Origin: Desulfobulbaceae bacterium
Lineage (GTDB): Bacteria > Desulfobacterota > Desulfobulbia > Desulfobulbales > Desulfocapsaceae
NCBI GenBank assembly: GCA_019163335.1
Contig: JAFLKM010000041.1
Coordinates: 2,273-45,608, forward strand
Direction: 5' to 3'
Length of the DNA: 43,336 bases
Below the pieces are notes generated by a model, which was not told the origin of the DNA, searched no databases, and saw nothing but the letters and a program-made list of their open reading frames with translations. Both the position numbers and the translations under genes were made by a program. Of this stretch, positions 1 to 43,336 are shown one piece after another. Each line of letters opens with the position of its first letter. The stretch's first letter is position 1.

Positions 1-388
1 GTCCGTTAAGACTTGAGCAAGTCCTTTTTTGCGCAAGTCTTCTACGGACTCTTATACCGCCTCAAGGAGCAGCCAATCCCTTCCGGCTGATCCTTGGGTG
101 GCGTCAACCAGAAAATTCAACCGCTCATACTTGTTAAGACTTGAGCAAGTTCTTTTTTGCGCAAGTCTTTTACGGACTCTTATGCCGTCTCAAGGAGCAG
201 CCAATCCCTTCCGGCTGATCCTTGGGTGGCGTCAACCAGAAAATTCAACCGCTCATACTTGTTAAGACTTGAGCAAGTTCTTTTTTGCGCAAGTCTTTTA
301 CGGACTCTTATGCCGTCTCAAGGAGCAGCCAATCCCTTCCGGCTGATCATTGAGTGGCGTCAACCAGAAAATGCAAAGTCTCATACTT
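1..388 (+). repeat. Three tandem 128-bp units of a dispersed structured repeat
   Basis: The units start at 5, 133 and 261 with an exact 128-bp period and differ at only a few positions. Each has a hairpin (AAGACTTG pairing with CAAGTCTT, extended by GCAA/TTGC after one mismatch) with a T-rich loop. Next comes ACGGACTCTTATGCCG (the first unit has TACCG), and then a second hairpin of about 11 pairs built on CAGCC/GGCTG. The first unit also has the outer stem GTCCGT (1-6) pairing with ACGGAC. In units two and three that 5' arm is replaced by sequence from the end of the previous unit, so the outer stem is lost. This looks like tandem expansion of one complete element. Short open frames run through the repeats but are not credible genes. 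Confidence 0.9.
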
Positions 389-390
389 GT

Positions 391-882
391 TCACTCTTCA
401 CCAAAACCTGACTCCTTCTCCCAGCAGGAAAAAGGATGCTTCACCAACCCTGCGTTGGAATAGCGACGATCGTTACTGACTTCCGCCCCCACCCAGGGCG
501 GTTTTTCAAAAACCTGTTCCTCTTCTGCAAGCTCTATCTCTGCCACCAGCAAGCCGGCATTGGCACCAAAGAATTCATCAACCTCCCAGACAAATCCCTG
601 GTAATTGATTTTGTACCTTTTTTTCTCAATGATCGGCTGTTCACAGAGTTCCGCAAGTAACACCCTGGCATCTTCCAGCGGAATCGCATATTCAAACTCC
701 ATTCGGCTGACCCCACTACTCTTCCCCTTGATCGTCAGAAAAGCCTTGTCGCCGGCGATGCGTACTCGTACTGTTCGGTCACCGCTCGCACACAGATAGC
801 CTTGATGATACTCTGTGCCCACGGCAAGATCTCGCCAGGCATTGCCTGTTACCCGGAACTTTCGTTCTATCTCGATCCCCAT
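391..882 (-). CDS. CYTH domain protein (class IV adenylate cyclase / triphosphatase-like)
   Basis: A 163-residue protein that opens with the CYTH signature E-I-E-R-K-F (E4, E6, K8) close to the N terminus. Alternating basic and acidic positions follow (TVRVRI, FLTIKGK, EFEYAI, EKKRYK, VDEF, AEIEL), as expected for the triphosphate tunnel fold that binds metal and phosphate. Family members hydrolyse inorganic or organic triphosphates or make cAMP. The length fits the stand-alone bacterial type, for which inorganic triphosphatase activity is common, but the substrate cannot be chosen from sequence. It begins 9 bp after the small cysteine-rich gene and is probably last in the operon running from 3098 down to 391. 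The ribosome binding site is weak, suggesting coupling to the gene upstream. Its stop lies directly against the tandem repeats. Confidence 0.85.
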   Translation of the reverse strand: MGIEIERKFRVTGNAWRDLAVGTEYHQGYLCASGDRTVRVRIAGDKAFLTIKGKSSGVSRMEFEYAIPLEDARVLLAELCEQPIIEKKRYKINYQGFVWEVDEFFGANAGLLVAEIELAEEEQVFEKPPWVGAEVSNDRRYSNAGLVKHPFSCWEKESGFGEE

Positions 883-891
883 GGCGGCTTA

Positions 892-1146
892 CTATTGTCC
901 AGCTTTCCAGATAATCCCGGTCTCGGTATTCACCTTTTCTCCGTTCTCTTTGGCCATCCGTCCCTTGATCCAGCCGGTTCGGATAAAATATTGCTGACCG
1001 CAGTCCAGCCACTGAGCACAAGTGTCATCCACCGACTTAACCGGATAACTGGCAAGCCCTTTAACCACTTTACAGCTTCCTGAATCAATTTCCTGCAGAC
1101 TGAAATTTCGACAACTGAGACAGATTTTTTTTGGCAAATGCTTCAT
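892..1146 (-). CDS. Small cysteine-rich hypothetical protein
   Basis: An 84-residue protein I do not recognise. It has a C-x2-C pair near the N terminus (CLSC), a third cysteine in SGSCKVV, and two more in DTCAQW and LDCGQ. This spacing suggests a small zinc- or iron-binding knuckle. There is no signal peptide or membrane segment. A good AGGGGA ribosome binding site sits just before the ATG at 1146. It fits tightly between bioD (11-bp gap) and the CYTH gene (9-bp gap), which supports a real cotranscribed gene. Its function is unknown; metal binding is an inference from the cysteines only. Confidence 0.6.
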   Translation of the reverse strand: MKHLPKKICLSCRNFSLQEIDSGSCKVVKGLASYPVKSVDDTCAQWLDCGQQYFIRTGWIKGRMAKENGEKVNTETGIIWKAGQ

Positions 1147-1157
1147 AGTTCCCCTGA

Positions 1158-1859
1158 TTATAGTATGCCCGAAAATAACGAGCTGAAATCCAGATTTCTT
1201 TTCTCCCTACTGTACTCATCCACCGCAAAAAAATCTATGACACAATCTTGATACCCATACCGCTGCAGGGCTTGCGAAAAAATGCGGGCGGAATCTACGG
1301 CAATCTCTCTGTCACTCTCATGATAACGATTATAGAGGATTCCCAGGACATTCAAGCCCCTGCTGCGTGCAAGCTCCAGTGCTGAAAGGGTATGATTGAT
1401 CGATCCCAGTCGGGGAGAGCTGACAACGACCAGAGGAAGAGACTCCTGCTCAAGATAATCAAGGAAAGTGAAATCCTCAGTGAGAGGAACAAGCAGACCA
1501 CCAGCCCCTTCCAGCAGCACCAGCTCATAGCGGGCCGCAAGGGCACAGGTGGCCTGACGAATAACAGTCGGATCAATCCTAAGTCCAGCCAATGATGCGG
1601 CAAGATGGGGCGAACAAGGTTTGGGAAAGACATAGGAACAGGTCAGGCCTTGATGATCCTCAGGCCGCAGATCCTGTCCCATGAGACGCCGATGGACACG
1701 GATGTCCTCAGAAATGCCGACACAACCAGTCTGAACCAGCTTCTGGGTGATGACCTGCTTTCCCAATCCCAGAAGGTACCGACCCAGAAGCCCGGTGGCC
1801 ACCGTCTTGCCGATATCGGTGTCAATCCCGGTAACGGCGATAACAGAAAAAAGGGGCAT
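1158..1859 (-). CDS. bioD: Dethiobiotin synthetase
   Basis: ATP-dependent dethiobiotin synthetase, the penultimate step of biotin synthesis, which closes the ureido ring of 7,8-diaminopelargonate with CO2. From the chosen start the protein has 233 residues, normal for BioD. It carries the P-loop GIDTDIGKT at about residues 11-19, a Q-K-L-V-Q-T-G segment in place of the usual K-P-V-x-T-G, and the EGAGGLLVPL motif typical of the family. The frame is open ten codons further upstream, but AGGAG lies two bases before one ATG (1862) and five before the next (1859), so MPLFSVIAVTG is the likely start. No other bio gene is present here. It follows the rhodanese/MBL gene by 48 bp on the same strand, and the pairing has no obvious pathway logic. 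Confidence 0.92.
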   Translation of the reverse strand: MPLFSVIAVTGIDTDIGKTVATGLLGRYLLGLGKQVITQKLVQTGCVGISEDIRVHRRLMGQDLRPEDHQGLTCSYVFPKPCSPHLAASLAGLRIDPTVIRQATCALAARYELVLLEGAGGLLVPLTEDFTFLDYLEQESLPLVVVSSPRLGSINHTLSALELARSRGLNVLGILYNRYHESDREIAVDSARIFSQALQRYGYQDCVIDFFAVDEYSREKRNLDFSSLFSGIL

Positions 1860-1907
1860 CATGACTCCTGGCAAAAAGGCCCACACCAATCATGACAAAC
1901 AAAAAAA

Positions 1908-3098
1908 TCAAGCCGCTGTTCGTTCACGTTCGGCACTGACTCCCACCTTGCCATAATTACTGGCTCCACACTCATTCTTTCCAAGATCCATGACATCGGC
2001 TTCCTCCTCGGTGACTTCGAGAAAGCCAATGTTGACCTTTCGAATTTCCCCGTAAACAGGAGGTTGCGGTCGCATGTTCTCCTCAATAAAGTGAGCAAAC
2101 TTCATCTCATTAGCCAGACGAAAGGCCACCACATGCTTACGCAAGACGCCCAGATTTTCCATAAAAAGGTATGATTCATTGCATTCTTCCCATGAGGTAT
2201 AATGCCCGGGCAACACCTGGATATGATCCGGCAGATCACGAAGACGGAGCATCAGGGTCAAATACAACTCTCTGGCCCATTCCGCCCAGCGTCCGCCAAG
2301 ATCAGGGCGGCCCGCAGTACTGATAAAAATAGTGTCACCGCTAAGCAGATATTTATTATCAATGAGGTAGGAAGTACTGCCCATGGTGTGTCCTGGCGTG
2401 TGCAGGACTTGCACTGCCGGTCCTTTCCTGGAAAATGGAATATTCCCTTTATCTGTAACCGGCTCATAAGGAAAGGTAGCGCCGGTAAAGTCATGTTTGT
2501 TCGCCCACACCTTGCAACCCTTTTCTTTAGCCATTTGCGGGCTGCCGGAGATATAATCGGCCTGCCGGTGTGTCTCGACAGAACAGATGATTCTGCTGCC
2601 ATGTTTTTTGGCCAGAGCCTTATAGGCAGAAACGTTGCGGGAAGGATCAAAGACCATGGCTTCATCCTTATAGATCAGCATATAACTACAGGAAGCCTTC
2701 CCAGGGCGGACAAACTGATACAGGATATATTTTTCATCATCACTGGAAACTTTTTTGGGCGCAAGGACGTTCCCCCAGCTGACAATGCCCTGACTCAGAT
2801 ACCCGACATCAGTAAACCCATGATCACAGAGGAGATCAGCCACATATTTTGCCGATCCCTCCTTGGCGCAAACTATGCGAATCTTCTGCCCGGCCGGCAC
2901 CAGCTCAAGACTTCCCTTGGCATCTTCTATGAAGTTAAAGTAGGGAATATTGATGTATGGAAAAAAGACCGGAGCTTCAACGCTGAAATTAACAAAATCC
3001 TTCACATTGCGGACATCAAGAAGGACAAAATCAGGGCGGCCGCTCAACCAGTCAAAAAGCTCATTGGCGCTGTATAAGAAAGGTGTGTTTTTTTTCAT
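1908..3098 (-). CDS. Rhodanese domain fused to persulfide-dioxygenase-like MBL-fold hydrolase
   Basis: A 396-residue two-domain protein. Residues about 8-115 form a rhodanese domain with the active-site loop C77-A-K-E-G-S, which carries sulfane sulfur as a persulfide. Residues about 125-370 are a metallo-beta-lactamase fold resembling ETHE1-type persulfide dioxygenases. The usual HxHxDH motif reads T-H177-R-Q-A-D-Y, so the second and last histidines are Gln179 and Tyr182. H177, H237 (HTPGH) and D255 (SGD) remain. These match the three ligands of the mononuclear iron site in human ETHE1 (H79, H135, D154). GRPDLGG and LPGH also fit the family. The protein is probably cytoplasmic, as no signal peptide is seen. 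A GGAG site precedes the ATG. A role in sulfane-sulfur handling is plausible for a sulfur-metabolising anaerobe, but oxygen use in such a host is an open question. Confidence 0.87.
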   Translation of the reverse strand: MKKNTPFLYSANELFDWLSGRPDFVLLDVRNVKDFVNFSVEAPVFFPYINIPYFNFIEDAKGSLELVPAGQKIRIVCAKEGSAKYVADLLCDHGFTDVGYLSQGIVSWGNVLAPKKVSSDDEKYILYQFVRPGKASCSYMLIYKDEAMVFDPSRNVSAYKALAKKHGSRIICSVETHRQADYISGSPQMAKEKGCKVWANKHDFTGATFPYEPVTDKGNIPFSRKGPAVQVLHTPGHTMGSTSYLIDNKYLLSGDTIFISTAGRPDLGGRWAEWARELYLTLMLRLRDLPDHIQVLPGHYTSWEECNESYLFMENLGVLRKHVVAFRLANEMKFAHFIEENMRPQPPVYGEIRKVNIGFLEVTEEEADVMDLGKNECGASNYGKVGVSAERERTAA

Positions 3099-3372
3099 GC
3101 GTTGCTCCGGAATCTAGGATAATCTTGTAAAGACACTCATCAAAGGCTACGTTATTAATGTATAAAAATAGTTACTCATTGATCTATATTTTCGCAATTG
3201 CTTTTTTCATAACCTGTACCTGCATAGCGCAACTGTAAGATTAAATAATCAATGGAAGCTCCTTCCCTTTCCACTCGTTAAAACTATCACTTTTTGTGCT
3301 CGGGCCGACTCTTTTCAAGCAGAATCAGACTCATTTCTCCATTGACTCGTCCCACAAAACAGAATAAAAACC

Positions 3373-3392
3373 TGGAATGAATATTCATTCCA
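3373..3392. promoter_or_regulatory. Perfect 20-bp palindrome over the tetR start codon (putative operator)
   Basis: TGGAATGAATATTCATTCCA equals its own reverse complement over all 20 bases. The ATG of the TetR-family gene (3377-3379) lies inside it. TetR-family repressors commonly bind inverted repeats of this size near their own start, and GAATGA/TCATTC half-sites are known for several TetR-type fatty-acid and efflux regulators. Negative autoregulation, together with control of the downstream pump, is inferred. Confidence 0.7.
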
Positions 3393-4024
3393 AACAAAAA
3401 CCCCTCTCAACCCAGGGAGGTACAGGAAACAAGCGGGGACAGATCATTCACGCCACCATCAGACTCATCTCTGAATATGGCTTCCATGGAACGCCTATCT
3501 CCATGATCGCACAGGAGGCAGAAGTTGGCGCAGGCACCATTTACCGCTATTTCAAAGACAAAGATGCACTGGTGCTGGAGATTTTCGAACAGGTAAATAA
3601 AGATTTCACTACAACCATGCTCCATGAGTACGATGCGGACCAACCCATACAAGATCGTTTCATCCATTTATGCTGGGGGATTTTCCGGTTTGGCATCCAA
3701 AACCCCCATGAATTTAAGTTCATGGAACAATTTTATAATTCACCCTATGGCACGACCCTTCGTCGGGAAAAATTATTCTGTAATTGCGGCGATTCCAGCC
3801 AGGAACTCCCGCTGGACAAGGTATTTTCCACGGGGCAAGCACAACATCTCATTAAAGATCTCCCCCTTAACGCTCTCATTGCCCATTCCATCGGCCCCAT
3901 CGTCTTTCTTGTCAAGGATAGTATCGCCGGTTTGATTCAGCTGGATAACTCAACCATTGACAGTTCACTGAAGGCCTGCTGGGATGCGATCAGTGTCAAA
4001 AGACAAGAATCAGACATTCAATGA
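3377..4024 (+). CDS. TetR/AcrR family transcriptional regulator
   Basis: A 215-residue repressor. The N-terminal DNA-binding domain has the usual order: RGQIIHATIRLISEYGFHGT, then a helix-turn-helix at about residues 39-58 (PISMIAQEAEVGAGTIYRYF), then KDKDALVLEIF. The C-terminal ligand domain (about 70-215) is divergent, so the inducer is unknown. The gene starts the efflux operon and lies 46 bp before the membrane fusion protein gene, so it very probably controls the pump. Its ATG is buried in a perfect palindrome (3373-3392). No strong ribosome binding site is visible before the ATG. It is divergent from the rhodanese/MBL gene across about 280 bp that probably hold both promoters. Confidence 0.93.
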   Translation: MNIHSKQKPLSTQGGTGNKRGQIIHATIRLISEYGFHGTPISMIAQEAEVGAGTIYRYFKDKDALVLEIFEQVNKDFTTTMLHEYDADQPIQDRFIHLCWGIFRFGIQNPHEFKFMEQFYNSPYGTTLRREKLFCNCGDSSQELPLDKVFSTGQAQHLIKDLPLNALIAHSIGPIVFLVKDSIAGLIQLDNSTIDSSLKACWDAISVKRQESDIQ

Positions 4025-4070
4025 CACCCCCCCTTATTATCTTTTTCTTCTTTGCAGACAAAAAACCATC

Positions 4071-5201
4071 ATGACAAAACGTATTCTCCTCACCATCCTT
4101 GGCCTGATCATCATCGCCGGAATAATAGCCGGCATCAAGGTTTTGCAGATCCGCCATATGATAGATGTCGGCAAAAAAATGGTTCCCCCACCGGACACAG
4201 TCTCCACCATCCAGTCTCAGTCTCAATCCTGGGAATCATTTCTCTCCGCTACCGGCTCCATTGAGGCCGTCCAGGGGGTGACTCTTGCCGCTGAACAGCC
4301 TGGAAAGGTGATAAAAATCAGCTTTACCTCCGGAGATATAGTGCAGAAGGGTGCGCTTCTGGCTCACCTTGACACCAGTGCCGAAGAGGCCCAGTTGCGT
4401 GCCATTGAAAGTTCCAGAAACCTGGCTCACACCAATCTGCGCCGTCTCGCTCAACTGGCCGATCAGGGCCTTATCTCACGATCCGAACTGGACACCGCAG
4501 AGGCCGACTCCAAACAGACAACAGCCCAGACCGAAAACATCCAGGCCATCATTAACAAAAAGATCATCCGTGCCCCCTTTTCAGGCCGCTTAGGCATCCG
4601 GCAGATCAATGAGGGCCAGATTTTGAAAGAGGGCCAGGAAATCGTTACCCTTCAGACCCTTGATCCGGTTTTTGTCAACTTCATGCTTCCGCAGCAGCAG
4701 CTCAGCCAGATTAACACCGGGATGCCGGTACGCATAACAGTCGACGGAAGCAGCGAAAAAGATCTTTCAGGCACGATAACAGCCATTGACCCCAAAGTGG
4801 ACGAAATCACTCGGAACATTCATATTCAGGCCACGGTGGCTAACACCAAAGAGACCCTTCGACCGGGAATGTTTGTCAACGCTTCCGTCATTCTCCCGGA
4901 ACAGGAAAAAGTCATCACCATTCCCGGAACTGCCGTCCTCTATGCTCCTTACAGTGATTCAGTCTTTGTCGTGGAAGATACGAAAGATGAAAAAAATGGA
5001 ACAGATAGCAAGACACTGCGCCAGCAGTTTATCCGTTTGGGTGAGAAAAGAGGCGACTTTGCAGCGGTTCTCTCCGGTCTGCATGAAGGGGAGACCGTGG
5101 TCACCACCGGCGTATTCAAACTGCGTAACGGTCAAGCAGTGGTAACCGACAACAGCCATGTCCCAGAATTTAAAATGCAACCTACACCGGAGAATAATTA
5201 G
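4071..5201 (+). CDS. RND efflux periplasmic adaptor (membrane fusion protein)
   Basis: A 376-residue adaptor that links the inner-membrane RND pump to the outer-membrane channel. An N-terminal membrane anchor (ILLTILGLIIIAGIIAG) is followed by the lipoyl half-motif GDIVQKGALLAHLD, an alpha-hairpin (about residues 95-155) rich in Ala and Gln, the second lipoyl half (IIRAPFSGRLGIRQ, then GQILKEGQEIVTL), a beta-barrel (DPVFVNFMLPQQQ) and a membrane-proximal domain. The open frame extends upstream into the tetR gene, but the ATG at 4071 opens a typical anchor. The stop TAG (5199-5201) is also the first bases of a structured repeat that fills the gap to the pump gene. Confidence 0.94.
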   Translation: MTKRILLTILGLIIIAGIIAGIKVLQIRHMIDVGKKMVPPPDTVSTIQSQSQSWESFLSATGSIEAVQGVTLAAEQPGKVIKISFTSGDIVQKGALLAHLDTSAEEAQLRAIESSRNLAHTNLRRLAQLADQGLISRSELDTAEADSKQTTAQTENIQAIINKKIIRAPFSGRLGIRQINEGQILKEGQEIVTLQTLDPVFVNFMLPQQQLSQINTGMPVRITVDGSSEKDLSGTITAIDPKVDEITRNIHIQATVANTKETLRPGMFVNASVILPEQEKVITIPGTAVLYAPYSDSVFVVEDTKDEKNGTDSKTLRQQFIRLGEKRGDFAAVLSGLHEGETVVTTGVFKLRNGQAVVTDNSHVPEFKMQPTPENN

Positions 5202-5315
5202 GTACCGTTAAGGGATCGAGCAAGGCTTTTTGTGCTCGATCCCTTTTACGGTACCTTATGCCGCTTCAATAAAACAGCCATGCTCTTCCGGCTGTTTTAT
5301 CAAGTGGCCTGAACC
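5198..5315 (+). repeat. Complete copy of the dispersed structured repeat (copy B1)
   Basis: Begins with TTAG, whose TAG is the adaptor stop codon. The outer stem AGGTACCGT pairs perfectly with ACGGTACCT. Inside it, AAGGGATCGAGCA pairs perfectly over 13 bp with TGCTCGATCCCTT around a loop containing TTTTT. CTTATGCCG follows, then ATAAAACAGCC pairs perfectly over 11 bp with GGCTGTTTTAT, flanked by a GCC/GGC closing pair. This is the best-paired copy in the window. It lies between the efflux adaptor and the RND pump gene. Confidence 0.9.
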
Positions 5316-5341
5316 AAACAACAAAAGAACAGCGACATACA

Positions 5342-5388
5342 CAAGGCTTTTTGTGCTCGATCCCTTTTACGGTACCTAATGCCGCTTT
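5342..5388 (+). repeat. Partial duplicate of copy B1
   Basis: The sequence from CAAGGCTTTTTGTGCTCGAT through TTTTACGGTACC is identical to the middle of copy B1. It is followed by TAATGCCGCT, with one base change in the conserved segment. The 5' arms of both stems and the second hairpin are absent, so this fragment cannot fold like the parent. It looks like a recent local duplication or a decayed copy. Confidence 0.8.
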
Positions 5389-5472
5389 CACACTTCGATA
5401 TCAATAAATACAAAAAATGCGGAGCAACTCCTTCATTCATCTGAATCCAGTCGTTATCTTCAATAACCTACC

Positions 5473-8400
5473 ATGAATTTCACTGATATCTTCATCCGTC
5501 GTCCTGTCCTTGCCATGGTGGTCAGCCTGATCATAATTATTGCCGGGCTCCAGGCCATCAAGTCTGTCAATGTACGCCAGTACCCGCGTAGCGAGAATTC
5601 AACGGTGACGATCACCACCGTGTACATCGGGGCCAGCGCCGAACTGGTGCGGGGATTCATCACCACCCCTCTGGAGAGGGCCATTGCAGCAGCGGACGGC
5701 ATTGATTACCTCCAGTCGCAGAGTGCCCAAGGAGTCTCCACCATCAGCGCACGGCTCAAGCTAAACTATGATGCCACCAAAGCCCTGGCCGAGATCAGCT
5801 CCAAGGTCGATCAGGTCCGGGCCGACCTGCCGCCGGAAGCCGAGGTGCCGATCATTAATATTGAGTCAGCAGACAGCGAGTTTGCTGCCGCCTACCTCAG
5901 TTTCACCTCTGATGACCTTGCCCAGAATGAGATCACCGACTATCTGACCCGCATCGTCCAGCCGCGCCTTTCCGCCCTGGCCGGAGTCCAACGGGCCGAC
6001 ATCCTCGGCGGCCGCACCTTTGCCATGCGTATCTGGCTGAAACCAGATCGTCTGGCGGCCTACAATATTACACCGGTGCAGGTTCGTCAGGCCCTGGCCG
6101 CTAACAACTATCTGGCCGCCCTCGGCCACACCAAAGGATCACTGATTCAGGTAAACCTCACAGCTGACACCAACCTGCGCACCATCCAGGATTTTAAGCA
6201 GCTCATTGTCCGCAGCGAAAATGGTGCCAACATCCGCATCGAAGATATCGGTGAGGTGGTCCTCGGTGCCGAAGACTATGACGCAGAAGTACGCTTTTCC
6301 GGAAAAACTGCCGTGTTCATGGGCATCTGGCCCCTCCCCAACGCCAACTCCCTTGATGTCATTGAACTGGTAAAAAAGGAGATGGCTGCCATCCAGGGAG
6401 ACCTGCCCAGCGGTATGCAGGCCCGCATTGCCTATGACAGCACCGACTATATCAACAATGCCATTCACGAAGTTCTCAAGACTCTGGGTGATACCATGCT
6501 CATCGTGGTGGTGATCATCTTCCTTTTCCTTGGTTCCTTCCGGTCGGTTTTTATCCCGGTGATAACCATTCCCCTTTCCCTTATCGGTGCCGTCTTTCTC
6601 ATGCAGATCTTCGGCTTCACCATCAATCTGCTGACCCTGCTGGCCATTGTCCTCTCCGTGGGCTTAGTGGTTGATGATGCCATTATCGTGGTTGAGAATA
6701 TTGAGCGACATATCCGCAAAGGCCTTACCCCCTATGACGCTGCCATTGTCGGGGCCCGTGAACTTGTGGGGCCGATCATTGCCATGACCGTTACCCTGGC
6801 CGCCGTCTATGCCCCCATTGGCCTGCAGGGCGGCCTGACCGGTGCCCTTTTTCGCGAATTCGCCTTCACCTTGGCCGGGGCAGTGACCATCTCAGGCATC
6901 GTGGCCCTGACCCTGTCTCCCATGATGTCAGCCAAACTGCTGAAACCAGGCCTGAATGAGCATGGCCTGGCTGGCCGCATCAGCCGTGACTTTGATCGCC
7001 TGAAGGCATTCTATGGTCGTCTTCTTGATCAGACCCTTGCGGCCCGACCGGCAGTGTACCTCGTTTGGATTGTCATCAGCCTCCTGGCCATTCCCATGTT
7101 CAGAATGTCAGCAACGGAACTGGCTCCTGCTGAAGATCAAGGGGTTATCTTCGGCATCATTGATGCTGCTGCAAACTCCACCCTTGAACAAACAAGTTAT
7201 TATGCAGCATTGGCCAATGAAGTGTTTCTTGGCGAACCAGAGACCCAGTTCACCTTCCAGGTCACCCTGCCTTCTTCCGGATTCAGTGGACTGGTGACCA
7301 AGCCATGGTCAGAGCGAGAACGAACCGTCTTTGAGATTCTGCCTGGAATCCAAAAAAAGCTGGGAGCTATTCCCGGCATTAGCGTTTTCCCGGTCATCCA
7401 GCCATCCCTTCCGGGTGGCGGGCAGTTCCCGGTGGAGTTCGTCCTGGCCTCCACCGCCGAGCCGGAGCAGATTCTAGAATTCGCCCGAGCCTTGCAGATG
7501 AAGGCCATGGCCAGTGGCAAATTTGCTTTCCCGCCACTCATTGACACCAAGATTGACCAACCCCAGGCCGAACTTGTCATCAACCGCGACCGGGTGGCCG
7601 ATCTCGGCTTGAATCTCCAGCAGGTAGGCGCAGATATTAGCTCCATGCTTGGCGGTAATTTCGTCAACCGCTTTGACATCGCCGGTCGCAGCTATAAAGT
7701 TATTCCCCAGATACAACGCAGCGACCGCCTCAATCCCGATCAACTTCGCAACATTTATATCACCGGGCCAAACGGCCAGATGGTGCCATTGTCCAGTGTC
7801 GCCACCATCCAAAACTCCACAGTTCCCCGCTCGATGAACCGCTTTCAGCAATTAAATGCGGTTACCATCAGCGGTGTTGCGATGATTCCCCTTGACGAGG
7901 CCCTGCGTTTTCTTGAAGATGAGGCAGCGCAAATTCTGCCGCAAGGATATAACATCGACTACACCGGCGAGTCTCGGCAGTTACGATCTGAGGGCAACCG
8001 TTTTCTGCCGGCCTTCGGCCTTGCCGTGGTCCTGATTTTTCTGGCCCTGGCTGCTCAGTTTAACAGCTTCCGCGATCCCTTCGTCATTCTCGCCGGTTCC
8101 GTCCCTCTGGCCCTTTTCGGGGCGCTCATCTTCACCTTCCTGAAGATTCCCAATCCCAATATCCCTTTCTGGACCAATGGCTGGACCACCACATTGAACA
8201 TCTACTCACAGGTCGGTCTCATCACCCTTGTGGGCCTGGTTGCTAAAAACGGGATTCTCATTGTGGAGTTTGCCAACAAGCTCCAGGATCAGGGCCTCAC
8301 CAAATTAGAGGCCATTCATGAGGCTTCCATGACCCGTCTGCGTCCCATCCTGATGACCAGCTGTGCCACTGCTGCCGGACATTTCCCGCTGACTCTTGTC

Positions 8401-8544
8401 ACCGGAGCCGGTGCAGCAGCGAGGAACTCCATCGGCCTGGTGCTGGTTGGCGGCATTACCATCGGTACCCTTTTCACCCTCTTTGTGGTGCCGTCAATCT
8501 ATATGCTGGTTGCACATAATCGAAAATTACCCAGCGAAAAGTGA
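5473..8544 (+). CDS. RND family multidrug efflux transporter (HAE1/AcrB type)
   Basis: A 1023-residue inner-membrane proton-driven pump. It starts with the classic FTDIFIRRPVLAMVVSLII first helix and has two large periplasmic loops (about residues 35-335 and 560-860). The proton-relay residues are in place: D401/D402 (VGLVVDDAIIVVEN) in TM4 and K925 (LVAKNGILIVEF) in TM10. The length fits AcrB, MexB and MdtB homologues. The substrate is unknown; the RND class exports hydrophobic drugs, dyes, bile salts or solvents. The gene belongs to the tetR-adaptor-pump-TolC set but is separated from the adaptor by 271 bp holding one and a half repeat copies, so pump expression may be modulated there. Confidence 0.95.
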   Translation: MNFTDIFIRRPVLAMVVSLIIIIAGLQAIKSVNVRQYPRSENSTVTITTVYIGASAELVRGFITTPLERAIAAADGIDYLQSQSAQGVSTISARLKLNYDATKALAEISSKVDQVRADLPPEAEVPIINIESADSEFAAAYLSFTSDDLAQNEITDYLTRIVQPRLSALAGVQRADILGGRTFAMRIWLKPDRLAAYNITPVQVRQALAANNYLAALGHTKGSLIQVNLTADTNLRTIQDFKQLIVRSENGANIRIEDIGEVVLGAEDYDAEVRFSGKTAVFMGIWPLPNANSLDVIELVKKEMAAIQGDLPSGMQARIAYDSTDYINNAIHEVLKTLGDTMLIVVVIIFLFLGSFRSVFIPVITIPLSLIGAVFLMQIFGFTINLLTLLAIVLSVGLVVDDAIIVVENIERHIRKGLTPYDAAIVGARELVGPIIAMTVTLAAVYAPIGLQGGLTGALFREFAFTLAGAVTISGIVALTLSPMMSAKLLKPGLNEHGLAGRISRDFDRLKAFYGRLLDQTLAARPAVYLVWIVISLLAIPMFRMSATELAPAEDQGVIFGIIDAAANSTLEQTSYYAALANEVFLGEPETQFTFQVTLPSSGFSGLVTKPWSERERTVFEILPGIQKKLGAIPGISVFPVIQPSLPGGGQFPVEFVLASTAEPEQILEFARALQMKAMASGKFAFPPLIDTKIDQPQAELVINRDRVADLGLNLQQVGADISSMLGGNFVNRFDIAGRSYKVIPQIQRSDRLNPDQLRNIYITGPNGQMVPLSSVATIQNSTVPRSMNRFQQLNAVTISGVAMIPLDEALRFLEDEAAQILPQGYNIDYTGESRQLRSEGNRFLPAFGLAVVLIFLALAAQFNSFRDPFVILAGSVPLALFGALIFTFLKIPNPNIPFWTNGWTTTLNIYSQVGLITLVGLVAKNGILIVEFANKLQDQGLTKLEAIHEASMTRLRPILMTSCATAAGHFPLTLVTGAGAAARNSIGLVLVGGITIGTLFTLFVVPSIYMLVAHNRKLPSEK

Positions 8545-8588
8545 AATTTTTAACAAATAGGGTATAGTCACCCCATCGTTGCAGCTTA

Positions 8589-8668
8589 TTAGTGCCTTAC
8601 AGATTATTTTCTTATTTTTTTTGCAAGATAATAATATGTAAGGCACTAATCCCCGTTCATCTGGGTTA
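8589..8668 (+). repeat. Long hairpin, diverged copy of the structured repeat (copy F)
   Basis: TTAGTGCCTTAC pairs over 12 bp with GTAAGGCACTAA and encloses a further, less regular AT-rich helix around a loop of eight T residues. The downstream segment reads AATCCCCG where other copies have CTTATGCCG, followed by a short CCC/GGG hairpin. The TTAG start, enclosing stem and T-rich loop match the family. It lies between the RND pump and TolC genes. The T run is in the loop rather than after the stem, so it is not a normal terminator. Confidence 0.65.
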
Positions 8669-8679
8669 AAGGAAAAATA

Positions 8680-10062
8680 ATGCAAAAGAAAATATCCATA
8701 ACAGTCTTATTGCTGGCCACAATCCTTGCCAGCCTGTCATTCAGTCAGCCTGATTTGCACGCTGAATCCAATGTTCCAATGGTGATTGAAGCTGAAAAAC
8801 CAACTCTTGTTCCCACTATCGCTCCTGGTGAAACCCTTACCCTCGCAAAAGTCGTTGCCATAACCCGTCAGAATCAACCGGCCATCACTGCCGCGCAAGG
8901 GAATGTCAAAGCCGGCGAAAGTAGAATCGGTCAGGCTAAGTCAGCATATTTCCCACAAGTCAACGGGAGTGGCGGCTACGATCGGATGTCGCCGGAAGGA
9001 AATATCTATGGGGTTTCCGACGACAGCGCCTACGACCGGGTAGCAACCGGAGTCAATGCGAGCCAATTGCTCTATGATTTTGGTAGAACCAACACCAAGG
9101 TTGAGATCCAGAAAACCAATCTCGATTCAGCCCGGGCAGATCTCAACTTCGCAGATGATTGGGCGGTCTACAAAGCCAAACTGGCATATTATGACATCCT
9201 GAAGATTGCTCGTAATAAAGAGGCCGCTGCTGAAACCGTCAAACAGTTCGAGCAACATCTGGAACAAGCCAAAGGATTTTTTGCCGCCGGTGTCAAGCCC
9301 AAATATGATGTCACTAAGGCTGAAGTTGATCTCAGTCGTGCAAAACTCCTGCAGATCCAGGTAGGAAACAACCTGCGCCTGGCAAGAGTGACCCTCAATA
9401 ACGCCATGGGCCTTCCTGACGCCCCCGACTATCAGCTTGAAGACACCCTGAATTCAGCCAAGTTTACCCTTCCCTTTGAGCAGGCCCTCCCCATGGCCCT
9501 GGATCATCGCCCTGACCTCAAAGCCTTGGTCCTGAAGAAACAGTCCGCCCTGCAATCTGTGGATTTGGCCCGCAAAGGAGATGCGCCGTCTCTTTCAGGC
9601 GGAGCCGGTATCGCCTACTCTGGTGACGTGGACACTATGGATGAAGGCTGGAATGCCGGTGTTTCCCTCACGGTCCCCATCTTCAACGGCCATCTGACCC
9701 GACACCAGATCGGCGAGGCCCAGGCCAACGCTGACATTCTGGCAGCCAATGTGATCGCCTTGCAACAGACAATCCACAAGGAAGTCCAGCAAAGCTATCT
9801 TAACCTGTACGAGGCAGAAGAACGGATCTCCGTTACCAGGCTCGCCATCCAGCAGGCTGAAGAAAATTCCCGTATTGCTTCAGGCCGGTACAGGGCAGGA
9901 GTAGGAAGCCCAGTGGAAGTCACTGATGCGGACACTCTCCTGGTTCAGGCTAAAGCCGATCACAATCAGTCTCTTTATGACTACCGTATGGCCCAGACCA
10001 CCATTGAACAAACCATCGGCCGCACTCAAGAATCTGATGACCTCACATCTCCTGCAAAATAA
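8680..10062 (+). CDS. TolC family outer-membrane efflux channel
   Basis: A 460-residue outer-membrane factor with a signal peptide (MQKKISITVLLLATILASLS, cleavage near residue 28). It has two homologous halves rich in long helices, each opening with a TolC-like element: TLAKVVAITRQNQPAITAA near residue 52 and FEQALPMALDHRPDLKALV in the second half. GYDRMSPEG and ASQLLYDFGRT fit the beta-barrel strands. It completes the tripartite pump and would join the adaptor in the periplasm. AAGG precedes the ATG at close to normal spacing. Downstream to 10320 there is no gene, only an irregular hairpin near 10076-10117 (TGCTT/AAGCA and CATCAA/TTGATG) that could be a terminator remnant or a decayed repeat copy. 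Confidence 0.93.
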   Translation: MQKKISITVLLLATILASLSFSQPDLHAESNVPMVIEAEKPTLVPTIAPGETLTLAKVVAITRQNQPAITAAQGNVKAGESRIGQAKSAYFPQVNGSGGYDRMSPEGNIYGVSDDSAYDRVATGVNASQLLYDFGRTNTKVEIQKTNLDSARADLNFADDWAVYKAKLAYYDILKIARNKEAAAETVKQFEQHLEQAKGFFAAGVKPKYDVTKAEVDLSRAKLLQIQVGNNLRLARVTLNNAMGLPDAPDYQLEDTLNSAKFTLPFEQALPMALDHRPDLKALVLKKQSALQSVDLARKGDAPSLSGGAGIAYSGDVDTMDEGWNAGVSLTVPIFNGHLTRHQIGEAQANADILAANVIALQQTIHKEVQQSYLNLYEAEERISVTRLAIQQAEENSRIASGRYRAGVGSPVEVTDADTLLVQAKADHNQSLYDYRMAQTTIEQTIGRTQESDDLTSPAK

Positions 10063-10320
10063 CAAGAATCCTTCCTGCTTGGCATCAAAGTTTTTCTGAC
10101 GCTTGATGTAAAAAGCAAAATTAGCGGACTTTTCCCATTGCATTCCTCCGGAAAAGACCTATTTTAGTTTGCTTTGTTGAGCATCCATCCGTACCGAGAA
10201 ACCAGGCTGTGCCTCAGCACCCCTGAACAAAATCCTATCCTTTTTCATTTATTCCACTATCCTGATTTCTGTTACATCCCAGTTTCAGGACAATGAATAC
10301 CCGTAACCCCTTGAACTATC

Positions 10321-11910
10321 ATGAGCAAACAGCTTGAACAGGAAATTGCCAAACGTCGAACCTTCGGCATAATCAGCCATCCCGACGCCGGAAAAACTAC
10401 CCTCACCGAAAAGCTCCTTCTTTATGGCGGCGCCATTAATCTAGCCGGAGCGGTCAAATCGCGTAAGGTTGCTCGCCACGCCACCAGCGACTGGATGGCC
10501 ATCGAGCAGGAACGCGGCATCTCGGTTACCACCTCAGTGATGAAGTTTACCTACCGCGATTACGAGGTCAATCTGCTGGACACTCCAGGCCATCAGGATT
10601 TCTCGGAAGATACCTACCGAGTCCTCACTGCCGTGGATTCAGCAATCATGGTTATCGATAACGCCAAAGGGGTTGAGGCTCAGACTGAGAAATTGATGGA
10701 GGTGTGCCGCATGCGTAATACGCCGCTGATCACCTTTATTAACAAACTGGATCGGGAGGGAATGGCGCCGCTTGACATCCTGGCGGAGATTGAAGAAAAA
10801 CTGCAGATTGAGTGTGCCCCTCTCTCCTGGCCCATTGGCATGGGCAAGACCTTCAAAGGGGTTTACAACCTTTACCGAAAACAACTCCACCTGTTCACCC
10901 CCGGCCAGGAGACTAGAGACCAACCGGGAATCACCATCGAATCATTGGATGATCCGCGCCTTGACCAACTGGTTGGCGCTCATCAAGCCGACGAACTGCG
11001 TACTGATATCGAGTTACTGGCCGGGGCAGCCAACCCCTTTGACTACGATCACTTTATAAAGGCCAATCAAACCCCGGTATTTTTCGGCAGCGCGGTCAAC
11101 AACTTCGGGGTCCAGGAACTCCTCGACGCCTTTGTCGAAATGGCCCCGCCGCCCGGTCCACGGGCGGCGATTACCCGTGATGTGGACCCCACGGAGGAGG
11201 ATTTTTCCGGTTTTGTCTTTAAGATCCAGGCCAACATGAATCCGGCACACCGCGACCGCATCGCTTTCTTTCGAATCTGCTCGGGAAAATTTACCCGCGG
11301 CATGAAAGTCCGCCATCATCGTTTGGATAAAGACATCACTCTTGCCAATGCTACCATCTTCATGGCCCAGGACCGTGCCAATGTGGAAGAGGCCTGGCCC
11401 GGTGATATCATCGGCCTGCACAACCATGGAACCATCAAAATCGGCGACACCTTTACGCCCAAGGAAGCACTCAAGTTTACCGGCATCCCCAACTTTGCCC
11501 CGGAACACTTTCGCCGCGTTTTGCTGAAGAATCCCCTGAAGATGAAACAGTTGCAAAAGGGCTTGATCCAACTGGCAGAAGAGGGCGCAGTTCAGGTCTT
11601 TCGACCGCTCATTGGAGCTGACTATATTATGGGAGCAGTGGGCGTACTCCAGTTTGAGGTCACCATGGCCCGGCTAAAAAATGAATATGGCGTCGATGCC
11701 GTCTATGAGCCGGTGAATTTCCAGGCCGCCCGCTGGGTGAGCTGTGAAGATCCAAAGAAAATGGCGGAATTTGAGAAAAAGAATCAGGCGACACTGGCCC
11801 GGGACGCGGAAGGATTTCTGACCTATCTGGCTCAGAATAATTGGATGTTGAACTTTTTTATGGAAAAATGGCCAGCCATTGAGTTCCATAAAACTCGAGA
11901 GAATGTTTAG
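10321..11910 (+). CDS. prfC: Peptide chain release factor 3
   Basis: A GTPase that recycles release factors RF1 and RF2 from the ribosome after termination. It has 529 residues, the usual RF3 length. GTPase motifs are intact: G1 [10 protein letters not shown] (about 19-28), the switch region [11 protein letters not shown]3 DTPGHQDF and G4 NKLDRE. EF-G-like domain II ([19 protein letters not shown]) and the RF3-specific C-terminal part ([23 protein letters not shown]) follow. It appears to be monocistronic. No clear ribosome binding site precedes the ATG. The stop TAG coincides with the 5' end of a structured repeat. Confidence 0.97.
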
Positions 11911-11990
11911 GAGATGTTACATAACAGCCAATGCTGTTATGGCTGTTATGTTTACAGATCCTTATGCCGCCGGCTTTTCGGCGGCGACCA
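11907..11990 (+). repeat. Copy of the dispersed structured repeat after prfC (copy C)
   Basis: TTAG at the start contains the prfC stop. The outer arms AGGAGATGT and ACAGATCCT pair at seven of nine positions. Inside, ACATAACAGCC pairs perfectly over 11 bp with GGCTGTTATGT. CTTATGCCG is followed by GCCGCC pairing with GGCGGC. This copy lacks the T run in the first loop, unlike the others. Confidence 0.82.
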
Positions 11991-12074
11991 GCCCACCACA
12001 ACTGAAATCAAAGCAGTTCGTCTTACCTCTTACCTACTAAACTGATATCGTGATACCCACACTTTCCGTATCAG

Positions 12075-12404
12075 TTATATCTCTTCCGATTCCTGCGGAA
12101 GGTCAGTCTGCAACTCCGGCTCCTCGTCATCAACGAAAACAATTGCCTTGCCTTCAGATAAGGCTGTTGCCAATTTTTTTCTGGCAGTGGCAACAATCCG
12201 TTGAATAGTTCCTCGCGACACCCCCATAAATTTTCCTGCCTCTTCCTGGGTTAATCCGTCACGATCGCAAAGCCTGAGTGCCTCCAGTTCATCACGAAAC
12301 AACTCAATCCGGTCAAGCTTACTAAAGGGAGTACCGGTTGGCTTAAAGGCGCGGCCACAGAAATTCCCCTGACATTGGCGTATTTTTTTAGGACGTGGAG
12401 ACAT
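12075..12404 (-). CDS. DUF134 (UPF0251) family putative DNA-binding protein
   Basis: A 109-residue protein with the DUF134 opening MSPRPKKIRQC and the conserved FKPTGTP segment. A sigma-70-region-4-like helix-turn-helix follows at about residues 40-80 (DELEALRLCDRDGLTQEEA, then MGVSRGTIQRIVATARKKLA). The C-terminal 20 residues are acidic. It is probably a cytoplasmic regulator. DUF134 genes are often found beside NifX-like genes in anaerobes, and the NifX-like gene lies just upstream here, which supports a functional link. A strong hairpin between them suggests separate transcripts or partial read-through. The physiological target is unknown. Confidence 0.9.
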   Translation of the reverse strand: MSPRPKKIRQCQGNFCGRAFKPTGTPFSKLDRIELFRDELEALRLCDRDGLTQEEAGKFMGVSRGTIQRIVATARKKLATALSEGKAIVFVDDEEPELQTDLPQESEEI

Positions 12405-12458
12405 ATTGTTTTTCGCAAGTAAAAGAAATTTTAAAAAAAGGGAAAAAGAAATAAATAT

Positions 12459-12494
12459 GGCAGCAGGTATGGTCGAATTTCCACACCTGCTGCC
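12459..12494 (-). terminator. Hairpin terminator after the NifX-like gene
   Basis: GGCAGCAGGT (12459-12468) pairs perfectly over 10 bp with ACCTGCTGCC (12485-12494), with an inner TGG/CCA helix. On the minus strand it lies about 60 bp after the stop of the NifX-like gene and is followed by a long T-rich stretch with an unbroken run of seven T, as expected for intrinsic termination. Confidence 0.65.
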
Positions 12495-12553
12495 ACCACT
12501 TATTTTTTAATACTATAGAAACAATCACAAATCAATTTATTAAAAAGAATCAA

Positions 12554-12943
12554 TTAATGATGGTCATGCCCATCCCCACCGCAAACCTGATCAGCACGCA
12601 TCACGGGCAGGTTGCCAGCCAGAAAATGTTCAACAACCGTTGCTACATCTGTAATTGTATTACGATCAGCCCAATAAACATCAATGCCGACCTGATTAAA
12701 TCCCTGCAATGGACGTGCGCCCATGCCACCGACAACAATAGCTTGGACCTTGGCATCATGAAGAACATTTACAGGAACCATACATCCTCCTGACACATGT
12801 TCAGGGGTGGGAACAAGCTCAATGGTCTTAATTTGCTTATTATCATCCAGCTCGATAATAGTAAAAATATCGCAATGGCCAAAATGACCTGAACGAAGGG
12901 CCTGCATCCCACCTGGATTGTCTGTTGGAATTGCTATACGCAT
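12554..12943 (-). CDS. NifX/dinitrogenase iron-molybdenum cofactor family protein
   Basis: A 129-residue protein of the NifB/NifX/VnfX-type fold found widely in anaerobes. It begins MRIAIPTD and contains the conserved RSGHFGHCDIFTI, SGGCMVPVNVLHD and VVGGMGARPLQGF segments. The C terminus ends with histidines (GHDHH), a likely metal-binding tail. True NifX binds the FeMo-cofactor precursor, but stand-alone members such as this one occur without nitrogenase and have uncertain roles in metal-cluster handling. No nif structural gene is in the window. AAGGAG lies six bases before the ATG. It is probably linked to the DUF134 gene downstream. Confidence 0.88.
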   Translation of the reverse strand: MRIAIPTDNPGGMQALRSGHFGHCDIFTIIELDDNKQIKTIELVPTPEHVSGGCMVPVNVLHDAKVQAIVVGGMGARPLQGFNQVGIDVYWADRNTITDVATVVEHFLAGNLPVMRADQVCGGDGHDHH

Positions 12944-13426
12944 TTTTCACTTCTCCTTAAGTAACCGGCACAGCCGGAAATGTTGAGATTATCTTAAATT
13001 CTAAATTTCTTACGATACTCCAAAATAATTTGTGGTAATAAAATTCCATTCTGCTGACGATCAACTACTCACTCCCCCTAAAGCCCCCCTCTCGATCAAC
13101 TCTTTGCTTTTTCGAACCTATCCCGTTAACAATGAACAATTTTGCTAAAAATCTCAGCACGAAATCCTCTAACCACAATCATGCTAACAAACATATACAC
13201 AAATAACCATCTGCTTCTTTTCTGTCAAGAAAATTACTTCCATCGATCATGGCCCAAGACAATTTACATTTCCCCGAGCAGAGAATAGAATTCTACAACA
13301 GGTAGGGCATCGAAAGAACTCATCGTGACATATATGACAATATCAAGTAAGATTTATCCATAAAAATCATAACTCCCTGTTGTTATCTCCCATCATTTCA
13401 GTATATTATTCTTTTTAGACCATTTT
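12944..13426. other. Intergenic region between divergent NifX-like and DUF4390 genes
   Basis: This AT-rich stretch of 483 bp has no credible reading frame. It must hold the promoters of both divergent genes. A weak sigma-70-like pair lies on the plus strand at 13380-13385 (TTGTTA) and 13402-13407 (TATATT) with a 16-bp spacer, 20 bp before the DUF4390 start. A direct repeat TGACA-TATA-TGACA lies near 13326. I see no riboswitch, repeat copy or RNA gene. Confidence 0.5.
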
Positions 13427-14005
13427 ATGCGACGAAAGCTCCTCTTTTATGTGTTCCCTCTGCTCCTGATTATTTTACTTCATGCTAGTCCTGTCCGGGC
13501 CGGCCAAGAAGGTCGAGACGCCTATTTCTCCGATCTTATCATTACCACTTCAAAAACCCATCTGCTTCTTTTTGGCCTTGTCAACAATGGCATCAACGAC
13601 GAAATGCTGGAAGGACTGCACAATGGCATTCCCATTCATTTCACCTTTTGGGTCGAGCTCAATAAAGTCGAGAAAAACTGGCCAGATCTGCTCCTTGCCT
13701 CCATGCAGTTTCATCATATCCTGACCTATGATACTCTGCAGGAAAATTACCGGATCGAAACAAGTGAGAGAAAACAGAAATCGGAGTTCTTCCCAGAACT
13801 CAGCGAGGCCGTCAAGGCTATGAATGAAATCAATGGACTATTAGTTGTTGATCTAACCCAACTCATTCCCGAAAATTCCTATCAACTTCGACTGAAAGCA
13901 ATGCTGTATGAAAACATCCTCCCCATGAAACTTCATCATATTGTCCCTTTCACCTCTTGGTGGAATGTTGAGACTGACTGGCATACCGTTGAATTTACTT
14001 ATTAG
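13427..14005 (+). CDS. DUF4390 domain protein, exported, upstream of ntrY
   Basis: A 192-residue protein with a clear signal peptide (about residues 1-25, ending VRAGQ). The mature part has the DUF4390 pattern: a short beta-strand start (DAYFSDLIITTSKTHLLLFG), GIPIHFTFWVELNK, a YRIETSE segment and a final FTSWWNVETDWHTVEFTY. In proteobacteria DUF4390 genes commonly sit directly before an NtrY-like kinase, and here ntrY starts 18 bp downstream. A periplasmic accessory or signal-input role for the kinase is a reasonable inference but not shown. No enzymatic motif is visible. Confidence 0.85.
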   Translation: MRRKLLFYVFPLLLIILLHASPVRAGQEGRDAYFSDLIITTSKTHLLLFGLVNNGINDEMLEGLHNGIPIHFTFWVELNKVEKNWPDLLLASMQFHHILTYDTLQENYRIETSERKQKSEFFPELSEAVKAMNEINGLLVVDLTQLIPENSYQLRLKAMLYENILPMKLHHIVPFTSWWNVETDWHTVEFTY

Positions 14006-14023
14006 CTTTCTCCCCCAGCGGCC

Positions 14024-16324
14024 ATGAACAAATCAGAACAAAACAACCTGCGGCCTGAATCTGTCTGGGAAAAGCCACCACTGAATGCGGCTCAGCGTCT
14101 GCAGAAAAAAAAAATTATCCGCCTGGTTATTCTCATCTGCTTAGGCCTTCTCCCCCTCTTTGCCTGGCTTGAAAAAAACCTGCTCAACAATGATGTCACC
14201 CTGCCCATCAACAGCAACCTTCTCCTCTTTGGCATTATCAATCTCAATGTGTTGCTGGTACTGCTCCTATTCTTTCTCGTTTTGCGAAACCTTGCTGAGC
14301 TTCTCTTTGAAAGCCGCCAGAAATTTTTAGGCTTCAAACTGAAAACAAAACTGGTGACTTCGTTTATCTGCCTTTCTCTCATTCCTGCTGTTCTGCTTTT
14401 TTTTGTAGCTTTGCAATTTATCTCCACCAGCATGGACTACTGGTTTAACACCAATATTGAACGTTCCCTGCAGGAATCTTTGGAGTTAGCCAAATCAGTA
14501 CGTCAAGAACAAAAAAATCAGGTTAAAGCAGAAAGCCAAATGGTTGAAGAACTCCTTTCCAAGAAGAGGCTGTCCACTGACGACCCCATTACTCTTCAGA
14601 AAATACTGGAAGACATTCTTGCCTCCCATTTCGTTAATGGGCCGGATCTTTTGGGTCTCATTACCAATGAGCAGAACATCGAAGTCGCGGCTTCCCTTCA
14701 GGGCCGTCTCACAGAGATAACACTCCCGGTAATTCCAATCAGCACGCTCCATGAGGTACGGGAGAAAAAAGAAAAAATTATTCTTATCCAGGAGTCTCCG
14801 CAAGGTGATCTTATTCGCTGCATTGCCCTGATCCCCATGCCTCAACCCTCACTCGGGCAAACGATTTTGATTACCACCAGATTTATCAAAGATGAACAAA
14901 AAAATCGCATGACCCTTATAACCAAGGGAATCGAGGATTATCGGCAACTCAAGCATTTAAAAAAACCATTTAAATTCTGGCTCCTGGCGGTACTCTTGCT
15001 TGTCACCCTGCTTATTGTTTTTGCTGCTGTCTGGTTCGGTTTCTATATAGCCAAAGGAATCACCGACCCCATCAACAAACTGGCCATCGCCACTAAGAGG
15101 GTTGCCGAAGGCGATCTAGGCTTTGTTCTTGAGAAAAAAGCCGACGACGAAATGGGGTTGCTGGTGGAATCTTTCAACACCATGACCACCAACCTGAATT
15201 TAAGCAATACCAGACTTGAAGACGTCCATGAAGCACTGCGAAGAAGTTCTCAAGAGTCAGAGCAACGCCGGCGTTACACTGAAATTATCCTCCAGAATGT
15301 TGCCGCCGGCGTCATTTCACTGGATAATTCCGGCCGGATTACCACCATTAACCGTTTTGCCGAAAAACTTCTGCACATTGAAAAAGATCTCTTTCTCAAT
15401 CATTCCTATCAGGAAGTTCTGTTTAAAGGACACGCCGATATCATCACCGGCTTTATCAACGAGTTGAGTATTACCGGGAGAACGTCCATTGAACAGCACC
15501 TGAAGCTCAGCATCCTTAAGGAGAAATTCTCATTACTGGTCAATTTTACTCGATTGGAGGATGAAAACGGAAACTCTTTGGGTTTTGTCCTGGTCTTTGA
15601 CAACCTGACAAAACTTGAAAAGATGCAGCGCATGGCCGCCTGGCGGGAGGTTGCCAGACGCATCGCCCATGAGATCAAAAACCCCCTCACTCCCATCCAA
15701 CTCTCCGCTCAGCGTCTGCGCAGACGCTATCCTGAAATCCTGAATGAAGAAAACAGTGTCTTTGATCAATGCACCCACACCATAATCAAGCAGGTGGATG
15801 AGTTGAAACGGTTAGTCAGTGAATTTTCTCAATTTGCCAGAATGCCTAAGATCCAGCAGGCGGCTGCCAATCTTGGCAAGATCACCAAGGAAGTTCTCTT
15901 TCTCTACCAGGAGGCCCACAAAGAAATCCATTTCACCTGTCAGGAGACGGAACCTATTCCCATATTCAGTTTTGATGAAGAGCAGATCAAGCGATGCCTG
16001 ATTAACCTTCTGGACAATGCTGTTGCAGTTTTAGCCGATGACAGTACAATAAGCCCCTCAATAGACATCTCTCTTTCCTTGAACGATGAAAAGGAAAGCG
16101 TCTTTATCAAGATCGCTGATAATGGCCCGGGCATCCCTGAGGAGGACAAGCCAAAGCTCTTCGAGCCCTATTTCTCCACCAAGAAAACTGGAACAGGCCT
16201 GGGACTTGCCATCATTTCCACCATTGTCGCTGACCACAACGGCTACATCCGGGTTCTGAACAACACTCCCCATGGCTCAATCTTTATTATTGAACTCCCC
16301 CTGTTTCAACAAGTAACAAGCTAA
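14024..16324 (+). CDS. NtrY-like membrane sensor histidine kinase
   Basis: A 766-residue kinase. Three membrane segments lie at about 31-50, 66-90 and 105-128, and a periplasmic region of about 180 residues ends at a fourth segment (about 318-342). HAMP (about 343-395), a PAS domain (about 425-530), a HisKA domain with H549 in RRIAHEIKNPLTPIQLSAQR, and a HATPase domain follow. The HATPase has its N box (LINLLDNA), DNGPGIP and TGTGLGLAI. LTPIQLSAQRLRRRY after the histidine is typical of NtrY. It should phosphorylate the sigma-54 activator encoded 66 bp downstream. NtrYX systems are linked to nitrogen, redox or envelope signals; the stimulus here is unknown. The gene symbol is withheld because orthology to ntrY is not proven. 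Confidence 0.93.
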   Translation: MNKSEQNNLRPESVWEKPPLNAAQRLQKKKIIRLVILICLGLLPLFAWLEKNLLNNDVTLPINSNLLLFGIINLNVLLVLLLFFLVLRNLAELLFESRQKFLGFKLKTKLVTSFICLSLIPAVLLFFVALQFISTSMDYWFNTNIERSLQESLELAKSVRQEQKNQVKAESQMVEELLSKKRLSTDDPITLQKILEDILASHFVNGPDLLGLITNEQNIEVAASLQGRLTEITLPVIPISTLHEVREKKEKIILIQESPQGDLIRCIALIPMPQPSLGQTILITTRFIKDEQKNRMTLITKGIEDYRQLKHLKKPFKFWLLAVLLLVTLLIVFAAVWFGFYIAKGITDPINKLAIATKRVAEGDLGFVLEKKADDEMGLLVESFNTMTTNLNLSNTRLEDVHEALRRSSQESEQRRRYTEIILQNVAAGVISLDNSGRITTINRFAEKLLHIEKDLFLNHSYQEVLFKGHADIITGFINELSITGRTSIEQHLKLSILKEKFSLLVNFTRLEDENGNSLGFVLVFDNLTKLEKMQRMAAWREVARRIAHEIKNPLTPIQLSAQRLRRRYPEILNEENSVFDQCTHTIIKQVDELKRLVSEFSQFARMPKIQQAAANLGKITKEVLFLYQEAHKEIHFTCQETEPIPIFSFDEEQIKRCLINLLDNAVAVLADDSTISPSIDISLSLNDEKESVFIKIADNGPGIPEEDKPKLFEPYFSTKKTGTGLGLAIISTIVADHNGYIRVLNNTPHGSIFIIELPLFQQVTS

Positions 16325-16390
16325 GGGCTTTGAACCAGTTTATTTATTATCTCAATTTTTATATTTTCAGAAAACATCCTCAGATAAAAG

Positions 16391-17776
16391 ATGGCCAAAC
16401 GAATTCTTATCATAGACGATGAAGTCAGTATCCAGGAGTCGCTCTCCGGCATCCTTCAGGATGAAGGCTTTGCCCCCCTCTGTGCCTCATCGGCAGAGGC
16501 CGGCATTGAGCTGCTGGAAGAAGAGCAGGTGGATCTTGTCCTCTTGGACATCTGGATGGGAAAAAGTATGGATGGGATGGCTGCCCTGGAGGTAATCAAA
16601 GAGCGTTTTTCCGTGCCGGTAATCATGATTTCCGGGCACGGCACCATTGAAACCGCTGTCCAGGCAACCCGCAAAGGGGCCTATGACTTTATTGAAAAAC
16701 CACTTTCCTACGACAAGATTATTCTGGCCATCAATAATGGCCTGCGCTACGCTCAACTTGAACAGGAAAACCGGCTGCTCAGGGAAAACAACAAAGGCCC
16801 GGTCGCCCTCACCGGCAATTCCCCTGTAATCAAAGCCCTTCGAGCCCAGATTGAAATGGTCGCGCCTGCAGATGCCTGGGTTCTAATCCGCGGTGCCCAT
16901 GGGACTGGCAAAGAGATTGTGGCTCAATCCATTCACCAGCTATCTCAATCATGCAACCAACCAATGGTTGAGGTCAACTGCGCGGCAATCCCGGAAGAAC
17001 TCATTGAATCGGAGCTCTTTGGCCACGAAAAAGGCTCTTTCACCGGTGCCCATACGAGCAAAAGGGGGAAATTCGATCAGGCAGATGGTGGAATTCTCTT
17101 TCTTGACGAGATCGGTGACATGAGCCTCAAGACCCAGGCTAAGATCCTGCGTATCCTGCAGGAACAGAAATTTGAGCGGGTAGGCGGCAACAAGACCATC
17201 ATCGTCAATGTTAGGGTACTGGCCGCCACCAACAAAAATCTTGAAGAGGAAATCGAAAAAGGTAACTTTCGGGCCGACCTGTACTGGCGTCTCAACGTGG
17301 TTCCCATTCAGGTTCCCCTGTTATGTGACCGACTCGAAGACATCCCCTTACTGGTTCAGGACCTTGTCAAAGGCCTGGCTGCCAAGGGGATGAAACCTAA
17401 AGTATTTTCAGAAGGGGCCTACCAGGCTCTGATGACCCATTCCTGGCCGGGAAACGTCAGAGAGCTGAGGAATTTTATTGAACGGCTAATCATCATGTGC
17501 CCCGACTCGGTTATCACCGAAACAGAAGTCCATACATTCTTAAGTCCCGGCACAATTCCCGGAAAAAGCAGGGAATCTGACCACGATCAAAGTGGCCTGC
17601 TTCCCTATCTGGCGGCTGACTTCAGAGAGGCGAAAAAGAGCTTTGAACGTCATTATCTCCAGCTAAAGCTCCTTGAAAATGATGGAAATATCTCCCAAAC
17701 AGCTGAACAGATCGGCCTGGAGCGGAGTCATCTCCATAAAAAACTTAAAAGTTTGTATCTGATCAATGAAGCATAG
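16391..17776 (+). CDS. NtrX-like sigma-54-dependent response regulator
   Basis: A 461-residue activator. The receiver (1-120) has acidic residues D9 and D10, phosphoacceptor D53 (LLDIWM) and the KP pair in IEKPL. The AAA+ domain (about 138-375) has Walker A GAHGTGKE, a GSFTGA loop in place of the usual GAFTGA, and Walker B GGILFLDEIGDM. The C-terminal Fis-type helix-turn-helix reads NISQTAEQIGLERSHLHKKL. The GSFTGA loop contacts sigma-54; the Ala-to-Ser change is seen in NtrX-type proteins. It is paired with the kinase upstream and could drive RpoN promoters, including the candidates near the flagellar genes, although a dedicated flagellar activator elsewhere is equally possible. Confidence 0.94.
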   Translation: MAKRILIIDDEVSIQESLSGILQDEGFAPLCASSAEAGIELLEEEQVDLVLLDIWMGKSMDGMAALEVIKERFSVPVIMISGHGTIETAVQATRKGAYDFIEKPLSYDKIILAINNGLRYAQLEQENRLLRENNKGPVALTGNSPVIKALRAQIEMVAPADAWVLIRGAHGTGKEIVAQSIHQLSQSCNQPMVEVNCAAIPEELIESELFGHEKGSFTGAHTSKRGKFDQADGGILFLDEIGDMSLKTQAKILRILQEQKFERVGGNKTIIVNVRVLAATNKNLEEEIEKGNFRADLYWRLNVVPIQVPLLCDRLEDIPLLVQDLVKGLAAKGMKPKVFSEGAYQALMTHSWPGNVRELRNFIERLIIMCPDSVITETEVHTFLSPGTIPGKSRESDHDQSGLLPYLAADFREAKKSFERHYLQLKLLENDGNISQTAEQIGLERSHLHKKLKSLYLINEA

Positions 17777-17932
17777 GTTCATCGACATAAAAGCTGATGA
17801 ACAGAAGTCAACATTGGTTCAGGCCAGGGCTCTCTCTATTTTGTACCTTTAACCATCAACCATACCACCCTGTACCACGCTTGGCATACACCTTTCACTC
17901 TTACGAAACCTCTTCTCCAAGGAGTTCATATC

Positions 17933-18913
17933 ATGGTTTTTCCTGAATATCGCCCACGTCGGATGCGGAAAAATGAGACTTTCCGAGCCCTTATCCGCGA
18001 AACTCAACTCTCGGCCGGACAACTCATCTATCCTCTCTTTATCATGCCGGGGAAAAACAAACGGGAGGAGATCTCTTCCATGCCCGGGGTCTTTCGACTG
18101 TCTGTGGATCAACTCAAGAAAGAAGCCGAGGAATGCCTGAAACTCGGAGTTCAGAATGTTATTCTCTTTGGCCTGCCGGAGAAAAAAGATGCCGTAGGCT
18201 CCGGTGCCCATGCCAAGGATGGCGTTATTCAGCGAGCCATTAAAGAACTGAAGAGCAAGGCACCGGAGATCATGGTGACAACCGATGTCTGCCTTTGTGA
18301 ATACACTGACCATGGTCATTGCGGCTGCCTGCTCGGCAACGAAGTGGATAATGACACTACCCTTGAGATCCTGGCCAAGACAGCCCTTTCTCATGCGCAG
18401 GCGGGAGCCGACATGGTAGCGCCATCCGATATGATGGACGGAAGGGTGGCAGAAATTCGCGCTGCCCTTGATGAAAATAATTTTGAAATGATCCCCATCA
18501 TGTCCTATGCGGTCAAATATGCCTCTGCCTTTTATGGCCCATTCCGGGAGGCGGCTGACTGTGCTCCCCAATTCGGTGACCGCCGCAGTTATCAGATGGA
18601 TCCGGCCAACAGTCGCGAGGCCCTGCGCGAAGCTACTCTGGATGTCGAGGAAGGGGCGGACATTCTCATGGTCAAGCCAGCCATTGCTTACCTTGATATC
18701 ATCGCCAGGCTTAAAGATGAGTTCGACCTTCCCATAGCTGCCTACCAGGTGAGTGGAGAATATGCGATGATCAAGGCCGCCGCTGAAAAAGGGTGGATTG
18801 ACGGGGACAAGGTTATGGCCGAGACACTCCTTTCGATTAAACGGGCCGGAGCAGATATTATTCTCACTTATTTTGCCAAAGATATGGCCCGTTATCTTCG
18901 AGACAACAGATAG
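17933..18913 (+). CDS. hemB: Delta-aminolevulinic acid dehydratase (porphobilinogen synthase)
   Basis: Condenses two 5-aminolevulinate molecules to porphobilinogen, the common step for heme, siroheme and cobalamin. It has 326 residues, the usual length. The metal site of zinc-type enzymes is present as C120, C122 and C130 in the [14 protein letters not shown] segment. The Schiff-base lysines are K195 ([13 protein letters not shown]) and K248 (ILMVKPA). AAGGAG lies eight bases before the ATG. It stands alone between ntrX and a strong terminator. Tetrapyrrole supply fits the B12-dependent reductase encoded nearby. A large open frame on the opposite strand is a shadow. Confidence 0.97.
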
Positions 18914-18928
18914 GCCATTATGAACAAT

Positions 18929-18970
18929 AAAAAAAAGGGAGTCACTCTTCAGAATGACTCCCTTTTTTTT
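18929..18970. terminator. Bidirectional intrinsic terminator
   Basis: AAAAAAAAGGGAGTCA pairs perfectly over 16 bp with TGACTCCCTTTTTTTT around a 10-base loop, with T runs on both strands. It lies between convergent hemB (plus) and the small hypothetical gene (minus) and can serve both. Confidence 0.92.
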
Positions 18971-18997
18971 ATCTAACAGCAGAATGTATTGATCTTA

Positions 18998-19270
18998 CTA
19001 CACTCGAATATCTATTCGTTTCTCCAAGCTCTTTTCCACCTTACCTTCACTCTTATCAGGGCCAGATTCTTGTTGTTCAGCGCTCGCTCCTGTTGGCGGT
19101 ACATTTCTTACCATTGCCATAGCCGCTGGAGATAGCGATGTAGTATCCACACCATCTTGCTGACCACTCAATAAATTCTTCTCAGAATTCGCAGCCTCTC
19201 CGCCTGCCTGCGAACGCTGCATCCGTTCTGGCCCAGTAAGTGGCACCATGCCTGTCAACTGATTAATCAT
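18998..19270 (-). CDS. Small hypothetical protein
   Basis: A 90-residue hydrophilic protein beginning MINQLTGMVPLTGPERMQR. The open frame continues 13 codons upstream, but AGGAGG seven bases before the ATG at 19270 fixes the start. It is rich in Ser, Gln, Glu and Lys, with a short VDTTSLSPAAMAMV segment and a charged tail, and looks largely disordered. There is no signal peptide, membrane segment or known motif. It is last in the minus-strand run that follows nrdJ, the SEC-C gene and the VanZ-like gene. I do not recognise the family. Confidence 0.65.
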   Translation of the reverse strand: MINQLTGMVPLTGPERMQRSQAGGEAANSEKNLLSGQQDGVDTTSLSPAAMAMVRNVPPTGASAEQQESGPDKSEGKVEKSLEKRIDIRV

Positions 19271-19323
19271 AATGAATCCTCCTGCTGAAATATGTAACCA
19301 GCCACCCATAAATCCTCAATACC

Positions 19324-19737
19324 TTATAATCCATTCAATCTTTTAGCAAGGATCAGGTACTTTTCATTTAGAATAACGCGAAACTCCCTGCTGCGCAACC
19401 AGATTGTACACATAATCAGCGCCCCGGCCAGATCTGCCAGCAGGTCAAAGACACTGACCGACCGACCAGGAATAAACGACTGATGGAACTCATCACTCAT
19501 TCCATACAAAAGACAGAAAAGAACTGTCTTCAGGGCTACATTCAGTAAACCTGCCGGGTTTGCCGATCCAAAAAACAACAAACCCGTCAAGGCCAGCAGG
19601 CCATAGGTCATCATATGGGCAATCTTGTCGATACCGGGAATCGATGGCAGGTGCAGGGTGTCGCCAGGCTGGTGGGAGAAAAAAAAGATGACCCCCATGA
19701 CTAGAAGCATGGGGATCATCCGCAGGCAGAGATACAT
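19324..19737 (-). CDS. VanZ-like family membrane protein
   Basis: A 137-residue integral membrane protein with about four hydrophobic segments. The VanZ-like hallmarks are all present: FFFSHQPGD near the first helix, IDKIAHMMTYGLLALTG in the second, and LYGMSDEFHQSFIPGRSVSV with DLLADLAGALI in the last. Named after the teicoplanin-resistance accessory protein, most members have no assigned function and may act at the cell envelope. It lies 9 bp after the SEC-C gene, so translation is probably coupled. The ATG at 19737 directly follows CAGG, so a slightly later start (MIPMLLVMG) is possible. Confidence 0.88.
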   Translation of the reverse strand: MYLCLRMIPMLLVMGVIFFFSHQPGDTLHLPSIPGIDKIAHMMTYGLLALTGLLFFGSANPAGLLNVALKTVLFCLLYGMSDEFHQSFIPGRSVSVFDLLADLAGALIMCTIWLRSREFRVILNEKYLILAKRLNGL

Positions 19738-19746
19738 CCTGTTTTA

Positions 19747-20283
19747 TCAAGTGGAAGACAGTGTCACGTCCTGCTTTGTTTCCGCGCGTACGTGAATCTG
19801 ACTCAACTGTTCCGGAGAGAATTTCTTTTTAATCCGCTTTATAGCAGCATTAATCTCTTGCGTAGGATACTCCGCCAATACCTGAACCGAACGATCCAGA
19901 TAAGCCGTAATCTCGAACTCACGATTACGAACGGCAAAGATATGCGTCCAATTAATCTCAATGGTCTCAGGACTCTGATCGATGGGAACTTCAAGGGCCA
20001 CTCCGGCCCTGGCCAATTGCACACCGTCGGAATCGGTAATCTCAAGAAGCCAGGCATCGCCGGCAACAGTTGAAAAAAGAATAAAGACACCAAGCTCCTT
20101 AATCTTCTGCAAACCGTCTTTCGCTGCCTGTTGTATCAACTCAATCTCATGGATCAAGGAAACCTTGAACGCCTGTTCCTGACTTCGAAGAACATGCCCT
20201 GCCTGCTGTTTTAATAGACAGCAATGTTTAAATTTCTTTCCGCTGCCGCATAGACATTGTTCATTTCGCCCTATTCTTCCCAT
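19747..20283 (-). CDS. SEC-C motif protein
   Basis: A 178-residue protein with a SEC-C zinc motif at the very N terminus: C10-x-C12-GSGKKFK-H20-C21-C22. In SecA and other proteins this knuckle binds zinc and can mediate binding to SecB or ribosomes. The remaining about 150 residues form a predicted alpha/beta region I cannot assign (DAWLLEITDSDGVQLARAG, then TQEINAAIKRIKKKF). AAGGAG lies before the ATG. It starts 36 bp after nrdJ stops in transcription order and probably shares its transcript. Confidence 0.8.
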   Translation of the reverse strand: MGRIGRNEQCLCGSGKKFKHCCLLKQQAGHVLRSQEQAFKVSLIHEIELIQQAAKDGLQKIKELGVFILFSTVAGDAWLLEITDSDGVQLARAGVALEVPIDQSPETIEINWTHIFAVRNREFEITAYLDRSVQVLAEYPTQEINAAIKRIKKKFSPEQLSQIHVRAETKQDVTLSST

Positions 20284-20318
20284 GGCCGCTCCTTCTATCT
20301 TTTAACTTTAATCAATTC

Positions 20319-22502
20319 TTATGAACATTTACTGTATCCGCACTGATGACAAGTCTCACACCCTTCTTCAAAAATCAACTGCCCGGAGCACTCCGGACAA
20401 GCGCTGGCAAAACCATGTTGAGTGCCGGCCATGAATGATTTGAACAACTTGCTTAACTGTGCCGGAAGATCTAACATATGGCCGCTTGAGCGGTCAAGCT
20501 GTTTGATGATCTCACTGGCTGGGATATTAAAACGCAGGGCAAGGGAGACCAGGCGGCACGTCGTTGTCCACATGGTAGACTTGTCCTTGAGGTCCACCCG
20601 GTTATCAAAGGGAAACTTGGCAAAAACCTCCATGGGTTTCTCATTCTCATCGAAACAGACGATAATATAAACGGATTTCTGATCCTGATCTTTCAGACGA
20701 TAACGTTTGGCATTCAAGGTATCAGGGAGATTCTTTTTGACCATACCCTCGGTTGAGACCAATGCCGTCTGGTCGGCGGCTGACGTCTCCATGGTATTGA
20801 GAACTTGTGAATCACGGGAGCCGTCACGATATACCGTCAACCCCTTGCATCCCAACTGATAGCCAAGGATATAGGACAATTTTACCTCTTCACGGGTGGC
20901 ACTGTTGGGCATGTTGATGGTTTTAGAGATGGAAGAATCCACCCCGCTCAGCTGCAGAATCCCCTGCATACGAATATGATCCTCTGGCTTGATGTCCTGC
21001 GCTGTACGAAAAATTTCCTGCCACTGCCTTGGAATTTCTTCGTGCCCGATCACTGTGCCGGTATCAGCCACCTTGCCCATCAACTCTTCCGAGTAAAAGC
21101 CTTCACGTCTGGCAATCTTTTCGAAATACTTGTTGACCATAATCAACCTGTCACCATCCATGACATGTTTGACCATGACGATGGAGAAATACGGTTCACA
21201 GCCCGAGGCACAGTCAGCAATCATGGAGACTGTGCCTGTCGGCTGAATGGAGGTCAAGGCTGCATTCCGACGGGCACCATAGTGATTAAGTGCGGGATCG
21301 TAGGCGGGAAAGGCCCCTTTTTCTTTGGCGAGCTGCATGGAACACTCTTCTGCCGCGTCCCGGATAAACTGCATCACCTGGGCCGCCAGAGCCCGGCCTT
21401 CTTCACTGCCATAAGGAATAGCCAACTGAATGAGCAGGTCATGCAACCCCATGATCCCCAGACCGATTTTACGGGTCTTCAAGGTCATCTCTTCAATCTC
21501 AGGGATGGGAAAGCGATTGCAGTCAATCACATTATCAAGAAATGTCGTTGCCGTCCTGGTCACCTCTTTGAGTCGGGCATAATCAACCTCACCACTCCCG
21601 TTTTTCCCGATAACAAAATTAGCCAGATTGATTGATCCCAGGTTGCAACTCTCATAGGGAAGCAGCCATTGCTCTCCGCACGGGTTGGTGGCCTCAAAAT
21701 CCCCTAATTGCGGGGTCATATTGGCACGATTGGCGGCATCAATAAACAATACCCCAGGTTCTCCGTTATGCCAGGCCAAGTCAACGATTTTTTCATAGAC
21801 ACTGCGCGCATCAAGACTGGCCACAACAACACCAGTGGCAGGTTCAATCAGATTGAACTCATCCCCCTGTTCCACTGCGACCATAAAAGCATCGGTGATG
21901 GCAACGCTGAAGTTAAAATTATTAAATTTTTCCTGATCTTCTTTCGCGCTGATAAACTCCATGATGTCAGGGTGATCAATACGCAGCACCCCCATATTGG
22001 CACCCCGCCGTTTGCCACCCTGTTTAATGGTTTCAGTGGCAGCATCAAAGACAGCGGCAAAGGAAAGCGGCCCGGAGGCAACTCCTTGAGTTGATCGAAC
22101 AGCCGCATTCTTGGACCGCAAACGGGAAAATGAATACCCCGTTCCCCCTCCTGTCTTGTGAACCAGCGCCCCATTGCGAATTGCGGTGAAAATGCCATCC
22201 ATGGAGTCAGGTATCGGTAGGACAAAACAGGCGGACAACTGACCGAGATCCGTTCCTGCATTCATCAGACACGGCGAATTCGGGAGAAAATCAAGATGAT
22301 AAACCATCCGAAAAAACTCCTCCCGCAGTTCGTCTCCATGGGTACCTTTCCCATCCCCAAATGCTACTGCATCCGCCACTCGACGACAAAGGGTTTCCCA
22401 TGTTTCTCGCGGCTTGCCATTGTCATCTTTCAGATAATAACGTCGAGCAAGAACAGTCTCGGCAGTGGCGGTCAATTCCTCCTGGGTATGGTCATGGGTC
22501 AT
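20319..22502 (-). CDS. nrdJ: Adenosylcobalamin-dependent (class II) ribonucleotide reductase
   Basis: Makes deoxyribonucleotides by a B12-generated radical, with or without oxygen. It has 727 residues from the chosen start. The N-terminal substrate domain has NSPCLMNAG (C78), LSACFVLP (C92) and [34 protein letters not shown] carries the radical-site region. The C-terminal part has a TSCPD-type domain ([17 protein letters not shown]) and a final cysteine cluster ([15 protein letters not shown]) that probably combines a zinc ribbon and redox thiols. The open frame has an earlier ATG at 22526, but AGAGG six bases before 22502 favours the later start. I found no cobalamin riboswitch or clear NrdR box upstream. 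Confidence 0.95.
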
Positions 22503-23155
22503 GGCAAGCCTCTTCTCTTTTTTCATCGGTTACTGCAATCCACTTTATCCCAAGGGAGCCTCCCTGAGGACGAAGAACCATGCAAAATAAGGGTTATCAA
22601 AACAGCTGAACGCAAAGTCTTATACACCACCCTTGGAACATTACTCAAGGAGAATCTACAACCTGTTGTGCAAGAAGCAAATACAAACGCAACAACTCCT
22701 TAAATCTTCGAGACAAAACAGAGCAAGAAAAAATAAAAAATCGACCAATGTTTATACGATTAAAACTCCCTTTCCGTCATAACAAAACTCAACCATCCGC
22801 CATAAACCTTCTTTGTCAATCAACTATGGCGCCCATCGGAACGAGGACCATGGAAAATGGTCAACTCTCTATAAAAAATTGCCATGAGCTTCCATCAAAG
22901 AAAAAGAGGAGTCTCCTGATTTTTTCTTAAAAGCAACAAAACATACTGCAGTGCCGGATTCAAGGAAACCTCTGAAGGATGTCGAAAACAGATGAACGAC
23001 TGTCGAGCAGGCAACAAGGAGAAGTGTACATTGATAAAGGGGAAGAAATCACTGGAAGACCTTCACAAAGTCCCTAAAACTCCGAGGCCTGGATTCAAGA
23101 GGGAATAAAAGGAAAACCAAAAAGAAAGAAGCAGAGGGATGAGAAAAGAGAGGGA
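22503..23155. other. Long gap between nrdJ and the CheC-like gene
   Basis: This stretch of 653 bp holds the nrdJ promoter on the minus strand and the 3' flank of the CheC-like gene. Short open frames exist on the plus strand (for example 22748-22930) but have no good start signals or recognisable products. I see no terminator, tRNA, riboswitch or repeat copy. The stretch 22970-23150 is purine-rich on the plus strand. Confidence 0.5.
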
Positions 23156-24961
23156 CTATGCAGCAAGCCTGATGGGAACAGCTTCAATCTTGTCAGCGAT
23201 ATCATCACTGGTGGCGGGCGTCAGGAGGATATCTTTGATACCATATTTCACAGCGGTTATCACCTTGCTACGAGTCCATCCCGGACCGGCAGCAATGAGC
23301 GGCAAGGAACAAGCGGAGCTTATCTTGATTGCCACTGCAAAGGCTTTTTCATTCACATCACTCATTACAAGAAAGACAGCCTTTACCTCACCGGGAAGGT
23401 AATCAACCACATTTTCCTTATAAGACAGAACCTTCACGTTGAGATGACGATGTTGAAGAAATTCGACAATCTTCACAGTCTCCATGGCATCATCACTCAC
23501 CACCAGTATATCAATGGACTGCGAAGCAGAACTGTCAAGCTGAGCCACAGAAGGCGCAGCTTTTTTCACCGACTCTTGCTGGACAGGCGCCTGCTCCTCC
23601 TGTTGCAACAGCCCTTCAAGCTGTAACAAGGCTGCTGGAAAAAGGGTTTGCACCTTCCCCATGGCCTTCCCGCCGATAGTCAGCGAGCTGCTGCTCAAAT
23701 AATACAACTGATTGGGGCAAGGCTCATCAGAGTCAATATCTACTTTCAACGGTAAGATCTTTTCAATGCCAGTCTTCACAAAACGAATTTTTTGGATATA
23801 TTGCTCTTCAAAAAGTGTGCTGTAAACCCCGGACATAATATTGGCTATTTCACCAAAGGCATCTTCAGTATCTTCACCAAACTCTTCGTCTAAGACGACT
23901 TTCTCAAGCTCTGCAGGTGGCAGCATAATCAGGGTGCCACCAATATAAATGGCATCTTTTAAGCCGACAAAAAGATAACTCTTGCCATCAAGTTCACCCA
24001 CCACATCCATATAGGCAAGGACCTGCTTTCCAGCAGCCTCTTCCATAAAGTAATCTTCTTTTGTTACAAGGCGACATTCCATATCAGTGAGAGCGACTTC
24101 CACACCCAGCAGGGCGCCCATTTCTTCTCCCATTTTCAGACGACAGGACTCCAGCAGGGCATCCACACGTTTATTGTGCTTCTTCGTATCAAAGTCAGGA
24201 ACAGATGCTTGCTTGACCTGTGGTTCCGGGACAGCAGCAGATTCTACTCTCCCGCCCTCCTCCCTCTTGGCAGTGATGGTACTTGGCGGCTTTAAGTCCT
24301 CCTCTTTAGTCTCAACTCTTTTGGCAGAAACAGTACTCACCGGTTTTGGCGGTGCAACCACAGGGGCAGCCTCAACTGCAGGTTCATCAGATTCAAGGCC
24401 AAAGGTTGCTGCCGGCAGAAGCATAACAAGATTTCCCATCTGCCGGTCATTGAGGGTCATCACTGATAAAACTTGATAATACAGCTGATCTGGCACTGGT
24501 TCGTCAGAATCAATAGTCACCTTCACAGGAATAATGACTTCCTGAGTCTTTCTGACAAAACGACAGCTGTCAGGGTACATCTCCTCGAACACCTTGGTAT
24601 AGGAACCGGCTATAATATTGGCGATTTCACCATAAGAATCCTCTGTATCTTCATCATATTTGCCGGAACTGACCACCTCGTCAAGGGAAGCCTCCGGCAG
24701 CATGATCAAGGTGCCGCCAAGACGAATGGCATCTTTTACTTCAAGCAGAAGGCAGCCCTGTCCCTGAATGTCGCCAGTGATATCGAGCTTGGCCGCAACC
24801 TGTTTTCCCGACAGTTGGTCAAAGGCATCTTCTTTGGAGATAAACTGCCGCTGAAAATCTGAAAGAATGAACGTCGCGCCAATAAGGCCACTGACCTCAT
24901 CCTGAATCCTCGTTCGCACAGATTCAAGAATCTTATCAATTCGTTGTTGCGCTTTTTTCAT
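23156..24961 (-). CDS. Double CheC/CheX-like domain protein with degenerate receiver
   Basis: A 601-residue protein. The first CheC/CheX-like domain (about 1-190) has the phosphatase motif as S109-x2-E112-x2-N115 (DSYGEIANIIAG). A Pro/Ala/Lys linker (about 190-260) contains the repeated pieces STVSAKR and STITAKR. The second domain (about 260-450) repeats the first, with E371 and N374 (EIANIMSG). Both share GKQV, KDAI and GGTLIMLP. A C-terminal receiver-like domain (about 483-593) keeps D490/D491 but has T581 where the conserved lysine should be (LLTPA) and a poor acceptor region (VMSD), so it is probably a pseudoreceiver. It likely dephosphorylates CheY-type regulators. The ATG at 24961 is chosen because the frame upstream (TTG at 25009) looks non-native; its ribosome binding site is weak. 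Confidence 0.82.
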   Translation of the reverse strand: MKKAQQRIDKILESVRTRIQDEVSGLIGATFILSDFQRQFISKEDAFDQLSGKQVAAKLDITGDIQGQGCLLLEVKDAIRLGGTLIMLPEASLDEVVSSGKYDEDTEDSYGEIANIIAGSYTKVFEEMYPDSCRFVRKTQEVIIPVKVTIDSDEPVPDQLYYQVLSVMTLNDRQMGNLVMLLPAATFGLESDEPAVEAAPVVAPPKPVSTVSAKRVETKEEDLKPPSTITAKREEGGRVESAAVPEPQVKQASVPDFDTKKHNKRVDALLESCRLKMGEEMGALLGVEVALTDMECRLVTKEDYFMEEAAGKQVLAYMDVVGELDGKSYLFVGLKDAIYIGGTLIMLPPAELEKVVLDEEFGEDTEDAFGEIANIMSGVYSTLFEEQYIQKIRFVKTGIEKILPLKVDIDSDEPCPNQLYYLSSSSLTIGGKAMGKVQTLFPAALLQLEGLLQQEEQAPVQQESVKKAAPSVAQLDSSASQSIDILVVSDDAMETVKIVEFLQHRHLNVKVLSYKENVVDYLPGEVKAVFLVMSDVNEKAFAVAIKISSACSLPLIAAGPGWTRSKVITAVKYGIKDILLTPATSDDIADKIEAVPIRLAA

Positions 24962-25175
24962 ACCATGCCGGGACTCAATAAAGAAGAAAGGACAAAAGAT
25001 GGCTGCCAATACGCTGCTTCACCTCTCGTATCGACCAAAAAAAATTATTATTTACAACAACTGCGCAACATACCCGAAATTGCCAGCCCGGTGAAAAAGA
25101 AACCAGTAGGATCCCAAAGAGTTATCTGGCAACACAAACGTACTTGAGTAACAGGGACGGGGACATCGTGCGATT

Positions 25176-25637
25176 TCAGCCATTCACTATATACTTGAGT
25201 TCCACAAGAAACTGGCCGCTCTCCATACCAAAGGGAACCGCAACCCTTCTTGCCGCCAGCATCCCGCCAACTCGATACGATTCGCCCACGACTGATGTGG
25301 GAATAGCAAGCTCAACCTTCACTCCATACCCGGCAAAAGAAATCTTCAGATTGCCAGCAATCATATTGGCAATTTCACCAATGGCATCCTTCACATCTTC
25401 ATTCAATGTATCAACATCCATGCCAAGAAAACCACTGGTAATGGCCATGGCCACTGCCGCCGGGCAATGCACAGCGAGCATTCCCCGAATATCGCCGCCG
25501 AGACCAAGCATCGAGGTAATATTGGATGTGATCTCAGCCCCTGCTCCCTCCAGCGGTTCTCCGACCACAAGATCAATCATCAGCATGGTGGAAAAAACAT
25601 CCGTGGCAGCACTTACGATATCTTGCCCTATATCCAT
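25176..25637 (-). CDS. CheX-like chemotaxis phosphatase (first paralogue)
   Basis: A 153-residue single-domain protein. It opens MDIGQDIVSAATDVFSTMLM, has GMLAVHCPAAVAMAITSGFL in the middle and the CheX active-site helix with E88 and N91 (DAIGEIANMIAGN). In CheX this E-x2-N pair positions water for removing phosphate from CheY. It is close in length and pattern to the neighbour upstream, so the two arose by duplication. No CheD gene is nearby. AAGGA lies upstream of the ATG. It acts in the cytoplasm, presumably on the CheY encoded two genes upstream. Confidence 0.88.
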   Translation of the reverse strand: MDIGQDIVSAATDVFSTMLMIDLVVGEPLEGAGAEITSNITSMLGLGGDIRGMLAVHCPAAVAMAITSGFLGMDVDTLNEDVKDAIGEIANMIAGNLKISFAGYGVKVELAIPTSVVGESYRVGGMLAARRVAVPFGMESGQFLVELKYIVNG

Positions 25638-25691
25638 TTTGCTATCTATCCTTGCGTATTAAATATCTAACCTTGATTTTAAGAAAAAGTA

Positions 25692-26147
25692 TTATTTTTC
25701 AAGCTGTAACTCAATTAAAAACTCACCGTTCTCGGTTTTGAAAGGCAGGATAGTCATATCAACATCGGTTGCAGCCTGAAACCCATACTCATGACCGGCA
25801 ATAGTAGACGGCAGAGAAAGCTCAATGTCTCTGCCGTTCTGGGACAGAATCGTTTTAACATTGCCACCAAGCATATTGGCTAGTTCACCGACGGCATCAC
25901 GAACATCGTCGTTAATTGCATCTACGTCCATCCCCAGAAAACTGCTGGTAATAGCCATGGCAACAGCATTTGGTATATGAATTGCGAGAACTCCTTTATG
26001 AGTTCCCGCAAGACCGATCATGCCCGTAATCGTATCATGCAGGGTTCCACTTTCTTGTAATGGAGGTCCGGCAACAGAAACTTCCATCATCACCATGGTT
26101 GAGAAAATTTCCATGGTTGACTCAATAATTTTTTCAGAGATATCCAT
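25692..26147 (-). CDS. CheX-like chemotaxis phosphatase (second paralogue)
   Basis: A 151-residue homologue of the next gene with the same layout: MDISEKIIESTMEIFSTMVM, GVLAIHIPNAVAMAITSSFL and the catalytic helix with E88 and N91 (DAVGELANMLGGN). It lies 54 bp from its paralogue and 116 bp after the CheY gene, all on the minus strand. AAAGGTG is five bases before the ATG. Having two such paralogues next to each other suggests distinct partners or heterodimerisation. The catalytic residues are intact in both. Confidence 0.88.
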   Translation of the reverse strand: MDISEKIIESTMEIFSTMVMMEVSVAGPPLQESGTLHDTITGMIGLAGTHKGVLAIHIPNAVAMAITSSFLGMDVDAINDDVRDAVGELANMLGGNVKTILSQNGRDIELSLPSTIAGHEYGFQAATDVDMTILPFKTENGEFLIELQLEK

Positions 26148-26263
26148 AAAGCACCTTTTTTTATCCGAAAGTCGTCAGCAGTTCAGAATATGCCATGCTG
26201 AACACCTTAAGAATACTAATTATTGTTTTAACCAACGCAATCGCACGCGGCTGCCATCCTGGA

Positions 26264-26638
26264 TTATTTTAAGAAAGGGCCAAGCACTTCATTCACCATG
26301 TCTGCAGTGAAGGGCTTTTTAATTGCCCCCACAGCCCCCAGAGACTTGGCCTCACCAATAATATCATCCCCGGTCTCCGTCGAAATCATAAACACCGGGA
26401 TACCTTTTATGTTGGGGCGATTAGCCTTTTCTCTGAGAAAAGAGATGCCATCCATGTTCGGCATATTAATATCGCTGAGCACGATATCCACCGACTCTTT
26501 CTCCAGTACCTCAAGAGCCTGCAGTCCATCGGCCGCCTCGAAGATGTTATCAAATTCGATTCCTGCCTGACGCAGTGACCTGCCGACAATTTTTCGCATC
26601 GTACTTGAATCATCCACCAACAAAACATTATTACCCAT
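26264..26638 (-). CDS. CheY-like single-domain response regulator
   Basis: A 124-residue stand-alone receiver. All key residues are present: D9/D10 (LLVDDSS), phosphoacceptor D56 (IVLSDINMPNMDG), S86/T87 (MISTETG) and K108 in IKKPF. No output domain follows, so it should act by binding a partner such as the flagellar switch protein FliM. GGAGG seven bases before the ATG at 26638 excludes the longer open frame. It is first in the run with the two CheX-like genes and the CheC-like gene, so it is their likely substrate. It diverges from the flagellar operon, which supports a motility role. Confidence 0.93.
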   Translation of the reverse strand: MGNNVLLVDDSSTMRKIVGRSLRQAGIEFDNIFEAADGLQALEVLEKESVDIVLSDINMPNMDGISFLREKANRPNIKGIPVFMISTETGDDIIGEAKSLGAVGAIKKPFTADMVNEVLGPFLK

Positions 26639-27078
26639 TATATCCTCCAAAAAATAATTCCATGTGCTGCTGACGAGCACGACTGTCGCGGGAAGGCCAG
26701 CTTTAACATACTATAAAAGCTCACCACTCCAGCACTGCATATCCTAACCACAGTCTCGTTCACCTGAACTCACTGGCACCTTCTTATTCATTATTAAAAC
26801 CCTTTTTATTTTTGCCAATAATTAACTCCTTCGTCAATGCTAATCATAAAATATTCTTTAAAAGTCTCTTCCCCCAAGCCACTTTGCCCGATCCTTAATC
26901 AAAGAAACAAACAACCTTCCCTAACGGAACAGAAATTGCATCAGTAAGATTTAATCCCTATTTAAAAAAACCATATGCAGCAGAAAATAGTCTGGACCTC
27001 CAAATGAACAGAACGATAGCGATCATCTATTATCGGGTTTTTAGCAAGAGGGCCTGAACTTTTCCCTCATTTCTCATC
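26639..27078. other. Divergent promoter region between the CheY and TPR-flgB operons
   Basis: This AT-rich stretch of 440 bp has no credible gene. It should hold both divergent promoters. On the plus strand it contains a sigma-54-like site at 26925-26940. On the minus strand I could not find a sigma-54 site with correct spacing for the CheY gene. Confidence 0.55.
26925..26940 (+). promoter_or_regulatory. Candidate sigma-54 promoter for the TPR-flgB operon
   Basis: CGGAACAGAAATTGCA matches the -24/-12 layout: GG at 26926-26927 and GC at 26938-26939 are exactly 12 bases apart, and TTGCA is a perfect -12 element. It lies about 140 bp before the TPR gene start. RpoN control of rod, hook and basal-body genes is common in this phylum. 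A second site with the same AAATTGCAT core lies before fliL. Confidence 0.5.
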
Positions 27079-29487
27079 ATGAAAAAAATATTCTTTCTTC
27101 TCATAATTATCCTTACCGCCACTGCCGGACAGGCCTCGCCTCAGCCGAGTCTTCAGCATATCAGCAAGAGCTACGGCAACAACAGTGCCCAGCTCATCTG
27201 TTCTTTTACTTCCATCCCCGAATATTCCATTAATAACAATGACAAACGAGTCGATCTGATACTGAAAAACACACTGGCAGCCCCTGACCTTTCCACCCCT
27301 GAAACCGACGACAAGATAGTCAAAATATTGTCACTAACCAAGACAGACACTACGACGATCTCTCTTTTTTTCCGATATCCACCTCAGAAAGTCAAAGTTA
27401 CCCCAGGTCAAAAGGTGAACACATTGGTCCTCGACGTCCTGCTTGGGGACAGCTTTGCAACACCAGATCTTGCAGGAAAAAAACAGGAGAAGACTGTTCA
27501 GCAAAAAACAAAAAAAGATCTATCAAATCCAGTAAATGCATCACCATACGCTGGAAACTGGAAAAAATTTATCAAAGAATATGAGGCTGAAATCGAGATT
27601 GACCCAGCAGTGCAGTTTTCTCTGGTTCCCTTTCCAGCAATCACTCTACTTCCTCCGGAAGCAGAAAAAAATATCGAGATCCTCTCCCCTGCAATCAGAG
27701 AGGATGGCAGACGCTCCCTCTGGAACAACCTGATCCCTGTAATTATTGAACAGATAAATGCGGAGCAAGACCTGGACATCAGGAAAAAGCTGAGCCTCAC
27801 CTACGGCGAGATCCTCCTGCGTGCAGGCAACTATAATGAGGCATATAAACAATTTTTTCTTTTATCTACCCAATTTCCGAAAGAACCTGTCGGCATTCTG
27901 GCACGGTATCTTCTCCTGCACCTGCAGGCCGAATACGCAGACCCCTGGCTTGCTGATATCGAGCTGAAAAACTTTGAACCAACCCTGGACAAAAACAGCC
28001 CAGCCTTTCCCTGGTTGATTCTGAGCCGCATCGAAACCGCCCTGGCGACAAAACAACTTGACCAGATGCTGCCCTTGCTGCAACGCAATGACGTCTCCTA
28101 TCCTGCCGGAATCGACAAGCTCAAAGCCATGCGCCAGGGGGATTACTGGCTTGCGAGCAAGGATTTCAGCAAGGCTCTCGCCCTGTATCAGCCCCTCGAC
28201 AAAGCTGGAATACTCTCAGGAAACAGCAGCTCGCTTAATGGCTACTGCAGCGCCCTGTATCACCAAAAAGAATTTAAACAGGCGGCAGAGTGCTATGATC
28301 GTCTGGCCAAAGACGACTCAATCAATGTCCGGCAACATCTTGACATGATCAGCTTTCGAAAGGTCATGGCGCAACTTCATCTCACTCCCGAGGCTAACCT
28401 GCTCAACCGTTTTGCCCAGATTGAAATGACCTACCCCAATACCGATGCCGGCGCCAGGGCTGCCCTGAAACAAATTGACATCAAAATACTCACCCTCAAA
28501 AACTGGGAGAAACAGGCCCTCACCTACTATCACGCCATCGCAGAAACCGCTGAATCCCGCTCAATTCGAGAAGAAGCAGCCTTCAAAGAGGCGCTTACCT
28601 ACCATTTACTTGACCAGAAAGCTGAATGTGTTGAACATCTCATGGCCTTTCTCAAGGATTTCAAGAGCGGCTCTCTGCATAATACCGGACTGGCATTGCT
28701 TATTGACGTCCTGCCAAGCCTTCTCAAAGAACATAACAAGAATGGGAAGTATATTGAGACCCTGATACTGGCCAAACAAAATAAATTTCTGTTTGTGAAC
28801 AACTTGATCGACACAAGTCTGCTCGCCGAGATGGCCGAGGCCTATCGTCAACTCAGTTTATTCAATGAGGCCTCAAAAATGTACCGCTACCTCATGGAGG
28901 TTCACGCCCAGGAAGACGAGAACCCCTACTACCTCCCTCTGATCAAGATTGCTTACGAACAGGGGGACTCTGATCTGGTGGAAGTGTACGCAGACCAGTA
29001 TTCCTCCCATTTCCCCAAAGGGCAGGACAGAGACAGTATCCTTTATTATCGATTACAAAATCTATCGACCCACAATAAATATAAAGAGGCCTTAGCTCTC
29101 GTTTCAGGAAAGAATTTCAAAGACCCTAAATTCAAGCTCCTCGAAGCCTCTCTTTTATTTCATCTCAATGAGTACGCAAAGGCCAGGACAATTCTCGAAG
29201 AACTGAAAATCTCTGAGGCAACGCAAGAGCAGGACCCTCTTTTTATGCTTGCCGAATGCCATTATCAATTAAATGATCTTGATAAAGCGGAAAAACTCTT
29301 TCTTCCCTTACAGCAGGCCAAATTATTTCAGGATCAGTCGATGTTCAGACTGGCAGAGATTGCCCGACAAAAGGGACAAAAGGAACAGGCTCTAAAACTT
29401 TTCAAACAGATTGTCGAAACAGGAAAAAACCCTTTATGGCAGAAACTGGCCAAAAAGGAACTGGAGCTCACCGCGCTCAACAAATAA
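27079..29487 (+). CDS. Secreted TPR-repeat protein heading the flagellar operon
   Basis: An 802-residue protein with a signal peptide (about 1-19, ending GQASP). An N-terminal beta-rich region of about 100 residues (AQLICSFTSIPEYSI, TTISLFFRYPPQKVKV, NTLVLDVLLGD) resembles an AMIN-type domain. A low-complexity Lys/Gln linker follows, then about 600 residues of helical TPR-like repeats (for example GNYNEAYKQFFLLSTQFP, KQAAECYDRLA, DLDKAEKLFLPLQQA). It is probably periplasmic, and may bind peptidoglycan or the rod through the AMIN-like region. It lies 55 bp before flgB on the same strand and shares the candidate sigma-54 promoter. I do not know a named homologue; a role in assembling the envelope-spanning part of the flagellum is inferred from position only. 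Confidence 0.8.
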   Translation: MKKIFFLLIIILTATAGQASPQPSLQHISKSYGNNSAQLICSFTSIPEYSINNNDKRVDLILKNTLAAPDLSTPETDDKIVKILSLTKTDTTTISLFFRYPPQKVKVTPGQKVNTLVLDVLLGDSFATPDLAGKKQEKTVQQKTKKDLSNPVNASPYAGNWKKFIKEYEAEIEIDPAVQFSLVPFPAITLLPPEAEKNIEILSPAIREDGRRSLWNNLIPVIIEQINAEQDLDIRKKLSLTYGEILLRAGNYNEAYKQFFLLSTQFPKEPVGILARYLLLHLQAEYADPWLADIELKNFEPTLDKNSPAFPWLILSRIETALATKQLDQMLPLLQRNDVSYPAGIDKLKAMRQGDYWLASKDFSKALALYQPLDKAGILSGNSSSLNGYCSALYHQKEFKQAAECYDRLAKDDSINVRQHLDMISFRKVMAQLHLTPEANLLNRFAQIEMTYPNTDAGARAALKQIDIKILTLKNWEKQALTYYHAIAETAESRSIREEAAFKEALTYHLLDQKAECVEHLMAFLKDFKSGSLHNTGLALLIDVLPSLLKEHNKNGKYIETLILAKQNKFLFVNNLIDTSLLAEMAEAYRQLSLFNEASKMYRYLMEVHAQEDENPYYLPLIKIAYEQGDSDLVEVYADQYSSHFPKGQDRDSILYYRLQNLSTHNKYKEALALVSGKNFKDPKFKLLEASLLFHLNEYAKARTILEELKISEATQEQDPLFMLAECHYQLNDLDKAEKLFLPLQQAKLFQDQSMFRLAEIARQKGQKEQALKLFKQIVETGKNPLWQKLAKKELELTALNK

Positions 29488-29542
29488 TCAGGACAGGAGC
29501 TCCCGCTTCTTCCTGATTGAACTCAGACAAAGGGTACTTTCC

Positions 29543-29953
29543 ATGGAAAAACTCTCTCTTTTTGACGCAAACATTCACCTTCTTAAAAAAACGCTGGACC
29601 TGCGTTCAGCCAATCAACGGGTTATCGCATCAAACATCGCCAACGCCGACACCCCCGGTTTTGCCCCGTCCCGCTTTGAGTTTGAGAAGGAACTGGAGCA
29701 AGCAGTACAGGGAAAAGGCAAAACCACTGCAACCCATCCCGGCCATTTCCCCATTGGTACCGCCGACCTGCAAAACGTCACCGGTACCCTGACAACAAAT
29801 GCCGATACGACAGGCATTGGGGATCAAAACGGAGTCAGCGTTGATGAGGAGATGCTCGCCCTCTCTGAAAATGAGCTCATGTATGAAACTGCGGCCCAAT
29901 TATTGAAGAAGAAGTTATCGCTGTTAAGCTACGTCGTTCAAGGCGGCCAATAA
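29543..29953 (+). CDS. flgB: Flagellar basal-body rod protein FlgB
   Basis: Proximal rod protein of 136 residues, normal for FlgB. The N-terminal rod motif is present (LRSANQRVIASNIANADTPG), then ALSENELMYETAAQLLKKKL near the C terminus, both typical of axial proteins that form coiled coils. The open frame begins far upstream inside the TPR gene, but the ATG at 29543 opens the standard MEKLSLFD start. It has no signal peptide, as expected for export through the flagellar type III apparatus. flgC follows 34 bp downstream. Confidence 0.95.
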   Translation: MEKLSLFDANIHLLKKTLDLRSANQRVIASNIANADTPGFAPSRFEFEKELEQAVQGKGKTTATHPGHFPIGTADLQNVTGTLTTNADTTGIGDQNGVSVDEEMLALSENELMYETAAQLLKKKLSLLSYVVQGGQ

Positions 29954-29987
29954 CTTTTCTTAATTAACTCTCCGAGGAGATTTACTC

Positions 29988-30419
29988 ATGGATATTTTCA
30001 ACACATTCGACGTCAGCGCATCCGCCCTGAAGGCACAGAGAATTCGTCTCGACACAATCAGCTCTAATCTGGCCAATGTGGAAACAACCTCAACTCCTGA
30101 GGGTGGCCCCTACAAGAAGAAATCCGTTCATTTCCAAAGCCAGCCTCTATCCTTTAAAGAGCAGCTTGATGGAAAACTCAAAAACACCATCCAGGGAGTT
30201 GAGGTCTCAGAGATTCTCGAAGATCAGGATGAACCGCTCCGGATTTACAACCCATCCCATCCCGATGCGGGTGAGGATGGCTATGTTGCCATGCCCAATG
30301 TCAATGTGTTAAAAGAGATGGTGGACATGACATCGGCAACCAGGGCCTATGAGGCCAATACCACGGTGATCAAATCGGCTAAACGAATGGCCTTGAAAGC
30401 ACTTGAGATAGGGAGGTAA
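29988..30419 (+). CDS. flgC: Flagellar basal-body rod protein FlgC
   Basis: Proximal rod protein of 143 residues. It begins MDIFNTFDVSASALKAQRIR with the rod motif LDTISSNLANVETT. The C terminus has the conserved VNVLKEMVDMTSATRAYEAN and a final helix. It sits in the usual flgB-flgC-fliE order. GAGGAG precedes the ATG. It stops 6 bp before fliE, so the two are probably translationally coupled. Confidence 0.97.
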   Translation: MDIFNTFDVSASALKAQRIRLDTISSNLANVETTSTPEGGPYKKKSVHFQSQPLSFKEQLDGKLKNTIQGVEVSEILEDQDEPLRIYNPSHPDAGEDGYVAMPNVNVLKEMVDMTSATRAYEANTTVIKSAKRMALKALEIGR

Positions 30420-30425
30420 CAGAAA

Positions 30426-30722
30426 ATGAGTATAGAGATGAGCGGTGTAGGGGCATCAATGTCCCTGCGCCCGGCAGACACCAGCCCTGTTTCCTCTGCC
30501 AAAAGTGGGTTTGGAGACATTATGAAATCCACTATTCAGCAGGTGAACCAGATGCAGAATACCGGAGAGCAGGCTATCCAACAACTGAACACCGGCAAGG
30601 CCGAGAGTCTGCATGAAGTTATGATTGCCGTGGAAGAGGCTGATATTTCTTTGAAGATGCTGGTTCAGATGCGAAACAAGGCCCTTCAGGCCTATGAAGA
30701 AGTAATGCGGATGCAGATCTAG
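30426..30722 (+). CDS. fliE: Flagellar hook-basal body complex protein FliE
   Basis: A 98-residue junction protein between the MS ring and the rod. Conserved features are the helical middle (IQQVNQMQNTGEQAIQQL), HEVMIAVEEADISLKMLVQM and the family C-terminal ending AYEEVMRMQI. Because this is the normal FliE terminus, the TAG at 30720-30722 is its native stop, not one made by the repeat that starts on the same bases. GGGAGG lies before the ATG. Confidence 0.96.
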   Translation: MSIEMSGVGASMSLRPADTSPVSSAKSGFGDIMKSTIQQVNQMQNTGEQAIQQLNTGKAESLHEVMIAVEEADISLKMLVQMRNKALQAYEEVMRMQI

Positions 30723-30816
30723 AGACCGTTATAAACCAGGCATTTTTTTGTGCCTGCTTTATTCACGGATCTTTACGCCCACAACAAGCGAATCTTTTCT
30801 GGCTTATTGATGGGGC
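30720..30816 (+). repeat. Copy of the dispersed structured repeat between fliE and fliF (copy D)
   Basis: It starts on the fliE stop TAG. The outer arms AGACCGT and ACGGATCT pair with a small bulge. TAAACCAGGCA pairs at 10 of 11 positions with TGCCTGCTTTA around a loop of seven T and a G. CTTTACGCCC stands where others have CTTATGCCG. CAACAAGC then pairs with GCTTATTG at seven of eight positions, closed by GCCC/GGGGC. It lies in the 258-bp gap inside an otherwise tight flagellar operon. Confidence 0.8.
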
Positions 30817-30980
30817 TGCTGAAAAACACCAAGAATGGAGCCATAAGCAAGGTCTAACCCCTGCTTACTTTCCTTATACCCCTTTAACTATCTCAAAGAA
30901 ACTGCCGGTCTTCTCTTTCCGGCTGGTTCTCTGAACAGGCGCCTTCCGGGCAAACAGCCATCATAAAAAAGGATTTTTTC

Positions 30981-32594
30981 ATGGCAGACGAAAGAACAAC
31001 ATCTCCGCTCACCAGAGAAACGGCTGCAGGCGGTGGCATTGAACGCAAAAACATTCTGAGGCTGATCGCTGAATGGCCACTTTCACGGCAATTAGCCCTT
31101 GCAGGGGTTGCACTTATTTCAATTGCCCTGTTTGCGGTCATCATCGTCCAGTCGCAAACAGCAACACAGCAGTTGCTCTACGCCAATCTCAACGAAACCG
31201 ATGCCGGTTCAGTAGTCAACTGGCTCAAAGGGCAGAAGATCCCCTATCAACTGAAGAATGACGGCAAGAACATCTGGGTTCCGGCGGACAAGCTCTACGA
31301 AACCCGACTCGAACTTGCTGCAAGCGGCCTGCCATCCGGAGGTGGTGTTGGCTTTGAGATTTTTGACAAACAGAGCTTCGCCCTTACCGATTTTGTCCAG
31401 AAGGTGAATTACACCCGAGCTCTGCAGGGAGAACTCGCTCGAACCATCAGCTCCCTGGGGCCGGTTGAAGCGACTCGCGTCCATCTGGCCCTACCGGAAA
31501 AACGCCTCTTTGAAAACCAGCAGAAACCGGCAACAGCCTCCGTCATTGTTACCCTGAAATCAGGTCAAACCCTTGATAAAGATCAGGTTCAAGGGGTCGT
31601 GCATCTGGTGGCAGGATCGGTCACCGGGATGAATCCTGAAAATGTCAAGGTCATCGACGCCTCCGGCAAGGAACTGAGCAGCACTAAAAAAGAGGACTCT
31701 GACCAGAGCCTCTCCCTGGACATGCTGGCCTTTCAGCAGGAAGTGGAACAACGGATGGAGGCCCGAGCCCTGAATCTCCTCGACAAGACCCTGGGTGTGG
31801 ACAAATCCATGGTCCGCGTCTCAGCAACTCTGGATTTCGCCAAGGTGGAAAAAACCCAGGAGCTTTTTGACGCCGACGACCCGGTAATCCGCAGCGAGCA
31901 ACAGCAGCAGGAAGTGAGCAGCAGCCAAAGCAGTGGCGGTGTCCCGGGTGTACAATCCAATCTCCAGGGCAATGCGCCAGAGCAGGCAAAAACCGGCCCC
32001 TCCTCCAGTAAAAATTCCCGTACCACGAACTACGAAATCAGCAAGACCATCAGCAAAACCATCAACCCTGTCGGCAGCATCACCAAACTCTCGGTGTCTG
32101 TCCTGGTGGCAGACAAGATTATTCCCGGCAAAGACAAGGAACCTGCCACCACCCAGCCCCGGACCGAAGAGGAGCTCAAATCCCTTGAGAATATGGTCAC
32201 AAGCGCTTTAGGACTGGTGAAAACACGAGGCGACAGTCTCAACATTGTCTCTATGCCCTTTACCGAGCCCCCAAAGGATGTGGCCATAGCCGAAGGAACT
32301 CCTGCCAACAAGCTGTATGAATATCTTCCCTTCATCAAATACGGCTTGATTGGTGTTGGCGTACTGCTTATTTATTTCTTACTGATCCGCCCGGTTATCA
32401 AAACATTAAAAGGAGAAGTAACCCAGCACAACAAAACTGTGGCCGACATGGAACGAGAGCAAGCCGCTCCGCCAATGGAGGAAGCTGAACCTGAAGTGCT
32501 TCCCGATGAAATGATCCTGCATATGCGCAAGGACATTGCAAGGAATCAGGTCCCGACCGCCTATATTATAAAGAACTGGATTCAGGAAGGATAA
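30981..32594 (+). CDS. fliF: Flagellar M-ring protein FliF
   Basis: A 537-residue protein that forms the MS ring in the inner membrane. It has a first membrane helix at about 36-56 (LALAGVALISIALFAVIIVQ), ring-building motifs (GGGVGFEIFDKQSFALTDF, then YTRALQGELARTI and RVHLALPEKRLF), a Gln/Ser-rich loop and a second membrane helix near 450 (YGLIGVGVLLIYFLLI). The cytoplasmic tail ends in the region expected to bind FliG (MRKDIARNQVPTAYIIKNWI). AGGA precedes the ATG. It is separated from fliE by repeat copy D. Confidence 0.96.
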   Translation: MADERTTSPLTRETAAGGGIERKNILRLIAEWPLSRQLALAGVALISIALFAVIIVQSQTATQQLLYANLNETDAGSVVNWLKGQKIPYQLKNDGKNIWVPADKLYETRLELAASGLPSGGGVGFEIFDKQSFALTDFVQKVNYTRALQGELARTISSLGPVEATRVHLALPEKRLFENQQKPATASVIVTLKSGQTLDKDQVQGVVHLVAGSVTGMNPENVKVIDASGKELSSTKKEDSDQSLSLDMLAFQQEVEQRMEARALNLLDKTLGVDKSMVRVSATLDFAKVEKTQELFDADDPVIRSEQQQQEVSSSQSSGGVPGVQSNLQGNAPEQAKTGPSSSKNSRTTNYEISKTISKTINPVGSITKLSVSVLVADKIIPGKDKEPATTQPRTEEELKSLENMVTSALGLVKTRGDSLNIVSMPFTEPPKDVAIAEGTPANKLYEYLPFIKYGLIGVGVLLIYFLLIRPVIKTLKGEVTQHNKTVADMEREQAAPPMEEAEPEVLPDEMILHMRKDIARNQVPTAYIIKNWIQEG

Positions 32595-32607
32595 AGAAGG
32601 TTAATGA

Positions 32608-33612
32608 ATGAATTTTAAAACTCTTACCGGCATCAATAAGGCCGCAGTCCTCCTCATCTGTCTGGGCGAAGAGGCCACTTCCAAGATTTTTCAGGAGCTC
32701 TCTGACGATGAAATCCGCCAGGTAACACGCACCATGGCCACCATTGACCACATCCCTGAAAATATTAAAGACAAGGTCTTTGCTAATTATGCCGAAACCC
32801 AGAAGGAACTGGCCGGTCTGTTTGTCAAGGGCGCTGAATTCGCCAAAAAGGCCATTTCCTCTGCCGGATCGGAAGAACGTGCGGCTGAACTTATGGAACA
32901 ATTTGTCTCCGGAACCGAGTCACGTCCCCTGGAGACCATCGCCATGATGCATCCAAAAATGGTGGCAGGCCTGCTCGAGAAAGAGCATCCCCAGACCATG
33001 GCCCTTATTCTCTCCACCCAGCATGTGGAACACGCAAGCGAGATTTTGGCCAATCTCCCCGAAGAAGTTCGTGCGGATGTCATCTACCGGATCGCCAAGA
33101 TTGAGAAAGTTTCCACGGAGGTTATCACCCGCATTGAAGATGCCCTGCATCGAGAAATCGGCCTTGTCGGCAGCAAAGAGCAGAAACAGGTAGGAGGGCT
33201 GGATAAAGTTGTCGACCTCCTGGATCACATGAAAAACAGTATGGATACGGAAATCCTCGAATCCATCGAGCAGACAGACCCGGATATGGCCGAAGAAATT
33301 CGTAAACGCATGTTCACCTTTGAAAATCTGGTGGCCCTCGATGGCCGTTCACTCCAGCTCATTCTCCGTGAGGTCAGTAACGACTCCCTGACCCTTGCCC
33401 TGAAATCAGCCTCCGATGAGATGAAAGAAAAGATCTTTGCCAATATGTCATCCCGCGCCGGTGACATGATTCGTGACGACCTCGATGCTATGGGACCGGT
33501 AAGACTTTCCGAGGTTGAGGCCATGCAGCAGACCATCGTCAAGATTGCCATGAAACTTCAGGATGAAGGGAAAATAGTTCTCGGATCAGGGAGTGGCGAT
33601 GAGCTTGTCTAA
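32608..33612 (+). CDS. fliG: Flagellar motor switch protein FliG
   Basis: A 334-residue rotor protein that couples the stator to rotation and binds FliF and FliM. The N-terminal FliF-binding part begins NFKTLTGINKAAVLLICLGE. The conserved EHPQTMALILS motif is in the middle domain. The C-terminal charged torque helix is ENLVALDGRSLQLILREV, followed by LGPVR-like DAMGPVRLSEVEAMQQ. The length matches the family. It starts 13 bp after fliF and overlaps fliH at its end. Confidence 0.97.
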   Translation: MNFKTLTGINKAAVLLICLGEEATSKIFQELSDDEIRQVTRTMATIDHIPENIKDKVFANYAETQKELAGLFVKGAEFAKKAISSAGSEERAAELMEQFVSGTESRPLETIAMMHPKMVAGLLEKEHPQTMALILSTQHVEHASEILANLPEEVRADVIYRIAKIEKVSTEVITRIEDALHREIGLVGSKEQKQVGGLDKVVDLLDHMKNSMDTEILESIEQTDPDMAEEIRKRMFTFENLVALDGRSLQLILREVSNDSLTLALKSASDEMKEKIFANMSSRAGDMIRDDLDAMGPVRLSEVEAMQQTIVKIAMKLQDEGKIVLGSGSGDELV

Positions 33613-34399
33613 AATTTACAAACATAGTGACTCCTTTGTTGCAAAACAACTTCTCCCCTCCCAAGGCTCCTCCTCGGTGTCCTCCTGGCAGGAGACATCA
33701 GGACTACCGCCTCGGCAATCCTTTGTCGCTGACGGCCCCCATGGTGGAAATATTGTCTCCAGTCAAAATCCTGACCTGCCTGGTCAATCTTCCAAGGCAG
33801 AGGTTGCCGTTGCTGCAGCACCTCCTCCAGAGCCATTAGTCCCCGCCGTTGACCTGGATGTGCTCCGACAACGGGCATTTTCCGAAGGTGTGATTGAAGG
33901 AAGGCGCCAGGCGGATAAAGATTTTGGCAACGCTGCCCTTACCCTGCAGTCAGCCTGCAATCAATTAACAAACCTGCATGAAACGATACTGCGCAACAAT
34001 CTCGATGAGATGCACAGGCTGGTCATGCTCATTGCCGAAAAGATCATCCGCCATTCCATTGATGAACAGAGTAATACAATTCTTGCTACCATTGAGGACG
34101 CCATTCGCCTTGCCGTTAAGTCTGAAGAATTCCAGATCAGGATCAACCCGCAAGATCTTGAGGCTATCCAGGCCAAGAAAAAGGAACTCATTGACGACAT
34201 CAGTGGACTAGACAATATCGTTCTCAAGACAGATAAGTCCATAGAGCGCGGCGGTTGCATCCTGGAATCAGCCCATTGCACCGTTGATGCGACCGTCGAC
34301 AGCCAGTTGCAAGTCATCAGAGAAACCCTTGAATCTTCTCAGGAATCAGGCCCCTTGACTGCCTCCGTCGTGGAAGAACCTCTACAGAAAATCCTTTAG
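33599..34399 (+). CDS. fliH: Flagellar assembly protein FliH
   Basis: A 266-residue regulator of the export ATPase FliI. The N-terminal third is Pro/Ser/Gln-rich and poorly conserved. The middle has the helix AFSEGVIEGRRQADKDFGNA with spaced glycines. The C-terminal domain carries IAEKIIRHSIDEQ, VRI-like FQIRINPQDLEAI and RGGCILES, typical of FliH and HrpE. The ATG at 33599, with GGAG eight bases before it, lies inside the last codons of fliG, so translation is coupled. A GTG two codons earlier is also possible. It is followed 2 bp later by its partner fliI. Confidence 0.9.
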   Translation: MSLSKIYKHSDSFVAKQLLPSQGSSSVSSWQETSGLPPRQSFVADGPHGGNIVSSQNPDLPGQSSKAEVAVAAAPPPEPLVPAVDLDVLRQRAFSEGVIEGRRQADKDFGNAALTLQSACNQLTNLHETILRNNLDEMHRLVMLIAEKIIRHSIDEQSNTILATIEDAIRLAVKSEEFQIRINPQDLEAIQAKKKELIDDISGLDNIVLKTDKSIERGGCILESAHCTVDATVDSQLQVIRETLESSQESGPLTASVVEEPLQKIL

Positions 34400-34401
34400 C
34401 C

Positions 34402-35775
34402 ATGTCCTCCCTCTCCCCTGCAGCCACCGCCATTGCCAATCTCAACCCGATTAAGGTCTGGGGAAAAGTCACCCGCATTGTCGGGCTGGTGGTCGAGGGA
34501 TCCTGTCCTTCCTCTTCCATTGGCTCTCTCTGTCAACTGACTCCGCTGGACCGGAACAAGGAGCCAATTATGGCGGAGATCGTCGGCTTCAAGGATTCGC
34601 GTGCCCTGCTCATGCCCCTGGGTGAACTGCGTGGCCTGGGACCTGGCAGCCAGATAAGGATCATCAAGGACAGCGCCACCATCCAGGTTGGCGACACGCT
34701 TCTGGGGCGGGTCATTGACGCCATGGAAAACCCCCTGGACGGACTCCCAGCCCCTTTGCTCACTCAGGAAAAGGCCATCTACGCCCTGCCGCCGGGGCCC
34801 ATGCAGCGAGCAAACATATCCGAATCCCTGGATCTGGGGATTCGCTCAATCAACGGCCTGACTACCTGCGGTATGGGTCAGCGCATGGGGATTATGGCGG
34901 GCTCCGGCGTAGGCAAAAGTGTGCTTCTGGGCATGATGGCCCGGTATGCCAGAGCCGATATCAATGTCATTGCATTGATTGGCGAACGCGGACGGGAAGT
35001 GCGGGAATTTATCGAACGTGATCTTGGCAAGGATGGCCTGGCTCGCTCAGTGATTGTGGTAGTCACCTCGGATCAATCCCCTTTACTGCGAATGCGGGGT
35101 GCCTTTGTGGCCACTGCCATCGCTGAATTCTTTTGTGGTCAGGGAAAAAATGTCCTGCTAATGATGGACTCCGTCACCCGATTTGCCATGGCCATGCGGG
35201 AGATTGGTCTTGCCGTGGGCGAACCCCCTACGACCAAAGGCTACACCCCTTCGGTCTTTGCCACCCTACCGAAACTCCTGGAACGGGCCGGCCGCTTCAG
35301 CGGCAAGGGATCCATCACCGGACTTTACACAGTCCTGGTCGATGGTGATGATATGACCGAACCGGTAGCGGATTCCGTTCGCTCCATCCTTGATGGTCAT
35401 ATTGTCCTTTCCCGAGCCATTGCCGCCAAGAACCATTTCCCGGCCATCGACATTCTCAACTCGACCAGCCGGGTCATGCGTGACATCGTCTCCCCGCGCC
35501 ATCTTGAACTTGCAGGACAGGTCAGATCCATTCTTGCAACGCACAAGGAGGCAGAAGATCTGATTAACATCGGTGCCTACGCCAAAGGCTCGAATCCTAA
35601 AATTGATTATGCCATCACCAGAATAGATTCAATCAACGACTTTTTAAAGCAGGGCATGACTGAAAGCACCCCACTGAAACAAACCATAGAACAACTTGGG
35701 GAACTGCTCAGCGGCAGAAAAGATGATGCCCCACTAAAAAGAGATCGCCGAGGCGAAGACCTCGGCAAGAAATGA
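34402..35775 (+). CDS. fliI: Flagellum-specific export ATPase FliI
   Basis: A 457-residue ATPase that energises export of rod, hook and filament subunits. It has an F1-beta-like fold with Walker A AGSGVGKS (K172), the catalytic region LIGERGREVREFIE, Walker B NVLLMMDSVTRFAMAMREIG, and GEPPTTKGYTPSVFATLPKL, the hallmark of type III ATPases. ILSTSR-type motif NSTSRVMRDI follows. The length is standard. It forms the FliHIJ complex with its neighbours on both sides. Confidence 0.97.
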   Translation: MSSLSPAATAIANLNPIKVWGKVTRIVGLVVEGSCPSSSIGSLCQLTPLDRNKEPIMAEIVGFKDSRALLMPLGELRGLGPGSQIRIIKDSATIQVGDTLLGRVIDAMENPLDGLPAPLLTQEKAIYALPPGPMQRANISESLDLGIRSINGLTTCGMGQRMGIMAGSGVGKSVLLGMMARYARADINVIALIGERGREVREFIERDLGKDGLARSVIVVVTSDQSPLLRMRGAFVATAIAEFFCGQGKNVLLMMDSVTRFAMAMREIGLAVGEPPTTKGYTPSVFATLPKLLERAGRFSGKGSITGLYTVLVDGDDMTEPVADSVRSILDGHIVLSRAIAAKNHFPAIDILNSTSRVMRDIVSPRHLELAGQVRSILATHKEAEDLINIGAYAKGSNPKIDYAITRIDSINDFLKQGMTESTPLKQTIEQLGELLSGRKDDAPLKRDRRGEDLGKK

Positions 35776-35827
35776 GCACATCTTCCACCGCTAGCAGACA
35801 GCCTTTTTTGCACTCCAGCACCCTATC

Positions 35828-36262
35828 ATGAAGCCATTTTCCCTCCTGACGGTCCTCAAGCATCGAAAAATCCTGGAAGACCAGGCTATCCATCGCCTGG
35901 TCCAGGCACAGGAGGCAGAACAAAACGCACAGCGGCAACTCAACGACAATGAAGAATTCCTCACCAATCTCATTGAGACACTGGCACGCGAGCAAATCAA
36001 CGGGATTGAAGTAATGAAGCACGCTCAATTCGAACAACGGATCCTCCTGCTCGAAAAGCAGCGTCTGACCTTACAGACCATCCTGCGCGGCAAGAAAGAG
36101 GAAGTGAGCCGGGCACAGAAGCATCTGGTCTCCCGCAGTAAAGACCGGAAAATAATGGAAACTCTGCAGACAAAACAGAATGAAGCCTGGCAACTCTATC
36201 TGCACCAAAAAGAGACCGCCACCCTTGATGAAATTGCCGTCCTCTTTCATAACAGGGAATAG
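35828..36262 (+). CDS. fliJ: Flagellar export protein FliJ
   Basis: A 144-residue all-helical coiled coil, the normal FliJ length. The start FSLLTVLKHRKILEDQAIHR matches the family, and heptad-like Leu, Gln and Glu patterns run through the whole length. The end resembles other members (MDEIAVLFHNR-like TLDEIAVLFHNRE). FliJ acts as the central stalk of the export ATPase. It follows fliI by 52 bp, and no strong ribosome binding site is visible. Confidence 0.9.
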   Translation: MKPFSLLTVLKHRKILEDQAIHRLVQAQEAEQNAQRQLNDNEEFLTNLIETLAREQINGIEVMKHAQFEQRILLLEKQRLTLQTILRGKKEEVSRAQKHLVSRSKDRKIMETLQTKQNEAWQLYLHQKETATLDEIAVLFHNRE

Positions 36263-36544
36263 CCGGAACTGCTGCAAATGAGGGACGGGATCATTCCTCA
36301 TCGTTTTGTGTTGCTATCTACCGTTGATACTCTTTTTAGTTTCCGGGAAGTTGCACTACGGCCTGTGAAGATTTCCCTGCATCCCGTCCAACTCTCGAAA
36401 TATGCCCTACCAGGAATCTGCACGGAGCTGTTTTCTTTAAGGCTGGTTGTCCTGATTTACTTTTGCTGGTTTTACTGTATGCGACTGATATCCCAGAGCA
36501 TTATGCCTACCCCCGTTCATCAACTTCACCTTTGTGGAAGCATC

Positions 36545-37126
36545 ATGAAACAAAAACTCTCTTTCTTTTTCTTGCTCCTCTTGTCTGTGACGACCATCTT
36601 CACTCCGGCCTCCTTGCTAGCTGCTGAAGAGCCAAAAGAAACGAAAAGATCAGAAAAGTCTGAAGTTCCCCCAACCACTCCGCCTCAGGAAAAAGCATAC
36701 TCTTCCGTGGAGGAGCGCCGACTTTATGACACCCTTGAGCAGGAACGGGCAGGTTTACATGAAAAAATAAAAGTATTGGCAGACAGGGAAAAGGAGCTAA
36801 AGACCCTCGAACAAGAAGTCGATAAGAAGTTTGAGCAAATGGAAAAAAAGATTCAAGATCTCAAAAAACTGCAGCAAAAAACCGAGGAACTACTCGCCCA
36901 GAAAGACGCCGCTGAGCTTAAAAAAATTGAAGAGTTGAGCAAGATATACTCAAAGATGGAACCGGATAAAGCAGCTCTTGCCTTGAGCGTCCTGAAAGAT
37001 CAACAACTGGCAGCAGACATCATTGCCGGTATGAAAACAAAATCGGCAGCCAAGGTCATGGAACAACTGGACAAACTGAAGGCATCGTCCTTGACCACCA
37101 CCCTGTCCACCCTGTCAACGGAGTAA
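36545..37126 (+). CDS. MotE-like protein (coiled coil with MgtE-N-like domain)
   Basis: A 193-residue exported or anchored protein. It has a signal peptide or signal anchor (LSFFFLLLLSVTTIFTPASL), a charged Pro-rich stretch, a long coiled coil (about residues 55-125) and a C-terminal domain (IEELSKIYSKMEPDKAALAL, then AADIIAGMKTKSAAKVMEQL) like the MgtE intracellular N domain. This layout fits MotE, a stator-associated periplasmic chaperone in other bacteria. The frame is open for 89 codons upstream, but the ATG at 36545, with GGAAG before it and the signal peptide after it, is the likely start. It sits between fliJ and fliK, a common position for this family. Confidence 0.82.
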   Translation: MKQKLSFFFLLLLSVTTIFTPASLLAAEEPKETKRSEKSEVPPTTPPQEKAYSSVEERRLYDTLEQERAGLHEKIKVLADREKELKTLEQEVDKKFEQMEKKIQDLKKLQQKTEELLAQKDAAELKKIEELSKIYSKMEPDKAALALSVLKDQQLAADIIAGMKTKSAAKVMEQLDKLKASSLTTTLSTLSTE

Positions 37127-37131
37127 AAATT

Positions 37132-38586
37132 ATGGAAGCATCCCTTCCGGCTATCACCCCTGCACCCGTTCCACCCCCTAAATCGCCGGCCCAAAAATCA
37201 CCGGCAAGTGAAACGGCCTTGCCATTCAGTGATTTTCTGGACGCAGCAACCACCGAAAATGCCCCCCAGGATGCACAGGAATCTGTTGATCCAGAGATAT
37301 CAGCCTCAACTTCCAGTCAACAGGAAGTCATGGCAGCTGAATTGACGGCCCTATCCTTACAGGAAATGCCGGCTCTCCAGGTCAGTCAAATAATAGCTGG
37401 GCAGGAAACTTCTATATCATCTTCCAGTATCGCTGACTCCTTACCCCCTGTTACAGTGGCTACACCAGACATACCTGTTACACCATCTACACCTGTTATC
37501 TCTGCCAGTCCTGAACTAAACGCCGTTCAACAGATGACAACAATGCCGACAGACGACCCGATGACAACAACGCAGACTGCTGTTAAAACTGCTCTTGAAG
37601 CCGGTGAAAAGGTGTCGCCAACCGAGCCTCTCGGTATAAATAGTCCAAAGAATACTTCACTCTTGACTCAGCAAATTGAATCCATCCTCAATGGGGATCC
37701 TCGGAACACCATTGCCGTTCAAACCACTGCCCAACCAGCACCAAATGATTCACTCAATGGCCTCACCTCCCCCTATCTCCAATCCGCTGCAGAGCTTACA
37801 GCCATATCAAAACAGCCGGCAACCAAGACAGATGGGGATGTTGACGGAAAATTGACAACAGATGCAGGAAAATCCCTGCGTGACAATATGGGAGAACGCT
37901 CGCTGGACACTAAAATCGAGGGCATATCAGATCAACGCAGCTCCGGGAAACAACAGCAGGAGACAGGACAACAGGATAACAACGCCAGCCAGCAAAACAC
38001 ATCCTCAATCCCCCTGCCCATTTCCCACAGCAACAGCGATCCAGCGAGTCAATTTGTTGTCACTGGTCTGGGAACACAAACAGCGGTCACTACACCGGGA
38101 CATACCTCCGTTAGTCAACCAACAAGCTTACCGCCTGGCGCACAAGTTCCGGCCGAAGAACTTATCAATCATCTTGTTGAACGTTTCAGCATCAATCCTC
38201 GCCTGCAAACCAGCAAGATCAGCCTGAATCTTAATCCAGCCGAACTGGGAGCTCTCAAGATTGACATCCTGGTTAAAGGTGACTCCATCAAAGCCCATAT
38301 TGCCGCCGGCAACCAGCAGATTCAGGAAACCATAGAAAAAAATATGCCCAAGTTACGAACAATCCTCGAACAGCAGGGGTTCACCGTTGAGGATTTTAAG
38401 GTAACCCTCGAATCATCAAACTCCAGCAGCAATGATTTTTTCCAGCAACAGTTCTCTTCGAGCCAGGACTCAACGCCTCGAACAACACCGGTTTCCAGCC
38501 TGTCATCGTTTGAACTTTCCCTGAATTCTGCCGAGGAGCTTTTAGTCGCTCCATCCATGGACTCAGGCATCAACCTGAGCATATAA
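37132..38586 (+). CDS. fliK: Flagellar hook-length control protein FliK
   Basis: A 484-residue protein with a long disordered Thr/Ser/Pro/Gln-rich region (about 1-330), the molecular-ruler part, and a compact conserved C-terminal domain (about 340-440). The latter contains LNLNPAELGALKIDILVKGD, AHIAAGNQQIQETIEKNMPK and LRTILEQQGF, matching the Flg_hook (FliK C-terminal) family that switches export specificity through FlhB. It follows the motE-like gene by 5 bp and precedes flgD by 11 bp. The variable region gives no strong match by eye, so the call rests on the C terminus and position. Confidence 0.93.
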   Translation: MEASLPAITPAPVPPPKSPAQKSPASETALPFSDFLDAATTENAPQDAQESVDPEISASTSSQQEVMAAELTALSLQEMPALQVSQIIAGQETSISSSSIADSLPPVTVATPDIPVTPSTPVISASPELNAVQQMTTMPTDDPMTTTQTAVKTALEAGEKVSPTEPLGINSPKNTSLLTQQIESILNGDPRNTIAVQTTAQPAPNDSLNGLTSPYLQSAAELTAISKQPATKTDGDVDGKLTTDAGKSLRDNMGERSLDTKIEGISDQRSSGKQQQETGQQDNNASQQNTSSIPLPISHSNSDPASQFVVTGLGTQTAVTTPGHTSVSQPTSLPPGAQVPAEELINHLVERFSINPRLQTSKISLNLNPAELGALKIDILVKGDSIKAHIAAGNQQIQETIEKNMPKLRTILEQQGFTVEDFKVTLESSNSSSNDFFQQQFSSSQDSTPRTTPVSSLSSFELSLNSAEELLVAPSMDSGINLSI

Positions 38587-38597
38587 ACAATACTGCC

Positions 38598-39455
38598 ATG
38601 ACCACTATTGCCACTGACACCTTTACCACCGCCGCAACCGCTACCACTGCCAAGACCGGTACCTCAACCTCGGCGACTAAAACCGCCGACATTATGGGAA
38701 AAGAAGATTTCCTGACCCTGCTGGTGGCCCAACTCCAGAATCAGGATCCACTCAACCCTGATGACCCCACTGAATTTACTGCCCAACTCGCCCAGTTCAG
38801 CTCCCTTGAACAGTTATACAATCTGAATGAGAGCATGGCAGGATTGACCACGGCCCAGGCAAATTCCGAAAAACTGTCCGCCCTGAGCCTTATCGGCAAA
38901 GAAGTTTCCTACAATGGAAGCTCCTTCACCTTTGAAGGAGACCCCGTCGCGGTCGGCTACCAGTTAGACGGTATTGCCTCAGGCGTCACTTTGTCTATTC
39001 AGGATGCCGACGGCAGGACCGTTAAAACCCTGGAGGCTGCCGATACTGAATTGAAGACCGGCAATCATTTTATCACCTGGGATGGAACCGATATGGACGG
39101 AGAGACTGTCGCTGACGGCTCCTACAAAATCGTCCTCTCAGCCACCGCCGCTACTTCCGGGGGCAGCGTTGCCGCCGCTCCCCTCATCAGTTCCGAGGTC
39201 ACCGGCGTGGACCTGAGCAATGGCATGCTGACCACCAAGGCCGGAGAGGTTCTTTTTAACAATCTGATCAGAGTTACAGAGTCCGCGAACAGTCAGGTTT
39301 CAGCACTGATGAATTCCACCAGCACCAGCAAACCAGCAACTACGACGGAGACGGCCACAGGGACAGTGGCCGCTATAACCGCTGACAATACTGCTTCCAA
39401 GGATGATGAGCAGACGGCCCAGGATATTATCACCAATTATATCAAAACACTTTAA
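38598..39455 (+). CDS. flgD: Flagellar hook assembly (capping) protein FlgD
   Basis: A 285-residue hook cap. A Thr/Ala-rich start leads to the conserved MGKEDFLTLLVAQLQNQDPL and EFTAQLAQFSSLEQLYNLN. The C-terminal part has the FlgD Ig/tudor-like layout, with GKEVSYNG, LSIQDADGRTVKTL and HFITWDGTDMDGETVADGSY. A Ser/Thr/Ala-rich tail (about 235-285) extends beyond the typical family end. It is placed directly before flgE, as usual. Confidence 0.95.
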   Translation: MTTIATDTFTTAATATTAKTGTSTSATKTADIMGKEDFLTLLVAQLQNQDPLNPDDPTEFTAQLAQFSSLEQLYNLNESMAGLTTAQANSEKLSALSLIGKEVSYNGSSFTFEGDPVAVGYQLDGIASGVTLSIQDADGRTVKTLEAADTELKTGNHFITWDGTDMDGETVADGSYKIVLSATAATSGGSVAAAPLISSEVTGVDLSNGMLTTKAGEVLFNNLIRVTESANSQVSALMNSTSTSKPATTTETATGTVAAITADNTASKDDEQTAQDIITNYIKTL

Positions 39456-39509
39456 ACCCTGCACCGGCATTACCGTTTCATCACCGGAACATACAAGGAG
39501 GCATCATCC

Positions 39510-40796
39510 ATGGGAATCTCAAGCGCACTCTACAGCGGCGTCAGCGGACTGAACACCAACTCACAGGCCATGAGCGTTATCGGTAACAATCTGGCCAACA
39601 CCAATACCCTCGGTTTTAAAGGATCACGTACCATCTTTTCCGACCTGCTTTCCAGCACCGTCTTTGGTTCCGGCGGTGCATCCCAGGTCGGCCGTGGTGT
39701 CGGCATGTCCAAGGTTGACAGCATCTTCAGCCAGGGCACCTTTGAATCCACCGAAACTGATACCGACCTTGCCATTGAAGGAGACGGCTTCTTCATGCTC
39801 AAGGAGCTCGGTAATAATACCAGCTTCTATTCCCGAGCCGGTGCCTTTCGCTTTGATGAAGACGGCTATCTGGTCAACCCCGAAGGATTACGAGTCCAGG
39901 GCAAATCCTTTGATCCTGCCACAAACGAACTCGTTGCCGGTGACCCAACTGATATTGTGGTGGAAAGTGTTGGCCTAATTCCGGGTAAGGTTACAGACAC
40001 CCTGACCTTGAACAGTAACCTTGATGCCAGTACGATCGCCATTCCAGCAGCTACCGCTTTTGATCCTGCAAATACTACGACATATAACTATGCTGCTTCT
40101 ACCCAGACCTATGACACCCTAGGCAATCCACATATTGTCACCACCTATTTCCGTAAAGATGCTGTCGCTGCTAACACCTGGAACTGGTTCTGGAGCGCGG
40201 AAGATTCTGCTGGAGTAGCCCTTGGAAATGCTGCAGGATCAGCGGCCGCAGGACAAATAGAGTTTACGGCTGATGGCCTGCTTGATACAACCATAGTCGG
40301 AAATGGTAGCGGAGCCATCATTGCTGCTGATCTCGATTGGGATAATGGCTCTACCCTTACTGGAATCACGGTGAACTTTGACACAACCCAGTTTAACAAT
40401 GTTTCCAAGGTTATCTCGCAAGACCAGAATGGTTATTCCTCGGGCAATCTTACCAATGTCACCATTAACAACGAGGGCATCATCATTGCTTCCTATTCTA
40501 ACGGCGAACAGACCCAGATTGCCAACATCACCCTTGCCAAATTCACCAATCCCAATGGCCTTAACCTGGTCGGCAGCAACCTGTTTCTGGCCTCAGATCA
40601 ATCCGGAGTCCCGCGCGTCGGCCTGCCAGGTCCTGAACTAGGAAAAGTCTTTACCAACTCCCTGGAGCAGTCCAACGTCGATATGGGTAAGGAGTTTGTC
40701 AATATGATCACAATACAGCGCGGATTCCAAGCCAATTCAAAGATTATCACCACCGTCGATGAACTGCTGGGAGAGTTGATCAATCTCAAACGTTAA
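39510..40796 (+). CDS. flgE: Flagellar hook protein FlgE
   Basis: A 428-residue hook subunit. The N-terminal axial motif is LYSGVSGLNTNSQAMSVIGN, then NLANTNTLGFKGSR. The central variable domains include FESTETDTDLAIEGDGFFML and YSRAGAFRFDEDGYLVNPEG. The C-terminal axial part has LEQSNVDMGKEFVNMITIQR and FQANSKIITTVDELL. Export is through the flagellar type III apparatus. AAGGAGG sits before the ATG. A terminator follows, so flgE is the last gene of the flgB-to-flgE transcription unit. Confidence 0.97.
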   Translation: MGISSALYSGVSGLNTNSQAMSVIGNNLANTNTLGFKGSRTIFSDLLSSTVFGSGGASQVGRGVGMSKVDSIFSQGTFESTETDTDLAIEGDGFFMLKELGNNTSFYSRAGAFRFDEDGYLVNPEGLRVQGKSFDPATNELVAGDPTDIVVESVGLIPGKVTDTLTLNSNLDASTIAIPAATAFDPANTTTYNYAASTQTYDTLGNPHIVTTYFRKDAVAANTWNWFWSAEDSAGVALGNAAGSAAAGQIEFTADGLLDTTIVGNGSGAIIAADLDWDNGSTLTGITVNFDTTQFNNVSKVISQDQNGYSSGNLTNVTINNEGIIIASYSNGEQTQIANITLAKFTNPNGLNLVGSNLFLASDQSGVPRVGLPGPELGKVFTNSLEQSNVDMGKEFVNMITIQRGFQANSKIITTVDELLGELINLKR

Positions 40797-40823
40797 TTAT
40801 CTGTCAAACTCTTGACTATGAAG

Positions 40824-40860
40824 AACGGTGGGCTGGTTCTAAATCCCGGCCCACCGTTTT
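40824..40860 (+). terminator. Intrinsic terminator after flgE
   Basis: AACGGTGGGC (40824-40833) pairs perfectly over 10 bp with GCCCACCGTT (40849-40858), followed by TT and a short pyrimidine tract. It lies 28 bp after the flgE stop and separates the hook genes from the fliL-fliM unit. Confidence 0.8.
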
Positions 40861-41202
40861 CCTGTTCTCAGGACACTCTCCCCTCCTGCTGTGGTTTTCC
40901 ACCACCCTCTCTTCTGAATTTATCCCGGTTGTTTTCCACGACCACTATTCTGGAATAAAAATTGCATACTTGAGTTTTCAGGAACATCGCCTTAAAATGC
41001 GGATAAATTTCTTCCATTTTTCGTATTTCTTAAATAAATCAATATTATTCAAAAGATCTTCCTGCAGAAGCGACACAACACCGAAAAGATTTTCTGAGAT
41101 CATTGCAAGACAATTGATCCGCGCAACTGACCACAGCAAATTTTGCTAATTGACACGTATTCTTAAATTATTTTTTCCTTCACCTAAAAGGATTCACCTA
41201 TC
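40861..41202. other. Intergenic region before fliL
   Basis: No credible gene lies between the flgE terminator and fliL. The region contains the sigma-54-like site at 40951-40966 and is otherwise AT-rich, leaving about 235 bp between that site and the fliL start. AAAAGGA lies ahead of the fliL ATG. I found no repeat copy here. Confidence 0.5.
40951..40966 (+). promoter_or_regulatory. Candidate sigma-54 promoter for the fliL-fliM unit
   Basis: TGGAATAAAAATTGCA has GG at 40952-40953 and GC at 40964-40965, exactly 12 apart, with a perfect TGG and TTGCA. It lies after the flgE terminator and 236 bp before fliL on the same strand. It shares the AAATTGCAT core with the site before the TPR gene. Confidence 0.5.
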
Positions 41203-41784
41203 ATGGCTGAGAAAGATGACAAAAAACCAGAACCAGTTGCCATAGGTAACCAGGGAGGCAAAAAGAAGAAGCTCATTATCATTGCTGGAGGCGCCCTGCT
41301 GCTCATCATCATCCTCGGGGTTGCAGCCTTTTTTCTTCTCAAAAAAGACCCAGCCAAGGAAGAAAAACACGGAGACGAGCCGGCAGCAGTGCATGCACCT
41401 GACCTCAACCCTTCTGCTACCATTGGCCCCATGGTTGAGATAAAAGAATTTATTGTCAACATTATCAGTGAAGGAGACAGGCACTATGTCAAGGCCTCCA
41501 TGACCATTGAGCTTGTCGGCAGCGCTGGAGCGGCAGGAGCAGCAGGCGGAGGAGGCCACGGTGAGGCGGCAGGCGGAAAGGATCCAGCCACAGAAGAAGT
41601 GACCCAGCGTATGCCCCAGATTCGTGACAGCATCCTCATGCTTATTGGCAACAAAACCTATGATGAGCTCCAGGACATTCAAGGAAAGAAGCAGCTCAAG
41701 GCCGAACTGATCAGCAAGCTCAACTCTATTCTGCACAAAGGGAAGGTGAAAGAAATCTATTTCACCGATTTTATTGTTCAATAA
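41203..41784 (+). CDS. fliL: Flagellar basal body-associated protein FliL
   Basis: A 193-residue inner-membrane protein that supports the stator. A charged cytoplasmic N terminus is followed by one membrane helix (about 24-46), a flexible linker and a periplasmic FliL domain (MVEIKEFIVNIISEGDRHYV, YVKASMTIEL, then MPQIRDSILMLIGNKTYDEL and EIYFTDFIVQ). A Gly/Ala-rich segment (about 107-127) interrupts the domain between two conserved strands, where most FliL proteins have a short acidic loop. It heads the second flagellar transcription unit, after a candidate sigma-54 promoter. Confidence 0.95.
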   Translation: MAEKDDKKPEPVAIGNQGGKKKKLIIIAGGALLLIIILGVAAFFLLKKDPAKEEKHGDEPAAVHAPDLNPSATIGPMVEIKEFIVNIISEGDRHYVKASMTIELVGSAGAAGAAGGGGHGEAAGGKDPATEEVTQRMPQIRDSILMLIGNKTYDELQDIQGKKQLKAELISKLNSILHKGKVKEIYFTDFIVQ

Positions 41785-41990
41785 CGGCAGGAATTAAAGA
41801 TAATTGAATGCAGAGGTCGGCAGGGAAACAAAATCCAATGGCAAGAATATAAGACGAATTGTCAAGGAACCAAATAATAGCTGTTTTTTTACTCTCATCA
41901 GATATTATCAGGACTTTTGGCCTTCAAGCTTTGTCTTCGCGTATCAAGAACCTGTCATTATAATTAAAAAGACTTCATCTGAGAACAGCA

Positions 41991-42989
41991 TTGGAACCCA
42001 TTCTTTCCAGACAAGAAATTGCGGATCTGCTTTCCGCCATTAAAGAGGGGCGAGTCGCCATTGAGGCAGCGCCGTCTGAGCAAACGGCTAAATTCGCCAA
42101 TGCCGCCCCGATCAACCTCTTTCATGCGTCCAATAAAAGTAACTGCCAACTGCGGATTCCCAACTTTGATATCATTCTTGACTCCTTTGCTCAAAACTAT
42201 TCGATCTCTCTGACCAATCAACTGCAAAGAACCTTTACGATCAATCGAATCGCCATTGAGTGTTCCACCTTCCATGACTTCATGAGTTCTCAGAAGAACT
42301 CGGGGGCCATCGGAGTTCTCAATCTTGAGCCCTTAAAACAGGGTGCCCTCTGTATCCTTGACCAGCAGCTTTCTTTTACCTTGATCGAGATCATGCTGGG
42401 GGCATCCAGCGACCTTGAGCCCCTGAAACTCGATCGACACCTGACCACCATTGAACTTAACATCCTCAAATCAATCATGGCCAAGGCCTGTGATGACCTG
42501 AGCAAGACCTTAAAACCCCTGATAAAACTGAATTCCTCTCTTATCAAAGTCGAAAACAACCCCAGAATGGTTTCCATCACCGATGCCGAATCCGAGGTCT
42601 TTGTCGGTTGTTTCAAGGTTCAGATTAGCAATCTCTCAGGTGAGCTAAAGATACTGTTCCCCTTGGCGACCCTGGAACCACTGAAGGAAAAACTGAGAGA
42701 CCTGCTTTCCGTCAAAACCAGCAAATTCAGTGAATGGAGTGACCGAATCATTGATCAGGTTCTCGATATGCCCGCCACAATTATTGCCCAGTCAGGGACC
42801 ATCTCGCTCCCCCTGCACAAAATACTCTCTTTCAAGAAAGATGATATTATTCCACTGGACTACAATCCCAATGCCCCGCTTAGGGTGCTCATTGAAGAGA
42901 GTCCAAAATTCCTGGCAAAACCCGGGATGCACGCGGGGAAGAAAGCAATCAGCCTGACCGGCGTTCTTTCTTCTCCTGCCCGCGAATGA
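41991..42989 (+). CDS. fliM: Flagellar motor switch protein FliM
   Basis: A 332-residue C-ring protein. The N-terminal CheY-P-binding motif is present (ILSRQEIADLLSAI). The middle domain includes SISLTNQLQRTFTINRIAIE, IGVLNLEPLKQGALCILDQ and LIEIMLGASSD, where many FliM proteins have an FGGxG-type turn. The C-terminal SpoA-like domain ends the protein (ATIIAQSGTISLPLHKILSF, then KDDIIPLDYNPNAPLRVLIE). The family start pattern requires initiation at the TTG at 41991, with a weak GAG ahead of it. A 206-bp gap without a credible gene separates it from fliL. It is the expected target of the CheY encoded at 26264-26638. Confidence 0.93.
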   Translation: MEPILSRQEIADLLSAIKEGRVAIEAAPSEQTAKFANAAPINLFHASNKSNCQLRIPNFDIILDSFAQNYSISLTNQLQRTFTINRIAIECSTFHDFMSSQKNSGAIGVLNLEPLKQGALCILDQQLSFTLIEIMLGASSDLEPLKLDRHLTTIELNILKSIMAKACDDLSKTLKPLIKLNSSLIKVENNPRMVSITDAESEVFVGCFKVQISNLSGELKILFPLATLEPLKEKLRDLLSVKTSKFSEWSDRIIDQVLDMPATIIAQSGTISLPLHKILSFKKDDIIPLDYNPNAPLRVLIEESPKFLAKPGMHAGKKAISLTGVLSSPARE

Positions 42990-43258
42990 AAAGAATTGAT
43001 CAATGCCGTAAACAGATGGTCCAAAGCATCAAGGTGTTAGAAAGAACCCAAGCCGTCGCACAAAAAAAACTTGAACTTATGAGTGCCTTACAGCTTATTT
43101 TCTTTTTTTTACAAGAAAATAAGCTGCGAAGAGCTCTTAACCCGTTTATCGGGGTCAGGTTCATAAACGGCATAAGGGGCCGTAAAGAAATGGAAAAAAA
43201 TGTACAAGTTATTTCTGAACGGCCCCTAAAGAACAACCCATGGAATCCACCCCTGTGA
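42986..43258 (+). CDS. Doubtful small open frame between fliM and fliN
   Basis: The ATG overlaps the fliM stop as ATGA, which favours translational coupling. The first about 35 residues (MKRIDQCRKQMVQSIKVLER, then AVAQKKLELMSALQL) could form a short helix. From about 43081 on, the frame runs through two structured repeat copies and then into the start of fliN, so the last 55 residues are repeat-derived. It may be a short native gene whose end was replaced by repeat insertion, or a chance frame. I recognise no family. Confidence 0.3.
   Translation: MKRIDQCRKQMVQSIKVLERTQAVAQKKLELMSALQLIFFFLQENKLRRALNPFIGVRFINGIRGRKEMEKNVQVISERPLKNNPWNPPL
43081..43155 (+). repeat. Diverged copy of the structured repeat (copy G)
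   Basis: CAGCTTATTTTCTT pairs perfectly over 14 bp with AAGAAAATAAGCTG around TTTTTTAC. The flanking sequence matches copy F closely (AGTGCCTTACAG before the arm), and AGCTCTTAACCCG after it resembles the conserved ACTCTTATGCCG. Most of the outer stem is lost. It abuts and slightly overlaps inverted copy E. Confidence 0.65.
43141..43229 (-). repeat. Inverted copy of the structured repeat between fliM and fliN (copy E)
   Basis: Read on the minus strand it begins TTAG. AGGGGCCGT pairs perfectly over nine bp with ACGGCCCCT. The enclosed hairpin is AGAAAT/ATTTCT with a long loop containing seven T. CTTATGCCG is identical to the other copies, and CCGTTTAT then pairs perfectly with ATAAACGG. It is opposite in direction to the flagellar genes around it. 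Confidence 0.85.
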
Positions 43259-43336
43259 ACCCGATGAATGGAAAACCAGACCCAGACGAATTGAAAGAGC
43301 TTCTTAAGGACGACGCCGTCCACAGCAAAATTCCCG
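43240..43336 (+). CDS. fliN: Flagellar motor switch protein FliN, 5' end only
   Basis: Only 32 codons lie in the window (MESTPVNPMNGKPDPDELKE, then LLKDDAVHSKIP). The hydrophilic start running into a short IP segment fits the N-terminal tail of FliN before its SpoA domain, and fliN is the expected gene after fliM. A later ATG at 43264 is possible. FliN forms the lower C-ring with FliM and takes part in switching and export. The call depends mainly on position. Confidence 0.6.
   Translation, partial: MESTPVNPMNGKPDPDELKELLKDDAVHSKIP

Follow-up and report, generated by a model that had tools for sequence, protein, structure and literature searches.

A CheY-CheX gene module next to a flagellar operon encodes a tandem CheX protein that ends in a pseudo-receiver

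The window, a stretch of 43,336 nucleotides of a Desulfobulbaceae bacterium, carries on its minus strand four open frames in the order cheY, cheX1, cheX2 and a longer gene called here XX. The cheY gene (26264..26638) encodes a single-domain receiver of 124 amino acids (Pfam Response_reg, 2e-24). The two cheX paralogues, cheX1 (25692..26147, 151 amino acids) and cheX2 (25176..25637, 153 amino acids), code for proteins matched by Pfam CheX at 7e-24 and 2e-22, respectively. This domain (PF13690) spans most of each protein and passes the curated cut-off. The solved chain nearest to CheX2 is the CheX 3hm4 (1.9e-19), with a further match to 1xko (4.3e-10). XX (23156..24961) is a 601-long protein with two CheX stretches followed by a C-terminal domain. 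The motif E-x2-N is found as ELAN in CheX1 (25875-25886) and as EIAN in CheX2 (25365-25376) and in the first (24617..24628) and second (23840..23851) CheX domains of XX, all on the minus strand. The open frames and Pfam thus bear out the sequence-only reading of this locus, which had described a CheY-like receiver, a pair of CheX paralogues and a further protein carrying two CheC/CheX-like domains, and also its count of four E-x2-N motifs beside a single CheY. A scan for consensus promoters and terminators gave counts close to those expected by chance (9 compared with a mean of 6.4, and 5 compared with 4.7) and placed no terminator of the minus strand between any of the four genes.

XX is distinct from a stand-alone, single-domain CheX by its tandem domains and its C-terminal extension. 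It matches Pfam CheX over two stretches (2.7e-8; 34.2 bits, cut-off 27) and also Pfam CheC (24.4 bits, cut-off 22), the latter with a best stretch of just 17 residues. Each XX domain has one motif; CheC has two active sites within one domain. Pfam gives no match of XX to FliMN_C, the SPOA/FliN domain, at E values up to 1. A model of full-length XX (mean pLDDT 37.6, from 4 close sequences) was discarded.

Residues 479-601 of XX (23159..23527, minus strand), absent from the sequence-only reading, have a receiver fold. A PDB profile search matches this C-terminus to the CheY chain 3h1f (4.3e-7), and its structure model (pLDDT 77.9) gives Foldseek hits with probability 1.00 and TM scores mostly of 0.7-0.8 among the matches listed, with Z of 14-16 against receivers. 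The model resembles 4iga, CheY with a FliM peptide (TM 0.78/0.82, Z 14.5), no better than it does other receivers, and its hhalign comparison with the module's own CheY, whose profile is narrow, is weak (probability 10%, E 0.00075). Among the structural matches, 4dn6 and 4lda relate it to TadZ/CpaE and to the second receiver of PleD, from which it differs in being joined to CheX domains; 4dad is named only as a pilus-assembly-related protein, and NCBIfam gives a weak match, below cut-off, to PleD 148-267. TadZ/CpaE and PleD second receivers are atypical adaptors. Judged by a conserved Asp57, Thr/Ser87 and Lys109, the domain is not a phosphorylatable receiver as a family. Among 40 sequences the D57 position holds E in 19, D in 11, S in 3, N in 3, R in 2, K in 1 and T in 1, the T87 position is always A or V, and the K109 position is T in 38, A in 1 and V in 1, never K. 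The acidic pair is D in 28/40 and 30/40. We call this domain a pseudo-receiver. The phosphate sink put forward in the sequence-only reading, for which a further phosphorylatable receiver on the same CheA would be expected, finds no positive support in a family that has not conserved Asp, Thr87 and Lys109, though the copy in the window does have the Asp and could still be such a sink. Conservation within the pseudo-receiver peaks at beta4-alpha4-beta5 and is poor in alpha5, which in CheY is part of the FliM-binding face.

The module is divergent from a flagellar operon, as had been proposed. On the opposite strand fliF, fliG, fliH, fliI, fliJ, fliK, flgD, flgE, fliL and fliM are supported by Pfam, while the names flgB and flgC come from inspection of the sequence rather than from a family search. 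The operon is headed by a divergent gene for an 802-long TPR protein (27079..29487, plus strand), which is co-conserved with the module and whose N-terminus looks signal-like by reading of its sequence. At the N-terminus of FliM (41991..42986, plus strand, Pfam) the peptide EIADLL (42015-42032, plus strand) is a candidate site at which CheY and, as we infer, also the XX pseudo-receiver would dock. The strict pattern EIDxL occurs in 0/20 FliM proteins. Visual inspection of the N-termini shows a variant, [EQ]Ix[DE]LL, in the window, in all four XX genomes that have no CheW (see below) and in 16 other genomes. The peptide may persist for another receiver or for some other reason.

The sequence-only reading had stressed that no kinase gene lies nearby. 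This holds for the window, where no other che or receptor gene appears among the 26 proteins scanned by Pfam (7 + 9 + 10, fewer than all open frames); it does not hold for the genome, which has four CheA-type loci elsewhere. No further CheX or CheC was matched in the genome outside the module proteins, and CheZ gave no match. In genome G317 the module is placed after CheA-CheW-CheR-CheB-CheD-HDOD (Pfam), with a similar order in G362, G402 and G440. Since the module of some relatives follows genes of a CheA operon, behind CheA-CheW-CheR-CheB-CheD, and the genome under study has CheA-type loci, the missing neighbour kinase is a matter of relocation. The module-linked proteins of the relatives are nearest to those of one cluster, on contig C1, for CheA (3/3), CheW (5/5, by small margins), CheR (5/5) and CheB (3/3), while CheD is nearer to cluster C18 than to C1 in 3/4 comparisons. 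The C1 cluster encodes a CheY of its own.

The XX family was matched in 40 of 146 genomes sampled from the order. The proposed survey of the gene order in relatives shows it to be conserved: cheY-cheX1-cheX2-XX is complete in 31/40 loci (matches above 60 bits), the divergent TPR gene being present as well in 29 of these. Of the remaining nine loci, three lie at contig edges, two lack cheX2 and four belong to genomes without CheW. This synteny rejects a scattering of the paralogues among relatives, the outcome that the sequence-only reading had named as contrary to it. The cognate CheY, searched at E 1e-30 or better with up to 30 receiver candidates scored per genome, is found in at least 35 of the 146 genomes, all among the 40 with XX. 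Its phospho-acceptor Asp56 and residues Asn58, Ser86, Glu88 and Lys107 are identical in 33/33 aligned orthologue rows. Both E and N of the motif are present in 33/34 rows of CheX1 and 32/33 of CheX2, a gap accounting for the remaining row in each case. XX proteins of relatives carry one to three CheX domains, and E-x2-N is intact in 76/76 of them in the 36 order genomes with CheW and in 22/22 from 16 genomes of the phylum. The domain count takes CheX domains of at least 60 residues and leaves out genome G112; the profile was built on motif-bearing domains, yet found motif-less ones too. Four more phylum genomes (G217, G249, G277, G303) with an intact motif stand outside the count of 16, no pseudo-receiver being matched in the protein and some hits being stand-alone CheX frames. 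Genome G511 keeps E-x2-N and has no CheY within 16 kb around. The conserved order, the motif intact in every measured XX domain of genomes with CheW and the constant CheY catalytic residues fit the idea of a CheY served by several dedicated phosphatase domains.

Linkage to the flagellum extends beyond the window. Each of the 40 genomes with XX in the sample of the order has a FliG match, and the 55 genomes of families f1 and f12 have either both XX and FliG (38) or neither (17). The module is divergent from flagellar genes in f1 and f12, while six loci of f39 and f115 have it in the same direction, before TPR-flgB-flgC-fliF-fliG. An output unrelated to the flagellum, with the position beside the operon being accidental, would accommodate families f4, f74 (that of G317) and f95, where the module adjoins che rather than flagellar genes; against this linkage and the constant company of FliG, we regard it as highly improbable.

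The four genomes without CheW (G022, G066, G112 and G145) gave an unexpected picture. They have FliG and XX, yet neither a kinase nor an adaptor of chemotaxis was detected in them, there being no match to a CheW domain, to CheX or to the cognate CheY among up to 30 receiver candidates scored per genome. The catalytic Asn is gone in 5/5 alignable XX CheX domains (three genomes), all five of which retain the Glu. In G112, XX has no alignable CheX domain and still has the pseudo-receiver. Each of the four has an open frame for XX or for its C-terminal part. On the tree of the TPR protein, which lacks G112, the changes in G022, G066 and G145 must be three separate ones; three are also counted on the FliF tree, where well-supported branches force just two, and G145 and G112 are long branches of unsure placement. 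At the genome level, a comparison of 36 genomes with the motif intact and 4 with it lost yields p of about 1e-5, a value that ignores kinship and counts G112 as lost; we give weight to the TPR tree instead.

These genomes bear on the role of XX. The CheX paralogues could simply be redundant, raising CheY-P hydrolysis, with the pseudo-receiver serving in dimerisation or stability and XX of CheW-less genomes being a vanishing relic. The motif kept in every measured domain of genomes with CheW agrees with this, and so do the dN/dS values: for CheX domains 0.26-0.38 in pairs with G022 or G066 against 0.12-0.25 in all five other pairs, and for the pseudo-receiver 0.23-0.33 in G022, 0.12-0.18 in G066 and 0.07-0.15 in the others. 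XX of G022 and G066 could be decaying, because its dN/dS is relaxed, though below 1, and in G066 a single CheX domain is left, with a profile match that extends upstream across a TGA. Against a relic stand the open frames that persist in what the TPR tree shows to be three or more lineages, the agreement of XX and FliG in 55/55 genomes and a pseudo-receiver that is kept in G112, where no CheX domain can be aligned. We view redundancy as a possible but somewhat unlikely account. Alternatively, the CheX domains of XX could bind CheY-P as a sensor or buffer, the pseudo-receiver relaying to the motor and hydrolysis being secondary. The fusion of CheX to a receiver-like domain that has not conserved phosphorylation residues and the Glu retained in Asn-less domains would suit such a relay. 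Yet the Asn is kept in all 76 domains that coexist with CheW, and hydrolysis therefore appears selected; moreover, the CheW-less genomes gave no cognate CheY that could be sensed. We give this proposal little credit.

Comparison of sequences suggests instead that a motor-related role of XX, independent of CheY and perhaps exerted by docking on FliM, is possible, because XX tracks FliG and persists without the Asn while the pseudo-receiver and the FliM peptide are kept. An output other than hydrolysis, raised in the sequence-only reading, is in this way supported indirectly for XX and not for CheX1 and CheX2.

We privilege, with moderate confidence, the hypothesis that the four genes form a module for CheY-P dephosphorylation in flagellar chemotaxis in which XX has an added motor-related role. 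CheA encoded elsewhere, most likely in the C1 cluster, would phosphorylate the CheY of the module, and CheY-P would bind FliM and be hydrolysed by CheX1, CheX2 and both CheX domains of XX. Unlike plain CheX, XX would combine a tandem phosphatase with a pseudo-receiver lacking family-conserved phosphorylation residues. The latter could serve for docking or as an adaptor, most probably at the motor switch through the N-terminal peptide of FliM, which would place phosphatase at the motor in a way comparable to FliY elsewhere. A second motor role, independent of CheY, could keep XX after chemotaxis is lost. In a bolder version, which we find rather unlikely, XX is a motor-docked CheY mimic that binds the FliM peptide without needing phosphorylation and stays on as a constitutive part of the motor once chemotaxis is lost and the phosphatase sites die. 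The pseudo-receiver would then set motor bias independently of CheY and bring the attached CheX domains, one to three of them, to the switch. If docking is true, it offers a directly testable receiver fold as constitutive motor ligand. The preferred hypothesis proposes that CheY-P is removed in these sulfur-cycle bacteria beside, perhaps at, the flagellar motor by means of a fusion protein, and the flagellar genomes with Asn-less XX and no CheW provide a natural experiment in which catalysis may be told apart from a second function.

Literature searches, within the portions of text available, returned no recognised description of a tandem CheX-receiver protein. CheX of Thermotoga maritima and Borrelia (PF13690) likewise has the CheX domain, the E-x2-N motif and a partnership with CheY; XX differs by two such domains (one to three in relatives) plus a pseudo-receiver per chain. 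FliY, the motor-switch phosphatase of the CheC family, shares with XX the CheC/CheX type and a link to the flagellar motor. In the available part of one account, FliY of Campylobacter, Helicobacter and Leptospira misses the phosphatase active sites, resembling XX of CheW-less genomes, but it has a SPOA domain (PMC6946799). XX bears a pseudo-receiver instead, and its gene sits with those of its own CheY and of two CheX proteins. Excerpts on the F3 system of Campylobacterota describe a scattered cheX adjoining fliNO, which, like our module, is separated from the cheA operon and neighbours flagellar genes, though they mention no tandem CheX-receiver protein (PMC9321776). The CheA-CheC/CheX fusions of Leptospirae, as given in a partial text, join a CheX-type domain to a signalling domain as XX does, with a kinase instead of the pseudo-receiver (PMC10542144).

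The four genes lie in a row on the minus strand: cheY (26264-26638; Pfam Response_reg, 2e-24), cheX1 (25692-26147; Pfam CheX, 7e-24), cheX2 (25176-25637; Pfam CheX, 2e-22) and, at 23156-24961, the gene of a 601-residue protein, XX, that matches Pfam CheX in two stretches (2.7e-8, above cut-off). CheX strips phosphate from phosphorylated CheY (CheY-P) by way of the E-x2-N motif, found once per CheX domain and thus four times across CheX1, CheX2 and XX. The opposite strand carries a flagellar operon that begins with a TPR gene and extends to fliM (flgB and flgC were named from reading). Gene positions, Pfam matches and motifs confirm the sequence-only reading of a CheY, two CheX and a protein with two CheX domains beside a divergent flagellar operon; that reading overlooked, however, a C-terminal receiver-like domain of XX. 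No further che or receptor gene was found among the 26 window proteins scanned. The four genes very probably form a CheY-P phosphatase module.

Residues 479-601 of XX match receivers, the top PDB chain being a CheY (3h1f, E 4.3e-7). The model of this domain has a mean pLDDT of 77.9 and (beta-alpha)5 order, and among the matches listed Foldseek and VIA-align pair it with receivers (TM mostly 0.7-0.8, Z scores of 14-16). Across 40 orthologues the Asp57 position holds E in 19, D in 11 (window XX included), S in 3, N in 3, R in 2, K in 1 and T in 1, Ala or Val always occupies the Thr87 position, none has Lys at the Lys109 position, and the acidic pair is D in 28/40 and 30/40. The domain is therefore named a pseudo-receiver. 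Its invariant residues are a Trp-Thr pair, one Glu and one Pro; beta4, alpha4 and beta5 are its best conserved elements, and alpha1, alpha2 and alpha5 are poorly conserved. No NCBIfam family matches XX above its cut-off, and the literature searches brought up no recognised description of an XX-type protein.

Across the window's genome, which spans 3.2 Mb in 103 contigs, all CheX and CheC matches fall within this cluster, and CheZ is not matched. The genome's 12 CheW-domain matches are spread over four loci (contigs C1, C9, C16 and C18). At every locus there is a long frame, taken as CheA-type from its CheW domain and by reading, so the module's kinase would act in trans. MCP matches number 16, 15 of them above cut-off. 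The CheA-type proteins of C16 and C9 (949 and 862 aa) show three CheW-profile stretches each and probably carry two CheW domains each.

The XX profile matched 80 of 395 phylum genomes, many via the receiver part only, and 20 loci were fetched for comparison. In G317 (family f74) genes for CheA, CheW, CheR, CheB, CheD and HDOD precede the module (Pfam), and the order in three f95 genomes (G362, G402, G440) resembles it (reading and BLAST). In f4 genomes of the order, CheW, MCP, CheR and CheB genes stand ahead of the module, with CheD and HDOD also in G063; no CheA occurs in their fetched stretches. At six loci of f39 and f115 the module is co-directional and leads into TPR-flgB-flgC-fliF-fliG. 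No CheY was seen in the fetched G511 stretch. The claim that no kinase is nearby thus holds in the window but not as a general trait, since CheA-operon genes precede the module in G317; the module adjoins che genes in some relatives and flagellar genes in others, so whether a kinase gene is nearby depends on where the module sits. The relatives' CheA (3/3), CheW (5/5), CheR (5/5) and CheB (3/3) are nearest to the C1 cluster, and CheD to C18 in 3/4. G317 has an extra CheX gene upstream of the module's cheY (L184:10309-10812, Pfam 7.8e-11), and G402 and G440 give weak matches of similar size. In che gene clusters of relatives, cheD is separated from the CheY module by an HDOD gene (L184:11184-12062, L119:5620-6483).

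Published accounts describe cheX adjoining flagellar genes, apart from cheA, in Campylobacterota (PMC9321776), cheX-bearing che clusters upstream of flagellar clusters in two Desulfuromonas strains (PMC8235581), between one and four cheX genes per genome among the Geobacter listed (PMC8396549), Geobacter without cheZ in one survey (PMC2577667) and CheA fusions with CheC/CheX in Leptospirae (PMC10542144).

Within the order Desulfobulbales, XX is found in 40 of 146 genomes, PF13690 is matched in 110, and a match to the cognate CheY at E of 1e-30 or lower occurs in 35, every one inside the 40. The paralogues are not scattered in these relatives: the four-gene order is complete at 31 of the 40 XX loci, with a divergent TPR gene at 29 of the 31. 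The nine incomplete loci comprise three at a contig edge (G083, G140, G128), two lacking cheX2 (G061, G063) and four in genomes without CheW. CheY orthologues share 66-98% identity with the window CheY, and the TPR protein 30-87% in genomes with both. XX has three CheX domains in 6, two in 30 and one in 3 of 39 genomes measured. The TPR protein (802 aa, 27079-29487), conserved alongside the module in Desulfobulbales-type genomes, occurs also in f39 and f115 at 21-23% identity. The cheX2 match of G089 (L127) lies within a 71-aa open frame, possibly a frameshift or sequencing error, and XX of G036 (L118:5979-7078) is split into two frames, one with CheX and one with the receiver, on either side of a run of unknown residues, probably an assembly gap.

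CheW is missing (no CheW-domain match) in 10 of 146 order genomes, four of which have FliG: G022, G066, G112 and G145. All four retain XX, with its pseudo-receiver in open frame, and none matches PF13690 or the cognate CheY. E-x2-N is kept in 76/76 CheX domains of the 36 other XX genomes; in the genomes without CheW, 5/5 domains that could be aligned retain the Glu but have another residue for the catalytic Asn (K and D; E; K and S), and G112 has no CheX domain that can be aligned. The XX frame of G066 has a single CheX domain, the profile match extending 138 bases upstream across a TGA. Of 55 sampled genomes of f1 and f12, 38 have both XX and FliG and 17 have neither; G124, with a single sub-cut-off FliG_M hit, was scored as lacking FliG. 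On a TPR tree, G022, G066 and G145 (the last a long branch) require three changes; G112, whose stretch gave no TPR match, is left out. A FliF tree forces only two.

The strict EIDxL pattern matched 0/20 fetched FliM proteins, and [EQ]Ix[DE]LL was read by eye at the N-terminus of all 20 and of the window FliM. The four genomes without CheW have EIAELL or EIADLL, so the FliM peptide persists in genomes that lack a match to the cognate CheY. A candidate partner for this peptide is the pseudo-receiver that they retain, but the peptide might instead be kept for other receivers or for other reasons. The parts, order, co-occurrence and motif losses of the module are observed, and upon them we propose that CheA of the C1 cluster would feed the module's CheY, that CheX1, CheX2 and XX would end the signal, that the pseudo-receiver would dock XX at the motor and that XX may have a role outliving chemotaxis. 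Judged from sequence, a CheY-independent role of XX is evenly balanced, and docking on FliM itself rather doubtful. FliY of Campylobacter, Helicobacter and Leptospira, described as without phosphatase active sites (PMC6946799), offers a precedent for keeping a CheC/CheX-type protein at the motor without catalysis.

XX of G022 and G066 may also be in slow decay, a possibility raised by dN/dS. For the CheX domains this ratio is 0.26-0.38 in pairs with G022 or G066, less than 1 yet higher than in all five other pairs (0.12-0.25); for the pseudo-receiver the values are 0.23-0.33 with G022, 0.12-0.18 with G066 and 0.07-0.15 in other pairs.
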